A stretch of DNA of 64,000 nucleotides from positions 62,001-126,000 of the forward strand of contig NZ_LKBA01000019.1 in NCBI RefSeq assembly GCF_001307765.1. The letters run 5' to 3'. Positions 1-64,000 of the stretch are shown in pieces. Origin of the DNA: Aliiroseovarius crassostreae (GTDB lineage: Bacteria > Pseudomonadota > Alphaproteobacteria > Rhodobacterales > Rhodobacteraceae). Made by a program: the position numbers and the translations under genes. Position 1 is the stretch's first letter. Every line of letters starts with the position of its first letter. Below the pieces are notes generated by a model. It saw nothing but the letters and a program-made list of their open reading frames with translations. It made no database searches and was not told where the DNA came from.

Positions 1-45
1 CGGTCGACCCGGCCCTGCTGGCGAACAAGTACACATACATATCAG

Positions 46-71
46 CAATGACCGCCTTCCTGTGGTCATTG
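46..71 (+). promoter_or_regulatory. Inverted repeat in the leader of the tad operon
   Basis: CAATGACC and GGTCATTG form a perfect 8-bp inverted repeat with a 10-base loop, ending about 25 bases before the cpaB start. There is no T-run, so it is not a typical intrinsic terminator. It could be an mRNA leader hairpin or an operator. The 95 bases before cpaB show no recognisable gene end. Confidence 0.35.
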
Positions 72-95
72 CTATCGCGACGGTAGGAGGCAGTC

Positions 96-1184
96 ATGCG
101 TGCGACAACGGTCGTCAGTTTATTGCTGGCGTTGGTTTTGGCTGGGCTGGCAACATTTACAGCTCAGATTTGGTTGAACACAGAGAGGGCTCAGATCCTG
201 TCTGAAGTCCTTCCCGCATCAGAAGAAGAGCAGGAGCCACAGCAGAAAATTGTCGTGGCCCGGACCGTGCTGCAATTCGGTCAACGCCTGACGCGTGACA
301 AGTTGCAGGAAATTGACTGGGCGGCAAAAGACCTGCCAAACGGGGCGTTTACCTCCATTGATCAACTCGTGTCCGATTCAGAGGAACACGCGCGGTTTGT
401 CGTTTCCTCCATGGAAGTGGGGGAACCTGTTTTTGTCAGCAAAATCACTGAACCGGGGCAGCGTGCGAAACTGTCTACGGCGCTGACGCCGGGGATGAAA
501 GCGATTTCGATCCGGGTGAATGATGTGCTGGGTGTGGCGGGATTTGTTCTGCCCGGGGACCGGGTGGATATCATGCTGACCCGCAGCCAGAGCAGCGGCT
601 CTTATGTGGATGTGTTGCTGCAGGGGGTAAAGGTTCTGGCGATCGACCAGATTGCAGATGACCGCAAGGACAAGCCCAGCGTGGTGCGCACCGTGACCTT
701 TGAAGTCAGCACCGAAGAGGCCCAGAAACTGGCCCTTGCGGCCAATGTCGGGACCATGTCCCTGGCGCTGCGCAATATCGGCTCTTCCGAGACTGAGACC
801 CTGCAGCGTGTGACCACGCTCGACCTCGTGGATCCGCAGGTGGCCGAGGAGCTGCGTTTGCAAAAAGAGAAGGCAGCCGCGGAAGAAGCCGCACTGGCTG
901 CGGCTGAAATGCTGGAAACCGGCCCTACCGACACCGAACTGATGCGACAGGAGGTCGAAACGTTGCTGAAAGGCTTCATGAGCGACATTTCCGGGCGCCT
1001 GAATGAAGTGGAAACAAGTATTGACCAGGCAAATACAGTAAACTCGGAGCCGGTGAGAACTGTTGTGGCTTCCTCTCCGCCGCCCAAGCCTGTGAAGGCA
1101 AATGTTGGTGTTATCCGGGCTGGCAAGCGTAGCAATTATCTTGTGCCACGGGTTGACCCTGCGGCACCGGCGACCGCAGAGTAG
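96..1184 (+). CDS. cpaB: Flp pilus assembly protein CpaB (RcpC)
   Basis: Periplasmic component of the tight-adherence (Tad/Flp) pilus machine, thought to act with the outer-membrane secretin. The 362-residue protein has an N-terminal membrane anchor (about residues 5-25). A SAF-like region follows, containing VVARTVLQFGQRL and, near residue 130, the CpaB-typical stretch ISIRVNDVLGVAGFVLPGDR followed by VDIMLTR. The C-terminal third is an Ala/Glu-rich helical segment (about 255-300) and a low-complexity tail. The ATG has a good GGAGG ribosome site six bases upstream. It is the first gene seen of a co-directional tad operon; the Flp pilin and prepilin peptidase genes are not in the window. Confidence 0.93.
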   Translation: MRATTVVSLLLALVLAGLATFTAQIWLNTERAQILSEVLPASEEEQEPQQKIVVARTVLQFGQRLTRDKLQEIDWAAKDLPNGAFTSIDQLVSDSEEHARFVVSSMEVGEPVFVSKITEPGQRAKLSTALTPGMKAISIRVNDVLGVAGFVLPGDRVDIMLTRSQSSGSYVDVLLQGVKVLAIDQIADDRKDKPSVVRTVTFEVSTEEAQKLALAANVGTMSLALRNIGSSETETLQRVTTLDLVDPQVAEELRLQKEKAAAEEAALAAAEMLETGPTDTELMRQEVETLLKGFMSDISGRLNEVETSIDQANTVNSEPVRTVVASSPPPKPVKANVGVIRAGKRSNYLVPRVDPAAPATAE

Positions 1185-1260
1185 ATTATCGTCGGGTTCG
1201 GGATGGAATGAACAGAGGCGTGAATTGATCGAAATGGGACGGGCAAAAGGTAAATTTCTG

Positions 1261-2691
1261 ATGAGCAGGATCTTGAGAAATCTGGTTGCAGCAGGATTGG
1301 TCGGCGTGTCGACGCTGATGATTGCCGCGCCAACAGTCGCGCAGGAAACGGTGCGTGAAATCACGCTGGGCGATGGTGTGGTGGACAAGTTCATCATCGC
1401 GCCGGGCCATGTGGTGACCGTGACGACCGACAAACCTGTGGCTGATCTGGTGGTTGGAAATCCGGACGTGGCGGATGTGTTCCCCCTGTCGGATACCTCG
1501 GTCTATATTCAGGCGAAGGGCAGCGGGTTCACCAATATCGCCATGTATGACGACAACAAGCAGTTGCTTGGGGTCATGAACGTGCGGGTGCGCCGCGACT
1601 TTACCGAATTGCAGAATGTGATCGACAGTTCGGTGCCCGGTGCGACCGTCAGCGTGTCGAATGTCAACAACCGCATTCGCCTGACTGGTGATGTGCGTGA
1701 CAATGTGGCGTTGGAGCGGGTGCTGCAACTTGCCTCACAATATTCCGAAGAACCGATCATCAACGGTATTCGCGTGCGCAGTGGTCAGCAGGTTGAGCTG
1801 GATGTGCGTATTCTGGAAGTGCAGCGCAATGCCGGCCGTCAACTTGGGGTCAACCTCGCAGCGACCCGGTCTGACGGTCTGAACGTCTTCAACTCGGGTC
1901 AGCAGGTTCTGGGGCAGGGGGCAGCTTCGGCCGTTGCGACCCAAGGGACACCCTTTGGCACAATCGTCGGCAATATCCTGATCGGCGCAGGCACCCAGAT
2001 CGATGTTGTGATCGACGCCTTGGAAGCCCGAGGTCTGGCGCGCCGTCTGGCCAACCCGAAACTGACCACCACAAGTGGTGTTCAAGCCAATTTCGTGGTT
2101 GGTGGCGAAGTGCCGATCACCCGCGCCGTGACCGGCGAAAATGGCAATACGGCGGAAGAAACCGCTTATCGTGAATATGGGGTGCGTCTGAATTTCCGCC
2201 CGGTGGTTCTGGATGATGGTCTGATCCAGCTGAGGATCCGCCCGGAAGTCAGTGACATTGATGAAACCCCGCGCAACGGGATCGGGTTTATCAGCCGCAA
2301 GGCCGACACCACCGTGTCTTTGCGCGATGGTCAGAGCTTTGCCATTGCCGGTCTTCTGGATGTCAGCAACACCCGTGGTGTTGAGCAATTTCCCTGGCTG
2401 GGACAGATTCCGATCCTTGGTGCGTTGTTCCGTTCGACCGAATTCCAGAAACGTGAAACCGACCTGGTCATTCTCGTAACCCCGCGCCTGGTGCGGCCTG
2501 CTGCTCCGAACGAACCTCTGGCCACGCCATTTGACACCAGCCGGTCGTCCAATGATGTCGAGCTGTTCCTGTTGGGAATGCTGGAGGTGGACAAACGCAT
2601 GATCCGCTCCTTCCGCGAAGGGGACGGCGTGGTTGGCCCTTATGGACATATGGTAGATCTGGAGTTTGAAGATGGCTTGCTTGTCAAATAA
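1261..2691 (+). CDS. cpaC: Flp pilus outer-membrane secretin CpaC (RcpA)
   Basis: Forms the outer-membrane channel through which the Flp pilus leaves the cell. The frame is open further upstream, but the ATG used here gives a clean signal peptide (MSRILRNLVAAGLVGVSTLM, then IAAPTVAQE). An ATG nine codons earlier is an alternative. Mature parts in order: the N-terminal pilus-secretin domain (VADLVVGNPDVADVFPLSD), a BON-like domain (NRIRLTGDVRDNVALERVLQ), then the type II/III secretin domain with the signature VGGEVPITRA and YGVRLNFRPVV. About 476 residues, normal for CpaC. The stop lies inside the next small gene, which suggests translational coupling. Confidence 0.92.
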   Translation: MSRILRNLVAAGLVGVSTLMIAAPTVAQETVREITLGDGVVDKFIIAPGHVVTVTTDKPVADLVVGNPDVADVFPLSDTSVYIQAKGSGFTNIAMYDDNKQLLGVMNVRVRRDFTELQNVIDSSVPGATVSVSNVNNRIRLTGDVRDNVALERVLQLASQYSEEPIINGIRVRSGQQVELDVRILEVQRNAGRQLGVNLAATRSDGLNVFNSGQQVLGQGAASAVATQGTPFGTIVGNILIGAGTQIDVVIDALEARGLARRLANPKLTTTSGVQANFVVGGEVPITRAVTGENGNTAEETAYREYGVRLNFRPVVLDDGLIQLRIRPEVSDIDETPRNGIGFISRKADTTVSLRDGQSFAIAGLLDVSNTRGVEQFPWLGQIPILGALFRSTEFQKRETDLVILVTPRLVRPAAPNEPLATPFDTSRSSNDVELFLLGMLEVDKRMIRSFREGDGVVGPYGHMVDLEFEDGLLVK

Positions 2692-2869
2692 GCGGGCGCT
2701 TGTCGCCCTTGTGGTCGCCGGTCTGCTGACGGGCTGCGCAGACTATCTGAACAACCGGGATACTGTCTCGGCTGCGACAGGGAACGCCATGGATGCCAAT
2801 ACGGCCATCCATGTCGTGTCTCCCTGGCCGCCCTATGTAGGGGATACAAACCTGACGGACGATAATTAA
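2672..2869 (+). CDS. Small lipoprotein of the tad operon
   Basis: A 65-residue product with a type II signal peptide ending in the lipobox LLTGC, followed by a short polar tail rich in Asn and Asp. It starts inside the end of cpaC; the ATG chosen has GGAG seven bases upstream, whereas an in-frame TTG six bases earlier has none. Its position between the secretin and the pseudopilins is where other tad loci carry a small outer-membrane lipoprotein (RcpB/CpaD-like or a TadD pilotin), so a role in secretin placement is an inference. No family is recognised from sequence alone. Confidence 0.75.
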   Translation: MACLSNKRALVALVVAGLLTGCADYLNNRDTVSAATGNAMDANTAIHVVSPWPPYVGDTNLTDDN

Positions 2870-2966
2870 ACCGCAGGTCACGCCGTAGATAGGCATGAAA
2901 CGATTGTTGAGGGGTCAGGCGCGTTTTTTTTGCGTCAACGGGTGAGGTGTACCTTTTTTAATTTGA

Positions 2967-3461
2967 ATGTGGATTACTCCAATGTCGAAACAAAGGAAAA
3001 ATCTACGGGATTGCGATCAGGGGTCAATCTTTGTTGAAGCCCTGCTGGTCTTGCCGGTGATCACGCTGCTGAGCGTGGGGGTGCTGGAGTTCGGGAACGT
3101 GCTCTGGCAACGCCATCAGGTTCAGACCGGTGTGCGGGATGCGGCGCGGTATTGGGCGCGGTGCAAGGCTGATACAATTGCCTATGTCTCAAACTGCAAT
3201 GAAACAAAGGCGCGCAATATTGCTTTTTATGGCACGCCCAATCCTCCCTCTCCGGCGGTGCTGAGGGTTCCCGGATGGGATGACGCAAGCGAGCTGATAA
3301 TCCTGCCGGCCAAGGCCGACCTGCCCGGCGCCCCGGATGATGGGGATGTTGTCTATGTGGAAGCCCTGGTGACCTATCAGGATTCCCCCCTGTTCAACCT
3401 GTTGCAGATTGATGGGATTACCCTCTCATACGCGCATAACCAACGGTATATCGGATGGTAA
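2967..3461 (+). CDS. TadE-like pseudopilin
   Basis: A bitopic pseudopilin of the Tad machine. Near the N-terminus it has the TadE motif GSIFVEALLVLPVITLL, with the conserved Glu after the predicted cleavage site, followed by a hydrophobic helix and GVLEFGNVLWQRHQVQTGVRDAAR. The rest (164 residues in all) is a periplasmic domain with several Cys. An alternative ATG lies five codons downstream; neither has an obvious Shine-Dalgarno. The gap before it (2870-2966) holds a run of eight T but no convincing stem. It overlaps the next TadE-like gene by seven bases. Confidence 0.85.
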   Translation: MWITPMSKQRKNLRDCDQGSIFVEALLVLPVITLLSVGVLEFGNVLWQRHQVQTGVRDAARYWARCKADTIAYVSNCNETKARNIAFYGTPNPPSPAVLRVPGWDDASELIILPAKADLPGAPDDGDVVYVEALVTYQDSPLFNLLQIDGITLSYAHNQRYIGW

Positions 3462-4117
3462 GGTCTTGGACATATCGCCGGGGGGGGCCTGCCTGTCGGT
3501 TCTGGCGTGACCAGAGCGGGATCTCCTTTGTGGAGGGGCTTATTGTCCTGCCTGTCGTGCTATTGGTGTTTTCGGTGATGATCGAACTGGGGTTCGCGGT
3601 GTTCCAGTGGAACCAGACCGTGAAGGCGCTACAGCTTGGGGCGCGTCTGGCCGTGGTTTCAGACCCGTTGCTCAGCACCAGCGGCAGTCAGTGGACCGCC
3701 CTGACAGATTACGGCACCGCTGCGGCGGGCGATCCCGTGCCGGACAGCAACGTGTCGGCCAGTTGCGGGGCTGGTAAAAGCGAAGCCTGTCTGACCGACT
3801 CGATGAGGCGCCTGATTTTCGGCATCAACAGCAGTGGCGACATAGATGATCGGTGCGCGCCCGGTGAAGGGCTGATGCCCGGGATGTGTGATTTCAACAC
3901 TCGGATCCGCCCAGAGCATGTCTGGGTTTCTTACCAGCGATCTGGTCTCGGTTATGTCGGACGCCCACTAGGCCCGGTTTTGACGGTTACGGTCGGAACC
4001 AGTGGGTTGAGCCTGAATTTGCCGTTCCTGGGCGCCCTGATCGGGTTGGACAATATGGCCATTCCGGCCCATCCGGTTTCAATCACAAGCGAAGATCTTT
4101 CCAGTATTTCCCCCTGA
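3455..4117 (+). CDS. TadE/TadG-like pseudopilin
   Basis: A second pseudopilin-like membrane protein of 220 residues. After a short basic N-terminus it has QSGISFVEGLIVLPVVLLVF, the TadE-type signature with the conserved Glu, then a periplasmic domain with four Cys (around residues 103, 111, 134 and 146) that could form disulfides. It is too short to carry the von Willebrand factor domain of full-length TadG. The seven-base overlap with the upstream TadE-like gene (ATG over TAA) implies coupled translation and probably paired assembly. Confidence 0.82.
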   Translation: MVRSWTYRRGGPACRFWRDQSGISFVEGLIVLPVVLLVFSVMIELGFAVFQWNQTVKALQLGARLAVVSDPLLSTSGSQWTALTDYGTAAAGDPVPDSNVSASCGAGKSEACLTDSMRRLIFGINSSGDIDDRCAPGEGLMPGMCDFNTRIRPEHVWVSYQRSGLGYVGRPLGPVLTVTVGTSGLSLNLPFLGALIGLDNMAIPAHPVSITSEDLSSISP

Positions 4118-4123
4118 GGTCAC

Positions 4124-5281
4124 ATGAGCACAGAAGACAAAAAATTTAATCTTTTCAGAGTTCTCGTCGTGAGTTCTGAAGCAGAGCTGTCAGACGGGAT
4201 CGAACATGTCATCGAAACCGTTCCGCAGTTTCGGGTGGTTCGCTCAAACGCCAACGCGCTTGATAAAGTGGATAAATCCACGCGGATTGATGCCGTTGTT
4301 CTGAGCGGCCATGAGCTTGATGCTGATATGTTGGAGCTGCTCAACCAGGTCCGGTTCCAGTTCTCCGGGCAGCCTGTGATCATTGTTTCGGACAAGCTGG
4401 ACGAGGATCAGACCCGGCAGTTGATCAAGCTGCAGGTGCATGACTGGCTGACCCATCCGGTCAAACCGGAAAGCCTGATCAAATCGGTTGAAACGGGGAT
4501 CCGGGGTGCGCGGATCGACACCAACCGGGTTCATGCGGTTGTGTCTGGCTGTGGCGGGGCAGGCGCGACCACCCTGGCGATTTCACTGGCCGATCTGATG
4601 GTTTCACATGTGATCAAGAAGGGGGAAAGTGTCGCCCTGTTTGATCTGGATTTTGCGACGGGAAACTGTGGCTACAGCCTTGATATGGTGAACAGCTACC
4701 AGCTTGATAAGATCATTGCCACGCCGCAGCGTATTGACGCGGAGTTTGCCAACCTTATCCAGGAAAAACAACGCACTGGCTATCATATCTATTCGTTCAA
4801 ACGTCCCGAGCTTCTGACCGATGCAAATGGGTATGAGCTGGTCCTGCGGATGCTGGATGCGGTCAATCTGCAGCATGAATACACAATCCTCGATATTCCC
4901 TATTACGAAACTGAATGGCGTGATGATGTTCTGGGGGCGGTCAATTCCTGCACGCTGGTGACTGAGGCGAACCTGCCGGCCTTGAAGCACACGCTGGATA
5001 CGCTTGAGAAGATCAAGTCGCTAAGGGACGGAGAGATCCCGGTGCAGATTGTGATCAACAAAAGCAAGTCCCGCCTGTTTGGCAGCAAACTGTCTGCTGG
5101 TCGCCTGAAAGAACTGTTCGGGGATGTGCCCTGTTATTTCATGCCCCGTGATGATGACCTGATCGAAGAGGCGCTCGATAGAGGGGTGCTTCCCAGTGAA
5201 ATTTCGCAACGCTCCCGCTTTCTGCGTGGGTTGAAGAAATACCTTACCACATCGCTGACCCCGTCACTGGAGGCCCGATAA
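4124..5281 (+). CDS. cpaE: Pilus assembly ATPase-like protein CpaE (TadZ)
   Basis: A ParA/MinD-type protein that places the Tad machine in the cell. Residues 1-130 look like an atypical receiver domain (FRVLVVSSEA, VVLSGHE, QPVIIVSD). The rest is the P-loop domain with a deviant Walker A, SGCGGAGATTLAIS, at about residues 141-154, then ALFDLDFATGNCGYSLD as the switch region. The usual leading Lys of the KGG signature is replaced, as happens in TadZ proteins. 385 residues. It follows the pseudopilins by seven bases, and the L,D-transpeptidase begins three bases after its stop. Confidence 0.92.
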   Translation: MSTEDKKFNLFRVLVVSSEAELSDGIEHVIETVPQFRVVRSNANALDKVDKSTRIDAVVLSGHELDADMLELLNQVRFQFSGQPVIIVSDKLDEDQTRQLIKLQVHDWLTHPVKPESLIKSVETGIRGARIDTNRVHAVVSGCGGAGATTLAISLADLMVSHVIKKGESVALFDLDFATGNCGYSLDMVNSYQLDKIIATPQRIDAEFANLIQEKQRTGYHIYSFKRPELLTDANGYELVLRMLDAVNLQHEYTILDIPYYETEWRDDVLGAVNSCTLVTEANLPALKHTLDTLEKIKSLRDGEIPVQIVINKSKSRLFGSKLSAGRLKELFGDVPCYFMPRDDDLIEEALDRGVLPSEISQRSRFLRGLKKYLTTSLTPSLEAR

Positions 5282-5283
5282 TC

Positions 5284-5841
5284 ATGCTGCGTTCTGTCTG
5301 GAAACTTCTGATCGTGTCTGCCGTCTTCCTCACTGGATTTGTGACCGCGGGGATGGGGCAAAGCAGCAAGAAAGTCCCGCGTGATCACGGGCCGGTCTCG
5401 GCCCAGATCGTACCGTTCGACAGCGCGGAAAAGGCGGGCACAATCATTATTTTCAACAAGGATCGCCTGCTTTACCGGGTGTTGGGGAACGGCACGGCCG
5501 AGCGATACAAGATCAGTGTCGGGCGCGATGGGTTCACATGGACCGGGACAACCTATGTCGGTGGGAAAAAGGAATGGCCCGCCTGGCGCCCGCCATCGGC
5601 GATGCGCGCCCGTCAGCCTGATCTGCCCGGTTACGTGCCTCCGGGACCATATAATCCGCTCGGCGCGCGTGCGCTTTACCTATACGTCAACGGCCGGGAC
5701 ACGCTTTATCGAATTCACGGCACAAATGATGCCGGATCGCTTGGGGGCTTTCAGACATCAGGCTGTTTCCGGCTGTCGAATGCAGATGTGATGGAGCTGT
5801 ATTCGAAGGTCTCGAACGGCACCAAGGTGATTGTGAAATAG
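5284..5841 (+). CDS. L,D-transpeptidase (YkuD domain) embedded in the tad operon
   Basis: A periplasmic cell-wall enzyme with a Cys nucleophile that makes 3-3 cross-links or attaches proteins to peptidoglycan. The 185 residues begin with a signal peptide (MLRSVWKLLIVSAVFLTGFV). The YkuD catalytic signature is intact: YRIHGTND followed by SLGGFQTSGCFRLSNADV, with the SxGCxR Cys. The substrate loop carries YVPPGPYNPLGARALYLY, typical of the family. It sits between cpaE and cpaF with spacings of three and 17 bases, so it should be co-transcribed with the pilus genes. A role in fitting the pilus base through the cell wall is plausible but inferred. Confidence 0.92.
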   Translation: MLRSVWKLLIVSAVFLTGFVTAGMGQSSKKVPRDHGPVSAQIVPFDSAEKAGTIIIFNKDRLLYRVLGNGTAERYKISVGRDGFTWTGTTYVGGKKEWPAWRPPSAMRARQPDLPGYVPPGPYNPLGARALYLYVNGRDTLYRIHGTNDAGSLGGFQTSGCFRLSNADVMELYSKVSNGTKVIVK

Positions 5842-5858
5842 GGGAGGTTTCGGGGATC

Positions 5859-7274
5859 ATGGCGGGACGATTTTTCAGAAAAGCGGAGCAGAAATCCGAT
5901 GGCGTCGCAGCACCGGTTGAAACTGACCTCGTGCTGCGCGAACGGGAGATGACAGGGGCAAAAGGCGGCCCCTCAGCGGCGCAGGCCAAGGCGGCGCAAT
6001 TGCCGGATTTCGTGTCTGAACGCGTTGATTTGCATCGGTTCCTGCTCGACAAGATCAATCTCGCGGTGCTCGATACGCTTGAGAAGGAAGAGTTGCATGA
6101 TGAGCTGCGCCCGCTGGTGCGGGATTATGCGCGGATCAATGATTTTCCGCTCAGCACCAAGGAACTTGAGAATTTCATTTCCGACATTGCCGATGAGATG
6201 CTTGGCCTTGGGCCACTGGAGCCACTGATCGGCGATGACACGATTTCCGATATCCTCGTTGTGGGGCCAAACCGGGTTTACGTGGAACGGTTCGGGCGGC
6301 TGGAACAGACACAGGTGCGGTTCAAGGACGAAAACCACTTGATGCGGATCGTGCAAAAGATCGTGGCTTCGGTCGGGCGGCGTGTCGATGAAAGCTCGCC
6401 CCTTGTGGATGCGCGTCTTCAGGATGGGTCGCGGGTGAATGTGGCGATCCGGCCTGTGGCGGTGGACGGCCCGCAGGTGTCCATCCGTAAATTCTCACGC
6501 TCACCCTTTAGCCTGGACAGGCTGGTCGCCAATGGCGCCTTGCCGGGGCAGATGGCCAAGTTGCTGGCCGCTGCGGTCGAGGGCAAGGTTTCGCTGATCA
6601 TTTCCGGCGGCACAGGCTCGGGTAAGACCACGCTTCTGAACGCGCTGTCGGCGTTCATTCCGCATGAAGAGCGTCTGGTGACGATTGAGGATGCGGCGGA
6701 GCTTCAACTGCAGCAACCCCATGTGGTCCGGCTGGAAACACGCCCGCCTTCGGTGGATGGGCGCAATGAAATCCTGCAGCGGGATCTGGTGAAAAACGCG
6801 CTCAGGATGCGCCCGGACCGGATTGTGATCGGCGAGGTGCGCGGCAGCGAAGCCTTTGACATGTTGCAGGCGATGAATACGGGGCATGAAGGGTCGATGA
6901 CCACCATTCACGCCAATAATCCGCGTGATGCGCTGTCGCGGGTTGAGCAGATGGTGGGTATGGCCGGGATGCCGATGAGCCAGAATGCGATCCGCTCTCA
7001 GATCTCATCAGCCATCCATCTGATTGTGCAGGTGGACCGGCAGCGTGATGGCTCTCGCCGGTTGATGTCGATTTCCGAACTGACGGGCATGGAAGGGGAT
7101 GTGATCCAATTGCAGGAAATCATGAAATTCGTGCGCACGGGGATCTCTGAGGACGGGGTTATCGAAGGTGAGTTTCGTGCAACGGGCATTCGCCCGCGGT
7201 TTCTGGATGAGTTGGAAACCCTTGGGTTGGTTCTGGACAAGAGCATGTTTGACCCCGCAAAAAAGGTGGAATGA
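5859..7274 (+). CDS. cpaF: Flp pilus secretion ATPase CpaF (TadA)
   Basis: Hexameric type II/IV secretion ATPase that powers Flp pilus assembly at the inner membrane. The N-terminal 100 residues are the helical CpaF-specific region. Walker A (GGTGSGKTT) is at about residues 250-258. The Asp-box, Walker B ([20 protein letters not shown]) and His-box ([18 protein letters not shown]) follow in the usual order. 471 residues. A weak GGAGG-like site precedes the ATG, and only three bases separate its stop from tadB. Confidence 0.96.
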
Positions 7275-7277
7275 TCC

Positions 7278-8234
7278 GTGTTGCAGGCCCTGATATACGC
7301 ATCCGTTTTTGTCGCAGCGCTGCTGCTGACCGATACACTTGCCCGTGCGCTTTTGCGGTCGCGGCGGGCAACGCGGGAAGTTAACAGCCGCCTTCGCCAT
7401 CTGGCGCATTCGGACAATCAGAATTCCGCTTATGACACGCTGATCCTCAAGCGGGGGATCCGGTCTGATTTGGGGGCGCGGGTGATCCTGGATCGGCTGG
7501 TGCGCCTTTACAATCAGTCAGGTTTGGAAATGAGCCGCCCTCGCCGGATCAGTTACGTGCTGTTTCTGTTTTTAATCGGCTGGCTGATCGCCAGTGTCTT
7601 TGTCTCTGGAAAACTGCCCGTGCAGCTGGTTTTTGCATTCTGTTTCACAGGGCTGAACACGCTTTTGGCGCTTGCTGTCCTGCGCCATCGTCGCATGAAA
7701 AAGTTTGTCACCCAATTGCCGGGCACCATTGATGTGATCGTGCGGTCGCTGCAGGCGGGGCACCCGCTGAATGCGGCGATTGCGATGGTGTCAAAGGAGA
7801 TGCCGGATCCGATCGGGTCCGAATTTGGCCTGCTCAGTGACCAATTGACCTTTGGCTTTGATATCGAAAGCGCGCTTGTGAACATGCAAAAGCGCGTCGG
7901 CGTGGATGAGCTGAAGTTGCTGACCGTGACGATCACGGTGCAGTCGGGAACGGGTGGGAACCTGGCGGAAATCCTTGAGAACCTGGCAGGTATGATCCGG
8001 GATCGCCTGATGCTGAGGGCAAAAATCAGGGCAATTTCAGCTGAGGGGCGTCTAACGGCCGTGATCATGGCGGTGTTCCCGTTTGGTCTTTATTTCGTGA
8101 TCAAGCTGCTTGCTCCCGACTATTTTGATCCCCTGATCGACACTGGATACGCCACCACGGTGGTCACGATCTGCCTTATCATGATGGGGTTTGGGATGAT
8201 TATTCTGAACCGCATGGTCAATTTCGATTTCTAG
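7278..8234 (+). CDS. tadB: Inner-membrane pilus assembly protein TadB
   Basis: One of two GspF/PilC-type platform proteins of the Tad system. The 318 residues have an N-terminal membrane helix, two central helices (about residues 92-135), the conserved cytoplasmic T2SSF domain (QLPGTIDVIVRSLQAGHPLN, TVQSGTGGNLAEILENL) and C-terminal helices. It starts with GTG three bases after cpaF, the only sensible start given the tight spacing. TadB and TadC probably form a heteromer at the base of the pilus. Confidence 0.93.
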   Translation: MLQALIYASVFVAALLLTDTLARALLRSRRATREVNSRLRHLAHSDNQNSAYDTLILKRGIRSDLGARVILDRLVRLYNQSGLEMSRPRRISYVLFLFLIGWLIASVFVSGKLPVQLVFAFCFTGLNTLLALAVLRHRRMKKFVTQLPGTIDVIVRSLQAGHPLNAAIAMVSKEMPDPIGSEFGLLSDQLTFGFDIESALVNMQKRVGVDELKLLTVTITVQSGTGGNLAEILENLAGMIRDRLMLRAKIRAISAEGRLTAVIMAVFPFGLYFVIKLLAPDYFDPLIDTGYATTVVTICLIMMGFGMIILNRMVNFDF

Positions 8235-8250
8235 GCTGGAAGGAGCAGAG

Positions 8251-9189
8251 ATGACACAACTACCTGTTCTTGCCGCGATTTTTCTGGCGGTTCTGCTGTT
8301 GGCGTTCAGTGTGGTGAACTATGTTTCCAGTAAGCGGGAAGTTCGCCGCAATATCGCGCGTATCAAATCCACGACGTCCGGGCGCAAACAGTATCAGCAA
8401 CGCCAGTTGGACGAACTGCTCAGCGAAGAAAATGAAACGGCGCGGTATTTCTTTGAGGTTCTGCGCAATGATGCACCGGACAGTCTGAGACCCCGGCTGA
8501 TCCGCGCAGGTTTCTTTTCGCGCCGGGCACCGATGGTTTTCAACCTGATCCGGTCCCTGGTCGCGGTAGCTGTGTTTGTGCTGATCTGGGTGGGAACCTA
8601 CCTTTTGTCGTCATCTGTGCGCCCGATGGTGGTGCTCATGTTCGCCGTTGCCTTTTCGGGGGCGGTTTTCATCCTCGCCAATGTGGTGTTGGACAATTTG
8701 GGTAAGCGACGTGAGAGGGAGTATCGCAAACTCTTTCCCGATTTCATGGACCTGTTGATTGTCTGTGTGGATGCGGGGCTTGGGATCGACGCAGCCCTCG
8801 ACCGGGTGTCGCGGGAGTTTCTGGTAACCAACCCTGATTTCGGCACCCATCTCAGCATTATCGTGCTGGAATTGCGGGCGGGGCGCCCCATTCATGAAGC
8901 TCTGAGCAATTTTGCAACTCAGGTAAATCTGGAGGAAGCCCGTTCTCTGGCCACATTGTTCCGGCAGTCGATTGAACTCGGCTCCAGCGTTGGCAAGACG
9001 TTGCGGGTGTTCAGTGCAGAGATGCGCACGCTGCGCATTGTGCGTGCCGAGGAAAAAGCCAATGCGTTGCCGGTCAAGATGTTGTTTCCGCTTGCGGTTT
9101 TCCTCTTCCCCGTCAATCTGGTGATCGTGCTTGTGCCAGTATTGATCGGGATCTTGAAAATGTTCATGACCCTGACCCCTCCGGGTTAA
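8251..9189 (+). CDS. tadC: Inner-membrane pilus assembly protein TadC
   Basis: The second T2SSF platform protein, paralogous to TadB, 312 residues. It has an N-terminal helix, two central helices (about 95-150), the cytoplasmic motif FPDFMDLLIVCVDAGLGIDA and LRAGRPIHEALSNFA, and a hydrophobic C-terminus. A GGAAGGAG ribosome site lies just before the ATG. It is the last tad gene; the TPR protein gene tadD that often follows is not here, since a strong terminator comes straight after. Confidence 0.93.
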   Translation: MTQLPVLAAIFLAVLLLAFSVVNYVSSKREVRRNIARIKSTTSGRKQYQQRQLDELLSEENETARYFFEVLRNDAPDSLRPRLIRAGFFSRRAPMVFNLIRSLVAVAVFVLIWVGTYLLSSSVRPMVVLMFAVAFSGAVFILANVVLDNLGKRREREYRKLFPDFMDLLIVCVDAGLGIDAALDRVSREFLVTNPDFGTHLSIIVLELRAGRPIHEALSNFATQVNLEEARSLATLFRQSIELGSSVGKTLRVFSAEMRTLRIVRAEEKANALPVKMLFPLAVFLFPVNLVIVLVPVLIGILKMFMTLTPPG

Positions 9190-9216
9190 GACCCGGTCAG
9201 CGCGCCGGTTTCAGGA

Positions 9217-9245
9217 CAAAAAAGGCCCCGTTCAGGGGCCTTTTT
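9217..9245 (+). terminator. Intrinsic terminator of the tad operon
   Basis: An 11-bp stem AAAAAGGCCCC / GGGGCCTTTTT with a five-base loop, ending in five T. The A-tract on the other side means it could also stop minus-strand transcription coming from the AAA ATPase gene. Confidence 0.9.
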
Positions 9246-9264
9246 AGTGTTTGATGGCTGTGCT

Positions 9265-9379
9265 TAAAGCGTTTCGGAATAAACTTGAAACACAGGTTTA
9301 TTCCGAAACGCCCACAACATTGTTATCTTTGACAGTGTGCCGACTTTTCCCTGTCTCAGGTGAACGTCGAAACGCTTTA
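9265..9379 (+). repeat. Palindromic dispersed repeat, copy 1, with outer inverted ends
   Basis: The core (9269-9311) has perfect 16-bp arms, GCGTTTCGGAATAAAC and GTTTATTCCGAAACGC, around an 11-base loop. The whole 115-bp stretch starts with TAAAGCGTTTCG and ends with its exact complement CGAAACGCTTTA, like a small terminal-inverted-repeat element. Two diverged relatives lie elsewhere in the window: 19155-19201 (opposite orientation) and 63727-63773. It contains no reading frame and lies between two convergent transcription units. Confidence 0.75.
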
Positions 9380-9395
9380 GGTGTGGCAAGTGCCT

Positions 9396-10688
9396 TTACA
9401 GGGACAGATCCGTGATCTTGCGTTTGCGTCGTGCCACGGCCACGTTTTTCCAGGCCACGTCCAGGAAATCATCGCTAAGCTCCGCGGGTTGCCCAAGGAA
9501 GGCTGCAAGCGCCTTGACGTGATCAATCAGAAACCCCGGATGTGCCCCGGAAGGCACCACATTGCGCTTTCTATAGTGGCTGTCAAAGAACCGCCCCAGA
9601 ACCGCCCCGTCGAAATCCAGTCCACGCACTTTGGCAAGATTGCTGAAAATATGCAGGTAATCCTCGCGGGTTGGACTGGGTACGAAGATCTTGAAATGGA
9701 TCCGCCGCAGTGAAGCATCATCGGCGAGATCTTCGGGCAGGGTGTTGGTCGAGAACATCACCAATTGGTCAAACGGCACGCGGAATTTCTGCCCGGTATG
9801 CAGGGACATGATGTCGAAATGACTTTCCAAAGGGACAATCCAGCGGTTCAGGATCTCGGTGGGCGAGGATCTCTGTCGCCCGAAATCGTCGATCACAAAC
9901 ACGCCGCCCAATGCCTTGAGATGCATTGGTGCTTCATAAAGGCGGGAATGTTCGTCAAATTGCAGATCCAGCATATCGAGTGTCAACTCGCCCCCGGTGA
10001 CCACAACGGGGCGTTCGATCTTGACCCACCGCTGGTCGCGGACCCGTTTTTCCGCCTCGTCCTCCTCCACCTCGTCGTGCAGTGTTTCGTCAAAGAAGCG
10101 GATAACCTGACTGCCGACGATAAAGGCGTGGGGAACAAAGATCTGTTGGGAAAACACCTTTCCCAAGGCTTCCGCGATCGAGGTTTTCCCGTTCCCCGCT
10201 TCCCCATAAAGCAGAACTGATCGCCCCGAATTTACCGCCGGACCCAATTGGTTGATCATCCCGTCGGGCAAGACAAGATGGGAAAGGCCGCGTTCCAGCT
10301 CTTCTCGGTGAATGACCTCATGCTTGATGGTCTGGTCCTTGATCTGCGCCCAGAATGCCTCAAGCGTGACGGGGGCCGGGCCGACATATTTCGACATGAG
10401 AAGCGCTTCATAGGCCTCTTTCTTGCCCCTATCGGTGAGCGCGTAGCGGATGTCCGATTTAATATCCTGACTTTCCAATCCGCGGGCTTCAATCAGGTGC
10501 AGCTCCTGCATCTTGTTCAGGATCTGTCGCACGAGTATGGGCGAGAGCTTTACAATGCCGGCAATCTGCGCGGCCACCATTGTGCCGCCTTCGTTCATGA
10601 TCTTGGCAATCAGTCCAATCAGAAAATGTGTATCAAGGCCGGTTTCGGAAATTTCTTTCGGTGCGGTGTTGGTTTGAAAATCCTTCAT
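9396..10688 (-). CDS. AAA family ATPase with N-terminal winged helix
   Basis: A 430-residue protein of unknown cellular role. Residues 1-90 read as a winged-helix domain (QIAGIVKLSPILVRQILNKM, then YALTDRGKKEAYEAL). The ATPase core follows, with Walker A GEAGNGKTS, Walker B GVFVIDDFG and the sensor MFSTNTLPEDL. RRIHFKIFVPSPTREDYLHI resembles the lid region. The ATG chosen has an AGGAA site upstream; a TTG two codons earlier also fits the frame. It is convergent with the tad operon. It resembles conserved stand-alone AAA proteins, sometimes called MoxR-like, but I do not know a specific function. Confidence 0.82.
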   Translation of the reverse strand: MKDFQTNTAPKEISETGLDTHFLIGLIAKIMNEGGTMVAAQIAGIVKLSPILVRQILNKMQELHLIEARGLESQDIKSDIRYALTDRGKKEAYEALLMSKYVGPAPVTLEAFWAQIKDQTIKHEVIHREELERGLSHLVLPDGMINQLGPAVNSGRSVLLYGEAGNGKTSIAEALGKVFSQQIFVPHAFIVGSQVIRFFDETLHDEVEEDEAEKRVRDQRWVKIERPVVVTGGELTLDMLDLQFDEHSRLYEAPMHLKALGGVFVIDDFGRQRSSPTEILNRWIVPLESHFDIMSLHTGQKFRVPFDQLVMFSTNTLPEDLADDASLRRIHFKIFVPSPTREDYLHIFSNLAKVRGLDFDGAVLGRFFDSHYRKRNVVPSGAHPGFLIDHVKALAAFLGQPAELSDDFLDVAWKNVAVARRKRKITDLSL

Positions 10689-11008
10689 AATCAATTCCTT
10701 TCCCCTGCAAGAAGCGTAGCGGAATACAGCGGGTCAGGCAACAAAACTCCCTTATTTGCAACGCATTTGCGAGGGGTCTTGCAGGGCGGAGGAGGGATCC
10801 CCATTGGCCGTCAAAAGTCGAGCTTTCTACAGGTCCTGATTGTCCGCGGGCGGAGCGGTGCCTGTCTTGGGGATCAGACCCTGCCGCTTTTTCGCGGGTG
10901 TTGACCACGGGGAAAGACGCCAAATTGACCTAAATCAAGGACTTGACGGGCGGCCTGCTCAATAGCTTACAAAAATTGTCTGATTAATCGCGCGCGGCGA
11001 GGCCCGGA
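10689..11008. promoter_or_regulatory. Divergent promoter region between the AAA ATPase and feoA
   Basis: A 320-base gap without a gene. It must hold the minus-strand promoter of the ATPase gene and the plus-strand promoter of feoABC. The right half contains the FNR-type box listed separately. Nothing else with clear structure was seen. Confidence 0.5.
10925..10938 (+). promoter_or_regulatory. FNR/FnrL-type box upstream of feoABC
   Basis: TTGACCTAAATCAA matches the FNR consensus TTGAT-N4-ATCAA at nine of ten fixed positions. It lies 71-84 bases before the feoA ATG. If it is used as a class II activator site near -41, transcription would start at about 10973. This fits oxygen-controlled ferrous iron uptake as known for feo in other bacteria. 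Confidence 0.7.
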
Positions 11009-11248
11009 ATGGACATCAAACTAAAAGATCTCGCGGTCGGAGACAGCGCCAGCGTGGTGGGGTTCTGCCCCGGCGGATTGCCGTATCGCCGCAAGCTTCT
11101 GTCAATGGGACTGACCCTTGGCACCCAGTTCAGCGTAACCCGCGTTGCCCCGCTGGGGGATCCGGTGGAAATCAGGGTCCGGGGATATGCGCTCAGCCTG
11201 CGCAAGGATGAAGCCGAGGTGCTGATCGTGAAAAAGGTCTTGTCATGA
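11009..11248 (+). CDS. feoA: Ferrous iron transport protein FeoA
   Basis: A small SH3-like cytoplasmic partner of FeoB. The 79 residues carry the FeoA signatures [16 protein letters not shown] and [20 protein letters not shown]. It overlaps feoB by four bases (ATGA), so the two are translationally coupled. The run feoA-feoB-feoC is complete. Confidence 0.95.
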
Positions 11249-13575
11249 GCGGTTTGACCATTGCCATCGCCGGCAACCCGAATTGCGGAAAAACCACGCT
11301 TTTCAACGCATTGACCGGAACCCATCAACAAGTGGGCAACTGGCCGGGCGTGACGGTGGAGAAAAAGGTCGGGTCCTTTTCCCACCAGGACACTCGGATA
11401 GATCTGGTCGACCTGCCTGGGGTCTATTCGCTGAGCATCGTCGGCGGGGAAACCTCGCTGGATGAGCGGATTGCCCGTGAGTTTATCCTGACGGAACAGC
11501 CTGATCTTGTGGTCAATGTGGTGGATGCATCGAACCTTGAACGCAATCTCTATCTGACCGTGCAACTTCTGGAAATGGGCACGCCGCTTCTGGTGGCGCT
11601 GAACATGATGGATATCGCCAGAACACGGCGCATCCATATTGATCTCGATGCGTTGTCGCGAAAGCTGGGCTGTCCGGTGGTGTCGACCTGTGCCGCCAGC
11701 AAGACCGGGCTGGAGGGGCTGGTGGAGCAGATGGTGGCGGCCGCGCGCAATCCAGAGCCCCCTCGTGCCACCACACGGTTTTCCGACCAGATTGAACAGG
11801 CGATCGACAGGCTGGATGCGGAAACCGGGTTCCACGTCGATGCGGGCAGTCGCCGATGGCTCGCGATCAAACATCTGGAAGGGGATGAGCTCTGCCCCAC
11901 ATTGGTTGATCCGGGCACCGCGGAGGCCGCAAAAACCTTACGGGCAGAAATCGAGGCGGAAAGCGGGATTGACGCGGATACGTTGATTGCCTGCGGGCGA
12001 TATGACTTTGTCGCGGAGATCACCAGCGCCACGATGCAGCGCAGTTCGGAACTTGGCCGTTCGCTGTCTGAAAAACTGGATAGGCTGGTGTTGAACCGGG
12101 TGCTGGGCATTCCGATTTTCCTGCTGATCATGTATCTGATGTTCATGTTCACCATCAATATCGGTGGTGCGTTCATTGATTTCTTCGACATTTTGGCAGG
12201 CACCCTTTTTGTTGATGGGCTGGCCGCTCTTCTGGATCAGGTCGGTGCGCCGGGCTGGTTGGGAATCTTGCTGGCCACCGGGGTGGGCGGCGGCATCCAG
12301 ACGGTTGCAACCTTTATCCCAATCGTGGCCTGCCTGTTTCTGTTCCTCTCGGTGCTGGAAGACAGCGGATATATGGCGCGCGCCGCCTTCGTGATGGATC
12401 GTTTCATGCGGATGATCGGCCTGCCGGGCAAAAGCTTTGTCCCGTTGATCGTCGGGTTCGGCTGCAACGTGCCGGCAATCATGGCAACCCGTACGCTGGA
12501 CAGCCAGCGCGACCGGACACTGACCGTGATGATGGCACCGTTCATGTCCTGCGGGGCACGCCTGCCGGTTTATGCATTATTTGCAGCGGCCTTCTTTCCG
12601 ACCGGCGGACAGAACCTCGTGTTTTTGTTGTATTTTCTGGGGCTTCTGGCCGCGGTTGGCACCGGGTTGATGTTAAAGGCTACCCTTTTGCCGGGGAAAC
12701 CCACCCCGTTTATCATGGAACTTCCCGCCTATCACTGGCCCTCTGCGCGCGGTATTTTCCAACGCAGCTGGCATCGTTTGCGTGATTTTCTGACCGAAGC
12801 GGGGCAGGTGATTGTGGTCATGGTGACCGTGCTGGCCTTTCTGAACTCCTGGGGCACGGACGGATCCTTTGGGAATGAAGACAGCGAGGCCTCTGTCCTC
12901 TCGGCTGTGGGGCGCAACCTGACCCCGATTTTCGCACCCATCGGTATCAGCGAAGAGAACTGGCCCGCCACCGTCGGGATTTTTACCGGGATACTGGCCA
13001 AGGAGGCCGTGGTTGGCACGCTCAACACCTTATATACCGATCTGGCCGAGGATGGGGCAGGGGAGCCCGCTTCCTTCTCGCTTATGCAAGGGGTGGGGGA
13101 CGCTGTGTCCACCATCGTGCCGAACCTGAAAGCAGGTCTGGGCATGGCAAGTGACCCGCTGGGTTTGAAGATCGGCGATGTCAGCTCTCCTGAAATTGCT
13201 GCGGCAGAGCAAGAGGTGTCCGGGACCGTTTTTGGCACAATGGCCACGCTGTTTGATGGTCAGGCCGGCGCATTTGCCTATCTTCTCCTGATCCTGCTCT
13301 ACATGCCTTGCGTGGCGGCGCTTGGCGCAATCTGGCGTGAGACCAGCCCGGGATGGGCAATGTTTGCGGGGGGGTGGACCATGGCGATGGCCTATGGGGC
13401 GGCTGTTCTGTTTTACCAGATTGCGACCTTTGCCCGCCATCCGTTGGCGACAGGAATGTGGCTGGCCGGGATTTTGGGGGCACTGCTGGTCCTGTTCGTG
13501 CTTTTGAAACGGGCGGGGCGCCGCATTGGGGCGCTTGACATGCCGGGTCGTGATCCGACGGCTGGATCCGTTTGA
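11245..13575 (+). CDS. feoB: Ferrous iron transporter FeoB
   Basis: Inner-membrane Fe(II) importer with a cytoplasmic G domain. G1 is GNPNCGKTT at residues 10-18, G3 is DLPGVYSL at about 56, and G4 is NMMD at about 121. A helical spacer follows, then a membrane domain with the Gate motifs ([55 protein letters not shown]) including the conserved Cys residues. 776 residues, full length. The feoC start follows 15 bases after the stop. Confidence 0.96.
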
Positions 13576-13590
13576 AGAAGGAGAGGTCCC

Positions 13591-13827
13591 TTGCTCTTAG
13601 ATCTCAGATCCTATGTGAAGTCGCGGCAATCCGTCAGCCTGCTTGAGATATCTAACCATTTCAGGCGCCCGCCCGATGCGGTCAGGGGAATGTTGGCACA
13701 TTGGGTCGCAAAGGGTGTGATCCGCCGGCAGAACCTGAGGGCCACATGTGGCAGTTGCGCGAGCTCTCGTGATTGTGGCGGTTGTGACGTCACCGACAGT
13801 CTGGAGATCTATAACTGGGTCGGTTGA
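13591..13827 (+). CDS. feoC: FeoC-like [Fe-S] winged-helix regulator
   Basis: A small winged-helix protein expected to regulate or stabilise FeoB. The 78 residues contain SLLEISNHFRRPPDAVRGML (the DNA-binding-like helix pair) and the Cys cluster CGSCASSRDCGGC, four Cys suited to an Fe-S cluster. It starts with TTG behind AAGGAGAGG; no ATG is available in frame. It is shorter than the preceding genes but in the expected place at the end of feoAB. Confidence 0.82.
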   Translation: MLLDLRSYVKSRQSVSLLEISNHFRRPPDAVRGMLAHWVAKGVIRRQNLRATCGSCASSRDCGGCDVTDSLEIYNWVG

Positions 13828-13839
13828 GGAAATCTTCCC

Positions 13840-13877
13840 GGTTATGCTTAAGAAGTTCTGGTTGTGCTTAAGAAGTT
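13840..13877 (+). repeat. Two tandem 20-bp direct repeats upstream of the PhnD-like gene
   Basis: GGTTATGCTTAAGAAGTTCT is followed at once by GGTTGTGCTTAAGAAGTTGT, 18 identical positions out of 20. A third CTTAAG core lies at 13892-13897. Repeats with a period of about two helical turns suit side-by-side binding of a regulator dimer. They end about 90 bases before the PhnD-like start. Confidence 0.6.
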
Positions 13878-13968
13878 GTTTTCCTTTTATCCTTAAGGTT
13901 ACCCCTGATCGCCCTGCCACAGGACCTGTTTGGTCACGTGGCGCCGGGTTTTATTGGAGGGTCGCTCG

Positions 13969-14880
13969 ATGCAAGAAGATAACTGTAACCACCTCATCGG
14001 TCGGGTTCGAACCCTGTTAAATACCTGGGCTCAACACTCTGCTGCCGGCCTTGCTGCCTTTGCTCTTGTGCTCCTTTTCAGCCTTGTTCCCGGTCAGTCC
14101 CGGGCTGATATCACACTTGTTTTTGGCACCTATGCCGCGGACAAGCCCACTGCAACGGTCATGAAATACAAACCTTTCTTGACGTTCCTCGCGTCCCGGA
14201 TGTCGGAACGTCTGGGGGAGCCCGTCGATATCAGGATGAAAATCTCCAAAACCTATGAAGATGGCATCGCTCAGCTTGCCAATGGCGACGTGGATTTTGC
14301 ACGTTTCGGTCCCGCCTCTTATGTCGCGGTGACTGAGGTGAACCCCGAGGTCAAGATTGTCGCGATGGAATCTAAAAAGGGTAAAAAGCGTTTCAAGGGG
14401 GTGATCGCCGTTCATGAAAACAGTGAATTCAACAGCCTTGCAGATCTCAAAGGGCATTCCTTTGCCTTTGGTGATGAGCTGTCGACCATTGGTCGGTATT
14501 TGGCGCAGTCCCACCTTCTGAATGCGGGGGTTTCAGCTGCGAACCTGTCTGGTTTCAGCTTCCTTGGCCGTCATGATCTGGTCGGAGAGGCGGTGGGCGC
14601 AGGTAAATTCGATGCCGGTGCGCTCAAGGAAAGCACGTATAAGAAGCTGGTTCAAAAAGGGGTGCCTTTGCGTGTTTTGTTTGACTTTGACAATGTTACC
14701 AAACCTTGGCTGGCCCACCCGAAAGTGCCTGATCGGGTTACGCAGGCAATGCAGGATGTGATGCTGGCAGAAAAGAACGATGAGCGGGTTCGTGAAATCT
14801 CGGAAAACGGATTTCTGTCAGGCACTGACGAGGATTACCAGCTCGTTCGCGATGCCATGCAACACAGCGCTTTGTTTTGA
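13969..14880 (+). CDS. PhnD-type phosphate/phosphonate-like binding protein
   Basis: A periplasmic binding protein of the PhnD family (303 residues). A basic N-terminus and hydrophobic stretch (GLAAFALVLLFSLVPGQSRA) form an export signal or anchor. The mature part begins ITLVFGTYAADKPTATVMKY and contains MKISKTYEDGIAQLANGDVDFARFGPASYV, read in pieces as the ligand-pocket region, and later GHSFAFGDELSTIGRYL. The ATG used has GGAGG nine bases upstream. No ABC permease or ATPase gene is adjacent; the next gene is a histidine kinase. A role as the sensory input of that kinase is inferred. The actual ligand cannot be told. Confidence 0.85.
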   Translation: MQEDNCNHLIGRVRTLLNTWAQHSAAGLAAFALVLLFSLVPGQSRADITLVFGTYAADKPTATVMKYKPFLTFLASRMSERLGEPVDIRMKISKTYEDGIAQLANGDVDFARFGPASYVAVTEVNPEVKIVAMESKKGKKRFKGVIAVHENSEFNSLADLKGHSFAFGDELSTIGRYLAQSHLLNAGVSAANLSGFSFLGRHDLVGEAVGAGKFDAGALKESTYKKLVQKGVPLRVLFDFDNVTKPWLAHPKVPDRVTQAMQDVMLAEKNDERVREISENGFLSGTDEDYQLVRDAMQHSALF

Positions 14881-14900
14881 TTGATGGGTTTGGTGTGAAA

Positions 14901-17204
14901 ATGAAGCTCAATGGTGTCTATACACAGATTGTTCTGTCCATGCTGCTTGCCGCAGGTGGGGTTACCCTTTTGCTGGGAGAGCTTGAGCGGAGCACGCGTG
15001 TGGTTGAGCTGAATAAGCGGTTGAGTGAGCAGGCGGAACTGGCAGTATCACTGCTGAGCGGGGCCATGATCGAGGATATCATCGTCGAAGATGTTCCAGT
15101 TCTGGAAACGGCGATGCGACAGGCAATCAATCGCTATCCACAGATGGTTTCGATCCGCTTGATCAATGATCAAGGGCGATCAATTGCGACAGCGAGTTCT
15201 GCTGAGGAAAGAGCTGAACATGAACTTGTCGATTTCAATAGTGACATAGTCTTTGAAGGAGAAAGCTTTGGGCAGATGCAGGTGGCGTGGTCCACCCGCG
15301 AAGGGGCGCAGCTGATTGAAGAGCAAGTGCGCCACACCCGATTGAACACGCTGTTGATCGTGTCTTCCCTTTCAGCCTTATTCCTGCTTCTGGCCCATTT
15401 GTTTGCATTGCGCCCATTGCGCCAAACCCATGCAAGGATGTCCAGCGTTCTGTCCGGTCAATTCGTTCAGAAACAGTCCATGCCATGGTTTGTAGGGAGG
15501 GAGTTAAAAGCTCTGGATGCCTCTGTTGAAGTTCTGCAGGCCAACTTGCGAAGCCGTGATGCACGCGAAAAAGAGCTGGAGAAGGCACGGAATGCGGCTG
15601 ACGATGCCAACAGAAGCAAATCAGAGTTTCTCGCCAACATGAGCCACGAAATCCGAACCCCCATGAATGGGATTATTGGAATGGCGGATCTGCTGCAGAA
15701 CACTGAGTTAGATGCGGATCAAAAGCTCTACTCCGACACAATCCTCAGCTCCGCTGCGTCGCTTCTGTCTATTATCAACGACATCCTGGACTTTTCAAAA
15801 GCGGAGGCCGGGAAGTTTTCTCTTGATCCGACCCCCTTCAACTTGCGGCGCACTTGCGAAGAAGTGATGAGCATGCTGTCTGTCAGCGCAGGTATGAAGG
15901 GTGTCGAAGTCGTGCTGAGATATCATACGGATGTCCCAGACGGGATTTTTGCCGACAGCGTACGCCTGCGACAGGTTTTAACAAATATAGCCGGTAACGC
16001 GGTTAAGTTTACTTCCGAGGGGCATGTCTGCGTGGATGTTTCGACGGCAGACCACAATGGTGATTTGAAGTTGGTTGTTGCCATCACCGATACGGGCATA
16101 GGTATCCCAGAGGACCAGATCCAAAAAATATTCCGCGCGTTTGAGCAGGTCGATGGTTCTAACACGCGCAAATATGAAGGAACTGGTCTTGGACTTGCAA
16201 TTTCCAGCCACCTCGTCGAGCTGATGGGGGGAGAGATTGAAGTGCGGTCAACATGCGATAAAGGCACCACTTTTACAGTAACCTTGCCACTTCAGCCCGT
16301 GCAGCGCCCAACTGAATATATGAAAGTTGAGAGCAGAGATCTAAAAAATTACAAACTGTTGGTCGTCGACGATCTCCCCCTCAATTTGCATATCCTTCGA
16401 GAGCAACTGGGTAACTGGCATGCTGATGTGACTTTGGCGCAATCGGGACAAGAGGCTTTGGAAATACTTCAACAATCTGCCGAACAGGGTGCTAGCTTTG
16501 ATGTCATTGTCTTAGATTATCAGATGCCGGAGATGACCGGCATAGAAATGGTTCAGCGGTTGCGAACAAGTCGCTTGCATGAAGAAACACCGGTTATTGT
16601 TCTATCTTCGGCCGATCAAAGTATTTCGGCTGATGTTCGAAATGCCTTGGGTATTGCAGCGGTGGTTCAGAAACCTCTTCGTATGGCAGCGTTGAATCAG
16701 ACTATTTGGTCAGCAATACATCCTGCCAGTGCTGAAAATCTGGACCAACAAGCCGGGGGCGGCTTTGATGAAAGCATACCAGCCTTCCGTGTTCTGGTGG
16801 CGGACGACAATAAAACCAACCGCTTGGTTGTCCAGAGTATGTTAAAAGGGACGCCGATTTCTACTGAGTTTGTGGAGAACGGCAGGCAGGCAGTTGACAG
16901 TTACAAGGCGTGTCCTCCGGACGTAATTTTGATGGATATGTCCATGCCTGTCTTGAGCGGGATTGATGCAACCAAAGAAATACGTCTTTGGGAGCAAGAA
17001 ACTGAACAAACGCGGTGTCCCATTGTGGCTTTGACGGCCAACGCAAGAAAGGATGATCGAACTAAATGCTTGTCTGCGGGCATGGATGATTTTCTGACCA
17101 AGCCAATAAACAAATCTGCTTTGCTGGATATGTGCCTTACGTGGGTTGGGGAGGGGGGAAAGCCCGGTCTGAGCAACATGAGAACTGGTGCTTTTAATGT
17201 ATGA
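14901..17204 (+). CDS. Membrane hybrid histidine kinase with two receiver domains
   Basis: A 767-residue sensor kinase. A first membrane helix (about residues 6-26), a periplasmic loop of about 120 residues and a second helix (about 148-170) are followed by a coiled-coil linker. The HisKA domain has the phospho-acceptor in SEFLANMSHEIRTPMNG (His near residue 249). The ATPase domain shows GIGIPEDQIQKIF and GTGLGLAIS. Receiver 1 has LLVVDDLPLN and VIVLDYQMPEMTG; receiver 2 has VLVADDNKTN and VILMDMSMPVLSG, so both phospho-Asp are present. No Hpt or DNA-binding domain is attached and no separate regulator gene is nearby. It begins just after the PhnD-like stop; a TTG overlapping that stop is an alternative start. 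Confidence 0.88.
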   Translation: MKLNGVYTQIVLSMLLAAGGVTLLLGELERSTRVVELNKRLSEQAELAVSLLSGAMIEDIIVEDVPVLETAMRQAINRYPQMVSIRLINDQGRSIATASSAEERAEHELVDFNSDIVFEGESFGQMQVAWSTREGAQLIEEQVRHTRLNTLLIVSSLSALFLLLAHLFALRPLRQTHARMSSVLSGQFVQKQSMPWFVGRELKALDASVEVLQANLRSRDAREKELEKARNAADDANRSKSEFLANMSHEIRTPMNGIIGMADLLQNTELDADQKLYSDTILSSAASLLSIINDILDFSKAEAGKFSLDPTPFNLRRTCEEVMSMLSVSAGMKGVEVVLRYHTDVPDGIFADSVRLRQVLTNIAGNAVKFTSEGHVCVDVSTADHNGDLKLVVAITDTGIGIPEDQIQKIFRAFEQVDGSNTRKYEGTGLGLAISSHLVELMGGEIEVRSTCDKGTTFTVTLPLQPVQRPTEYMKVESRDLKNYKLLVVDDLPLNLHILREQLGNWHADVTLAQSGQEALEILQQSAEQGASFDVIVLDYQMPEMTGIEMVQRLRTSRLHEETPVIVLSSADQSISADVRNALGIAAVVQKPLRMAALNQTIWSAIHPASAENLDQQAGGGFDESIPAFRVLVADDNKTNRLVVQSMLKGTPISTEFVENGRQAVDSYKACPPDVILMDMSMPVLSGIDATKEIRLWEQETEQTRCPIVALTANARKDDRTKCLSAGMDDFLTKPINKSALLDMCLTWVGEGGKPGLSNMRTGAFNV

Positions 17205-17466
17205 AGGCCGAGGCAAGTTCGAAATACGTAGCAGGGCGTTTTGTAAGTAACCGCCCGATTGTCACCGCAGCCGCAGGTTCTTGACACGTATGGCGATGGT
17301 CGGGGGCATCGAAGAAGTCTTGCAAGAAGCTGTGCCAAGCTTCAGTGGACACGCGCGGGGAGGCAAGCATTTCGCGCAATTCTTCGATGCAGTCTTCTGT
17401 CAGCGTGGTGATGTATTCGTCGGGGCCGGTTTGGACGCTTACGATATTGCTATAGGTAAGATTTGA
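17194..17466 (-). pseudogene. Unrecognised gene fragment left of the IS3 remnant
   Basis: On the minus strand a frame reads from near the insertion sequence to a stop at the kinase end. It includes NIVSVQTGPDEYITTLTED, IEELREMLASPRVSTEAW and FLQDFFDAPDHRHTCQEP. Codon choice looks like real coding, but there is no good start and the frame is lost toward the IS. I read it as the 3' part of a truncated gene of unknown family. The 304-base stretch between the kinase and the IS holds nothing else. Confidence 0.3.
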
Positions 17467-17549
17467 AGTTGCCCCACCTTTTCGGATAGTTTTTCAGCTT
17501 TGCTAAACTGGACTTGTCCCGGTTTAGTTCCGGACCAAGAGCTCTCATG

Positions 17550-18394
17550 TTAAGCGGCTTTCCGTTCGAAAGTCACGGGGCTTTTGTATCCGAGGGCTGA
17601 GTGCCGTCGGCGTGGGTTGTAAAAACCGTTGATGTACTGGAGCGCCAGTTCGTATTGCCGGCGAATGTACCAGGGTTGCGGCCAGGCCAGCTCGGCCTTC
17701 AGTGTTTTGAAGCAGGTCTCAAGGGCAGCGTTGTCATAGCAATTTCCCTTGCCGCTCATCGAGATCTTGAAGCCGCGCTGTTTCAGCAGCTTCTGGTCCT
17801 CATGCGAACAATATTGGCTGCCGCGGTCGGTGTGATGGATGCAGCCTTTCGGGGGTTGGCGCAGATTGATCGCCATCTTCAAAGCGCGTACCGCCAGGTC
17901 TTTCTTCATCCTGTTACTGACGGCCCAGCCGACAACACGTCGTGAATACAGGTCAATGATGACAGCCAGATTGAGCCAGCCCTGCTGCGTCCAAATATAG
18001 CTGATATCACCGGCCCATTTCTGGTTCGGCCCGGTTGCCGTGACGTCCTGAGCCAACAGGGTCGGGGCAATATTGAGATTGTGGGCGCTCTCCCTTGTGG
18101 CCTGGTCTTTATGGGGGCGCACAACCTTTGCTTCATCAAGCGCCCCACACGGCGATGGCCGACCTCAAGGCCCAGCTCCTGTAATTCCTCGGTCATCCGG
18201 GGCCGCCCATAGCTGTTCAGAGACAGGCGGTGCTACTCGCGAATGTGGGCCAGGATTACAATATCGTCGCGCTGGCGCTGACTGATCGGCCGTGATCGCC
18301 GTGAACGGTAGCCACGATCGGTTACTCCAGGCAGGCCGCAGAGCTGGCGCTGGCTGAGTTTACCGTCGTACTGGTCGATGAATGCGACCCTCAC
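17550..18394 (-). pseudogene. IS3-family transposase OrfB, broken
   Basis: The catalytic integrase core is intact over the last 190 residues: NQKWAGDISYIWTQQGWLNL, HTDRGSQYCS and NCYDNAALETCFKTLKAEL supply the DDE triad, ending in NPRRRHSALGYKSP. The N-terminal half, starting at a GTG, reads VRVAFIDQYDGKLSQRQLCG but meets an in-frame TAG at 18233-18235 (expected Gln) and then needs a frame change near 18125 to join the core. The gene cannot give a full-length product. Confidence 0.8.
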
Positions 18395-18663
18395 GTCTTT
18401 TGCCTCGCGAAAAGGCCGTGGCCTTTTTTAGCACGCCCCTCTCCTCCTTCAGGATGCGGTTCTCCCGTCGAAGCCGTTCATTCTCCCGTGCCAGATCCTG
18501 ATCGGGCCCGGAAACAACCGCCTCTTCGTCAAAGGATGTGATCCATTTGTTCAGCGTTGAAAGGCCCCCCCAAATCCGCAGAAACCTGTCGCCGCGTCAG
18601 GCCGCGCGTCAGAGCGATACGCACCGCATCCCGCTTGAACTCTTCACTGTGTCCGTTTGCCAT
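18391..18663 (-). pseudogene. IS3-family transposase OrfA, frameshifted
   Basis: It starts MANGHSEEFKRDAVRIALTR with the helix-turn-helix TRRQVSADLG. A run of seven G (C at 18565-18571 on the plus strand) breaks the frame; with six G it would continue LSTLNKWITSFDEEAVV and reach ENERLRRENRILKEERGVLK. The CTAAAAAAG slippery site of IS3 elements is present near 18435. A homopolymer sequencing error is possible, but orfB has independent damage. Confidence 0.75.
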
Positions 18664-18716
18664 AGTTCAAGGCAATATTGCTCTCAAAGGGCCGGAACTG
18701 AACTGGGACAAGTCCA

Positions 18717-18854
18717 GCCCGCGACGCAGGCAAAACCCGGTCGCAAAAGCCAGGGTGCCAAAGCCGATCCCGAGGGCCAGCCCAAACCAGACAGAGGCCG
18801 TGCGCGGGCTCAGCTCTTCAAGACCCAGCCCTCAATGACAAGGGTTTCGAACAT
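18717..18854 (-). pseudogene. YeeE/YedE-like membrane transporter, 5' remnant
   Basis: On the minus strand, an ATG gives MFETLVIEGW and then, after a frameshift, the frame reads ELSPRTASVWFGLALGIGFG and later FCLRRGL up to the IS end. That pattern (first helix followed by the FCLRR motif) is typical of the first segment of YeeE/YedE (DUF395) sulfur-compound transporters. The remainder of the gene is missing: the fragment left of the IS is not YeeE-like. Family call is from memory of the motif. Confidence 0.55.
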
Positions 18855-18870
18855 CTTCACATCTCCGCTT

Positions 18871-18889
18871 ATTGGAATGTGTTTCCAAT
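18871..18889 (-). promoter_or_regulatory. Operator-like palindrome upstream of the YeeE remnant
   Basis: ATTGGAATGTGTTTCCAAT has perfect 7-bp arms around five bases. It lies 16 bases before the remnant's ATG, where a repressor site would be expected. The regulator is unknown. Confidence 0.4.
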
Positions 18890-19154
18890 GAGGGGTTGGT
18901 TGACCCGGTGCAAGAAGAGATTGTTTGCGAACGGGTGCGGTTTGGGGGGAAATATTCTGCAATTGGGGTAAAGGAAGATTGCCATTCGTGGCAGCCGCTG
19001 TCGCAGGGGCCGCTGTTTGGGCACCTGCCAATGTGTCGGTCAGATCTCCCTTTTTTGCATCCGGTTTGGGCGCTGCATCAAACAGGAGAGGGTGTCCCGG
19101 TAGTTCAGTTCTTTTCAGGACCGGATTTCGCGGTCAGAAATCTCAATGTTGTGA

Positions 19155-19201
19155 GTGTTTCGGAGCAATCAGGTGTGTCAAGTTTATCGCGAAACGCTTT
19201 A
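19155..19201 (-). repeat. Palindromic dispersed repeat, copy 2
   Basis: Read on the minus strand this 47-base stretch starts TAAAGCGTTTCGCGATAAAC and follows copy 1 with scattered substitutions. Similarity continues past the palindrome into CACAACATTG, also present after copy 1, so the conserved unit is longer than the hairpin itself. Confidence 0.65.
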
Positions 19202-19254
19202 GCGTGCCGACATGGAACTCCGTTTGGCCAAAGTGATCAGAGAAGGGATGTTAC

Positions 19255-20607
19255 ATGAAGCCGTTCCCGATCGCCGACACCTCTCCTGTCGTGCATGAGA
19301 ACCCGTTGCCGAAAGCCGCCGATCTGGTGGTCATCGGCGGCGGCGTGATCGGCATCACAACCGCGCTTTTTGCCGCCCGTGACGGGCTCAAGGTTGTTGT
19401 GCTTGAGAAAGGTCGTGTCGCGGGGGAACAAAGCGGGCGCAACTGGGGCTGGATCCGGGTTCAGGGCCGTGATCACGCCGAAGTCCCGATTGCCTGCCAT
19501 GCGCAGCAGCTCTGGCAGGAACTGGCCGCTCAGCTGGACACGGATATTGGCCTCAGGCAGTCCGGCGTGGCCTATCTTGCGGCCAATCCGCAGGAGGAGC
19601 AGGAGTTCCTGCCGTTTCTGGCCGTTGCAAAAGAACATGGCCTGTCCACGCGCCTTTTGAATGGGGATGCCACGGCTGACCTGATGCGAGGGGCCCGCAC
19701 ACGGTTTCATTCGGCCCTGTGGACCGAGACCGACATGCGCGCTGAACCTTTTCTCGCGGTGCCAGCTCTGGCGCGACTGGCGGCGCGGGAAGGGGTTTGT
19801 GTCGTTGAGAATTGCGCGGTACGCGGGCTTGATCGGTCAGGCGGAGAGGTCACGGGAGTCCTGACCGACAGGGGGCACGTCATAAAGTCGCGTCAGGTGG
19901 TGCTGGCGGCCGGGGCGTGGTCCTCGTTGTTTCTGCGTCGCCATGGGGTGACGATCCCGCAACTGGCCGTGCGCGCAACTGTGGCCCAGACCAAACCCTT
20001 GCCCGAGGTGGCTAGTTTTGCCGCCACGGGGGGCGGGCCGGTGTCGTTTCGCAGGCGCGCGGATGGGGGCTATACGCTTGCGCCGGGTGGGTTTCATGAA
20101 TTCATGATTGGTCCAGATGCGATCCGGGCCTGTCGCGCCTTCTGGCCCCTGGTGAAACAGGATCCCTTTGGCACCCGCTATCTGCCCGCAGCGCCGACCG
20201 GATACCCGGATGCCTGGGCCACGCCGCGGCACTGGCGCGATGATGAGGTCAGCCCATTTGAACAGATGCGGGTTCTGAAACCCCGCCCACATCTTGGCAA
20301 GGTGGATGCGCTGGCCCGTGGATTTGCCACCCTGTTCCCGGATCTGGGAGAGGTCGGGCTGGAACGCGCTTGGGCGGGGATGATTGACGCCATGCCGGAT
20401 GTGGTGCCGATCGTGGACGCGGTGCAGAACCTTCCGGGGGTGATCCTGGCCACAGGCATGAGTGGTCACGGGTTTGGCATCGGTCCCGGCTTTGGCCGGA
20501 TCGTGGCGGATCTTGTGCAGGGGCGCGCGCCGGGGCATGATATCTCACGCTTCCGCTTTTCGCGGTTCTCGGAAGGGGCACCGTTAGAGCTTGGCCCCGC
20601 GTTATAA
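19255..20607 (+). CDS. FAD-dependent oxidoreductase, DadA-like
   Basis: A flavoenzyme of the D-amino-acid dehydrogenase/sarcosine oxidase (DAO) fold, 450 residues. The dinucleotide motif VVIGGGVIGITTALFAARDG is at about residues 24-43, followed by VVVLEKGRVAGEQSGRNWGW, where an FAD-contacting loop is expected. The C-terminal FAD contact ILATGMSGHGFGIGPGFGRI is present. A GAAGGG-like site lies before the ATG. It probably oxidises an amine or amino acid; the substrate cannot be told. The M20 amidohydrolase gene follows after 38 bases and is likely in the same transcript, suggesting N-acyl or D-amino acid catabolism. Confidence 0.88.
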   Translation: MKPFPIADTSPVVHENPLPKAADLVVIGGGVIGITTALFAARDGLKVVVLEKGRVAGEQSGRNWGWIRVQGRDHAEVPIACHAQQLWQELAAQLDTDIGLRQSGVAYLAANPQEEQEFLPFLAVAKEHGLSTRLLNGDATADLMRGARTRFHSALWTETDMRAEPFLAVPALARLAAREGVCVVENCAVRGLDRSGGEVTGVLTDRGHVIKSRQVVLAAGAWSSLFLRRHGVTIPQLAVRATVAQTKPLPEVASFAATGGGPVSFRRRADGGYTLAPGGFHEFMIGPDAIRACRAFWPLVKQDPFGTRYLPAAPTGYPDAWATPRHWRDDEVSPFEQMRVLKPRPHLGKVDALARGFATLFPDLGEVGLERAWAGMIDAMPDVVPIVDAVQNLPGVILATGMSGHGFGIGPGFGRIVADLVQGRAPGHDISRFRFSRFSEGAPLELGPAL

Positions 20608-20645
20608 TCAGTTTGCGCCCGGAGCGGGCCGGAAAGGACGGCGAT

Positions 20646-21809
20646 ATGCCCATCAAGAACAGATTTGCCGAGTTACAGGGTGAAATCACCGCCTGGCGAC
20701 GTGATTTTCATGCCCATCCCGAGATCCTGTTCGACACCCATCGCACAGCGCAGATCGTGGCGGATAAGCTGGCGGAATTCGGCTGCGACGAGGTGGTCAC
20801 GGGCATTGGTCGCACCGGTGTGGTTGGGGTCATCAAGGGGCGCAAGACCGGATCTGGAAAGGTGATTGGGCTGCGGGCCGATATGGATGCGTTGCCGATC
20901 CATGAACAAACTGGGCTGGACTATGCGTCGAAGACGGATGGCGCGATGCATGCCTGTGGCCATGATGGGCACACGGCGATGCTGTTGGGGGCGGCGAAAT
21001 ACCTTGCGGAGACACGGAGTTTTGACGGGACTGTTGTGGTGATTTTCCAGCCCGCCGAAGAAGGCGGCGGGGGTGGCAAGGAAATGTGTGACGACGGGAT
21101 GATGGACCGTTTCGGCATCCAAGAAGTGTACGGCATGCACAATTGGCCCGGGCAGCCGTTGGGCGAGTTTGCCATCCGCCCCGGCGCATTTTTCGCCGCC
21201 ACGGATATGTGGACCGTGACGTTTGAGGGCAAAGGCGGACATGCCGCCAAACCGCACACAACGGTAGATACAACCGTGATGGCCGCGCAGGCGGTGCTGG
21301 CATTGCAGACGGTGGCCGCGCGCAATGCCAACCCAGTAGATCAGTTGGTGGTCTCTGTGACCTCGTTCGAAACCTCCTCCACCGCCTTTAACGTCATCCC
21401 GCAACGGGTTGTCATCAAAGGCACAACGCGCACCCTGTCCGAAGAGGTGCGCGATCTGGCCCAGGCGCGGATTACCGAGATTTGCGAAGGGGTCGCGGCG
21501 ACTTTTGGCGGCGTGGCGACGGTGGAGTATGACCGCAACTACCCGGTGATGGTGAACCACGAAGACCAAACCGCCTTTGCCGCCGATGTGGCCCGTGCCG
21601 TGGCAGGTGATTGCGACGAAGCGCCCTTGGTGATGGGCGGCGAAGACTTCGCCTTTATGCTGGAGGAACGCCCGGGGGCCTATATCCTCGTGGGCAATGG
21701 TGACACCGCCGCCGTGCATCACCCGGAATATAACTTCAATGATGAAGCCATCCCGGCGGGCTGTTCGTGGTGGGCGGAGATTGCTGAACGGCGAATGCCG
21801 ATTGGGTGA
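20646..21809 (+). CDS. M20 family amidohydrolase (hippurate/N-acyl amino acid hydrolase type)
   Basis: A metal-dependent amidohydrolase that removes acyl groups from amino acids or related amides (387 residues). Metal and catalytic motifs are in place: GLRADMDALPI, MHACGHDGHTAMLLGAA, QPAEEGGGG and, near the C-terminus, MGGEDFAFML. The lid domain is inserted at about residues 185-300. The start chosen has AAGGA ten bases upstream; the frame is open further back to a TTG without such a site. It overlaps nothing and ends before a strong terminator. Confidence 0.9.
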   Translation: MPIKNRFAELQGEITAWRRDFHAHPEILFDTHRTAQIVADKLAEFGCDEVVTGIGRTGVVGVIKGRKTGSGKVIGLRADMDALPIHEQTGLDYASKTDGAMHACGHDGHTAMLLGAAKYLAETRSFDGTVVVIFQPAEEGGGGGKEMCDDGMMDRFGIQEVYGMHNWPGQPLGEFAIRPGAFFAATDMWTVTFEGKGGHAAKPHTTVDTTVMAAQAVLALQTVAARNANPVDQLVVSVTSFETSSTAFNVIPQRVVIKGTTRTLSEEVRDLAQARITEICEGVAATFGGVATVEYDRNYPVMVNHEDQTAFAADVARAVAGDCDEAPLVMGGEDFAFMLEERPGAYILVGNGDTAAVHHPEYNFNDEAIPAGCSWWAEIAERRMPIG

Positions 21810-21811
21810 AC

Positions 21812-21917
21812 GAGAGCATGTCGCGCAAAAGTGGGTGCCGGTTTTGCGCTCCTCGGACATGCGAAATCAAGACGTAAGAGTGGGTCGCGTGAATGCGAAT
21901 GAACACGACGCGCTCTA
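21812..21917 (+). repeat. Palindromic intergenic repeat after the amidohydrolase gene
   Basis: Inner arms GCATGTC and GACATGC (21816-21822, 21856-21862) enclose a second pair GCGCAAAA / TTTTGCGC. An outer GAGAGC near 21812 faces GCGCTCT near 21911. The sequence type (GCGCAAAA, G-rich centre, TTTTGCGC) recalls repeats common between genes in alphaproteobacteria. No gene is present. Confidence 0.55.
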
Positions 21918-21948
21918 GCGGCATCCCTATCCTGCCTGCCATACCCAA

Positions 21949-21976
21949 AAAAGAGCCGCCCAAGGGCGGCTCTTTT
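21949..21976. terminator. Bidirectional intrinsic terminator
   Basis: AAAAGAGCCGCCC and GGGCGGCTCTTTT form a 12-13 bp stem with A and T tracts on either side. It serves the M20 gene on the plus strand and the convergent lipoprotein gene on the minus strand. Confidence 0.9.
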
Positions 21977-21990
21977 CATCTCTTTGCGGG

Positions 21991-22509
21991 TTACTCGACG
22001 ATCAGATTAATCGATGTGAACCCCCATGGAAATGAGGAGGAGAGTCCCAGATCAAGCCCCATAGTGCTGATGGTCTGTGCGGACCCATTAGAGGCATAGG
22101 TGGTGGTGGAGGAGCTGCCACCGGCCCGGGGTTGAACCGCTTCAAAGGTTTGTTGGCCTTTCAACCCTCCCCCTTGGCATGTCACCGTGATTGGGGACGG
22201 TTTTCCACCATCCTTGAACCGCTTTCCTGCCGCGAAGGCAGGCACGCGTACTCGCCCCGGCGTCACGAGAGAGGCCTGAAGCTGACGCGAGGACAAGGTG
22301 CAGCTGAGACCGGTCACTTCCTGTTTCTTCTTTTCCGATACCGCCTTGAAGGTGCGAATGGTCAGCGGATAGCGCTGCAAGGGCTGCAGCCCCTCGGTGT
22401 TCCGGACCGTTGCCGACTGATCCTCGGCGTCAATCTCGTTGAGGTTCTGGCATCCTGAAAGCGCAATCGCGGCCGCAAAAGCCACCGGGTAGATCCACAT
22501 GGCTGTCAT
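21991..22509 (-). CDS. Lipoprotein of unknown function, paralogue A
   Basis: A 172-residue lipoprotein: hydrophobic stretch YPVAFAAAIALSGC with lipobox LSGC. The rest has the patterns GLSCTLSSRQLQASLVTPGR, PVTC-like PITVTCQGGG and a C-terminal SSFPWGFTSINLIVE. The adjacent upstream gene encodes a clear relative with the same order of motifs (CVVESDELFAKVITPAK, ALIATCSANG, SSTPWRYSAPLKATFVE). Two Cys about 45 residues apart are shared and may form a disulfide. The ATG has GGAG six bases upstream and lies just after the upstream stop. Function unknown. Confidence 0.82.
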   Translation of the reverse strand: MTAMWIYPVAFAAAIALSGCQNLNEIDAEDQSATVRNTEGLQPLQRYPLTIRTFKAVSEKKKQEVTGLSCTLSSRQLQASLVTPGRVRVPAFAAGKRFKDGGKPSPITVTCQGGGLKGQQTFEAVQPRAGGSSSTTTYASNGSAQTISTMGLDLGLSSSFPWGFTSINLIVE

Positions 22510-22512
22510 CAC

Positions 22513-22992
22513 TCACTCCACAAACGTTGCTTTCAGCGGTGCCGAATACCGCCAGGGGGTGGATGATGCGATTGCGGTGGTGACAGCGGCGGTGATCAAA
22601 GCGCCCGCAAGGCCGGCACCCGTTGCCACACTGGCCTGTTTCTGGTTCGCGACGGTCTGCGCAACTGCGGTTTTTCCATTTGCCGAACAGGTTGCGATCA
22701 GCGCACTGGGGGCCCCGCGGTTTTCCAGTGCTTTGCGCTGTTTGAAGGAGGGCACGACCAGTTTTGCGGGCGTGATCACCTTGGCGAACAGCTCATCTGA
22801 TTCGACCACACAGCTTGCGCCTGCAAATTCGACGGGCTTGTCATCCACCAGATTATAGCTGCGGACCTCAACAATACTGGTCCCATGTGCCAGACGCTCT
22901 TGGCCGGCGGATGTCTTGAAACCAGCATTGACCGGTTCGGAGGTGATTTCCATCGGGGATTGGCAGGCTGCAAGGGCGATGATGGCGGCCAA
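22513..22992 (-). CDS. Lipoprotein of unknown function, paralogue B
   Basis: Tandem relative of the downstream lipoprotein, about 159 residues from the TTG given. That start yields a signal without positive charge. Extending the frame by seven codons gives ILKKLCPLAAIIALAAC, a textbook lipoprotein signal, but its first codon would be ATA (at 23013), which is preceded by GAGG at the right distance. I therefore suspect an ATA start or a small sequence error. Near the C-terminus a Gly/Ala-rich hydrophobic stretch (GAGLAGALITAAVTTAIASS) may insert in a membrane or be glycine-zipper-like. Confidence 0.75.
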   Translation of the reverse strand: MAAIIALAACQSPMEITSEPVNAGFKTSAGQERLAHGTSIVEVRSYNLVDDKPVEFAGASCVVESDELFAKVITPAKLVVPSFKQRKALENRGAPSALIATCSANGKTAVAQTVANQKQASVATGAGLAGALITAAVTTAIASSTPWRYSAPLKATFVE

Positions 22993-23096
22993 AGGGCAAA
23001 GTTTCTTAAGTATTGATACCTCATAAAACTGCTTTACGATGCGTAAAAAACGGAACCCCTAATCCCGTTCAAGTGGTTTTATCTTGAAAAACCCAA

Positions 23097-24140
23097 TCAT
23101 CCGCCAGTGTGGCTCATATGTCGTCGGGTCTGACCGCTGACGGTCTGGCGAGAGTAGTCAAAATCATGCCCTTTGGGTTTGCGGGCGATGGCGGCGTGGA
23201 TCGCTTCGATCAGGTGGTCATCGTCCTCGTTCGCCCGAAGGGGCGCGCGCAGGTCGGTCATGCCGTCATGGCCAAGGCAGGTATAAAGCTGCCCGGTGCA
23301 GCTCATCCTGACGCGGTTGCAGCTTTCGCAGAAATTATGGCTGAGCGGTTGAATGAGGCCCACCTTCTGCCCGGTTTCCTCCAGCCGCATATAGCGCGCC
23401 GGGCCGCCGGTGTTGTCACCCAGATCGGTGAGTGTGTAGCGGGTGGCCAATTCGTTGCGCAGATCGGTGAGGGACCAGAACTGGCCCAAGCGGGCGACCT
23501 CATCCATGTCCCCCATCGGCATCACTTCGATAAAGGTCAGGTCCATATCGCGTTCGGCGCAGAAGCGGGTCAGGTCGAACAGTTCTTCCTGGTTGAAATC
23601 TTTCACCGCCACGGCGTTGATTTTCACGCGCAGCCCGGCCTTCTGGGCCGCGTCAATGCCGCGCAAGACCTGTGGCAGCCGGCCCCACCGGGTGATTTTG
23701 GCGAATTTGTCTTCGTCCAGCGTATCGAGAGAAACATTCACGCGGCGCACACCACAGGCGTAAAGCTCGTCCGCGAAACGATGTAGTTGTGATCCGTTGG
23801 TGGTGAGGGTGAGTTCCTTCAGGGCGCCGCTGTCCTGGTGGCGTGACATGGCGCGGAAAAACTCCATGATGCCCCGGCGCACCAGGGGTTCGCCCCCAGT
23901 GATGCGCAGCTTTGTCACCCCCAGCCCGATGAAAGCGGTGCAGATCCGGTCCAGCTCTTCCAGGGTCAGCAGGTCCTTTTTCGGCAGGAAGGTCATGTGT
24001 TCAGACATGCAGTAGGTGCAGCGGAAATCACAACGGTCGGTCACGGACAGGCGCAGATAGGTGACCGGTCGCTGAAAGGGATCAACCAGACGCGGCGCAT
24101 CGGAGGAAGGCGAGGTGGTCATGTCGTTCGGCGTTTTCAT
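23097..24140 (-). CDS. moaA: GTP 3',8-cyclase MoaA
   Basis: Radical SAM enzyme that starts molybdenum cofactor synthesis from GTP. The SAM cluster motif is CDFRCTYC near residue 38. The second, substrate-binding cluster is in [18 protein letters not shown] near the C-terminus. The SAM-contact patch [11 protein letters not shown] is present and the protein ends in the catalytic Gly-Gly (HTGG). 347 residues, with an N-terminus some 15 residues longer than usual; a second ATG six codons in is possible. No other moa gene is nearby. Confidence 0.95.
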
Positions 24141-24233
24141 GGCGTGACCCTATGCTTGGGCCTTGGGGGATGCAAGGGTTGGACAGGCAAATCCCCATTG
24201 ATCCACGATCAATTTTGCGTCACGCTTTGCAGT

Positions 24234-24713
24234 ATGAAACAGTTGATTTCCATACCCGCTTTTGTGTTGATTTTATCTGGTTGTGCTGAGTTTGAGGTGA
24301 AGCAAACCCCGCCAGCCCCCCCGGTTTCGGATGCAAATTCATCCGAGGCTGGGGCTGTTGCGGATTTGCCGCCTCCGCCTCAAGGGGCTGTGACTGTTGA
24401 ACAATTTGACACGGCCAGCAATGAGGACCGGCAAGAAGCCGTGGCCGCCGCCCCCGTGTCCAATGCCCGGTTGGGCAGCACAATCGCCACGCTGGGGGAT
24501 GTTGCTCAGCCGGGGTTCTGGCTGGAAACGCCACTGGTGAAATCGGTGCAGGAGGGGCGGGTGACGTCCAAGCAGACCGGGCGCACGGTCAAGGTGGAGT
24601 TGCGCCCGATCCCCGGACCTGCGGGAAGCGGCAGTCGGCTTTCCCTGTCGGCGCTGCGCCTGCTGGACCTTCCTCTTGCGGGGCTACATGAGGTTGAGGT
24701 GTCAGACCTGTGA
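24234..24713 (+). CDS. Lipoprotein of unknown function
   Basis: A 159-residue lipoprotein with signal MKQLISIPAFVLILSGC. A Pro-rich spacer follows (QTPPAPPVSDA, DLPPPPQG), then a compact C-terminal domain of about 80 residues with GDVAQPGFWLETPLVKSVQE, TGRTVKVELRPI and SALRLLDLPLAGLHEVEV. I recognise the type as a D-galactarate dehydratase-annotated or hypothetical protein of Rhodobacterales, without a tested role. Its TGA overlaps the ATG of the acyl-CoA synthetase gene by one base, so the two are probably made together. Confidence 0.8.
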   Translation: MKQLISIPAFVLILSGCAEFEVKQTPPAPPVSDANSSEAGAVADLPPPPQGAVTVEQFDTASNEDRQEAVAAAPVSNARLGSTIATLGDVAQPGFWLETPLVKSVQEGRVTSKQTGRTVKVELRPIPGPAGSGSRLSLSALRLLDLPLAGLHEVEVSDL

Positions 24714-26350
24714 TGGATCAGACTTGGCTGGCCGAAGGGCGGGCGCGGAAAACCGTGACCGGCTGGGGCCAATGGGACGAGATGCGTGCAGCGTTTCGCT
24801 GGGACATTCCCGAGTATTTCAACATTGCCGAACGCTGTTGCGACAGTTGGGCCGCAATTGATCCCACCCGCGTGGCGCTGAGCCATGTGGCGCAGGATGG
24901 GCAGGTGCAGGACTGGACCTATGGCCAGTTGAGCGCGCTTTCTGATCGTTTCGCCACTGTGCTCAGGGCGTCGGGCGTGCAGAAAGGAGATCGGGTTGCG
25001 GTGCTTTTGGGGCAGGGGCCTGATGTGCTGATCAGCCATTTTGCCGCCTATAAAATCGGCGCGGTGATCTTGCCACTCTTTACGTTGTTCGGCGCGGATG
25101 CGCTGGCCTATCGCCTGTCGGACAGCGGTGCAAAGGTGGTGGTGACGGACCGTGCAAACCTTACGAAAATCACGGAGATCCGCGCCGGGTTGCCGGGGTT
25201 GGAGCAGGTGTTCTTGGTGGATGGCGCGGGCGGTGACGTGCTGGATTTCCATGCTGAGATCACCAAGGCGTCCCCCTTGACGGAGCGAGAGCACACGCTG
25301 GCGGAAGATCCTGCGCTGATGATCTACACTTCGGGCACCACCGGCCCCCCAAAAGGGGTGCTGCATGCGCATCGCTTCTTGCTGGGGCATCTGCCCTGCG
25401 TCGAGACATTCAATCCCGATTTCCCGCAACCGGGCGACAAGGGCTGGACCCCGGCGGACTGGGCCTGGATTGGTGGGCTGATGGATCTGGCCATCCCGTT
25501 TCTTTATTTCGGCGTGCCGATTGTCAGTCACAGGATGCGTAAATTCGATGCGGGTGTGGCCTATCGGATGATCGCTGATCACAAGATCCGCAACCTGTTC
25601 CTGCCGCCAACAGCGCTGAAACTGATGCGCCAGTCCGAGGCCCCGCCTGACGGGGTGCATATCCGCTCGATCGGAACAGGCGGTGAGAGCCTCGGGGCGG
25701 AACTGCTTGGCTGGGCGCGTGATGTGCTGGGGGTCGAACTGAACGAGTTTTACGGCCAGACCGAATGCAACCTTGTGATTTCCTCCGTAGCGGGGGCGAT
25801 GCAGGTCAAGCCGGGGGCGATGGGGCAGGCCATTCCGGGGCATGAGGTGACGGTTCTGGATGCCAGCGGGCGCGAATGTGCACCGGGGGAAATGGGCGAA
25901 ATTGCCGTGCGCGCACCGGACCCGGTCATGTTTCTGCGCTATTGGAACCTGCCGGAAAAGACGGAGCAGAAATTCATCGGGCCCTGGATGCGCACGGGGG
26001 ATCTGGCGACACGGGATGGCGAGGGCTATTTCACCTTTGCCTCGCGCGATGATGACGTGATCACCTCGGCAGGTTATCGGATTGGCCCGTCCGAAATTGA
26101 AAACTGCCTGATGGCACATCCTGACGTGGTGATGGCGGCTGTGGTTGGGGTGCCGGATCCGCTGCGCACGGAGGTGGTCAAGGCGGTGGTTGTATTGCGC
26201 GATGGGGTGGACCCGGCTGGTAAGGATGACGAGCTGGTGGAACTGGTCAAGGCACGGATCAGCCCGCATGTGGCGCCGCGGCTGGTGGAATTTGTCACAA
26301 ACCTGCCCATGACCGCCACCGGGAAGATCATGCGCCGAGAACTGCGATGA
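24713..26350 (+). CDS. AMP-binding acyl-CoA synthetase
   Basis: An adenylate-forming enzyme of the acetyl/medium-chain acyl-CoA synthetase group (545 residues). It has the P-loop-like motif IYTSGTTGPPKGVLHAH at about residue 205, the substrate motif NEFYGQTECNLV, the hinge RTGDLATRDGEGYFTFASRD and, near the C-terminus, the catalytic Lys in TATGKIMRREL. The WTPADWAWIGG stretch fits acyl-CoA synthetases acting on short or medium-chain acids. The start overlaps the lipoprotein stop (TGATG). Confidence 0.9.
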   Translation: MDQTWLAEGRARKTVTGWGQWDEMRAAFRWDIPEYFNIAERCCDSWAAIDPTRVALSHVAQDGQVQDWTYGQLSALSDRFATVLRASGVQKGDRVAVLLGQGPDVLISHFAAYKIGAVILPLFTLFGADALAYRLSDSGAKVVVTDRANLTKITEIRAGLPGLEQVFLVDGAGGDVLDFHAEITKASPLTEREHTLAEDPALMIYTSGTTGPPKGVLHAHRFLLGHLPCVETFNPDFPQPGDKGWTPADWAWIGGLMDLAIPFLYFGVPIVSHRMRKFDAGVAYRMIADHKIRNLFLPPTALKLMRQSEAPPDGVHIRSIGTGGESLGAELLGWARDVLGVELNEFYGQTECNLVISSVAGAMQVKPGAMGQAIPGHEVTVLDASGRECAPGEMGEIAVRAPDPVMFLRYWNLPEKTEQKFIGPWMRTGDLATRDGEGYFTFASRDDDVITSAGYRIGPSEIENCLMAHPDVVMAAVVGVPDPLRTEVVKAVVVLRDGVDPAGKDDELVELVKARISPHVAPRLVEFVTNLPMTATGKIMRRELR

Positions 26351-26352
26351 GG

Positions 26353-26383
26353 GCCGGGGAACATTCCCCGGCTTTTCTATTTT
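26353..26383 (+). terminator. Intrinsic terminator after the acyl-CoA synthetase gene
   Basis: GCCGGGGA-ACAT-TCCCCGGC followed by a T-rich tail (TTTTCTATTTTTT). Confidence 0.88.
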
Positions 26384-26394
26384 TTCACAGGGCT

Positions 26395-27165
26395 TTATTC
26401 CTGCGCGGAGCTTTCGTCTGAAAGGTCCGGCGTAATGGTGGGTTCCGGGGCAGGTTCCGGCAGGTCCGCGACCGTAAAGCCGATATGGCGCCCGGCTTCT
26501 TTCACCGCAAAGGGTTTCATGATCGGCCCGTGCTCCATCAAAAAAGTGCGCACGCGGGGGGCGTCATGTTTCGACAGGTCGCGCAGCCACCAGGCCACCG
26601 CCTTTTGCATGGCCCCGTGTTTCAGCGTGGCACATTCTGCGACCCATCCCAGGATGCGCTCACGGGCGGCCTCTTCTTCGGGTTTGGGGTGGTTCTGTTT
26701 GGTCCAGGGCAGGGTGATCACGAGGGCTGCACGCCGGATCCAGAGCGTGTCGGGCCAGGGGGCCGCGCGCACCCACTCCTCGACCTCGTTCAGGCGGGAC
26801 GGGTCCGCCACCAGGCGTTTTTGCCCCGCCATGCAGGCGTGATCGGCAATGGCCCAGCTGTCAAACTGTGGCACCCAGCTCTGGATCAGGTCCCATACGG
26901 CCTGATCGGGGCGGATACGCGCCTGTGTCAGCAGCTTGGCAGCAGCAATCCGGGCTTCGAAAATATTGCTGTTCCAAAGTGCGTCTGCAAGCGTCACGCG
27001 CTCCTCTACGCTCAGCGCCTGACGCCAGGTTTTGGTCAGATCGTTCAGCACAGGATTTGAAACGCCCAGCACCTCGCGCGTCTGCTTGTGATAGGCTGCG
27101 CTTTCGACCGCCCGTTGCGGGTCGGCTTGGGCGCGCATGGCATTCAGGGCATCCTCAAGGATCAT
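26395..27165 (-). CDS. DNA alkylation repair protein (AlkD-like)
   Basis: A HEAT-repeat DNA glycosylase-type protein of 256 residues. Diagnostic stretches are SAAYHKQTREVLGVSNPVLN near residue 22, QSWVPQFDSWAIADHAC and the WIRRAALVITLPWT helix pair, then KAVAWWLRDLSKHDAPRVRT. In AlkD, the Trp and Asp residues of these segments contact methylated DNA bases. It overlaps the downstream end of the PNPOx-like gene by four bases, so the two share a transcript. Confidence 0.85.
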   Translation of the reverse strand: MILEDALNAMRAQADPQRAVESAAYHKQTREVLGVSNPVLNDLTKTWRQALSVEERVTLADALWNSNIFEARIAAAKLLTQARIRPDQAVWDLIQSWVPQFDSWAIADHACMAGQKRLVADPSRLNEVEEWVRAAPWPDTLWIRRAALVITLPWTKQNHPKPEEEAARERILGWVAECATLKHGAMQKAVAWWLRDLSKHDAPRVRTFLMEHGPIMKPFAVKEAGRHIGFTVADLPEPAPEPTITPDLSDESSAQE

Positions 27166-27710
27166 TTGTCATCTCCCAGAATACCGGTGGGCATTCCGTC
27201 AATTGTGGTGGTGTTCTTCTCGGACCAATAGGGGGTCAGATCCTCCCCCTTGGCGTGAAGCGCGGTGATAAGCGTGTCGCGCTGGCGGGTCAACTCCATC
27301 TCGGGCACCGCATAGCCGCAGGAGGTCTGCACCAGTTCGACATGCATGTCATAAATCTGGCGTGCGCCAAACGGGGTCCCAAACAGGGCAGCCTGCTCTG
27401 CCCAATCCGTGTCGCGCGGGTGGATGGCCCGCGCCGTGCCATAGGCGCGCAGGATCAGCGGGCGCGCTGCAAAACTGCACCACATCACGGTCATCCGGTT
27501 TGCGGCGCGCAGATGTCCGGCGGTTTCATTTCCCGACCCGGTGTAATTCAGCCAGAGGATCCGGTTTGGTCCCAGAACGCGCAGACTGTCCATCCCCTTG
27601 GGCGAGACATTGACCCGCCCGTCCGGCGCGGCTGTGCCTGTGAAAAACATCGGCTGCGCTTCGATGAAGCTGCGGTGGCTGTCGTCGATCCGGTCAAACT
27701 GCTTGGCCAT
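27162..27710 (-). CDS. Pyridoxamine 5'-phosphate oxidase-fold flavoprotein
   Basis: A split-barrel FMN-type protein of 182 residues. FFTGTAAPDGRVNVSPKGMD and ILWLNYTGSGNETAGHL are the FMN-contacting strands of this family, and QTSCGYAVPEME is characteristic of a subgroup often annotated as general-stress or pyridoxamine oxidase family. It lacks the C-terminal motif of true PdxH. The gene starts 30 bases downstream of glmS and is followed by the AlkD-like gene with a 4-base overlap. Substrate unknown. Confidence 0.85.
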   Translation of the reverse strand: MAKQFDRIDDSHRSFIEAQPMFFTGTAAPDGRVNVSPKGMDSLRVLGPNRILWLNYTGSGNETAGHLRAANRMTVMWCSFAARPLILRAYGTARAIHPRDTDWAEQAALFGTPFGARQIYDMHVELVQTSCGYAVPEMELTRQRDTLITALHAKGEDLTPYWSEKNTTTIDGMPTGILGDDK

Positions 27711-27739
27711 GGGGATCCTTTCGGGATTGATCGGCGGCG

Positions 27740-29560
27740 TTACTCCACCGTTACGGATTTGGCAAGATTGCGCGGCTGATCCACATCGGTGCCTTTGGCA
27801 ATAGCGGTGTGATAGGCCAGCAGCTGCGCGGGGATCGCATAAAGGATCGGTTGCAGAAGTTCGGGCGCTTCGGGCATGGTGATTGCGTTCCAGACGCCAT
27901 CGCCCGAGCTTTGGGCCGCGCGCGCGTCTGAGACCAGAAGCACCCGGCCACCACGGGCCATCACCTCTTGCATGTTCGACACGGTCTTGTCGAAAAGACC
28001 GTCATGGGGGGCCATCACCACGATCGGCGTGTGCTGATCCACAAGCGCAATCGGGCCGTGTTTCAGCTCACCCGAGGCATAACCTTCTGCATGGATATAG
28101 CTGATTTCCTTGAGTTTCAGCGCGCCTTCCAGGGCCAGGGGGAACATCTGGCCGCGTCCCAGAAACAGCACATCCCGCGCTTCGGCCAGCTTGGAGGAGA
28201 TCCTGCGGGTCTCCTCATCAATCGACAGGGCGGCGGACATGAGGCCGGGCAGCTGGCGCAGCTCCGCCAGCTTGGCGGCAAGCCCGTCCGCGCTCAGATG
28301 TCCACGCGCATGGGCCGCTTTCAGGGCCATCAGGGCAAAGCAGGTCAGCTGTGCGGTGAAGGCTTTTGTCGAGGCGACTGAGACTTCGACACCGGCGTGG
28401 ATTTCCACCGCCACGTCACTTTCGCGCGCAATCGAGCTTTCGGGCATATTGATCAGGCTGAGGATATGATCGGCCTTGCCCTTGGCATAGCGCAGGGCCG
28501 CCAGCGTATCGGCGGTTTCACCGGATTGGCTGACAAACAGCGCCGCCGTGCGTGGGCTGAACGGGGCTTCGCGGTAACGGAATTCGGACGCCACGTCGAT
28601 GTCCACGGGCAGGCGGGCATAGTGCTCGAACCAGTATTTTGCGGTCAGGCCAGCATAATAGGCCGTGCCGCAGGCGACAATTGACAGCCGGTCGATGGCG
28701 GCGAAATCCACCCCCTCAAGCTCCATGGTAATCTGGCCATTTGTCACGTAGGCCGAAATAACCTCACCAACCACGGTGGGCTGCTGGGCGATTTCCTTGG
28801 CCATATAGTGTTTGTAGCCGCCTTTTTCGGCCATGGTTGCATCCATCCGGACCTGTTTCATTGGGCGGTTGGTCTGGCGGTTTTCCGCGTCGAAGATCTC
28901 GGCGCCTGCGCGGGTGATCACAGCCCAGTCGCCTTCTTCCAGATAGGTAACCCGGTTGGTCATCGGGGCCAGCGCAATGGCATCTGACCCGACAAACATC
29001 TCACCATCCCCATGGCCGATGGCCAGCGGGCTGCCCTTGCGCGCGGCGATCATCAGGTTGTCATGGCCCTCAAACAGGAAGCAGAGGGCAAAGGCACCCT
29101 CCAGCCGGGCCAGCGTGGCGCGCACGGCGTCAACCGGGCTGGCCCCTTTGTCGATCCGGCTTTGGGTCATCAGGGCGACAGTTTCGGTATCGGTCTCCGT
29201 GCAGAAATGGATCCCTTCAGCGGCGAGTTCCTCGCGCAGTTCGCGGAAGTTCTCGATGATCCCGTTATGGACCACCGCCACGGTGCCCGCGCGATGGGGG
29301 TGGGCATTGTCGGTGGTCGGGGCGCCATGGGTGGCCCAGCGGGTGTGGCCAATGCCGGATTTTCCAGCCAGAGGATGATGCACCAGATGGTCCGACAGGT
29401 TCACCAGTTTGCCCACGGTGCGACGACGGGCCAGAGCCCCCTCGTCGTTTACCGTTGCAATACCCGCACTGTCATAGCCGCGATATTCCAGCCGCTTCAG
29501 CGCTTCGACCAGGATCGGGGCGGCTTCGTGATTGCCAAGAACTCCTACAATTCCGCACAT
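27740..29560 (-). CDS. glmS: Glucosamine-6-phosphate synthase GlmS
   Basis: Glutamine:fructose-6-phosphate aminotransferase, the first step of UDP-GlcNAc synthesis for cell wall and LPS. The N-terminal CGIVGVLG places the catalytic Cys at position 2 after Met removal. RWATHGAPTTDNAHPH lies in the glutaminase domain. Two SIS domains follow (VACGTAYYAGLTAKYW and FVSQSGETADTLAAL), ending LAKSVTVE. 606 residues, the usual length. It follows glmU with a single base between stop and ATG. Confidence 0.97.
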   Translation of the reverse strand: MCGIVGVLGNHEAAPILVEALKRLEYRGYDSAGIATVNDEGALARRRTVGKLVNLSDHLVHHPLAGKSGIGHTRWATHGAPTTDNAHPHRAGTVAVVHNGIIENFRELREELAAEGIHFCTETDTETVALMTQSRIDKGASPVDAVRATLARLEGAFALCFLFEGHDNLMIAARKGSPLAIGHGDGEMFVGSDAIALAPMTNRVTYLEEGDWAVITRAGAEIFDAENRQTNRPMKQVRMDATMAEKGGYKHYMAKEIAQQPTVVGEVISAYVTNGQITMELEGVDFAAIDRLSIVACGTAYYAGLTAKYWFEHYARLPVDIDVASEFRYREAPFSPRTAALFVSQSGETADTLAALRYAKGKADHILSLINMPESSIARESDVAVEIHAGVEVSVASTKAFTAQLTCFALMALKAAHARGHLSADGLAAKLAELRQLPGLMSAALSIDEETRRISSKLAEARDVLFLGRGQMFPLALEGALKLKEISYIHAEGYASGELKHGPIALVDQHTPIVVMAPHDGLFDKTVSNMQEVMARGGRVLLVSDARAAQSSGDGVWNAITMPEAPELLQPILYAIPAQLLAYHTAIAKGTDVDQPRNLAKSVTVE

Positions 29561-29561
29561 G

Positions 29562-30929
29562 TTACTTGCCTTCCCGTTTGCGCGCCTTGAGCGCCTTGAG
29601 TTTCTTGAACAGTTTCACCGCAAGGCCCGGTTTGATCTGCTGATCCGCCCGCGCAATCGCCAGCGCCCCGTCTGGCACGTCCCGGGTGATGATCGAACCT
29701 GACGCTGTCATCGCCTCATCCCCCACACGAACCGGGGCCACCAGCATCGTGTCCGAGCCGATAAAGGCGCGTTTGCCGATATGGGTGTGGTGTTTCATCA
29801 CGCCATCATAGTTGCAGGTGACGGTGCCCGCACCCAGGTTTGCCTCGTCCCCGACGGATGCGTCCCCCACGTAAGACAGGTGGTTGACCTTGGCCCCTTC
29901 GCCGATCTGCGCATTCTTGATTTCCACGAAATTGCCGATCTTGGCGCCATTGGCAAGCTCGGCCCCCGGGCGCAGCCGCGCATAAGGGCCGACGATGGCG
30001 CCGGTGGAGACGTGGCAGCCTTCGAAATGGCTGAAGGCCCGCAGCCGTGCACCGCTTTCCACGGTCACCTCCGGGCCGAAATAGACATTCGGTTCAATGA
30101 AGGCATCGCGTCCCACCACGGTGTCGAGTGAGAAGAACACGGTTTTTGGGGCCTGAAGTGTCACCCCGTCCTCCAGCACCTCTGCGCGGCGGCGGGTCTG
30201 AAACAGCTCTTCGGCGGCAGCCAGTTCCGCGCGGGAGTTGATGCCGAGCGTTTCCGCCTCGTCACAGGTGACGGCCACGGCCCGCAATCCCCGCCTATTG
30301 GCGATTTCCACAATGTCCGTCAGGTAATACTCGCCCGACGCATTGTCGTTGCCCACGCCGTCAATCAGCGAAAACAGGGTCTGGGCGTCCGCCGCAACCA
30401 CACCGCTGTTGCAAAGCGTTATGGCGCGTTCCGTGTCATTGGCATCTTTGAATTCGACAATGCGGGTCAAGGTTTTGTTTTCCACAACCAGACGCCCATA
30501 GCGGCCGGGATCAGCTGCCTCAAAGCCAAGCACCACCACATCCGCGCCGTTCTGGCGCGCGTCGGCCATGGCCTGAAGCGTCTCCGGGCGAATGAAAGGC
30601 GTATCACCATAGAGGACAATCGCGTCACCTTCAAAGCCAGCCAGTGCTTCGCGGGCCTGCAACACGGCATGGCCGGTGCCAAGCTGGTCTTCCTGAACGG
30701 CCAGCGTGATGTCGGGGTCGATCTCATGGGCGGCTTTCCTGACCAGATCGGCCCCATGGCCCACCACCATCACCGTGCGCTCTGCCGCCAGATCACGGCC
30801 CGAGGCCAGCGCATGGGCAAACAGCGGCGCATTGCCCACCTCGTGCAACACTTTGGGAAGGTCCGATTTCATCCGTGTGCCGCGTCCTGCGGCCAGCAGG
30901 ATCAGGGCGGTGGGCAAGGGTGTGGTCAT
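29562..30929 (-). CDS. glmU: Bifunctional UDP-GlcNAc synthesis enzyme GlmU
   Basis: Acetylates glucosamine-1-phosphate and then couples it to UTP. The N-terminal uridylyltransferase has ILLAAGRGTRMKSDLPKVLH and YGDTPFIRPET. The C-terminal left-handed beta helix has hexapeptide repeats and ends with the acetyl-CoA site region (GAGTVTCNYDGVMKHHTHIG). The start chosen directly precedes the nucleotidyltransferase motif; the frame is open for another 29 codons upstream without a better site. Coupled to glmS, so the pathway is largely in one transcript. Confidence 0.96.
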   Translation of the reverse strand: MTTPLPTALILLAAGRGTRMKSDLPKVLHEVGNAPLFAHALASGRDLAAERTVMVVGHGADLVRKAAHEIDPDITLAVQEDQLGTGHAVLQAREALAGFEGDAIVLYGDTPFIRPETLQAMADARQNGADVVVLGFEAADPGRYGRLVVENKTLTRIVEFKDANDTERAITLCNSGVVAADAQTLFSLIDGVGNDNASGEYYLTDIVEIANRRGLRAVAVTCDEAETLGINSRAELAAAEELFQTRRRAEVLEDGVTLQAPKTVFFSLDTVVGRDAFIEPNVYFGPEVTVESGARLRAFSHFEGCHVSTGAIVGPYARLRPGAELANGAKIGNFVEIKNAQIGEGAKVNHLSYVGDASVGDEANLGAGTVTCNYDGVMKHHTHIGKRAFIGSDTMLVAPVRVGDEAMTASGSIITRDVPDGALAIARADQQIKPGLAVKLFKKLKALKARKREGK

Positions 30930-31095
30930 GGTGATCTGCTCTTTTAAATCCGTTGGTCCCGTTTTACCTCTTGGGTAAGCGCCCGCAAGAGGGCTAGGTT
31001 CACTTAACTTTACCATGGATTACACATCGGGCCATATCGACGCCGCAACTGGCGTGTTTTTGCCGAAACCCGATCACCGCAGAAAAGAGGGGCAG

Positions 31096-31785
31096 ATGCA
31101 GACTGTTATCTTCGATCTTGATGGGACGCTGGCGGACACATCCGGCGATCTGATCGCCGCGGCCAATGCCTGCTTTCAGGCGCTGGGGCTGGGGCAGCCG
31201 CTTGATCCGGTGGCGGATGCCCTGACCGCCTTTCACGGAGGGCGCGCGATGCTGCATCTGGGGTTCGAGCGGTTGGGGCATGGGGATGTTTCGCAGCGCG
31301 ACCCCCATGTGGAGCGCGAGTTTCCCAACCTGCTGGACCATTACCGTATCGGGATCGACCGGCATACCCGGCTTTACCCCGGTGCGGTGGCGGCGGTGAA
31401 ACGGTTGCGCGCGCAGGGCTATGCGGTGGGGATCTGCACCAACAAGCCCGAGGGGCTGGCCGATCTTCTGCTGGTGCGACTGGGGATCCGGGACCTGTTC
31501 ACGTCGCTGATCGGTGCAGACACTCTGCCCACCCGCAAACCAGACCCCGCACCCTATGTGGCATCGGTCGAACAGGCTGGTGGCCGCGTTGAGGCGTCGC
31601 TGATCATCGGGGATACCATGACCGACCGGGAAACGGCGCGCGCAGCCGGCGTGCCCTGCATCCTGGTGGGCTTCGGTCCGGAAGGGCAGGGCGTGTCGCG
31701 GCTTGCCCCCGAAGCGATGCTGGACCATTTCGATCATCTGGACGACATTGTCGCCTGGCTGATTGGCCAGCCGGTCACGGTGTGA
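31096..31785 (+). CDS. HAD-superfamily phosphatase, phosphoglycolate phosphatase type
   Basis: A 229-residue HAD hydrolase. Motif I is FDLDGTLADTS with the two catalytic Asp, motif II is GICTNKPEG, motif III the Lys in TRKPDPAPY and motif IV GDTMTDRETARAAG. The cap lies between motifs I and II. It resembles Gph, which clears 2-phosphoglycolate, but other sugar phosphates are possible. An AGAGGGG site precedes the ATG. It is divergent from glmU. Confidence 0.85.
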   Translation: MQTVIFDLDGTLADTSGDLIAAANACFQALGLGQPLDPVADALTAFHGGRAMLHLGFERLGHGDVSQRDPHVEREFPNLLDHYRIGIDRHTRLYPGAVAAVKRLRAQGYAVGICTNKPEGLADLLLVRLGIRDLFTSLIGADTLPTRKPDPAPYVASVEQAGGRVEASLIIGDTMTDRETARAAGVPCILVGFGPEGQGVSRLAPEAMLDHFDHLDDIVAWLIGQPVTV

Positions 31786-31822
31786 CGGTAAGGGTCGGGT
31801 GGTTTGGGGAAAGGGCGCGCAT

Positions 31823-33028
31823 ATGACTGAACAAGAGATCTTTTCCGGAAATTTTACCCAGCAGGAACCGATCCCCGACGATGCGGTTGCCGCCGCGCTT
31901 GAGGTGCTGCGCCACGGGCGCCTGCATCGCTATAACGTCGCCGAGGGGGAACTGTCGCAAACCGCGCTTCTGGAGCAGGAATTTGCCGCCGCAATGGGGG
32001 CGAAATATGCGCTGGCCGTGTCGTCGGGCGGCTATGCCATCGCAACCGCTTTGCGTGCCGTGGGGGTGCAGCCGGGGGAGGCGGTGCTGACCAACGCCTT
32101 TACCCTGGCTCCGGTCCCTGGGGCCATCGCGTCACTGGGGGCACGGCCCGTTTTTGTCGAGGTCACCGAGGCGCTGACGATTGATCTGGAGGATCTGGAG
32201 GCAAAACTGCCTCAGGCCAAAGTTCTGCTGCTCAGCCATATGCGCGGGCATATCTGCGACATGGACCGGTTAATGGCGCTTTGCAATGCGGCCGGGGTGG
32301 TGGTGATCGAGGATTGCGCCCACACGATGGGCGCGCGCTGGAACGGAGTTCTGTCCGGGCGGCATGGGGCGATGGCCGCCTATTCGACCCAGACCTACAA
32401 GCATCTGAATTCCGGGGAAGGCGGGCTGTTGATTTCGGATGATCCTGACCTGATGGCACGGGCCACGATCCTGTCGGGATCTTACATGCTTTATGAACGA
32501 CATCTGGCCGCCCCGCCGCCCGAGGCCTTTGCCGAAATCAAATATCTTACCCCGAATATCTCTGGTCGTATGGACAACCTTCGCGCGGCGATCCTGCGGC
32601 CTCAGCTCGCTAGGCTGGAGGGTCAATGTGCAGGGTGGAATGCCCGGTATCGTGCGGTGGAGGCGGGGCTGGCGGACACGCCCGGACTGACGCTGATTGA
32701 ACGCCCTGACGCGGAAGACTATGTCATGTCGTCCTTCCAGTTCCTGCTGTTGGATTGGGCGGCAGAAAAGGTGGAGGGCGTGGTAATGCGCTGTGCGGCG
32801 CGCGGTGTTGAACTGAAATGGTTCGGCGGCGAAGAGCCTACGGGCTTCACCAGCCGATATGACAGCTGGCGATATGCAGATCCGCCCCGCCTGCCGCGGA
32901 CGGACCGGATCCTGAAGGCGGTCTTGGATCTGCGCCTGCCGCTGACTTTCAGCCTTGATGATTGCGCTCAGATCGTGCGGATCATCCGCGACGAAGTGGC
33001 CGCTGCGTCTCAGAACCGGGCGCCATAA
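31823..33028 (+). CDS. DegT/DnrJ/EryC1/StrS-family aminotransferase
   Basis: A PLP-dependent enzyme of the sugar-aminotransferase type (401 residues). Cofactor and catalytic segments are AVSSGGYAIATALRAVGVQ, VVIEDCAHTMGARW and TQTYKHLNSGEGG with the probable Schiff-base Lys. It lies only 37 bases after the HAD gene. The usual partners (sugar dehydratase, nucleotidyltransferase) are not nearby, so it may act on another ketone such as an amino-acid precursor. Confidence 0.85.
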   Translation: MTEQEIFSGNFTQQEPIPDDAVAAALEVLRHGRLHRYNVAEGELSQTALLEQEFAAAMGAKYALAVSSGGYAIATALRAVGVQPGEAVLTNAFTLAPVPGAIASLGARPVFVEVTEALTIDLEDLEAKLPQAKVLLLSHMRGHICDMDRLMALCNAAGVVVIEDCAHTMGARWNGVLSGRHGAMAAYSTQTYKHLNSGEGGLLISDDPDLMARATILSGSYMLYERHLAAPPPEAFAEIKYLTPNISGRMDNLRAAILRPQLARLEGQCAGWNARYRAVEAGLADTPGLTLIERPDAEDYVMSSFQFLLLDWAAEKVEGVVMRCAARGVELKWFGGEEPTGFTSRYDSWRYADPPRLPRTDRILKAVLDLRLPLTFSLDDCAQIVRIIRDEVAAASQNRAP

Positions 33029-33163
33029 CCTCCTCTGTTGCCGATTGACGGCAGACCCGCCCAGCGTCTGGGGGCGCGTCGTTTCACCTTCTGATCTGCC
33101 TTGGCATGGGGATTTGCGACGCTGCGTCCCCATTGACCCGAATCTGCCTCCCGGTCTAGGAAA

Positions 33164-33177
33164 TGAACAAGCGTTCA
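33164..33177 (+). promoter_or_regulatory. TetR-like operator palindrome upstream of the leucine-degradation operon
   Basis: TGAAC-AAGC-GTTCA is a perfect 5-bp palindrome with a 4-base spacer, 58 bases before the ivd ATG. GAAC-N4-GTTC sites are bound by several TetR-family repressors of fatty-acid and branched-chain degradation. No such regulator gene is in the window. Confidence 0.5.
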
Positions 33178-33235
33178 ATAATGGGCGACACTTAATTCCG
33201 GCCGTCGCAACCGGCCCATCCCGGAGGACCACATT

Positions 33236-34396
33236 ATGTTCACAAATTCCATGAATTTCGACCTCGGAGAAGACGTCAACGCCGTGCGAGAAATGGTGCA
33301 CGCCTTTGCGCAGGAGCGGATTAAACCACTGGCCGAACAGGCGGACAAGACCAACGAGTTTCCGAACGAGCTGTGGACCGAATTTGGTGAGCTGGGCCTT
33401 TTGGGTGTCACGACGCCCGAGGAATTTGGCGGCTCGGACATGTCTTATCTGGCGCATGTGGTGATCGTCGAAGAGATCGCCCGTGCCTCGGCCTCGATTT
33501 CACTGTCCTACGGGGCGCATTCGAACCTCTGCGTCAACCAGATCCGCCGCAATGCGACCGATGAGCAAAAGGCGAAATACCTGCCGAAGCTGTGTTCGGG
33601 CGAACATGTGGGGGCGCTGGCCATGTCCGAAGCCGGGGCCGGCTCTGACGTGGTGGGCATGAAGCTGCGCGCCGAAAAGCGCAATGGCTATTACGTGCTG
33701 AACGGCACCAAGTTCTGGATCACCAATGGTCCGGACGCCGATACTCTGGTGGTTTACGCCAAGACCGACCCCGATGCGGGCCCCAAAGGCATCACCACTT
33801 TCCTGATTGAAAAAGATATGAAAGGCTTCTCGACCTCGCCGCATTTCGACAAGCTGGGGATGCGTGGTTCAAACACCGCTGAGCTGATCTTTGAAGACGT
33901 GGAAGTGCCGTTTGAAAACGTGCTGGGCGAAGAGGGCAAAGGCGTGAAGGTGCTCATGTCCGGGCTGGATTACGAACGTGTGGTTCTCTCGGGGATCGGC
34001 ACCGGCATCATGGCCGCCTGCATGGACGAAATCATGCCCTATCTGAAAGAACGCAAACAGTTCGGCAAACCAATCGGTGAGTTCCAGCTGATGCAGGCCA
34101 AGGTGGCGGATATGTACACCGCAATGAACTCGGCCCGCGCTTATATCTACGAAGTGGCCAAGGCCTGTGACCGGGGTCAGGTGACCCGTCAGGACGCCGC
34201 CGCCTGTGTGCTTTACGCCTCTGAACAGGCGATGGTGCAGGCGCACCAGGCCGTGCAGGCAATGGGGGGCACCGGTTTCATGAATGAAAGCACCGTCAGC
34301 CGCCTGTTCCGCGACGCCAAGCTGATGGAAATCGGTGCCGGCACCTCGGAAATCCGCCGGATGCTGATCGGCCGTGAGCTGATGGCGAACCAGTAA
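33236..34396 (+). CDS. ivd: Isovaleryl-CoA dehydrogenase
   Basis: Acyl-CoA dehydrogenase of leucine breakdown, turning isovaleryl-CoA into 3-methylcrotonyl-CoA with FAD. Signatures are ALAMSEAGAGSDVVGMKLRA and KFWITNGPDADTLVVYAKT. The catalytic base expected for this enzyme lies in the GLDYERVVLSGIGTGIM segment, where the Glu sits in DYERV as in IVDs. The C-terminal GTGFMNESTVSRLFRDAKL and GTSEIRRMLIGREL are also present. 386 residues. A GGAGG site precedes the ATG, and the stop overlaps the next gene (TAATG). Confidence 0.94.
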   Translation: MFTNSMNFDLGEDVNAVREMVHAFAQERIKPLAEQADKTNEFPNELWTEFGELGLLGVTTPEEFGGSDMSYLAHVVIVEEIARASASISLSYGAHSNLCVNQIRRNATDEQKAKYLPKLCSGEHVGALAMSEAGAGSDVVGMKLRAEKRNGYYVLNGTKFWITNGPDADTLVVYAKTDPDAGPKGITTFLIEKDMKGFSTSPHFDKLGMRGSNTAELIFEDVEVPFENVLGEEGKGVKVLMSGLDYERVVLSGIGTGIMAACMDEIMPYLKERKQFGKPIGEFQLMQAKVADMYTAMNSARAYIYEVAKACDRGQVTRQDAAACVLYASEQAMVQAHQAVQAMGGTGFMNESTVSRLFRDAKLMEIGAGTSEIRRMLIGRELMANQ

Positions 34397-34935
34397 TGAA
34401 GCGCTGGGCGATCATATGCGCCTTGACCTGCGTGGGGGCTCCGGTCTTGGCGCAGGACATCACCTATTCTTTCGATGCCACGCTGAATTGTCTGGCGGAA
34501 AAAGGGGGGGAAGGCGAGGCGCATCAGTGTTTCGGGGCTTCGGCCAATGCCTGTATGGAAAGCACTGAATACGGATGGAACACCGCAAGTATGGTGCAAT
34601 GCCTTGATGCAGAAGCGCATGATTGGGACCGCCGGTTGAACGCGGCGTATGGATTGCTGATGAAGCAAAGCAAAATCGTGGATGCCGAGATGGCAGAGCT
34701 GGGATCAAGTGTGCCCAGCCAGGCCGAGGCGCTGCGTGCGATGCAACGTGCTTGGATCCCCTTTCGGGATGCGTCTTGTGAATATGAACGCTCGACCTGG
34801 GGGGGTGGCACTGGCGGCGGTCCCGCCAGCCTGTCCTGCTACCTTGATTTGACTGCGCGGCAAGCCTGGTCTCTGGAACAAAACCTTGCGGCGGATCAGG
34901 CCGCGAACTGCAACCATGAAGGATGCACAGAATGA
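34396..34935 (+). CDS. LprI-like (DUF1311) secreted protein
   Basis: A secreted protein of 179 residues with signal [20 protein letters not shown]. The mature part has the DUF1311/LprI pattern: [20 protein letters not shown], then [20 protein letters not shown] and a Gly-rich loop [10 protein letters not shown] before [15 protein letters not shown]. It has several paired Cys. Some LprI relatives inhibit lysozyme; here it sits inside a catabolic operon, overlapping ivd by one base and mccB by four. The reason for that placement is unclear. Confidence 0.82.
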
Positions 34936-36536
34936 AACTGAACTCACAAGCAATGCCGGGATCAGAAGCCTATAAGGCCAATCGTGACGGCCATCTGAAC
35001 GCGCTGAATGTGGTGGCAGAGGCTGCTGAAAAGGCGATGCAGGGCGGGGGCGAACGTTCGCGTGAGCGTCACCTGTCGCGTGGCAAGATGCTACCGCGTG
35101 ACCGTGTGTCGAACCTTCTGGATCCGGGTAGCCCCTTCCTTGAAATCGGCGCCACCGCTGCCCATGGCATGTATGACGATGCTGCCCCCTGCGCGGGGGT
35201 GATCGCCGGGATCGGCCAGGTGCATGGTCAGGAATGCATGATCGTGTGCAATGATGCCACCGTGAAAGGCGGCACCTACTACCCGATGACGGTGAAAAAA
35301 CACCTGCGCGCGCAAGAGATTGCCGAGGAATGCAACCTGCCCTGCATTTACCTTGTGGACAGCGGCGGGGCCAACCTGCCCAACCAGGACGAAGTGTTCC
35401 CGGATCGCGACCATTTTGGCCGCATCTTCTACAATCAGGCGCGCATGTCCGCCAAAGGTATCCCGCAGATCGCCGTTGTGATGGGGTCCTGCACCGCAGG
35501 TGGCGCCTACGTGCCCGCCATGTCGGACGTGACCATCATCGTGAAAGAACAGGGCACCATCTTCTTGGCGGGGCCCCCGCTGGTAAAGGCTGCTACGGGT
35601 GAGGTGGTTTCCGCCGAGGACCTTGGCGGCGGTGACGTGCACACCCGCCTCTCTGGCGTGGCCGATTACCTGGCCGAAGATGATGCCCATGCGCTGGCTC
35701 TGGCGCGCCGCGCCGTGGAAAGCCTGAACCGCGAAAAACCCTTCACCGTAAAATGGCAGGAACCGGAAGAGCCGCTCTATGACGCCGAGGAATTGCTGGG
35801 CGTGGTGCCCGCCGACCTCAAGACCCCTTATGACATCCGCGAAGTGATTGCGCGCATCGTCGACGGGTCGCGTTTTGACGAGTTCAAACCGCGTTTTGGT
35901 GAAACCATCGTGACCGGCTTTGCCCATCTGATGGGCTGCCCGATTGGCATCATCGCCAACAATGGCGTGATCTTCTCGGAAGCCGCCCAAAAGGCCGCGC
36001 ATTTTGTCGAGCTTTGCTCGCAGCGGAAAATCCCGCTGGTGTTTTTGCAAAATATCACCGGCTTCATGGTCGGTCGCAAATATGAAAACGAAGGCATTGC
36101 GCGTCATGGCGCGAAAATGGTGACTGCGGTCGCCACCACCAATGTGCCGAAAGTGACCATGGTCGTGGGCGGCTCTTATGGCGCGGGCAACTATGGCATG
36201 GCCGGCCGCGCCTATCAGCCGCGCTTCATGTGGACCTGGCCCAATTCGCGCATTTCCGTGATGGGGGGCGAACAGGCCGCAGGCGTGCTCGCCACCGTGA
36301 AACGCGACGGGATTGAACGCAAAGGTGGGACCTGGTCGGCGGAAGAAGAAGCCGCCTTCAAACAGCCCACCATCGACATGTTTGAGGAACAGTCCCACCC
36401 GCTTTATGCCTCGGCACGGCTCTGGGATGACGGGGTGATCGACCCGCGTAAATCACGCGAAGTCCTCTACCTGTCGCTCCTGGCCGCCCTCAATGCCCCG
36501 ATCGAAGACACCAAGTTCGGCGTTTTCAGAATGTAA
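34932..36536 (+). CDS. mccB: Methylcrotonyl-CoA carboxylase beta subunit
   Basis: Carboxyltransferase subunit of methylcrotonyl-CoA carboxylase, the second step of leucine breakdown after ivd. The acyl-CoA and carboxybiotin sites are in the paired crotonase-like domains: [38 protein letters not shown], then [20 protein letters not shown] and [16 protein letters not shown]. 534 residues. The ATG used has AAGGA eight bases upstream and overlaps the preceding stop; another ATG three codons earlier lacks the spacing. Confidence 0.95.
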
Positions 36537-36576
36537 CGGTTTCGCCTTTCTTCTTGGCGAAAATACTCTCGGGGGT

Positions 36577-36597
36577 TTGGGGGCGGACAGCCCCCAA
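36577..36597. repeat. Hairpin between mccB and mccA
   Basis: TTGGGGGC-GGACA-GCCCCCAA is a perfect 8-bp stem with no T-run. Together with the preceding GGCGAAAATACTCTCGGGGG it resembles a repeat seen between genes in Rhodobacterales genomes (from memory). It could stabilise the upstream mRNA or tune mccA expression. Confidence 0.45.
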
Positions 36598-36626
36598 TGC
36601 CTCCGCCCGATAAAAGGAACAATAAG

Positions 36627-38564
36627 ATGTTCAAGAAAATTCTGATTGCCAACCGGGGCGAAATCGCCTGCCGGGTCATGGAAACCGCCCGTAAACTGGG
36701 GGTTGCCACCGTGGCCGTCTACTCGGACGCAGATGCTGGGGCGCGCCATGTGATGATGGCGGATGAGGCCGTGCATATCGGTCCGCCGCAACCGGCGGAA
36801 AGCTATCTTCTGGGCGATCGTATCATCCAGGCGGCCCTTGAAACCGGCGCCCAGGGGATCCACCCGGGATATGGCTTCCTGTCGGAAAACCCCGACTTCG
36901 TGGATGCGGTTGAGAAGGCAGGCCTGACCTTTATCGGCCCCTCGGCGGATGCGATCCGCAAGATGGGGCTGAAGGACGCTGCGAAAAAGCTGATGGTCGA
37001 GGCAGGCGTGCCCGTCGTGCCCGGCTATCATGGCGAAAACCAGGATCCCGCTTTCCTCGCCTCCGAAGCTGAGAAAATGGGCTATCCGGTGCTGATCAAA
37101 GCCGTGGCCGGCGGTGGTGGCAAAGGGATGCGCCGTGTAGATGACCCCAAGGATTTCGCCGATGCGTTGGCTTCGGCCCAGGGCGAGGCGCAAACCGCCT
37201 TTGGCAATCCTGATGTGCTGGTCGAGAAATACATCCTCTCCCCGCGCCATATCGAAGTGCAGGTCTTTGGTGATGGCACATCAGCGGTGCACCTGTTTGA
37301 ACGCGACTGCTCGCTGCAGCGCCGCCACCAGAAGGTGATCGAAGAGGCCCCCGCGCCGGGCATGACCGAAGAGGTCCGCGAGGCGATGGGAATGGCCGGT
37401 GTGCGGGCCGCCGAGGCGATTGGCTATAAGGGCGCGGGCACGGTCGAATTCATCGTGGATGGCTCAAACGGTCTGCGCGCCGATGGGTTCTGGTTCATGG
37501 AAATGAACACCCGCCTGCAGGTGGAACATCCCGTGACCGAAGAAATCACCGGTGTCGACCTGGTGGAATGGCAGCTTCGCGTGGCGTCAGGTGAAGGATT
37601 GCCGAAGCAGCAGGAGGAGTTGTCGATCAACGGTCACGCCTTTGAGGCGCGCCTTTATGCAGAAGATGTCCCCAAGGGCTTCCTGCCCGCCACCGGCACG
37701 CTGACCCATCTGAAGTTCCCCGCAGGGGCGCGATCGGATACCGGGGTCAGGGCGGGGGATACGATCAGCCCGTTTTACGACCCGATGATTGCCAAGATCA
37801 CGGTGCATGCCGCGACCCGTGCAGCGGCTTTGCAAAAGATGAATGCGGCCCTGACCCAGACCGAAGTGGCCGGGTCGGTGACCAACCTCGCATTCCTCGG
37901 GGCACTGACACGGCATGACGGCTTTGCTGTCGGTGATGTGGATACCGGCCTGATTGACCGGGATCTTGAGGCACTGATTGCCGAACCCGGCCCGCGCCCG
38001 AGCGACATCGCCGCCGCCGCGCTTTCGGCGCTGGACCTGCTCAAGCCAAAAGGCACCGGATTCACCCTCTGGGGCGGTCTCAACCACTTTGTCACCCTGA
38101 CCCATGCAGGTGAGGAATTTGCAGTTGTGGTGTGTTCTCACGGGGCGGATCATCACGTGGTCACCGTGGGGGAAGAGAAGGTTGTGGCCCGTCGTATCAA
38201 CGGCCAGTGGGAACTGGGTGGTGATCATGGACCGCGCGTGGCCAAAGCGGGCAATGTGGTGACGGTCTTTGCCCAGTCCGGGCTGGAATTCCACGTGGCG
38301 GATCCGCTGGATCGCGACGCTGGCGCGGGGGCCGGGGCAGGGGTCATCGAAGCCCCGATGCCGGGTCTTGTGAAGGCGGTCTTTGCTCAGGCGGGCCAAG
38401 AGGTGAAGCAGGGCGATCGCCTTGCCATCCTCGAAGCGATGAAGATGGAACACTCGCTGGAAGCGGCGCGCGATGGCGTGGTGGCCGAGGTGCTGTGCGC
38501 CGCCGGTGATCAGGTCGAAGCGGGGGCGCCGCTGGTGCGTTTGGAGGAGGACGAGGATGAGTGA
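36627..38564 (+). CDS. mccA: Methylcrotonyl-CoA carboxylase alpha subunit (biotin-containing)
   Basis: Biotin carboxylase fused to the biotin carrier domain (645 residues). The N-terminal ATP-grasp part has ILIANRGEIACRVMETARKL, KAVAGGGGKGMRRV and FIEMNTR-type FMEMNTRLQVEHPVTE. The C-terminal carrier has the biotinylation site EAMKMEHSLEA, with Lys as acceptor. The ATG has AAAAGGA upstream; the upstream in-frame ATG is within the hairpin and less likely. The stop overlaps the GST start. birA at 58747 supplies the ligase for this subunit. Confidence 0.95.
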   Translation: MFKKILIANRGEIACRVMETARKLGVATVAVYSDADAGARHVMMADEAVHIGPPQPAESYLLGDRIIQAALETGAQGIHPGYGFLSENPDFVDAVEKAGLTFIGPSADAIRKMGLKDAAKKLMVEAGVPVVPGYHGENQDPAFLASEAEKMGYPVLIKAVAGGGGKGMRRVDDPKDFADALASAQGEAQTAFGNPDVLVEKYILSPRHIEVQVFGDGTSAVHLFERDCSLQRRHQKVIEEAPAPGMTEEVREAMGMAGVRAAEAIGYKGAGTVEFIVDGSNGLRADGFWFMEMNTRLQVEHPVTEEITGVDLVEWQLRVASGEGLPKQQEELSINGHAFEARLYAEDVPKGFLPATGTLTHLKFPAGARSDTGVRAGDTISPFYDPMIAKITVHAATRAAALQKMNAALTQTEVAGSVTNLAFLGALTRHDGFAVGDVDTGLIDRDLEALIAEPGPRPSDIAAAALSALDLLKPKGTGFTLWGGLNHFVTLTHAGEEFAVVVCSHGADHHVVTVGEEKVVARRINGQWELGGDHGPRVAKAGNVVTVFAQSGLEFHVADPLDRDAGAGAGAGVIEAPMPGLVKAVFAQAGQEVKQGDRLAILEAMKMEHSLEAARDGVVAEVLCAAGDQVEAGAPLVRLEEDEDE

Positions 38565-39243
38565 TCATCCTTTCCGCCTGCACCATGTGCAATATGGCCG
38601 CTCGTTTCGGGTGCTGTGGCTGATCGAAGAGATCGGGCTTGCGGATCGGATCGGGCAGCCATGTGAGGTGGTGGCGTATCAGATCGGCTCAAAGGAAATG
38701 TTCCAGGGGGGGCTCAACGCTGTGTCCCCCGCCACCCGCATTCCCGCGCTTGAAATTGATGGCATCACGATGAGTGAAAGCGGGGCGATCACTGAATATC
38801 TGGTGGAACGCTATGCGCCGGAACTTGGGGTGGCACCGGGAGAGGCCGAGCGGTCGGATTACCTGCAATGGATCCACTATTCGGAAACCATGGCCAGCCT
38901 GATTGAGCAGCTGAACCTGCAGATGGTATTTCTGCGCCCTCCTGCCAAGGCCAGCCCTGTTGTGCTGAAGCTGAACGTGGCGCGGTTGCGCCACACGCTT
39001 GCCGGGCTTGAAACGCGGCTTGAGGGGCGGGAATGGCTGCTTGACCGTGGATTTTCGGCGGCGGACATCATGTTCGGCTTCAACCTGTTTGCCGCGCCTT
39101 ATTACGTGAAACTGGACGCGTTTCCCAATATTCAGGCCTATCATGCGCGCATGCAGGCAATGCCCTCGCACCAGCGCACGGTGGCACGCGAAGGGGAACA
39201 GAGATTTTATGCGCAGGATTTCTATCCTGTCCCGGAAATGTGA
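38557..39243 (+). CDS. Glutathione S-transferase-like protein
   Basis: A thioredoxin-fold plus helical-bundle protein of 228 residues. The start region HHVQYGRSFRVLWLIEEIGL fits the GST N-terminal domain with Ser/Tyr near the glutathione thiol, then SPATRIPALEIDGITMSESGAITEYLVERY as the cis-Pro and glutathione-binding element. The helical C-terminal domain follows. It is between mccA (8-base overlap) and hmgL (about 8 bases apart), so it is expressed with leucine degradation. Whether it acts there or is a passenger is unknown. Confidence 0.85.
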   Translation: MSDHPFRLHHVQYGRSFRVLWLIEEIGLADRIGQPCEVVAYQIGSKEMFQGGLNAVSPATRIPALEIDGITMSESGAITEYLVERYAPELGVAPGEAERSDYLQWIHYSETMASLIEQLNLQMVFLRPPAKASPVVLKLNVARLRHTLAGLETRLEGREWLLDRGFSAADIMFGFNLFAAPYYVKLDAFPNIQAYHARMQAMPSHQRTVAREGEQRFYAQDFYPVPEM

Positions 39244-39251
39244 GAACAGCC

Positions 39252-40109
39252 ATGTCGGATTATGTAGAAATCTTCGAAGTGGGCCCGCGCGACGGGTTGC
39301 AGAACGAGAAACGCCAGATTCCAACGGCAGAGAAAATTGCCCTGGTCGACCTGCTGTCGGGGGCGGGGTTCAAACGTATCGAGGTGGCCAGTTTCGTCAG
39401 TCCGAAATGGGTGCCGCAAATGGCGGATTCAGCGGATGTATTGGCGGGCATCACCCGCGCTCCGGGGATCTCTTATGCGGCGCTGACGCCGAATATGCGC
39501 GGGTTCGAAGGGGCAATGGCGGCCAAAGCCGATGAAATTGCCATTTTCGGCTCTGCCTCGGAAGGGTTTTCAAAGGCCAATATCAATTGTTCGATTGAGG
39601 AAAGCCTTGAGCGATTTCTGCCTGTAGCTGAGGCTGCAAAAGCGGCAAATGTGAAAATGCGCGGCTATATTTCCTGCGTGACAGATTGTCCGTTTGACGG
39701 GCCGACGCCCGCCAGCAAGGTTGCCTGGGTGGCTGAAAAGCTGATCGGGATGGGCTGTTACGAAATCAGTCTGGGGGACACGATTGGACAGGCCACACCC
39801 GAAAGCATCTCGACCATGCTGGACGCGGTGCTGGAGGTGGCAGGGCCAGAGATGTTTGCCGGTCACTATCACGACACGTCCGGCCGGGCCTGTGACAATA
39901 TCGAGGCCTCGATTGCCAAAGGGCTGCGGGTCTTTGACGCGGCCGTGGGCGGGCTGGGCGGCTGTCCTTATGCGCCGGGTGCGCAGGGCAATGTCGCCAG
40001 CGAGGCGGTGCATGATCGCGTGGTCTCACTGGGCATGACCACCGGGCTGGACCGCAACATTCTGGACAAGGCCGCAGATATGGCGCGGCAAATGCGCATC
40101 GAGGGGTAA
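39252..40109 (+). CDS. hmgL: Hydroxymethylglutaryl-CoA lyase
   Basis: Last enzyme of leucine breakdown, splitting HMG-CoA into acetyl-CoA and acetoacetate. Signatures are FEVGPRDGLQNEKRQIPT (metal and active-site Asp/Arg), GCYEISLGDTIGQATPES, GHYHDTSGRACDNIEA and, in the flexible loop, GGLGGCPYAPGAQGNVASE with the active-site Cys. 285 residues from the ATG; a GTG four codons earlier overlaps the GST stop. Confidence 0.95.
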   Translation: MSDYVEIFEVGPRDGLQNEKRQIPTAEKIALVDLLSGAGFKRIEVASFVSPKWVPQMADSADVLAGITRAPGISYAALTPNMRGFEGAMAAKADEIAIFGSASEGFSKANINCSIEESLERFLPVAEAAKAANVKMRGYISCVTDCPFDGPTPASKVAWVAEKLIGMGCYEISLGDTIGQATPESISTMLDAVLEVAGPEMFAGHYHDTSGRACDNIEASIAKGLRVFDAAVGGLGGCPYAPGAQGNVASEAVHDRVVSLGMTTGLDRNILDKAADMARQMRIEG

Positions 40110-40112
40110 AAG

Positions 40113-40898
40113 ATGAGCTATCAGACAATTTCGATTTCGACGGATGCGCGTGGCGTGGCCACCCTGTTGCTGGATCGCGCAGACAAGCACAATGCCATGT
40201 CCGCGCAGATGATCGAGGAACTGACGGATGCGGCGCGGAAACTTGGCGCGGATGATCATGTGCGCGTGGTGATCCTGACAGGCGACGGCAAAAGCTTCTG
40301 TGCCGGGGGCGATCTGCGCTGGATGCAGGATCAGATGGCGGCTGATCCGGTCACGCGCGGGGTTGAGGCCAAGAAGCTGGCCATGATGCTCAACGCATTG
40401 AATATCATGCCAAAACCCCTCATTGCAAAGGTGCAGGGGCAGGCGTTCGGGGGCGGTGTCGGCATGGCGTCGGTCAGCGATATTTCGATTGGAGTCAAAG
40501 GTGCCAAGTTCGGTCTGACCGAGACCCGGCTGGGTCTGATCCCGGCCACGATCGGGCCCTATGTGCTTGCCCGTCTGGGGGAAGCAATGGCGCGGCGCGT
40601 GTTCATGTCCGCGCGGATTTTCGACGCGGATGAGGCGGTGACACTGGGGCTGTTGGCCAAAGCGGTTGCCCCGGAAGATCTGGATGCGGCGGTAGAGGCA
40701 GAGGTCGCCCCTTACCTCAACTGTGCCCCCGGCGCGGTGGCGGATGCCAAGGCGCTGGCCCGTCGTTTGGGGCCGCCGATCACCGAAGAGATCATTGACG
40801 AGACCATTGCGGGGCTTGTCTCTCGTTGGGAAAGCGCCGAAGCACAGGAGGGTATTGCTGCCTTTTTTGCCAAGGAAAAGCCCAGCTGGCAGTCGTAA
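40113..40898 (+). CDS. liuC: Enoyl-CoA hydratase, probably methylglutaconyl-CoA hydratase
   Basis: Crotonase-fold enzyme of 261 residues. VVILTGDGKSFCAGGDLRWM forms the oxyanion hole, KVQGQAFGGGVGMASVSDI a second half, and KFGLTETRLGLIPATIGPYV carries the catalytic Glu positions. Its place directly after hmgL (three bases) fits 3-methylglutaconyl-CoA hydration, the step between methylcrotonyl-CoA carboxylase and HMG-CoA lyase; the substrate is inferred from context. It completes the pathway from isovaleryl-CoA. Confidence 0.88.
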   Translation: MSYQTISISTDARGVATLLLDRADKHNAMSAQMIEELTDAARKLGADDHVRVVILTGDGKSFCAGGDLRWMQDQMAADPVTRGVEAKKLAMMLNALNIMPKPLIAKVQGQAFGGGVGMASVSDISIGVKGAKFGLTETRLGLIPATIGPYVLARLGEAMARRVFMSARIFDADEAVTLGLLAKAVAPEDLDAAVEAEVAPYLNCAPGAVADAKALARRLGPPITEEIIDETIAGLVSRWESAEAQEGIAAFFAKEKPSWQS

Positions 40899-41274
40899 TC
40901 TGCACGAGGGATGTCGTAAATCCGAGTATTTTTCCCCGTTTTGGGCTTGGCGGGAACAAAACCTAGGATTGGTGAGTCTCTTTTCAAGCCCCCAAATATC
41001 ATGTTGCTGGAAAAAGGAGGTGTCCCGGGTGAGGTATCTCCTAAAATTTTGGTTAACAGGTGATGAAAATCACCCTGTTATTTTATGGGATTTTCAATGT
41101 AAACTCCTTATAAACAACGAGATATTTCACAAGTGAGGCAAGCTCTTGTGATAACATTCATAAACCCGAATATTTGCCCCGCTTGGTTGACCCGACACCG
41201 GTGCGGCGGTAAACCGCACATAGCTAGCAGAATGCGGATTTGCCCGGAACAGGGCCGCATAAAAGGAGCCACAC
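40899..41274. promoter_or_regulatory. Intergenic region before the nuo operon
   Basis: 376 bases without a gene. It includes a hairpin with a possible terminator role (41055-41079: AACAG/CTGTT outside GTGAT/ATCAC with one bulged base, then TTATTTTATGG) and the promoter listed separately. It also has an AT-rich part (about 41035-41160) that is unlike the surrounding GC-rich sequence and could hold further control sites. Confidence 0.5.
41187..41215 (+). promoter_or_regulatory. Sigma-70-type promoter candidate for nuo
   Basis: TTGACC, a 17-base spacer and TAAACC, 60 bases before nuoA. Spacing is ideal and the -35 matches five of six positions. A GCGGTAAACCGC palindrome overlaps the -10. Confidence 0.5.
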
Positions 41275-41640
41275 GTGGAAGACCTTCTCAGGGAATATCT
41301 CCCGATCATCATTTTCCTCGGACTTGCCATTGTCATCGGTCTTGTGCTGATCATCGCCGCCGTCGTCTTGGCTGTTCGCAATCCTGATCCCGAAAAACTC
41401 AGCGCTTATGAATGCGGTTTCAATGCATTTGATGACGCACGGATGAAGTTCGACGTCCGGTTCTACCTGGTATCGATCCTGTTCATCATTTTCGACCTGG
41501 AAATTGCTTTCCTGTTTCCCTGGGCCGTGGCCTTCAAAGGGGTTGGGCTGGTTGGCTTCTGGTCGATGATGGTGTTCCTTGCCGTGCTGACCATCGGCTT
41601 TGCATATGAGTGGAAGAAAGGGGCGCTCGAATGGGAGTGA
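41275..41640 (+). CDS. nuoA: NADH-quinone oxidoreductase subunit A
   Basis: Small membrane subunit of complex I (121 residues) with three helices: residues about 8-30, 62-82 and 88-110. The conserved loop [20 protein letters not shown] between helices 1 and 2 lies near the quinone chamber. It starts with GTG behind AAAAGGAG. nuoB overlaps its end by ten bases. Confidence 0.96.
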
Positions 41641-42164
41641 TGACCGGAGCAAACACGGCGCAGGGCGACCGTGAACACGCCACCCGCCTGCTGAATGATC
41701 AGCTGGCTGACAAGGGCTTTTTGCTGACCACCACCGATGACATCATCAACTGGGCCCGCACCGGGTCGCTGCACTGGATGACCTTTGGTCTGGCCTGTTG
41801 CGCCGTGGAAATGATGCACGCCTCGATGCCGCGCTATGACCTTGAACGGTATGGCATCGCGCCGCGTGCTTCTCCGCGTCAGTCGGATGTGATGATCGTG
41901 GCAGGGACGCTCACCAACAAAATGGCCCCCGCGCTGCGCAAGGTTTACGACCAGATGCCCGATCCGCGTTACGTGATCTCGATGGGGTCCTGCGCAAATG
42001 GTGGCGGGTATTACCACTATTCCTATTCGGTTGTGCGCGGCTGTGACCGCATTGTGCCGGTTGACGTCTATGTGCCCGGCTGTCCGCCGACCGCTGAGGC
42101 GCTGGTGTACGGCATCCTGCAGCTGCAACGCAAAATCCGCCGCACCGGCACGATTGTGAGGTAA
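41631..42164 (+). CDS. nuoB: NADH-quinone oxidoreductase subunit B
   Basis: Peripheral subunit that binds the terminal [4Fe-4S] cluster N2 next to quinone. The cluster ligands are in [11 protein letters not shown] (adjacent Cys pair), [20 protein letters not shown] and [11 protein letters not shown]. 177 residues from the ATG overlapping nuoA; an ATG three codons on is also possible. Four bases separate it from nuoC. Confidence 0.96.
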
Positions 42165-42167
42165 GCG

Positions 42168-42794
42168 ATGAGTGAAGCCCCGAATACCGCCAACCTGAAA
42201 GAGCTTGGCGCAATGCTGGAAGCAAAGCGCCCGGATTGCGTGCTGAGCTGGGAGGTTGCCTTTGGCGAGCTGAACGTCACCGTTCCGCTGTCGGCCATCC
42301 CCTCGTTCATCGAGTTCCTGAAGTCCGACAAGACCTGCAAATTCTCGACGCTCGTGGACCTGACAGCGGTGGATTACCCGTCGCGTGAGGAACGCTTCGA
42401 CGTGGTTTACCACTTCCTGTCGATGTACACCAACCAGCGCATCCGCGTGAAAGTGGCTGTGCGGGAAGAGGAAATGGTGCCGTCGATCACCGAGGTGCAC
42501 CCTTCGGCCGGCTGGTTCGAACGCGAAGTGTTCGACATGTTCGGTATCCTGTTCTCGGGTCACCCGGACCTGCGCCGCCTGCTGACGGATTACGGTTTCC
42601 GCGGCCATCCGCTGCGCAAGGATTTCCCGACCACCGGCTATACCGAAGTGCGCTATGACGAGGTTGAAAAACGCGTGGTTTATGAACCCGTGTCGCTGAC
42701 CCAGGATTACCGCCAGTTCGATTTCATGTCGCCATGGGAAGGGGCCAACTATGTCCTGCCCGGTGATGAGAAATCTGACGAGGCCGGAAAGTAA
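42168..42794 (+). CDS. nuoC: NADH-quinone oxidoreductase subunit C
   Basis: The 30-kDa subunit of complex I (208 residues), separate from NuoD as in most bacteria. The family motif is [20 protein letters not shown] followed by [17 protein letters not shown]. The Asp/Lys-rich end ([11 protein letters not shown]) is typical of alphaproteobacteria. It is followed after 17 bases by the sulfotransferase gene rather than nuoD. Confidence 0.96.
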
Positions 42795-42811
42795 TCGGGC
42801 AGGATCAGGGC

Positions 42812-43672
42812 ATGAGCGCGCAAAACATTCTTTACTGTGTAGGGGCACCGAAATCCGGCACCAGCTGGCTTTTCGACTATTTCTATTACCACCCAACAGC
42901 AAAGACGCGCGCGCTGAAGGAAATGCATTACTGGGACAGTCTTGAAGGCGGTCGTGGCGGGTTCTGGCTGGACCAGCACCGCGCCCGACGTGCGGATCTG
43001 GTCCTGGCCAACAAAACCGAGAAGAAGGCAGAAGCCAAGGCGTTTCAGGAAGCGGCCATCGCGGCAATTGACAACTGGGTCACTTGCTTTGATGGCCAGA
43101 CCCGTGACGACGCAGCGTATCTGGATTTCATCTCGGATCATGGCAAAGCCGGGCTGGCGGTGGATTTCACCCCGTCTTACGGATCTCTTTCGGCACAAAG
43201 CTTTCAAAAGATGGCGGATCTGTCCGAAAATGCCCGTTTCCTGTTTTTGATGCGTGACCCGGTGGAGCGGGTCCTGTCGCATCTGCGCATGGACAGCCAT
43301 GGGGACCTGGACGAGCTCAACCGCAAGATTGAGAAATTCCTCTCGGAAGAAGACAGCGATCTGCACATCCTGCGTTCGAATTACCGCCGCACGATCAACA
43401 ACCTGCTGAAGGTTGTCCCGCGCGAGCGTGTGCATTTCGAATATTACGAGACCCTGTTCTCGGACGATGCTATTCAACGCCTGTGCACTTTTGCAGGCCT
43501 TGAACCGGCCAAGGCCCTTTTTGAGAAACGCGTCCATAAAGGGCTGCGTTACCCGAATTTCGCGGCGCCCGTCGAAAAACTGCGACAGGCCCTGAACCCG
43601 CAATACAATTTCGTCGAAAAGTTCATGGGTGAACTGCCGGCGGAATGGACCCAGAAGATGGTGAACGTATGA
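42812..43672 (+). CDS. Sulfotransferase-family protein inside the nuo operon
   Basis: A PAPS-dependent sulfotransferase-type protein of 286 residues. The 5'-phosphosulfate loop is [19 protein letters not shown] at the N-terminus, and the 3'-phosphate-binding segment is [18 protein letters not shown] at about residue 145. The C-terminal third has [17 protein letters not shown], and the protein ends in a Tyr/Phe-rich tail. It is placed between nuoC and nuoD, 17 bases after one and overlapping the other by four, so it must be translated with complex I. The acceptor of the sulfate is unknown. No other sulfur gene is near. Confidence 0.88.
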
Positions 43673-44892
43673 TGGACGGAACCAAAGGCTTCAATGACGC
43701 CGAAACCGGCGAACAGAAGATCCGCAATTTCAATATTAACTTCGGCCCGCAACACCCGGCCGCGCACGGCGTGCTGCGGATGGTGCTGGAGTTGGATGGC
43801 GAGATCGTGGAACGCGCTGACCCGCATATCGGCCTGCTTCATCGCGGCACCGAAAAGCTGATGGAAAGCCGCACCTATCTGCAGAACCTTCCTTATTTCG
43901 ACCGGCTCGACTATGTGGCGCCGATGAACCAGGAACATGCCTGGTGTCTGGCGATCGAAAAGCTCGCCGGGGTCGAGGTGCCGCGTCGCGGGCAGCTGAT
44001 CCGCGTGCTGTATTCGGAAATTGGCCGGATCCTGAACCACCTGCTGAACATCACCACGCAGGCCATGGACGTGGGCGCGCTGACGCCGCCGCTCTGGGGC
44101 TTTGAAGAGCGTGAAAAGCTGATGATCTTTTACGAGCGCGCCTGCGGGGCCCGCCTGCACGCCAACTATTTCCGTCCCGGTGGTGTGCATCAGGACCTGC
44201 CGCCGGAGCTGATTGATGATATCGAAACCTGGGCCAATGAGTTCCCGGAAAAGATCGACGATATCGACGGGCTGCTGACCGAAAACCGCATCTTCAAACA
44301 GCGTAACGCCGATATTGGCGTCGTGAATGAAGAGGACATTTTGAACTGGGGCTATTCGGGCGTGATGGTGCGCGGCTCGGGTCTGGCTTGGGACTTGCGT
44401 CGTGCGCAACCCTATGAATGTTATGATGAATTTGACTTCCAGATCCCGGTTGGCAAGAACGGCGACTGTTACGACCGCTATCTCGTCCGCATGGAAGAGA
44501 TGCGCCAGTCGCTGAAAATCATGCATCAGGCGATTGCCAAACTGCGCGCGCCCGAAGGGCAGGGCGACGTTCTGGCCCGCGGCAAGCTGACCCCGCCGAA
44601 ACGCGGCGACATGAAGCGCGACATGGAAAGCCTGATCCACCACTTCAAGCTCTACACCGAAGGGTTCAAGGTTCCGGCAGGCGAAGTGTACGCCGCCGTG
44701 GAAGCCCCGAAAGGTGAGTTCGGCGTCTACCTCGTCTCTGACGGGTCCAACAAACCCTACCGCGCCAAGATCCGCGCGCCGGGGTATCTGCACCTTCAGT
44801 CGATGGATTACGTGGCCGGTGGCCACCAGCTCGCCGACGTCGCCGCCATTATCGGCACCATGGATATCGTGTTTGGGGAGATCGACCGCTAA
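43669..44892 (+). CDS. nuoD: NADH-quinone oxidoreductase subunit D
   Basis: The 49-kDa subunit lining the quinone site (407 residues). Diagnostic stretches are [20 protein letters not shown] with the quinone-near His, [16 protein letters not shown], and [13 protein letters not shown]-type [13 protein letters not shown], ending [18 protein letters not shown]. Start ATG overlaps the sulfotransferase stop; a second ATG directly after is nearly equivalent. The stop overlaps nuoE by one base. Confidence 0.96.
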
Positions 44893-46052
44893 TGCTCCGC
44901 CGTTTGCATCATGAACAGCCCGAAAGCTTTGCTTTCACACCCGCCAACCTTACTTGGGCGGAAGGGCAGATTACGAAATATCCCGAAGGGCGTCAGGCCT
45001 CGGCGGTGATCCCGCTTCTGTGGCGTGCCCAGGAACAGGAAGGCTGGCTGTCCAAGCCCGCGATCGAAGCCGTGGCTGACATGCTTGGCATGGCCTATAT
45101 CCGCGTGCTGGAAGTGGCGTCCTTCTACTTCATGTTCCAGCTGCAACCGGTTGGATCCGTGGCGCATATCCAGATTTGCGGCACCACGTCCTGCATGATT
45201 TGCGGCGCGGAAGACCTGATTGCCGTCTGTCGTGAGAAGATTGCGGACAAGCCGCATCAACTCTCGGAAGATGGCAAGTTCAGCTGGGAAGAGGTCGAGT
45301 GCCTTGGCTCCTGCACCAACGCGCCGATGGCGCAGATCGGCAAAGATTACTTCGAGGATCTGACCGCCGAAGGTTTTGCCAAGATGATCGACGAGATGGC
45401 CGCAGGCACCGTGCCGGTGCCCGGTCCGCAAAACGGTCGTTACGGGTCGGAACCGCTGGCCGGTCTGACCTCGCTCACCGAATTTGAAAGCGGCAAGGCG
45501 CAGTATAACGCCTCGGTGCAGCTGGCAACGGATATTGGCGACAGCATCAAGCGGATCGACGGCACCGAAGTGCCGCTCTCGACCCCGTGGCTGGGCAAGA
45601 ATGCCACCGGCGCCAAGACGGCCCCGCCGAAAGCGGCGGACGCGGGCAAGCCTGCCAACCAGCAGAAGAAAGCAGCCAAACCTGCGGCAGCGACGGCTGA
45701 GAAAGCTGCGCCTGCCAAGAAAGCCAAAGCTGACAAGGCAGAGGCCCCTGCTGCCACCACTGGTGAGGCCAGGAAGCCGCGCGTCATGAAAGCGCCGCGC
45801 AAGGCCGGCGCCGATGATCTCAAACAGCTCAAAGGTGTTGGTCCCAAGCTGGAGCAGACCCTGAACGAACTGGGGTTCTGGCATTTCGACCAGATCGCAA
45901 AATGGACCGCGGACGAGATTGCCTGGGTGGATGACAATCTGAAATTCAAAGGCCGGATCGAACGGGATGGTTGGGTCGAACAGGCCAAGATCCTTGCCGA
46001 GGGCGGCGAGACCGCGTTCTCGAACAAGGTAAAAAAGGGCGACGTCTATTAA
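44892..46052 (+). CDS. nuoE: NADH-quinone oxidoreductase subunit E with C-terminal extension
   Basis: The 24-kDa [2Fe-2S] subunit (386 residues, twice the usual 160-200). The N-terminal thioredoxin-like domain has all four ligands: CGTTSC at about residues 97-102 and CLGSC at about 137-141. After residue 235 comes an Ala/Lys/Pro-rich linker ([20 protein letters not shown]), then a helix-hairpin-helix-like domain ([37 protein letters not shown]). This tail is known from Rhodobacterales NuoE but has no assigned role. It begins at the nuoD stop. Confidence 0.95.
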
Positions 46053-46067
46053 GGGCGGAATGAAAGT

Positions 46068-46301
46068 ATGACGATGGCACAGGACCCATTGAACAGTAAT
46101 GGCCGGGACGGGCGCGTGGCGGGGATCGTCATTGCCTTGACCGGTGCGCTGTGGGTCGGTGCTGCCTGGGTCGGGAAAAGCCTCGAATGGTCCAATCGGA
46201 CCATGGCGCTGGTGGATCTGATGGCCCTGGCCGGGTTTGTGTTTGGCCTGGTCTTAACGTATCGGATCTGGCGCAAGAGCCGCCGGAATGATGAAGGATA
46301 A
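46068..46301 (+). CDS. Small membrane protein, DUF5337-like
   Basis: A 77-residue protein with two hydrophobic segments: VAGIVIALTGALWVGAAWVG and MALVDLMALAGFVFGLVLTY, separated by a short polar turn, and a basic C-terminus (RIWRKSRRNDEG). It sits between nuoE and nuoF and is co-oriented, with six bases before nuoF. I recognise the type as DUF5337, a small gene of Rhodobacterales nuo clusters. Role unknown; assembly or regulation of complex I is a guess. Confidence 0.8.
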   Translation: MTMAQDPLNSNGRDGRVAGIVIALTGALWVGAAWVGKSLEWSNRTMALVDLMALAGFVFGLVLTYRIWRKSRRNDEG

Positions 46302-46307
46302 GAGCGA

Positions 46308-47603
46308 ATGCTGCAGGATAAAGACCGGATCTTTACCAACCTTTATGGCATGCACGAGCGCACCCTTGCGGGCGCCAAGGCACGTGGCCACTGGGACGGC
46401 ACAGCCGGGATCATCAAGAAGGGTCGCGACTGGATCATCGAACAGATGAAGGCCTCGGGGCTGCGCGGGCGTGGGGGCGCGGGCTTCCCGACCGGTCTGA
46501 AATGGTCGTTCATGCCGAAGGAAAGCGACGGTCGCCCGGCCTATCTGGTGATCAATGCGGATGAGTCCGAACCCGGCACCTGTAAAGACCGCGAAATCAT
46601 GCGCCACGATCCGCACACGCTGATCGAAGGCGCGCTGATTGCGTCTTTTGCGATGAATGCCAACACGGCCTACATCTATATCCGCGGCGAATTCATCCGC
46701 GAGCGTGAGGCTCTGCAGGCCGCGATAGATGAAGCCTATGATGCGGGCCTGCTCGGCAAGAACGCAGCAGGGTCGGGCTGGGATTTCGACCTGTTCCTGC
46801 ATCACGGTGCCGGTGCCTATATCTGTGGTGAGGAAACTGCGCTGATCGAAAGCCTTGAAGGCAAAAAAGGCATGCCGCGCATGAAGCCGCCCTTCCCGGC
46901 GGGGGCTGGCCTGTATGGCTGCCCGACCACGGTGAACAATGTGGAATCGATTGCCGTTGTGCCGACCATCCTGCGGCGCGGCCCGGAATGGTTTACCTCG
47001 TTTGGGCGTCCGAACAATGCGGGCACCAAGCTTTTCGGCATTTCGGGACATGTGAACAATCCCTGTGTGGTCGAAGAAGCGATGTCGATCTCGTTCGAAG
47101 AGCTGATCGAAAAGCATTGCGGCGGTATTCGCGGCGGTTGGGACAACCTCAAGGCTGTGATCCCCGGCGGTTCTTCGGTGCCCTGTGTGCGTGGTGAAAA
47201 CATGCGCGATGCGATCATGGATTTCGACTATCTGCGCAATGATCTTGGTTCGGGTCTCGGCACTGCGGCCGTGATCGTAATGGATCAGCAGACCGACATC
47301 ATCAAGGCCATCTGGCGCCTGTCGAAATTCTATAAACACGAAAGCTGCGGCCAGTGCACGCCGTGCCGCGAAGGCACCGGTTGGATGATGCGGGTGATGG
47401 ATCGCCTGATGCGGGGCGAAGCAGATGTGGAAGAGATCGACATGCTGTGGGATGTCACCAAGCAGGTGGAAGGTCACACGATCTGCGCCCTTGGTGATGC
47501 AGCCGCCTGGCCGATCCAGGGTCTGATCCGCAATTTCCGCGACGAGATCGAAGATCGCATCCGGGTCAACAAACAGGGCAAAGCCAGCATCGCGGCTGAG
47601 TAA
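46308..47603 (+). CDS. nuoF: NADH-quinone oxidoreductase subunit F
   Basis: The 51-kDa subunit with FMN, the NADH site and a [4Fe-4S] cluster (431 residues). The NADH/FMN region has [20 protein letters not shown] and [19 protein letters not shown]. The cluster ligands are in [18 protein letters not shown] plus a Cys in [13 protein letters not shown]. It ends in AAE with normal length. Twenty bases later a possible micro-ORF begins. Confidence 0.97.
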
Positions 47604-47623
47604 GAACAGGAAGAAACGACGTC

Positions 47624-47752
47624 ATGAAAACATGCCCCCCCATGCGTAACATCTTGGAAGCAGGCGTTAAATCGCCTGCTGACGGGCGTTGTTATTGCAT
47701 GTCATGGGGGCGGGTTTCCACCTTTTGCACAGCAAAAGGAGTGATTTCATGA
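47624..47752 (+). CDS. Possible Cys-rich micro-ORF between nuoF and the DUF5333 gene
   Basis: A 42-codon reading frame giving MKTCPPMRNILEAGVKSPAD, then Cys at positions 23, 25 and 35 as well as 4. Its TGA overlaps the next ATG by four bases (ATGA), the same coupling used elsewhere in this operon. An AGGAAG lies 12 bases upstream. The frame runs through two nested hairpins (see separate entry), so an alternative is that it is a structured spacer rather than a gene. Coding is unproven. Confidence 0.35.
   Translation: MKTCPPMRNILEAGVKSPADGRCYCMSWGRVSTFCTAKGVIS
47637..47710 (+). promoter_or_regulatory. Nested hairpin between nuoF and the DUF5333 gene
   Basis: An inner stem AGCAGGCG / CGCCTGCT (47659-47680, six-base loop) is enclosed by an outer pairing of CCCCCATG (47637-47644) with CATGGGGG (47703-47710). 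No T-run follows. It could slow ribosomes or RNases or set expression of the downstream genes. Confidence 0.5.
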
Positions 47753-48159
47753 CCAAGTTCAAAACCGTTCTCGCCAGTGTTCTTGCCGCAAATATCGCCA
47801 CGTCCGCATTTGCGGTGGACTACGCGGTGATGCGCAAAGATACGCGGGTGCATAACGAACTGCTTTGGGCGGCTCTTGCCCATTTGATCGACGAAAACTG
47901 CGATACGCTGAGCCTGCGCAAGTTTCGACTGTTCAACAAGGCGATGGCCCTTCAGGCCTATGCGCATTCTCTGGGCTACTCGATCCGTGAGATCGTGGCC
48001 TATGTGGACAGCGAGGAAGAGCAGGAACGGTTTCGGGCCATTGCCGAACCGATGCTTGCGGATATGGGCGCCCGAAAGGGCGACGAGGAAAGTTACTGTG
48101 CGGTGGGCCGCGCAGAAATGGATAAAGGAACTTTTACGGGCAAGCTTCTGTCGGAATGA
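47749..48159 (+). CDS. Secreted protein, DUF5333-like
   Basis: A 136-residue protein with a signal peptide (MTKFKTVLASVLAANIATSAFA). The mature part is mostly helical with charged patches: VHNELLWAALAHLIDENCDT, LFNKAMALQAYAHSLGYSIR and AYVDSEEEQERFRAIAEPML, plus two Cys. I recognise the type as DUF5333, found in nuo operons of Rhodobacterales. A good AGGAG precedes the ATG. Its function is unknown; a periplasmic role next to complex I is inferred from the signal and context. Confidence 0.8.
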   Translation: MTKFKTVLASVLAANIATSAFAVDYAVMRKDTRVHNELLWAALAHLIDENCDTLSLRKFRLFNKAMALQAYAHSLGYSIREIVAYVDSEEEQERFRAIAEPMLADMGARKGDEESYCAVGRAEMDKGTFTGKLLSE

Positions 48160-48232
48160 CGGCAGGGCCTGCGGGTAAAGGCAAGGAAAGGGCAGGGGGC
48201 ATGGGCCTCTTGCAGGATGAAAAGGGACCGTG

Positions 48233-50251
48233 ATGAGCGACCTGAAAAAGATCGTCATTGACGATATGGAAGTCGAAGTGGATGGCGCGATGACGCTGAT
48301 CCAGGCTTGTGAGGTAGCAGGCGTGGAAGTGCCGCGTTTCTGTTATCACGAGCGTCTGTCGATTGCCGGCAACTGCCGCATGTGCCTTGTCGAAGTTGTG
48401 GGCGGCCCGCCCAAACCCGCAGCCTCCTGCGCGATGCAGGTGCGTGATCTGCGCCCGGGGCCGGAAGGCCAGCCGCCGGTGGTGAAAACCAACTCGCCGA
48501 TGGTCAAGAAGGCCCGCGAAGGCGTGATGGAATTTATGCTGATCAACCACCCGCTGGATTGCCCGATCTGCGATCAGGGTGGCGAATGTGACCTGCAGGA
48601 CCAGGCGGTTGCCTATGGCCTGTCCGGCTCGCGGTTCAAGGAACAGAAACGTGCCGTGGACGATCTGGATCTTGGTCCGCTTGTGTCGACCACGATGACC
48701 CGCTGCATTTCCTGCACCCGCTGTGTGCGCTTCACGACCGAGGTCGCGGGCATCACCCAGATGGGGCAGACCGGTCGCGGTGAAGACGCGGAAATCACCA
48801 GCTATCTGAACCAGACTTTGGACAGCAACCTGCAGGGCAATATCATTGACCTCTGCCCGGTTGGCGCGCTGACCTCAAAACCTTATGCGTTCACCGCCCG
48901 TCCGTGGGAACTGACCAAGACCGAAACCATTGATGTGATGGACGCTCTGGGCTCAAATATTCGTGTCGACACCAAGGGCCGTGAAGTGAAACGGATCCTG
49001 CCGCGCAACCATGATGGCGTGAACGAGGAATGGATTTCCGACAAGACCCGCTTCATCTGGGACGGTCTGCGCCGTCAGCGCCTGGACACGCCTTATATCC
49101 GTGAAAATGGCAAGCTGCGCAAAGCAGGTTGGGGCGAAGCTCTGACCGCAGCAGCCGAGGCGATGAAAGGCAAGAAGGTTGCAGGTCTCATTGGGGATCT
49201 GGCCAATGTCGAAATGGCGTTCTCGCTCAAGACCCTGATCGAAGGGCTGGGCGGCAAGGTGGAATGCCGTGTTGATAATGCGCGCCTGCCCACCGACAAC
49301 CGTTCGGGCTACGTGGGTACCGCGTCGATCGAAGACATCGACAATGCAAAGTTCATTCAGCTCATTGGCACCAACCCGCGTGTCGAAGCGCCGGTTCTGA
49401 ACGCGCGGATCCGCAAGGCCTGCCTGAAAGGTGCCAATGTTGGTCTGGTGGGGGACGCCGTTGATCTGACTTATGAATATGCACATGTCGGCAATGATCG
49501 CGCCGCTCTCGAGAGCCTTTTGAACAAAGACTATGGCGCCGTGAAAGAGGCGCCGTCTGTTGTGATCGCTGGCATGGGCGCGCTGCGCGAGGCGGATGGT
49601 CTCGCGGTTCTCGCGGCTGCGATGAAGCTTGCCGAAGATACCGGCTCCAAACTGATGGTTCTGCACACGGCCGCTGGCCGCGTGGGCGCGCTGGATGTGG
49701 GGGCGGTGACCGAAGGCGGCATCGAGGCGGCCACCCATGATGCAGAGGTGATCTTCAACATGGGCGCGGACGAGATCGACATCGATGCGGGCCCAACCGT
49801 GATTTACATGGGCAGCCACGGGGATCGCGGTGCCATGCGCGCCGATATCATCCTGCCGGGGGCGGCTTATACGGAAGAGGCTGGTCTTTTCGTCAACACC
49901 GAAGGCCGTCCGCAGCTTGCGCAACGCGCCGCTTTCCCGGTGGGTGAGGCCAAGGAAAACTGGGCCATTCTGCGCGCCCTGTCGGCCGAACTGGGTCAGA
50001 CCCTTCCGTGGGACAGCCTCGCGGGTCTGCGTCAGGCAATGGTTGACGCGGTGCCGCATCTGGCTGCCATCGACCAGGTTGTTGAAAACAGCTGGCAACC
50101 GCTCACCACGGGGTCACTTGGCAAAGCGAGCTTCCGCTATGTGATCGGCGATTTCTACCTGACCAACCCGATTGCACGCGCCTCTGAGGTGATGGCAGAG
50201 CTGTCTGCCCAGGCACGGGCGCGTCAGTCTGAAAAGCTGGCAGCAGAGTAA
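48233..50251 (+). CDS. nuoG: NADH-quinone oxidoreductase subunit G
   Basis: The 75-kDa subunit with several Fe-S clusters (672 residues). The N-terminal ferredoxin domain has [38 protein letters not shown] and [12 protein letters not shown], with the CPVGAL segment, hold the remaining ligands. The C-terminal molybdopterin-oxidoreductase-like part lacks cofactor ligands, as usual. An AAAGGGA site precedes the ATG; GTG one codon earlier is a weaker option. Confidence 0.96.
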
Positions 50252-50275
50252 CACGAACAGGACGGGATCCGGACA

Positions 50276-50692
50276 ATGCGTAAGATGGGAACACAGGCAA
50301 TGATGACGGGGGGGGCTCTGGCCGCTCTCCTGTCTGCCTGTGTGCCGTCTGAGCCGCAGAAAACCGAGGAGCCGCAACCCTTTACCCCGGAATACCTTGG
50401 GGTGAAGACGCAGCTTCTGGATGGGGATCTGGTCAATTTTCACGTCACCATGACTGGTGCGCGTGGCAACGAAGATGTGGCGGCCTATGCGGAATGCGCG
50501 GCCGCGCAATATGCGCTTATTCGCGGGTACGGATTTGCCCGCCATGTGCGCACAACAGTGAATGACAGGGGCAATACCTGGACAGGCAATGCGGCTTACG
50601 TGATTTCGGCCGCGCTTCCAAAGGGTCTGAAAACGATCGACGCGGAAGTGACTGTGCAGAATTGTCTTGAAAACGGAATACCGACGGTCTGA
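50276..50692 (+). CDS. Lipoprotein of unknown function in the nuo operon
   Basis: A 138-residue lipoprotein with signal MRKMGTQAMMTGGALAALLS followed by the lipobox Cys (LLSAC). The mature part begins with a Pro/Glu-rich spacer and has FHVTMTGARGNEDVAAYAEC and GYGFARHVRTTVNDRGNTWT with two further Cys. It is 24 bases after nuoG and 14 before nuoH. Conserved hypothetical lipoproteins occur at this place in related clusters, as far as I recall. Function unknown. Confidence 0.8.
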   Translation: MRKMGTQAMMTGGALAALLSACVPSEPQKTEEPQPFTPEYLGVKTQLLDGDLVNFHVTMTGARGNEDVAAYAECAAAQYALIRGYGFARHVRTTVNDRGNTWTGNAAYVISAALPKGLKTIDAEVTVQNCLENGIPTV

Positions 50693-50706
50693 GGGCATGA
50701 AGAGAT

Positions 50707-51744
50707 ATGTATGAATTCTTCACGACAACCAATCTGGGCATCGCGCTTTTGATCATTGGTCAGGGTTTGCTGATCGTGGTCCCACTTCTGGTGGCGCTGG
50801 CCTTTCTGCTCTATTTTGACCGCAAGGTCTGGGCAGCTGTTCAAATGCGCAAAGGTCCCAACGTGGTGGGTGCCTTCGGGGTGCTGCAATCCTTTGCGGA
50901 CTTCCTGAAATATGTGCTGAAGGAAATCGTGGTGCCCGCAGGGGCCGACCGTTTTGTCTTCTTCCTTGCCCCGATGATGAGCTTTGTGCTTGCCATGGTG
51001 GCCTGGGCGGTGATCCCGTTCAACGACGGCTGGGTGCTGGCGGATGTGAATGTGGCGATCCTGTTTGTCTTCGCGGTCTCCTCGCTTGAGGTTTACGGCG
51101 TGATCATGGGCGGCTGGGCGTCGAACTCGAAATACCCGTTCTTGGGCTCGCTGCGCTCGGCGGCACAGATGATTTCTTACGAAGTCTCAATCGGTCTGAT
51201 CATTATCGGTGTGATCATCACCACCGGGTCGATGAACTTTGGTGACATCGTGCGCGCGCAGGACGGTGCTGGCCTCTTCAGCTGGTACTGGCTGCCGCAT
51301 TTCCCGATGGTGTTCCTGTTCCTGATCTCGGCGCTCGCGGAAACCAACCGCCCGCCGTTCGACCTGCCAGAGGCGGAATCGGAGCTGGTGGCTGGCTATC
51401 AGGTGGAATATTCCTCGACCCCGTTCCTTCTGTTCATGATCGGTGAATATGTAGCCATCGTGCTGATGTGTACGCTGATTTCGATCCTGTTCTTCGGTGG
51501 CTGGCTGTCGCCGGTTGAGGCACTGCCGGACGGGTTCTTCTGGCTGGCGATCAAGATCTTCTTCTTCTTCTTCGTCTTCTCGATGGTGAAGGCCATCACG
51601 CCGCGCTACCGCTATGACCAGCTGATGCGCATTGGTTGGAAAGTATTCCTGCCACTGTCGCTGGCCTGGGTTGTTCTGGTCGCATTCTTCGCCCAATACG
51701 GGGCATTCTGGGGCACGTATGCCCGCTGGGCAGTGGGGGGCTGA
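50707..51744 (+). CDS. nuoH: NADH-quinone oxidoreductase subunit H
   Basis: Membrane subunit that closes the quinone chamber (345 residues, eight helices). Signatures are [20 protein letters not shown] and [20 protein letters not shown], followed by [19 protein letters not shown]. Length and order are standard. nuoI starts four bases after its stop. Confidence 0.96.
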
Positions 51745-51747
51745 TAG

Positions 51748-52239
<492 letters not shown>

Positions 52240-52254
52240 AGGGTGAGAAAGAAC

Positions 52255-52662
52255 ATGAACGACTTTTCCAAGAAATACGCCGAGATGCTGGAGCAGGGCA
52301 CGCATATGCTGCGCGCCTTCAATCCGGCGTTGGAGAAGTTCGTGCCCGAAGGTCTTGATAAGCTGATGCCCACCATGCCGAAAGACATGATGGACCTGAT
52401 GTTTGGCAATGCTTTCAACAAAGATGGTCTGGACACCAAGACGCGGATGCTGGTTGCACTCGCCGGTCTGGTGGCCGCGGGGGCGCAAGCTGGCCCGCAG
52501 ATCAAAATCACCGTGCGCCACGCTCTTGAAGCGGGGGCATCCGAAAAAGAGATCGCGGAAGTGATCTATCAAATGTCCATGTTGGGCGGCCTGCCGGCGA
52601 TGAACCGGGCGCTGGAAGAAGCGCAAGCTGTCTTTGACGAAAACGAGGAGGGGGACGCATGA
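52255..52662 (+). CDS. Carboxymuconolactone decarboxylase-fold protein without Cys
   Basis: A 135-residue protein with the helical CMD/AhpD pattern: [20 protein letters not shown], then [20 protein letters not shown] and [19 protein letters not shown]. It contains no Cys at all, so it cannot be a peroxidase of the AhpD type with a CxxC. The ATG has GAAAGA upstream and overlaps nothing; its stop overlaps nuoJ by four bases. Its use inside the complex I operon is unknown; a scaffold or ligand-binding role is possible. Confidence 0.8.
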
Positions 52663-53273
52663 GCGTTGCCGACTACGCTTTTTACCTCTTTGCCCTGACC
52701 ACGGTCACGGGTGGATTTTTCACTGTTATGGCACGCAACCCCGTGCATTCGGTCCTTTGGCTGATCACCGCCTTTGTGGGCGCAACCGGTCTGTTTGTTC
52801 TGCTGGGGGCCGAGTTCGTGGCGATGCTCCTGATGATCGTCTATGTGGGCGCCGTCGCAGTGCTGTTCCTCTTCGTGGTAATGATGCTGGATGTGGATTT
52901 CGCCGAGTTGAAGGCCGAGATCGCCCAATCGCTGCCCTTGGCGCTTTTGATCGGTGTGATCTTGCTGATGGAACTGGGCACGATCTTCGGCACCTGGCAT
53001 TTCGCTGACGGGGCTGAGGCTGCACGCCAGTCGATCACCCCTGCGATTGCAGAGATCCACAACACCGAGGCGCTGGGTCTGGTGCTTTACACCGACTACA
53101 TCCTCCTCTTCCAACTGGCGGGGCTGATCCTGCTGGTCGCCATGATCGGAGCGATTGTGCTGACGCTGCGCCACCGCCCCCATGTGAAACGCCAAAACGT
53201 GATGGCACAGATGCACCGCGACCCGGCCAAGGCGATGGAAATCATCGACGTGAAACCGGGCCAGGGGTTGTAA
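52659..53273 (+). CDS. nuoJ: NADH-quinone oxidoreductase subunit J
   Basis: Membrane subunit of 204 residues with five helices. The conserved helix 3 segment reads [20 protein letters not shown]. It starts within the CMD-type stop (ATGA). The C-terminal extension ([20 protein letters not shown]) is cytoplasmic and rich in basic residues. nuoK follows after about 85 bases, which hold a possible small ORF. Confidence 0.95.
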
Positions 53274-53286
53274 GTGGGCTGACATC

Positions 53287-53358
53287 ATGATCCGGACAGA
53301 AACATACGAAAAGAAGCGGGCCGCGATCTGCGTGGTCCAAGAAGGGAACAGGACATAA
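53287..53358 (+). CDS. Possible 23-residue leader ORF before nuoK
   Basis: A short frame ([20 protein letters not shown], then three residues) whose TAA shares one base with the nuoK ATG (TAATG). That junction matches the coupling style of nuoD/nuoE and nuoL/nuoM. No strong ribosome site is seen before it, while nuoK has its own AAGGGAACAGG. It may be chance. Confidence 0.25.
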
Positions 53359-53663
53359 TGGTAGGACTTGAGCATTATTTGGGCGTCGCGGCGGCTTTGT
53401 TCGTCATCGGCATTTTCGGGCTGTTCCTGAACCGCAAGAACGTGATCATCCTGCTGATGAGCATCGAATTGATGCTTTTGGCGGTGAACATCAACCTTGT
53501 GGCCTTCTCCAGCTATCTGGGGGATCTGACCGGTCAGGTCTTTACCCTCTTCGTGCTGACGGTTGCCGCGGCCGAGGCCGCAATTGGCCTGGCCATCCTC
53601 GTCAGCTTCTTCCGTAACCGCGGCTCGATTGCCGTGGAAGATGTCAACGTGATGAAAGGCTGA
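53358..53663 (+). CDS. nuoK: NADH-quinone oxidoreductase subunit K
   Basis: Small membrane subunit (101 residues, three helices) with the conserved Glu residues of the proton path in [20 protein letters not shown] and [20 protein letters not shown]. Length and motifs are standard. nuoL begins five bases later. Confidence 0.96.
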
Positions 53664-53667
53664 GGCA

Positions 53668-55764
53668 ATGGCAGCTACGATCGTTCTTTTTGCGCCGCTC
53701 ATCGGCGCGCTGATTGCGGGCTTCGGCCATCGCGTGATCGGGGACAAGGGCGCGCAGGTTCTGACCACCGCGCTTCTGTTCCTTTCGGCGGCCCTGTCCT
53801 GGTCGATTTTCTTCGGGCTGGGGTCTGAGACTCAAACCATTCATCTGCTGGACTGGGTGTCGTCGGGTTCGCTTAGCGTGGACTGGTCGATCCGTCTGGA
53901 TCGTCTGACCGCGATCATGCTGATCGTCGTCACCTCGGTGTCGTCGCTGGTGCATCTCTATTCGATGGGCTACATGGCGCATGACGATCACTTTGGTGAT
54001 GCCAGCTATCGTCCGCGCTTCTTTGCCTACCTGTCCTTCTTTACCTTCACCATGCTGATGCTGGTCACCTCTGACAACCTGCTGCAGATGTTCTTTGGCT
54101 GGGAAGGCGTGGGTGTGGCCTCTTACCTGCTGATCGGGTTCTACTACAAAAAGCCCTCCGCAAACGCTGCGGCCATCAAGGCTTTCGTGGTGAACCGCGT
54201 GGGGGATTTCGGCTTCGCTCTGGGGATCTTCGGACTGTTCTACCTGACGGACAGCATCCGTTTTGACGATGTGTTTGCCGCGGCACCCCAGCTGGCCGAA
54301 ACGCAGATCCATTTCCTCTGGACCGAGTGGAACGCGGCCAACCTGCTGGCCTTCCTGCTGTTCGTCGGTGCAATGGGCAAATCGGCTCAGCTAATCCTGC
54401 ACACCTGGTTGCCGGATGCGATGGAAGGCCCGACCCCGGTGTCGGCTCTGATCCACGCCGCGACCATGGTGACCGCGGGTGTGTTCCTGGTCTGCCGCAT
54501 GTCGCCTTTGATGGAATACGCCCCGGCGGCCACCGACTTTATCGTTGTGCTGGGCGCCACCACTGCATTCTTCGCCGCGACCGTGGGTCTTGTGCAAAAT
54601 GACATCAAACGCGTGATTGCCTATTCGACCTGTTCCCAGCTGGGCTACATGTTCGTGGCCGCAGGTGTTGGCGTCTATTCGGTTGCCATGTTCCACCTGT
54701 TCACCCACGCCTTCTTCAAGGCCATGCTGTTCCTTGGGGCCGGTTCGGTGATCCACGGGATGCATCACGAGCAGGACATGCGCAACTATGGCAACCTTCG
54801 TAAGAAGATGCCGATGACGTTCTGGGCTATGATGATCGGGACGCTGGCCATCACGGGTGTTGGCATTCCGCTGACCACCATCGGCTTTGCGGGCTTCCTG
54901 TCGAAAGATGCCGTGATTGAAAGCGCCTATGCAGGCACCCAGGGGGGCTATGCCTTCTGGATGCTGGTCATCGCCGCGCTCTTCACCAGCTTTTATTCAT
55001 GGCGCCTGATGTTCCTGACCTTCTATGGCAAGGCGCGTGGCGACAAGCACACCCATGATCATGCCCATGAAAGCCCGATAGTGATGCTGGTTCCGCTTGG
55101 GGTTCTGGCCCTTGGCGCGATCTTCTCGGGGATGATCTGGTACGGGTCGTTCTTTGGCGATCATAACAAGGTCAACCAGTTCTTCGGCATCGAAGCCCAT
55201 GAGACCGCTGATGCGGGGGATCAGGGCGCTGCGGCGACGGATGACAATGCTCCGGCTGCGGACGCGGCTCATGGCGATGATCTTGAGGTGACGGGCATGG
55301 CCCCCGGCGCACCTGTGGGTGCGATCTTCATGGCTCCGGACAACCATGTAATGGATGAGGCGCACCAAGTCCCGACCTGGGTCAAGGTGTCGCCCTTCAT
55401 CGCCATGGTTCTGGGGTTTGTGGTTGCGTTCTGGTTCTATATCGTGAACCCGTCCTTGCCGAAACGCCTGGCCAATACCTTCCCGGCGATTTACCAATTC
55501 CTACTGAACAAATGGTATTTCGACGAGCTTTACGACGCGATTTTCGTCAAGCCCGCCTTTGCCATCGGTCGTTTCCTATGGAAACGCGGTGACGGGAATA
55601 CCATTGACGGCTTCCTGAACGGTGTGGCCATGGGCTTTGTGCCCTGGGTCACCAAACAGGCCGGCCGGGCCCAGTCCGGTTATGTCTTCACCTATGCCTT
55701 TGCGATGATCCTCGGCATCGTTGCTCTGGTTTCGCTTATGCTTATCAACGGTGGGTCGCACTAA
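53668..55764 (+). CDS. nuoL: NADH-quinone oxidoreductase subunit L
   Basis: Largest proton-pumping subunit (698 residues), Mrp-type antiporter fold. Key stretches are [40 protein letters not shown] and [20 protein letters not shown], and the long amphipathic arm near the C-terminus. An acidic/His-rich cytoplasmic or periplasmic loop ([20 protein letters not shown]) of about 50 residues sits at about residues 510-560 before the arm and is longer than in the E. coli protein. The stop overlaps the nuoM ATG. Confidence 0.96.
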
Positions 55765-57308
55765 TGAATAACCTGCTTTCCATCATTACCTTCCTGCCGC
55801 TGGTTGCGGCGGTCATCCTTGCGCTCTTCCTGCGCGGAGATGACAAGGCGGCTGCGCGCAATGCCAAATGGCTGGCGCTGGCAGCAACCATTGCCACCTT
55901 CCTGTTCTCGCTTCTGGTCCTGACCGGGTTTGATGCCGAGAACACGGGGTATCAGTTTGTCGAAGAGGCAAACTGGATCATGGGCCTGAAATACAAGATG
56001 GGTGTCGACGGGATTTCGGTCCTGTTTGTCATGCTGACCACGTTCATGATGCCGCTGACCATCTGGGCCAGCTGGGGTGTCGAAAAGCGTGTGAAGGAAT
56101 ACATGATTGCCTTCCTGCTTTTGGAAACCCTGATGCTGGGCGTATTTATGGCGCTGGACCTGGTTCTGTTCTACCTGTTCTTCGAAGCAGGCCTGATCCC
56201 GATGTTCCTGATCATTGGTATCTGGGGGGGCGCGAACCGGATCTATGCCGCGTTCAAATTCTTCCTCTACACTTTCATCGGCTCGGTCCTGATGCTGGTT
56301 GCCATGGTCTATATGGCGCTGGAAGTGGGCACGGATTTCGAGGTGCTGGCCGGTCACAAGTTTGACAGTGAGACCATCACCTTCATGGGGGTTCACATCG
56401 TCGGCGGGATCCAGACCCTGCTGTTCCTGGCCTTCTTCGCCTCTTTCGCGGTGAAAATGCCGATGTGGCCGGTGCATACCTGGTTGCCGGACGCACACGT
56501 GCAGGCGCCGACCGCCGGTTCGGTGGTTCTGGCGGCGATCCTTCTGAAAATGGGTGGCTATGGCTTCCTACGGTTCTCATTGCCGATGTTCCCGGTCGGG
56601 GCAGACACGATGGCAAGTTTCATCCTGTGGCTTTCGGCTATCGCAATTGTTTACACCTCGCTTGTGGCGATGGTGCAGGAGGATATGAAGAAGCTGATCG
56701 CCTATTCGTCTGTTGCCCACATGGGGTATGTGACTGCCGGTATCTTTGCTGCGAACCAGCAAGGTGTGGATGGGGCGATTTTCCAGATGATCAGCCACGG
56801 CTTCATCTCGGGCGCACTCTTCCTGTGTGTCGGCGTGATCTATGACCGGATGCATACCCGTGACATCAACGCCTACGGCGGGCTGGTGAACCGGATGCCG
56901 TCCTATGCGCTGATCTTCATGTTCTTCACCATGGCCAATGTCGGGCTTCCGGGCACCTCGGGCTTCGTGGGTGAATTCCTGACGCTGGTGGGTATGTTCC
57001 AGGCCAACACCTGGGTGGCCCTGGTGGCAACCTCCGGTGTGATCTTCTCGGCAGCTTATGCGCTTTATCTTTACCGTCGGGTGGTCTTTGGCGACCTGAT
57101 CAAGGAAAGCCTGAAGGCGATCACCGACATGGACAAACGGGAAAAGATGATCTTTGCCCCGCTGGTTGCCATGACCCTGATCCTGGGTGTCTATCCGTCG
57201 CTGGTGACCGATATCATCGGACCGTCGGTTGAGGCGCTTCTCAACAACTACCACGCTGCACTCCCGGTCGATACGGCCGAGGTGATGCAAGCGGCAACCT
57301 CGCACTAA
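55764..57308 (+). CDS. nuoM: NADH-quinone oxidoreductase subunit M
   Basis: Proton-pumping antiporter-like subunit (514 residues). Conserved parts are [20 protein letters not shown] with the pump Glu, [20 protein letters not shown], and [16 protein letters not shown]. It shares one base with the nuoL stop and is 12 bases before nuoN. Confidence 0.96.
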
Positions 57309-57320
57309 AGGGGGCGGATT

Positions 57321-58757
57321 ATGAGCTCTGTCGACATTCAAACGGTTCTTCCCGAGATCCTGCTGTCGGTCTATGCCATGGCCGCCCTTCTGGGCGCGGT
57401 CTATACCGGCAAAGATACGATGGCCAAACTGCTGACCTGGGTCACCGCTGGCGTCATGGTTGTCCTCGCGGTGATCATTGCAGGCGGTGAGGGGGCCAGT
57501 TCGGCCTTCAACGGCATGTTCATTGACGATGCCTATGCACGGTTTGGCAAAGTTGCGATCCTGCTTGCCGCGGCGGCTGTTTTGGTGGTGGGCGAAGCGA
57601 CCATGTCGCGCCGTGGACTGCTGAAATTCGAATACCCCATTCTGGTTGCCCTCTCGACCGTCGGCATGATGATAATGGTATCGGCCGGCAACCTCATGTC
57701 GCTTTACATGGGGCTGGAACTGCAATCGCTTGCCCTGTATGTCGTGGCTTCGCTGAACCGTGACAGCGCCAAATCGACCGAAGCCGGTATGAAGTATTTC
57801 GTGCTGGGCGCCCTGTCGTCGGGCCTGCTGCTTTACGGTTCCTCGCTGGCTTATGGCTATGCTGGCACCACTGATTTTGCGGGCATCATCACCGCCGCCA
57901 ATGACGGTCGGGTGGGGCTTGGGCTGCTGGTGGGCCTCGTGTTCATCGCAACCGGCCTTGCGTTCAAAGTCTCGGCTGTTCCGTTCCATATGTGGACCCC
58001 GGATGTTTACGAAGGGGCGCCGACACCTGTCACCGCCTTCTTTGCAACCGCACCGAAATTCGCCGCCATGGGCCTGTTTGCCCGCGTGATGTTCGACGCG
58101 TTCGGGTCAGCGATTGGCGATTGGCAGCAGATCATTGCCCTTCTGGCCGTGCTCTCCATGTTCCTCGGTGCCTTTGCCGCAATCGGGCAGCGCAATATCA
58201 AGCGCCTGATGGCCTATTCGTCGATCGCTCATATGGGGTTTGCCCTGCTGGGGCTGGCCTCGGGGAGCGAGTACGGGGTGCAGATGATGCTGCAATATAT
58301 GGCCGTTTACGTGGCCATGAATGTCGGCACCTTCGCCTTCATCATGTCGATGGAGCGGGACGGTCAGCCGGTCACTGACATTGCGGCGCTGCACCAGTTC
58401 GCATCGGTCGATAAAGCCAAGGCGCTGGCCATGCTGATCCTGATGTTCAGCCTTGCAGGTGTGCCGCCGATGCTCGGCTTCTTTGCCAAGCTGGGTGTGC
58501 TGATTGCTGCGGTGAATGCAGGCATGACCTGGCTTGCCGTGGCTGCGGTGATCGCCTCTGTTATTGGTGCCTTCTATTACCTGCGGATCGTCTACTTCAT
58601 GTATTTTGGCGATGAAAACGAAGGTGTGGAAGTGAATATGTCGCCTGCCGCCTGGACGGCCCTGATGGCCTCTGCTGTGATCGTGCTGGTGGGTTTTGTG
58701 AACTTCTTCGGCATCGAAGGGGCGGCACAGGCTGCCGCGGCGGCTCTTGTCAAATAA
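57321..58757 (+). CDS. nuoN: NADH-quinone oxidoreductase subunit N
   Basis: Third antiporter-like subunit (478 residues). Signature segments are [40 protein letters not shown] and [20 protein letters not shown]. It closes the nuo genes; birA begins inside its last codons (11-base overlap), tying biotin ligase expression to complex I. Confidence 0.96.
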
Positions 58758-59499
58758 GTGGCCCGATGGCTTTGGTCGACGGGTTCTGACCTCTGTCGAT
58801 AGCACAAATGAAGAGGCCCGGCGCATTGCGCCGGGTCTTCTTGGTCCGACATGGATCCTTGCACTTGAACAGACCAAAGGCCGGGGCCGCCGTGGGCGGG
58901 TCTGGGTGGCGCCAAAGGGGCATTTTGCCGCTACGCTGGTGATGTGCCCAAAAGAGCCCCCCAATCTGGTGGCGCTGCGCAGTTTCGTGGCCTCGCTTGC
59001 GCTTTATGATGCGTTTGCACAGGCCACTGGGCGCACCTCCGGGTTGACGCTCAAATGGCCCAATGACGTGCTGCTGAATGGCGGCAAGGTGGCCGGGATC
59101 CTGCTGGAAAGCGGTGGCTATGGCACCGGGCAGGCTCATCTGGCCATCGGGATCGGTGTCAACCTGATCGACGCGCCGGGCAGTGCGATGGTCGAACCCG
59201 GCGCCGTTGCACCGGTCAGCCTTGCGGGGGAAACCGGTGTTCAACTTGATCCAGAGGCGTTCTTGGATCTGCTGGCACCCTCCTATGCCCATTACGAAAC
59301 CCAGTTCAGCACCTACGGTTTTGAACCGATCCGCGAAGCCTGGCTGGCGCGGGCGGCCAAATTGGGTGAGGTGATCACCGCGCGCACCATGCAGCATGAA
59401 TATCAGGGGCGATTTGACACGGTGGACGGAGAGGGCAACCTTGTTCTATCTACCGCGACAGGGCGCGAGGTGATCCCCGCAGCCGAGATTTTCTTTTGA
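58747..59499 (+). CDS. birA: Biotin-[acetyl-CoA-carboxylase] ligase BirA
   Basis: Attaches biotin to carrier proteins such as MccA. The 250 residues are the catalytic type without a DNA-binding domain. Motifs: [30 protein letters not shown] (the biotinyl-AMP loop), [20 protein letters not shown] and GIGVNL. It starts with TTG inside the nuoN end; no ATG is available in frame near there. The order nuoN-birA-coaX-rnj is common in alphaproteobacteria. Confidence 0.92.
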
Positions 59500-59511
59500 G
59501 GGGGACAGAAC

Positions 59512-60291
59512 ATGCTTCTGGCCATTGATACCGGCAACACGAATACGGTGTTCTCGATTTGGGACGGCGAACAGTTTCTGTGCACGCTCAGGACCTCGAC
59601 CCATCATTCGCGCACGGCGGATGCCTATTTCACCTGGTTTTCCACGCTGATGAGCCATTACGGCATCAAACCGGACATCACCGGGGTGGTGATCAGCTCA
59701 ACCGTGCCGCGGGTTGTGTGGAATCTGCGTGTCTTTGCGGACCGTTTTTTCGGTTGTCGCCCGCTTGTGGTGGGCAAATCCGATTGCCTGCTTCCGATCC
59801 CGCCTCGGGTGGACGAAGGCGCGGTGCCAGGCCCGGATCGGCTCGCAAATGCCGTGGCTGCGTTTGACCGTCATGGTGGCAACTGCATGGTGGTGGATTT
59901 TGGCACCGCCACCAATATTGACGTGGTGGCCGAGGATGGGGCCTATATTGGCGGGGTGATTGCGCCGGGGGTGAACCTGTCACTTGAGGCCCTGCACCAG
60001 GGGGCGGCGGCACTTCCCCATGTGGATGTAACCCAGCCTGACAAGGTGATCGGCACCAATACGGTTGGCTGCATTCAGTCCGGGATCTTCTGGGGCTATG
60101 TGGGGCTCGTGCAGGGGCTGATTGGCCGGGTGAAAGTGGAATATGGTAAACCCATGAAGGTGATCGGCACCGGCGGGCTGTCATCCCTCTTTGCCCAAGG
60201 GGCTGAGCTTTACGACTTTATCGAACATGACCTGACCTTGCACGGTTTGGTTAAAATCTATGATTACAACAAGGAACAGGGCAATATATGA
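59512..60291 (+). CDS. coaX: Type III pantothenate kinase CoaX
   Basis: First enzyme of coenzyme A synthesis, of the bacterial type III. The actin-like ATPase motifs are LLAIDTGNTNTVFSIWDGEQ at the start, GPDRLANAVAAFDRHGG and CMVVDFGTATNIDVV with the catalytic Asp. IAPGVNLSLEAL is also typical. 259 residues. The stop overlaps rnj by four bases. Confidence 0.95.
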   Translation: MLLAIDTGNTNTVFSIWDGEQFLCTLRTSTHHSRTADAYFTWFSTLMSHYGIKPDITGVVISSTVPRVVWNLRVFADRFFGCRPLVVGKSDCLLPIPPRVDEGAVPGPDRLANAVAAFDRHGGNCMVVDFGTATNIDVVAEDGAYIGGVIAPGVNLSLEALHQGAAALPHVDVTQPDKVIGTNTVGCIQSGIFWGYVGLVQGLIGRVKVEYGKPMKVIGTGGLSSLFAQGAELYDFIEHDLTLHGLVKIYDYNKEQGNI

Positions 60292-61952
60292 CCAGTGATC
60301 GTCTGATCTATCTCCCGCTCGGAGGCGCCGGCGAGATCGGCATGAATGCCTATGTCTATGGCTATGGCAAACCCGGCAAGGAACGTCTGATTCTCGTCGA
60401 TCTGGGGGTGACTTTCCCGGATATGGACAGCACACCGGGGGTGAACCTGATCATGCCGGATGTGAGCTGGCTTGAGGCCAATGCCGACCGGCTGGATGCG
60501 ATTTTCATCACCCATGCCCATGAGGACCATGTAGGCGCGGTTGGGCGGCTCTATTCAAAACTCAAGGCGCCCATCCATGCCCGCCCCTTCACCCGTCACC
60601 ACGCACAGCGCAAGCTGGAAGAAGCGGGGCAGGTGCCAGAGGTGGTGATTGCGGCGGGTGTCTATCCGCAGGTGATCGAGGCAGGGCCGTTCAAAGTGTC
60701 GTTCCTGCCGCTTTCGCACTCGATCCCGGAAAGCTCGGGCCTGGTGATTGATACGCCTGCTGGTCGTGTCGTGCATACGGGGGATTTCAAACTGGATCCG
60801 ACCCCGGTGCTGGGGGATCCGTTTGACGAAGAGCTGTGGCGCGAAGTTGCAAAGCCCGGCGTCAAGGCGCTTGTGTGTGACTCCACCAATGTGTTTTCGC
60901 ACCACGAAGGCCGGACCGAAGCCTCGGTCGGGGCGCCGTTGCGTGACCTTGTCAAAGATGCACCGCATATGGTTGTGGCCACGACTTTCGCCTCAAATGT
61001 CGCGCGTGTGAAACAGCTGGCCGAAGCGGGGGAGGCCGCAGGTCGCTCGGTCTGCCTGCTTGGTCGTGCCATGCGCCGGATGATCCAGGCCGGGGTCGAA
61101 ACCGGTGTGCTTGGCGATTTCCCGAAAACCGTGACCGCCGAGGATGCCCGCGATATTCCGCGTGAAAACCTGATGTTGATTGTCACTGGCAGTCAGGGCG
61201 AGCGCCGTGCGGCCTCGGCCCAGCTTTCACGGGGCAAATATCTGGGCATGTCGCTGAAGGAAGGGGACATGTTCCTGTTCTCGTCCAAGACCATTCCGGG
61301 CAATGAACGCGGCGTGGGTCGGATCATGAACGCCTTTTCGGAAATGGCAGTGGACGTGATCGCCGAAAGCGATCTCTATCACGTCTCGGGCCATGCCAAC
61401 CGTCCGGACCTGCTGCGCACCCATGAGATTTTTGACCCGCAGATGGTGATCCCGATGCATGGCGAGCACCGTCATCTGCGCGAACATGCCAAGCTGGCGC
61501 AGGAAAATGGGCGTACTGCCGTGGTTGTCGTGAATGGCGCCGTTTGTGACCTGACCGGCGACGCGCCCCATGTGGTGGAACATGTCGAAGCAGATCGGAT
61601 CTATCTGGATGGAGACATCCTGATCGGTGCGCTGGACGGGGTCGTCCGTGATCGGATCCGGCTTGCGCTGAATGGCCATGTGATCGTGAATGTGATTGTC
61701 GAGAATGATGAACCGCTGGGGGAACCCTGGGTCGAGATCATGGGCCTGCCCGAGCAGGGCCATTCCCGCGCGCCACTGGTGGATGTTCTGGAAGAAGACC
61801 TTGGCCAGTTCCTGATGCGGGCCGGGGACAAGACCCTGCGCGATGATGACAAGCTGGGTGAAGAGCTCAAACGCATTGCCCGCAAAACCACCAATGATGA
61901 AATCGGCCGCAAGCCTGAGGTTACCGTGGTGGTCAGTCGCCTCGAAGGATAA
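60288..61952 (+). CDS. rnj: Ribonuclease J
   Basis: Metallo-beta-lactamase-fold ribonuclease with 5'-exo and endo activity that takes part in RNA processing (554 residues). The zinc motif FITHAHEDHVGAVG is near residue 66; GDFKLDPTPV lies in the second half of the active site, and the beta-CASP part has VSGHANRPDLL and VIPMHGEHRHLREHA. It overlaps coaX and ends before a strong terminator. Confidence 0.94.
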   Translation: MTSDRLIYLPLGGAGEIGMNAYVYGYGKPGKERLILVDLGVTFPDMDSTPGVNLIMPDVSWLEANADRLDAIFITHAHEDHVGAVGRLYSKLKAPIHARPFTRHHAQRKLEEAGQVPEVVIAAGVYPQVIEAGPFKVSFLPLSHSIPESSGLVIDTPAGRVVHTGDFKLDPTPVLGDPFDEELWREVAKPGVKALVCDSTNVFSHHEGRTEASVGAPLRDLVKDAPHMVVATTFASNVARVKQLAEAGEAAGRSVCLLGRAMRRMIQAGVETGVLGDFPKTVTAEDARDIPRENLMLIVTGSQGERRAASAQLSRGKYLGMSLKEGDMFLFSSKTIPGNERGVGRIMNAFSEMAVDVIAESDLYHVSGHANRPDLLRTHEIFDPQMVIPMHGEHRHLREHAKLAQENGRTAVVVVNGAVCDLTGDAPHVVEHVEADRIYLDGDILIGALDGVVRDRIRLALNGHVIVNVIVENDEPLGEPWVEIMGLPEQGHSRAPLVDVLEEDLGQFLMRAGDKTLRDDDKLGEELKRIARKTTNDEIGRKPEVTVVVSRLEG

Positions 61953-61969
61953 GGCACGACATCAGAACG

Positions 61970-62001
61970 AAAAAAGGCGAGCCACCAGGCTCGCCTTTTT
62001 T
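61970..62001. terminator. Bidirectional intrinsic terminator
   Basis: AAAAAAGGCGAGCC-ACCA-GGCTCGCCTTTTTT, a 14-bp stem counting the A/T tracts. It ends the nuo-birA-coaX-rnj transcript and also the convergent helicase gene. Confidence 0.93.
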
Positions 62002-62018
62002 GTTTTATTCAGAGGGTT

Positions 62019-63473
62019 TTACCCTTCACGCCGCTCATCAAAGCTCTTGGCGATGAAATCAGGGGTGTGATCCCCCATTCCCATGATCCTGCCATTGTCA
62101 CGTCGGCTGGAATTGCTGCGTCCGCGCGAAGAGCTGCGGCTGTCACTCTGGTAACGCTCGCTTTGCTTGGGGGCAGGAGCCGACGGGGCGGTCGAGGCCG
62201 GGCTGTCTTTGCTGCTGCGGGCTGAACTGCTGGCCGAAGGTTTTGACGATTTGCTTTCGCTTTTCGACGGGCTGTCCGTTTTCTCATCCGTGGCCTTACG
62301 TGAGCGCGATTTGCGCTCCTCGGGCGGCAGCGGGCTCTCCACCCGCGGAATTGCCTTTTCGATCAGACGTTCCACCGCATCGAGGTTCTTCTCGTCACGG
62401 GGTTCGCAGATCATGATTGCCTTGCCGCTGCGCCCGGCGCGTCCGGTGCGCCCAATCCGGTGGACATAGTCCTCAGCATGGCCCGGCACGTCGTAATTGA
62501 ACACATGGCTGACATTCGGAATGTCCAGTCCGCGTGCCGCCACATCAGAGGCACAGAGGAAATTCAATGTGCCAGCGCGGAACCCGTCCAGAACTTCCAT
62601 CCGTTTGGATTGTTCCAGATCCCCATGGATCGGAGCGGCATTGTAGCCGTATTTCTTCAGCGACTTCGCGCAGATATCCACATCGGTCTTGCGATTGCAG
62701 AAGATGATCGCATTGGTGCAGCTTTCGCCTTCCCGGTCGATCAGCGCCCGCAGCAACGTGCGTTTCTGAGAGGCGGCGCGATCCTTCCGGGTCGCCTTGA
62801 ACATGCACAGTTCCTGCGTGATTGTTTCCGATGTGGTGGCCTGGCGGGCCACTTCGATCCGCTCGGGGTTTGACAGGAACGTATTGGTGATCCGCTCAAT
62901 TTCAGGCGCCATTGTGGCCGAGAAGAACAGGGTCTGGCGGGTGAATGGGGTGAGGCCGAAGATGCGTTCGATATCGGGGATGAACCCCATGTCGAGCATC
63001 CGGTCGGCTTCGTCCACCACCATGATCTGCACGCCAGTGAGCAGCAGTTTGCCGCGTTCGAAATGGTCAAGCAGGCGGCCGGGCGTGGCAATCAGCACAT
63101 CAACACCCCGGTCGATCAGGGCATCTTGTTCCTTGAAACTGACGCCGCCGATCAAGAGCGCCTTGGTCAGCTTCACGTTCTTGGCGTAAATGTCAAAGTT
63201 CTCCGCCACCTGGGCTGCCAGTTCTCGCGTGGGGCAAAGCACCAGCGAACGGGGCATTCTCGCCCGCGCCCGGCCACGCGCAAGGGCGGTGATCATGGGC
63301 AGGGTGAACGAGGCGGTTTTGCCGGTGCCTGTCTGGGCAATGCCCAGCACATCGCGCCCTTCAAGAGCGGGGGGAATCGCGCCGGCCTGAATAGGGGTCG
63401 GGGTTTCATACCCAGCTTCATCAATGGCTTTCAAAACCTTGGGGCTGAGTTTCAGATCAGAAAATTTGGTCAT
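62019..63473 (-). CDS. DEAD-box RNA helicase (RhlE type)
   Basis: A 484-residue ATP-dependent RNA helicase. Motifs in order: Q motif with TPIQAGAIPPALEGRD, motif I AQTGTGKTASF, Ia PTREL, motif II VDEADRMLDMGF, motif III FFSATM, IV-V with FCNRKTDVDI and ASDVAARGLDIPNVSHV, and VI HRIGRTGRAGRSG. After residue 380 a low-complexity tail is rich in Ser, Lys and Arg (EERKSRSRKATDEK, SSARSSKDSPAS, SSSRGRSNSSRRDN), likely an RNA-binding arm. ATG chosen at the start of the Q region. Related proteins act in cold adaptation or ribosome assembly. Confidence 0.93.
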   Translation of the reverse strand: MTKFSDLKLSPKVLKAIDEAGYETPTPIQAGAIPPALEGRDVLGIAQTGTGKTASFTLPMITALARGRARARMPRSLVLCPTRELAAQVAENFDIYAKNVKLTKALLIGGVSFKEQDALIDRGVDVLIATPGRLLDHFERGKLLLTGVQIMVVDEADRMLDMGFIPDIERIFGLTPFTRQTLFFSATMAPEIERITNTFLSNPERIEVARQATTSETITQELCMFKATRKDRAASQKRTLLRALIDREGESCTNAIIFCNRKTDVDICAKSLKKYGYNAAPIHGDLEQSKRMEVLDGFRAGTLNFLCASDVAARGLDIPNVSHVFNYDVPGHAEDYVHRIGRTGRAGRSGKAIMICEPRDEKNLDAVERLIEKAIPRVESPLPPEERKSRSRKATDEKTDSPSKSESKSSKPSASSSARSSKDSPASTAPSAPAPKQSERYQSDSRSSSRGRSNSSRRDNGRIMGMGDHTPDFIAKSFDERREG

Positions 63474-63844
63474 ATATGTCCATATTTCACGGACACTTCT
63501 GGCCCGTGCATCTAGGAAAGGAGGCCCGGATGGCCGTGACGCGTCTGGTATTTTTCAGCGCGCCCTCTCGGATGAGGAAGGGGTAAAGAAAAATCCGTCC
63601 ATGGTCAACGCGTTCCCCAGAAATATGGACGATTCCCGCAATATCTTGCGATTGTTGCTACATTTCTAAGCCAAATGGCCGCTTTCATGTCGTTCCGGGC
63701 ATAGCCCCGGGCGAGGATCTGCAGGCTAAAGCGTTTCGAGATTAACTTGAGACACAAGTTGATTTCGAAATGCCCGCAACTTGATTTTCCTGCTATTGGA
63801 GATAAACTACGGGCTTCGAGCCGGTCCGCTGCAGCGAATCTTCT
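63474..63844. other. Intergenic stretch between the helicase and the IS200/IS605 fragment
   Basis: About 370 bases. It must contain the minus-strand promoter of the helicase gene. It also holds copy 3 of the dispersed repeat and possibly a small hairpin (GGCT-TCG-AGCC near 63813) at the left of the IS. No gene was recognised; plus-strand frames here are short and lack ribosome sites. Confidence 0.5.
63727..63773 (+). repeat. Palindromic dispersed repeat, copy 3
   Basis: TAAAGCGTTTCGAGATTAAC begins the 47-base unit, followed by TTGAGACACAAGTTGATTTC and GAAATGC. It follows copy 1 with substitutions and, like it, is followed by GCCCRCAAC. The arms are partly degraded, but the palindrome can still fold. 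Confidence 0.65.
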
Positions 63845-64000
63845 GATGATCTCTCCTCGTCATCCGCGACCACGCGATTTTATCACAGGTTCCACGTCGT
63901 GTGGGTCACAAAATACCGCTACAAGGTTTTGCAGGGTCCGATGCGGGAACGCATCCGGGACATCATCGGCCAGACTTGTGAGGAGATGGGTGTTCACATC
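63845..64000 (+). CDS. tnpA: IS200/IS605-family transposase TnpA, partial (window end)
   Basis: The frame reads DDLSSSSATTRFYHRFHVVW, VTKYRYKVLQGPMRERIRD and IIGQTCEEMGVHI up to the window edge. HVVWVTKYRYKVL is the N-terminal signature of Y1 single-strand transposases. I expected a start codon just before DDL, but the codon there is TCT; the nearest ATG (63846) is in another frame. The start may be damaged or non-standard. The catalytic His and Tyr lie beyond the window. Confidence 0.75.

Follow-up and report, generated by a model that had tools for sequence, protein, structure and literature searches.

A sulfotransferase gene between nuoC and nuoD in Aliiroseovarius crassostreae and other Rhodobacteraceae: a probably old and exchangeable position inside a core respiratory operon

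In Aliiroseovarius crassostreae (Rhodobacteraceae) the nuo operon of respiratory complex I harbours a sulfotransferase (ST) gene between nuoC and nuoD. The gene was analyzed in a stretch of 64,000 nucleotides (the window) of the host assembly (3.72 Mb in 27 contigs, rated 100% complete; the window is in contig C20) and compared with nuo operons across the family. The encoded protein is a member of the known PAPS-dependent sulfotransferase superfamily, with sulfate transfer from PAPS as its predicted activity. What sets it apart is where it lies: the position is old and probably exchangeable, within a core respiratory operon, and is occupied by enzymes that change fast and most likely decorate the envelope. 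We consider it about an even chance that this position is an exchangeable slot with a lineage-specific ST acting on an envelope glycan or glycolipid, complex I being the carrier of its expression and not its substrate. A literature search revealed no paper describing an ST between nuoC and nuoD in the open-licence literature; an earlier mention elsewhere is possible.

The ST gene and its surroundings

The ST reading frame (42812-43672, + strand) is complete, with an ATG start and a TGA stop, and encodes 286 amino acids. Its neighbours are nuoA, nuoB, nuoC, nuoD, nuoE and nuoF. The upstream flank is nuoC (42168-42794, + strand), recognized by profile matches, whose stop codon ends 17 nt before the ST. 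The downstream flank is nuoD (43669-44892, + strand), and its ATG shares the letters ATGA with the ST stop. The initial annotation had described the gene as locked into the operon by a 17-base gap and a 4-base overlap, and the coordinates (42794, 42812 and 43669-43672) bear this out. The protein was matched by the Pfam families Sulfotransfer_3 (PF13469; 46 bits, cut-off 27, E 9.7e-12) and Sulfotransfer_1 (PF00685; 35.7 bits, cut-off 22); no match was found in NCBIfam. At E <= 0.001, Sulfotransfer_3 matched 24 of the 24 members of set A2 and Sulfotransfer_1 matched 23. A chance reading frame was ruled out, as synonymous change dominates between the copies of the congeners.

The host genome carries one close copy of the ST and two other Sulfotransfer_3 loci, the one a long frame that is repeat-rich by eye, the other located between WbqC-like and GT2 genes. 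It also has an APS kinase match in an open frame of 714 amino acids. Co-occurrence with APS kinase was uninformative as a test of PAPS use, the kinase being found in 367 of 394 genomes of the family. Codon use and tree were compared with those of the neighbouring genes, as proposed in the initial annotation. No foreign base composition was seen (GC3 0.666 against 0.643-0.762 in 11 neighbouring genes), and the codon index of 0.647 is within the range of these genes (0.582-0.776); the ST tree conflicts with that of NuoB, NuoC and NuoD (see below). Among 50,697 phage records no copy of the ST was matched at E 0.001, PADLOC returned no match to a defence gene, and no tandem repeats were present at 41000-46400.

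A consensus scan of 40900-48300 yielded 4 promoter-like sites (2.6 in shuffles) and 12 terminator-like sites (7.7 in shuffles, sd 2.8). Two promoter-like sites (43582-43609 and 43646-43673, + strand) and a terminator-like hairpin (43496-43516) are situated within the ST, so that nuoD may have a promoter of its own. Two further peculiarities of the operon were observed. The nuoE gene (44892-46052) is extended, the Pfam match covering residues 25-169 of 386; beyond it come a long stretch rich in Ala and Lys and then a C-terminal portion. A gene for a DUF5333 protein (47689-48159) is located between nuoF and nuoG as another extra gene.

Conserved motifs and fold

The 5'-phosphosulfate-binding loop (residues 11-20; 42842-42871, + strand) and the 3'-phosphate-binding motif RDPVERVLS (residues 148-156; 43253-43279, + strand), which we take to be the PAPS-binding motifs, are both intact. 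This had been claimed from the single sequence and was confirmed by comparison of 73 nuo-located STs, the window included, in which the motif residues are invariant or nearly so. Residues G11, A12, G16, W19, K36, Y123, M134, R148, P150, R153 and S156 are found in 73 of 73, as are Y191, Y265, P276 and W279; K14 is present in 70, with R in the other 3. A third motif, KEMHYWD (residues 36-42; 42917-42937, + strand), was recognized by conservation in the same 73 STs and by profile alignment to 1t8t and 3rnl. In the profile alignment E37 of this motif, present in 72 of the 73, is matched to the E-H-F-F Glu in heparan sulfate (HS) 3-O-sulfotransferases, presumably the catalytic base of these enzymes.

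A profile of 24 nuo STs found 3rnl, a protein of Alicyclobacillus acidocaldarius annotated merely as sulfotransferase, as its best match in the PDB (E 9.7e-21, at 20% identity to the ST), and HS 3-O-sulfotransferases at E about 1e-9. The alignment to 1t8t pairs the Lys of the loop, the Glu of the third motif, both Arg and Ser in the 3'-phosphate site, and a Tyr further along the chain. An AlphaFold2 model of the ST was of moderate quality (pLDDT 78.2, pTM 0.79), and the top 31 Foldseek rows obtained with it consisted entirely of sulfotransferases or domains of this type. In VIA-align the 16 highest-scoring structures (Z 12.9-14.5) were HS 3-O- and N-sulfotransferases, 3rnl (Z 14.3) and one olefin-synthase domain. 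The HS 3-O-sulfotransferases (6xl8, 1t8t, 1vkj) and the NDST domain (8ccy, 1nst) resemble the ST in fold over 221-230 residues, with Z 13.1-14.5, a tie with 3rnl. ST domains of polyketide and olefin synthases scored 12.3-12.9, whereas tyrosylprotein STs (at most 11.4) and cytosolic STs (at most 9.8) both remained below the HS types. For the HS 3-O-sulfotransferases the likeness extends to the aligned PAPS and E-H-F-F motifs; however, identity to the HS enzymes is only 12-22%, the ST is bacterial and nuo-encoded, and a glycosaminoglycan substrate is not indicated.

Distribution and descent of nuo-located STs

nuoD was located in 381 of 394 genomes of the family, with locations listed for 150. 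Regions upstream of nuoD were taken from 63 of 149 listed genomes (the host itself excluded) and from 77 of 231 unlisted ones; this sample of 140 was random except in its last step, in which 77 of 97 drawn genomes were kept by handle order. Some regions were cut by contig ends, and nuoC was in view in 139 of 140. An intact ST was found in the nuo operon of 44 of the 140 genomes, nearly all of different genera (20 of 63 and 24 of 77 loci, a weighted 31% of the family). The survey of nuo operons that had been suggested in the initial annotation therefore excludes occurrence in a single strain. With the ST as a protein query (P0001), matches at E <= 1e-10 were obtained in 164 of 394 genomes of the family, whether in nuo or elsewhere. 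A scan based on the ST itself gave 10 loci, nine of Aliiroseovarius and one of an alphaproteobacterial MAG, with the gene between nuoC and nuoD in all 10; these were found via the ST and have no bearing on prevalence.

Apart from the window, 72 nuo-located STs were collected, of which 69 lie between nuoC and nuoD. The remaining three are those of G070, between nuoB and nuoC, of G334, at a contig end, and of G184, with other genes next; in the latter two the ST comes after nuoC and no nuoD is in view. The operon of G184 (L183, 3386-8800) seems broken, nuoABC and the ST being followed by other genes with nuoD absent from the ~4 kb in view. Of 289 genomes drawn from across the class, 7 had a match to the ST profile at E <= 1e-25. 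Four of these are outside Rhodobacteraceae and have no nuo genes within about 1.5 kb on either side of the ST. Within the limits of this one draw, the arrangement appears to be confined to Rhodobacteraceae.

In a tree of 91 STs, 18 of them outsiders, the label "nuo-located" required 3 changes, compared to 16.7 in shuffles (0 of 500 as low); in a larger tree (102 rows, 29 outsiders) 4 changes were required, compared to 25.6. This argues that nuo residence had essentially a single origin, with few moves since, and that the nuo-located STs form essentially one clade relative to the outsiders chosen, 18 hand-picked weaker matches and 11 more in the larger tree. Hits below 250 amino acids, L165 and repeats of one gene per genome were left out of the tree of 91 STs. 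On a poorly resolved nuoD tree of 159 genomes, enriched for carriers and counting G269 as a carrier although its ST frame is interrupted, presence of the ST required 30 changes, compared to 50.6 in shuffles. Presence thus appears clustered on this tree, yet with much loss or regain.

The STs are fast-changing. Across 53 genomes the median amino acid difference was 0.625 for the ST, 0.254 for NuoC and 0.134 for NuoD. Distances of ST and NuoD correlated weakly, with rho 0.23 (15 of 999 permutations as high), possibly in part a matter of saturation of the ST, those of ST and NuoC hardly, with 0.117 (136 of 999), and those of NuoC and NuoD with 0.411 (0 of 999). The rows of this test were genomes with a single nuo ST and long enough NuoC and NuoD, 63 at first and then 53; the larger set, which includes the ten near copies, gave 0.256, 0.219 and 0.381, respectively. 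Where testable, the nuo STs are under purifying selection: dN/dS was 0.072-0.261 for the ST and 0.040-0.091 for nuoC in the same 10 Aliiroseovarius pairs. These are 10 of the 45 pairs among 10 congener loci, a set of congeners' alleles to which the allele of the window does not belong.

Contents of the nuoC-nuoD gap

In 45 of the 139 loci showing both genes, the gap between nuoC and nuoD is shorter than 60 nt. The other gaps hold an ST, a small ORF or a lumazine-binding-like ORF, sometimes together. The small ORF (57-101 amino acids) was seen in 23 loci; it is hydrophobic by eye, and its representative had no Pfam match. An ORF with a lumazine-binding-like representative was seen in 11 (gaps with these two types of ORF occur among L042-L181). 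The ST stop is located -4 to +5 nt from the nuoD start codon, taken as the in-frame ATG or GTG nearest to the stop, in 40 of 45 ST copies. The ST is not needed for such coupling, because in 44 of the 95 loci without ST nuoC overlaps nuoD or ends within 20 nt of it. Relics of the ST, either fragments or interrupted frames, are present in at least 4 of the 140 loci (L061, L136, L144, L165), as judged from a check that covered 7 loci. Three genomes (G259, G312, G187) have two nuo STs; in G259 the copies sharing the slot are 73% different from each other, and the same figure applies to G312.

Probable exchange of the ST in A. crassostreae

Compared to its congeners, the window differs by 10-15% in NuoC and by 54-55% in the ST, whereas the congener pairs listed at a like NuoC distance differ by 26-29% in the ST. 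The STs of the congeners are nearer (34-41% difference) to that of G352, a genome of another genus. In a concatenated NuoB/C/D tree of 29 chosen rows the window falls inside Aliiroseovarius (support 99/95), and AU tests rejected a position outside this genus (p 0.009; p 0.001 against a group of Aliiroseovarius and G352). The ST tree groups the ST of the window with those of G334 and G229 (support 96/90), and an AU test on 30 chosen rows rejected one clade of the window and Aliiroseovarius STs (p 0.007). The latter test is weakened by the long branch of the window ST (0.98) and by the fact that the tested group was written down after the first tree had been seen; G334, a sister of the window ST, has no nuoD in view and stands outside the NuoB/C/D tree.

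The DNA identity profile against the Aliiroseovarius locus L032 runs from 90-96% at the end of nuoC to 73% in the first ST block and 44-66% in the ST core, then to 88% in the last ST block and 82-90% in nuoD up to its last few codons. With NuoB/C/D inside Aliiroseovarius and the ST outside it in the AU tests, the ST core was therefore probably exchanged in place, the simplest reading of the tree conflict together with this profile. The 3' end of the ST (residues 263 to stop; 43598-43672, + strand) is nearly the same as in the congeners by block comparison. In the last block (about residues 274-286) identity to the congeners is 76-84% in amino acids and 87-89% in nucleotides, against 28-68% in nucleotides for the core blocks, and the conserved tail is also common to G352. 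The tail may mark the edge of a recombination event, or may reflect a constraint on the protein tail or on the start region of nuoD. The initial annotation had considered that the gene might be a recent passenger. This does not hold for the location, which is old, and may hold for the window's own allele, apparently exchanged in place.

Relatives outside the nuo operon and the acceptor of sulfate

Clues to the substrate come from relatives of the ST outside nuo operons. Among nine plasmid records with a relative, seven distinct contexts were inspected, of which five are polysaccharide gene clusters, on plasmids of Sulfitobacter indolifex, Sulfitobacter guttiformis, Leisingera thetidis, Thalassococcus and Tateyamaria. 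These five are of the same ST family and the same bacterial order, and where they align with the protein of the window they are 25-31% identical to it. They differ in lying among glycosyltransferase, nucleotide-sugar, rfb or polysaccharide-export genes and not in nuo, and four of them (L212, L215, L216, L217) are members of a clade distinct from the nuo STs. The exception is the relative of S. guttiformis (L213), which is part of the closest non-nuo group. This group consists of five loci. The neighbours are rfb and GT61 genes in L213, an ABC-2 permease in L198, GT2 (with a GT61 match below cut-off) in L199, catalase and Tex in L189, and ABC transporter and acyltransferase genes in L191. Large fusions of an alpha/beta hydrolase and a sulfotransferase were seen near polysaccharide or glycosyltransferase genes in L198 (2391-4772), L199 (3200-5677) and L213 (7206-9722), based on Pfam for the former two and on annotation and ST match for L213. 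L184 is identical to the Thalassococcus protein and counts with it as one observation. The relative in L187 has a GT4-type neighbour, and the neighbours in L182, L190 and L194 are mixed. The Dinoroseobacter shibae relative is a partial match adjoining transposition genes.

STs in sulfated polysaccharide loci of marine bacteria and a cyanobacterium reportedly lie inside the polysaccharide cluster. Around the ST of the window no such cluster was found, its neighbours being nuo genes, and no glycan gene adjoins the ST in the nuo operon. The contexts of the relatives point towards a sugar acceptor but are no proof of one. The substrate class is deduced from the fold and from relatives of 25-31% identity, and an envelope sugar is most likely. 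Among the substrates suggested in the initial annotation, this is also the one best supported by fold and relatives' contexts. A precedent for sulfated surface polysaccharides in such bacteria is provided by the descriptions of sulfated capsular or exopolysaccharide loci in marine bacteria (PMC11641403, PMC11766843) and in a cyanobacterium (PMC8205485), which are likened to the nuo STs by description and not by sequence.

An unlikely alternative, though one with some footing, is that the ST sulfates the hydroxyl of a lipid or acyl chain, in a sulfolipid or aminolipid, and not a glycan. A separate, well-supported ST clade (10 rows, support 99) includes the relative on the Ruegeria pomeroyi megaplasmid (L214), whose gene has fabB on one side and fabA on the other, with irrA nearby. 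It also includes L193, where the neighbours encode a ketoacyl-synthase, FabA and a FUR-family protein; some members of this clade stand beside fabB/fabA. The agreement of L193 and L214 in fab genes and an Irr/FUR-type regulator suggests another ST at a housekeeping locus. However, the fab-adjacent clade is not the nuo clade, three of the five loci in the nearest non-nuo group (L213, L198, L199), though not the other two, have neighbours for sugar metabolism, glycosyl transfer or ABC-2 export, and the fold groups with glycan enzymes of the HS type. Cytosolic sulfotransferases of the superfamily sulfate small molecules, and the fast divergence of the ST would fit variable acceptors. Sulfation of a small secreted metabolite or signal is nevertheless quite unlikely: there is no biosynthetic gene beside the ST, the neighbours all being nuo, and the cytosolic small-molecule STs scored lower than the glycan-type rows.

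The tight insertion and the nuoD overlap speak for a role of the ST in modifying complex I itself, the quinone pocket or a lipid bound there. Such a role is very improbable because 96 of the 140 sampled nuoD-bearing loci lack an intact ST in the nuo operon, the place to which the count applies. Among the common residues of NuoB, NuoC and NuoD none tracks the ST beyond permutation (73, 98 and 186 of 500 permutations, respectively, reached the observed maximum). Divergence of the ST is also much faster than that of NuoC and NuoD, and its tree departs from theirs. A quinone-pocket ligand, put forward in the initial annotation, thus finds no support. A subunit or an assembly or maturation factor of complex I was rejected as the best reading, most sampled nuo operons being without an intact ST and no residue of the three subunits tracking it. 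It is just as hard to credit that the ST is a functionless passenger, kept since its removal would disturb nuoD translation. Repeated loss, the relics and the nuoD overlap are consistent with this, but dN/dS of 0.07-0.26 in congener pairs, the motif residues invariant in 73 of 73 STs and the coupling seen at ST-less loci argue against it.

Implications for the Rhodobacteraceae

With an envelope glycan or glycolipid as the acceptor, an ST allele of a lineage long resident between nuoC and nuoD would take sulfate from PAPS, the host encoding APS kinase, and would most likely place it on a carbohydrate hydroxyl of an envelope polysaccharide, LPS or glycolipid precursor in the cytoplasm. Residence in the nuo operon would provide steady expression through translational coupling, and the conserved genes on either side could act as homology arms by which species swap alleles that differ in specificity. 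More tentatively, the nuoC-nuoD junction might be a standing exchange slot at which species trade, stack and discard ST alleles, rapidly changing surface sulfation (for instance against phages or grazers) by an enzyme expressed in step with respiration; we regard this extension as possible but doubtful.

If true, a housekeeping respiratory operon would double as the delivery and exchange site of an envelope-decorating enzyme, and the cell surface would be diversified outside any polysaccharide island. This would explain why roughly one in three of the sampled Rhodobacteraceae genomes has an ST within nuo. Searches for sulfated molecules on the surface of these bacteria, a large and mostly marine group, would then have a single gene to target.
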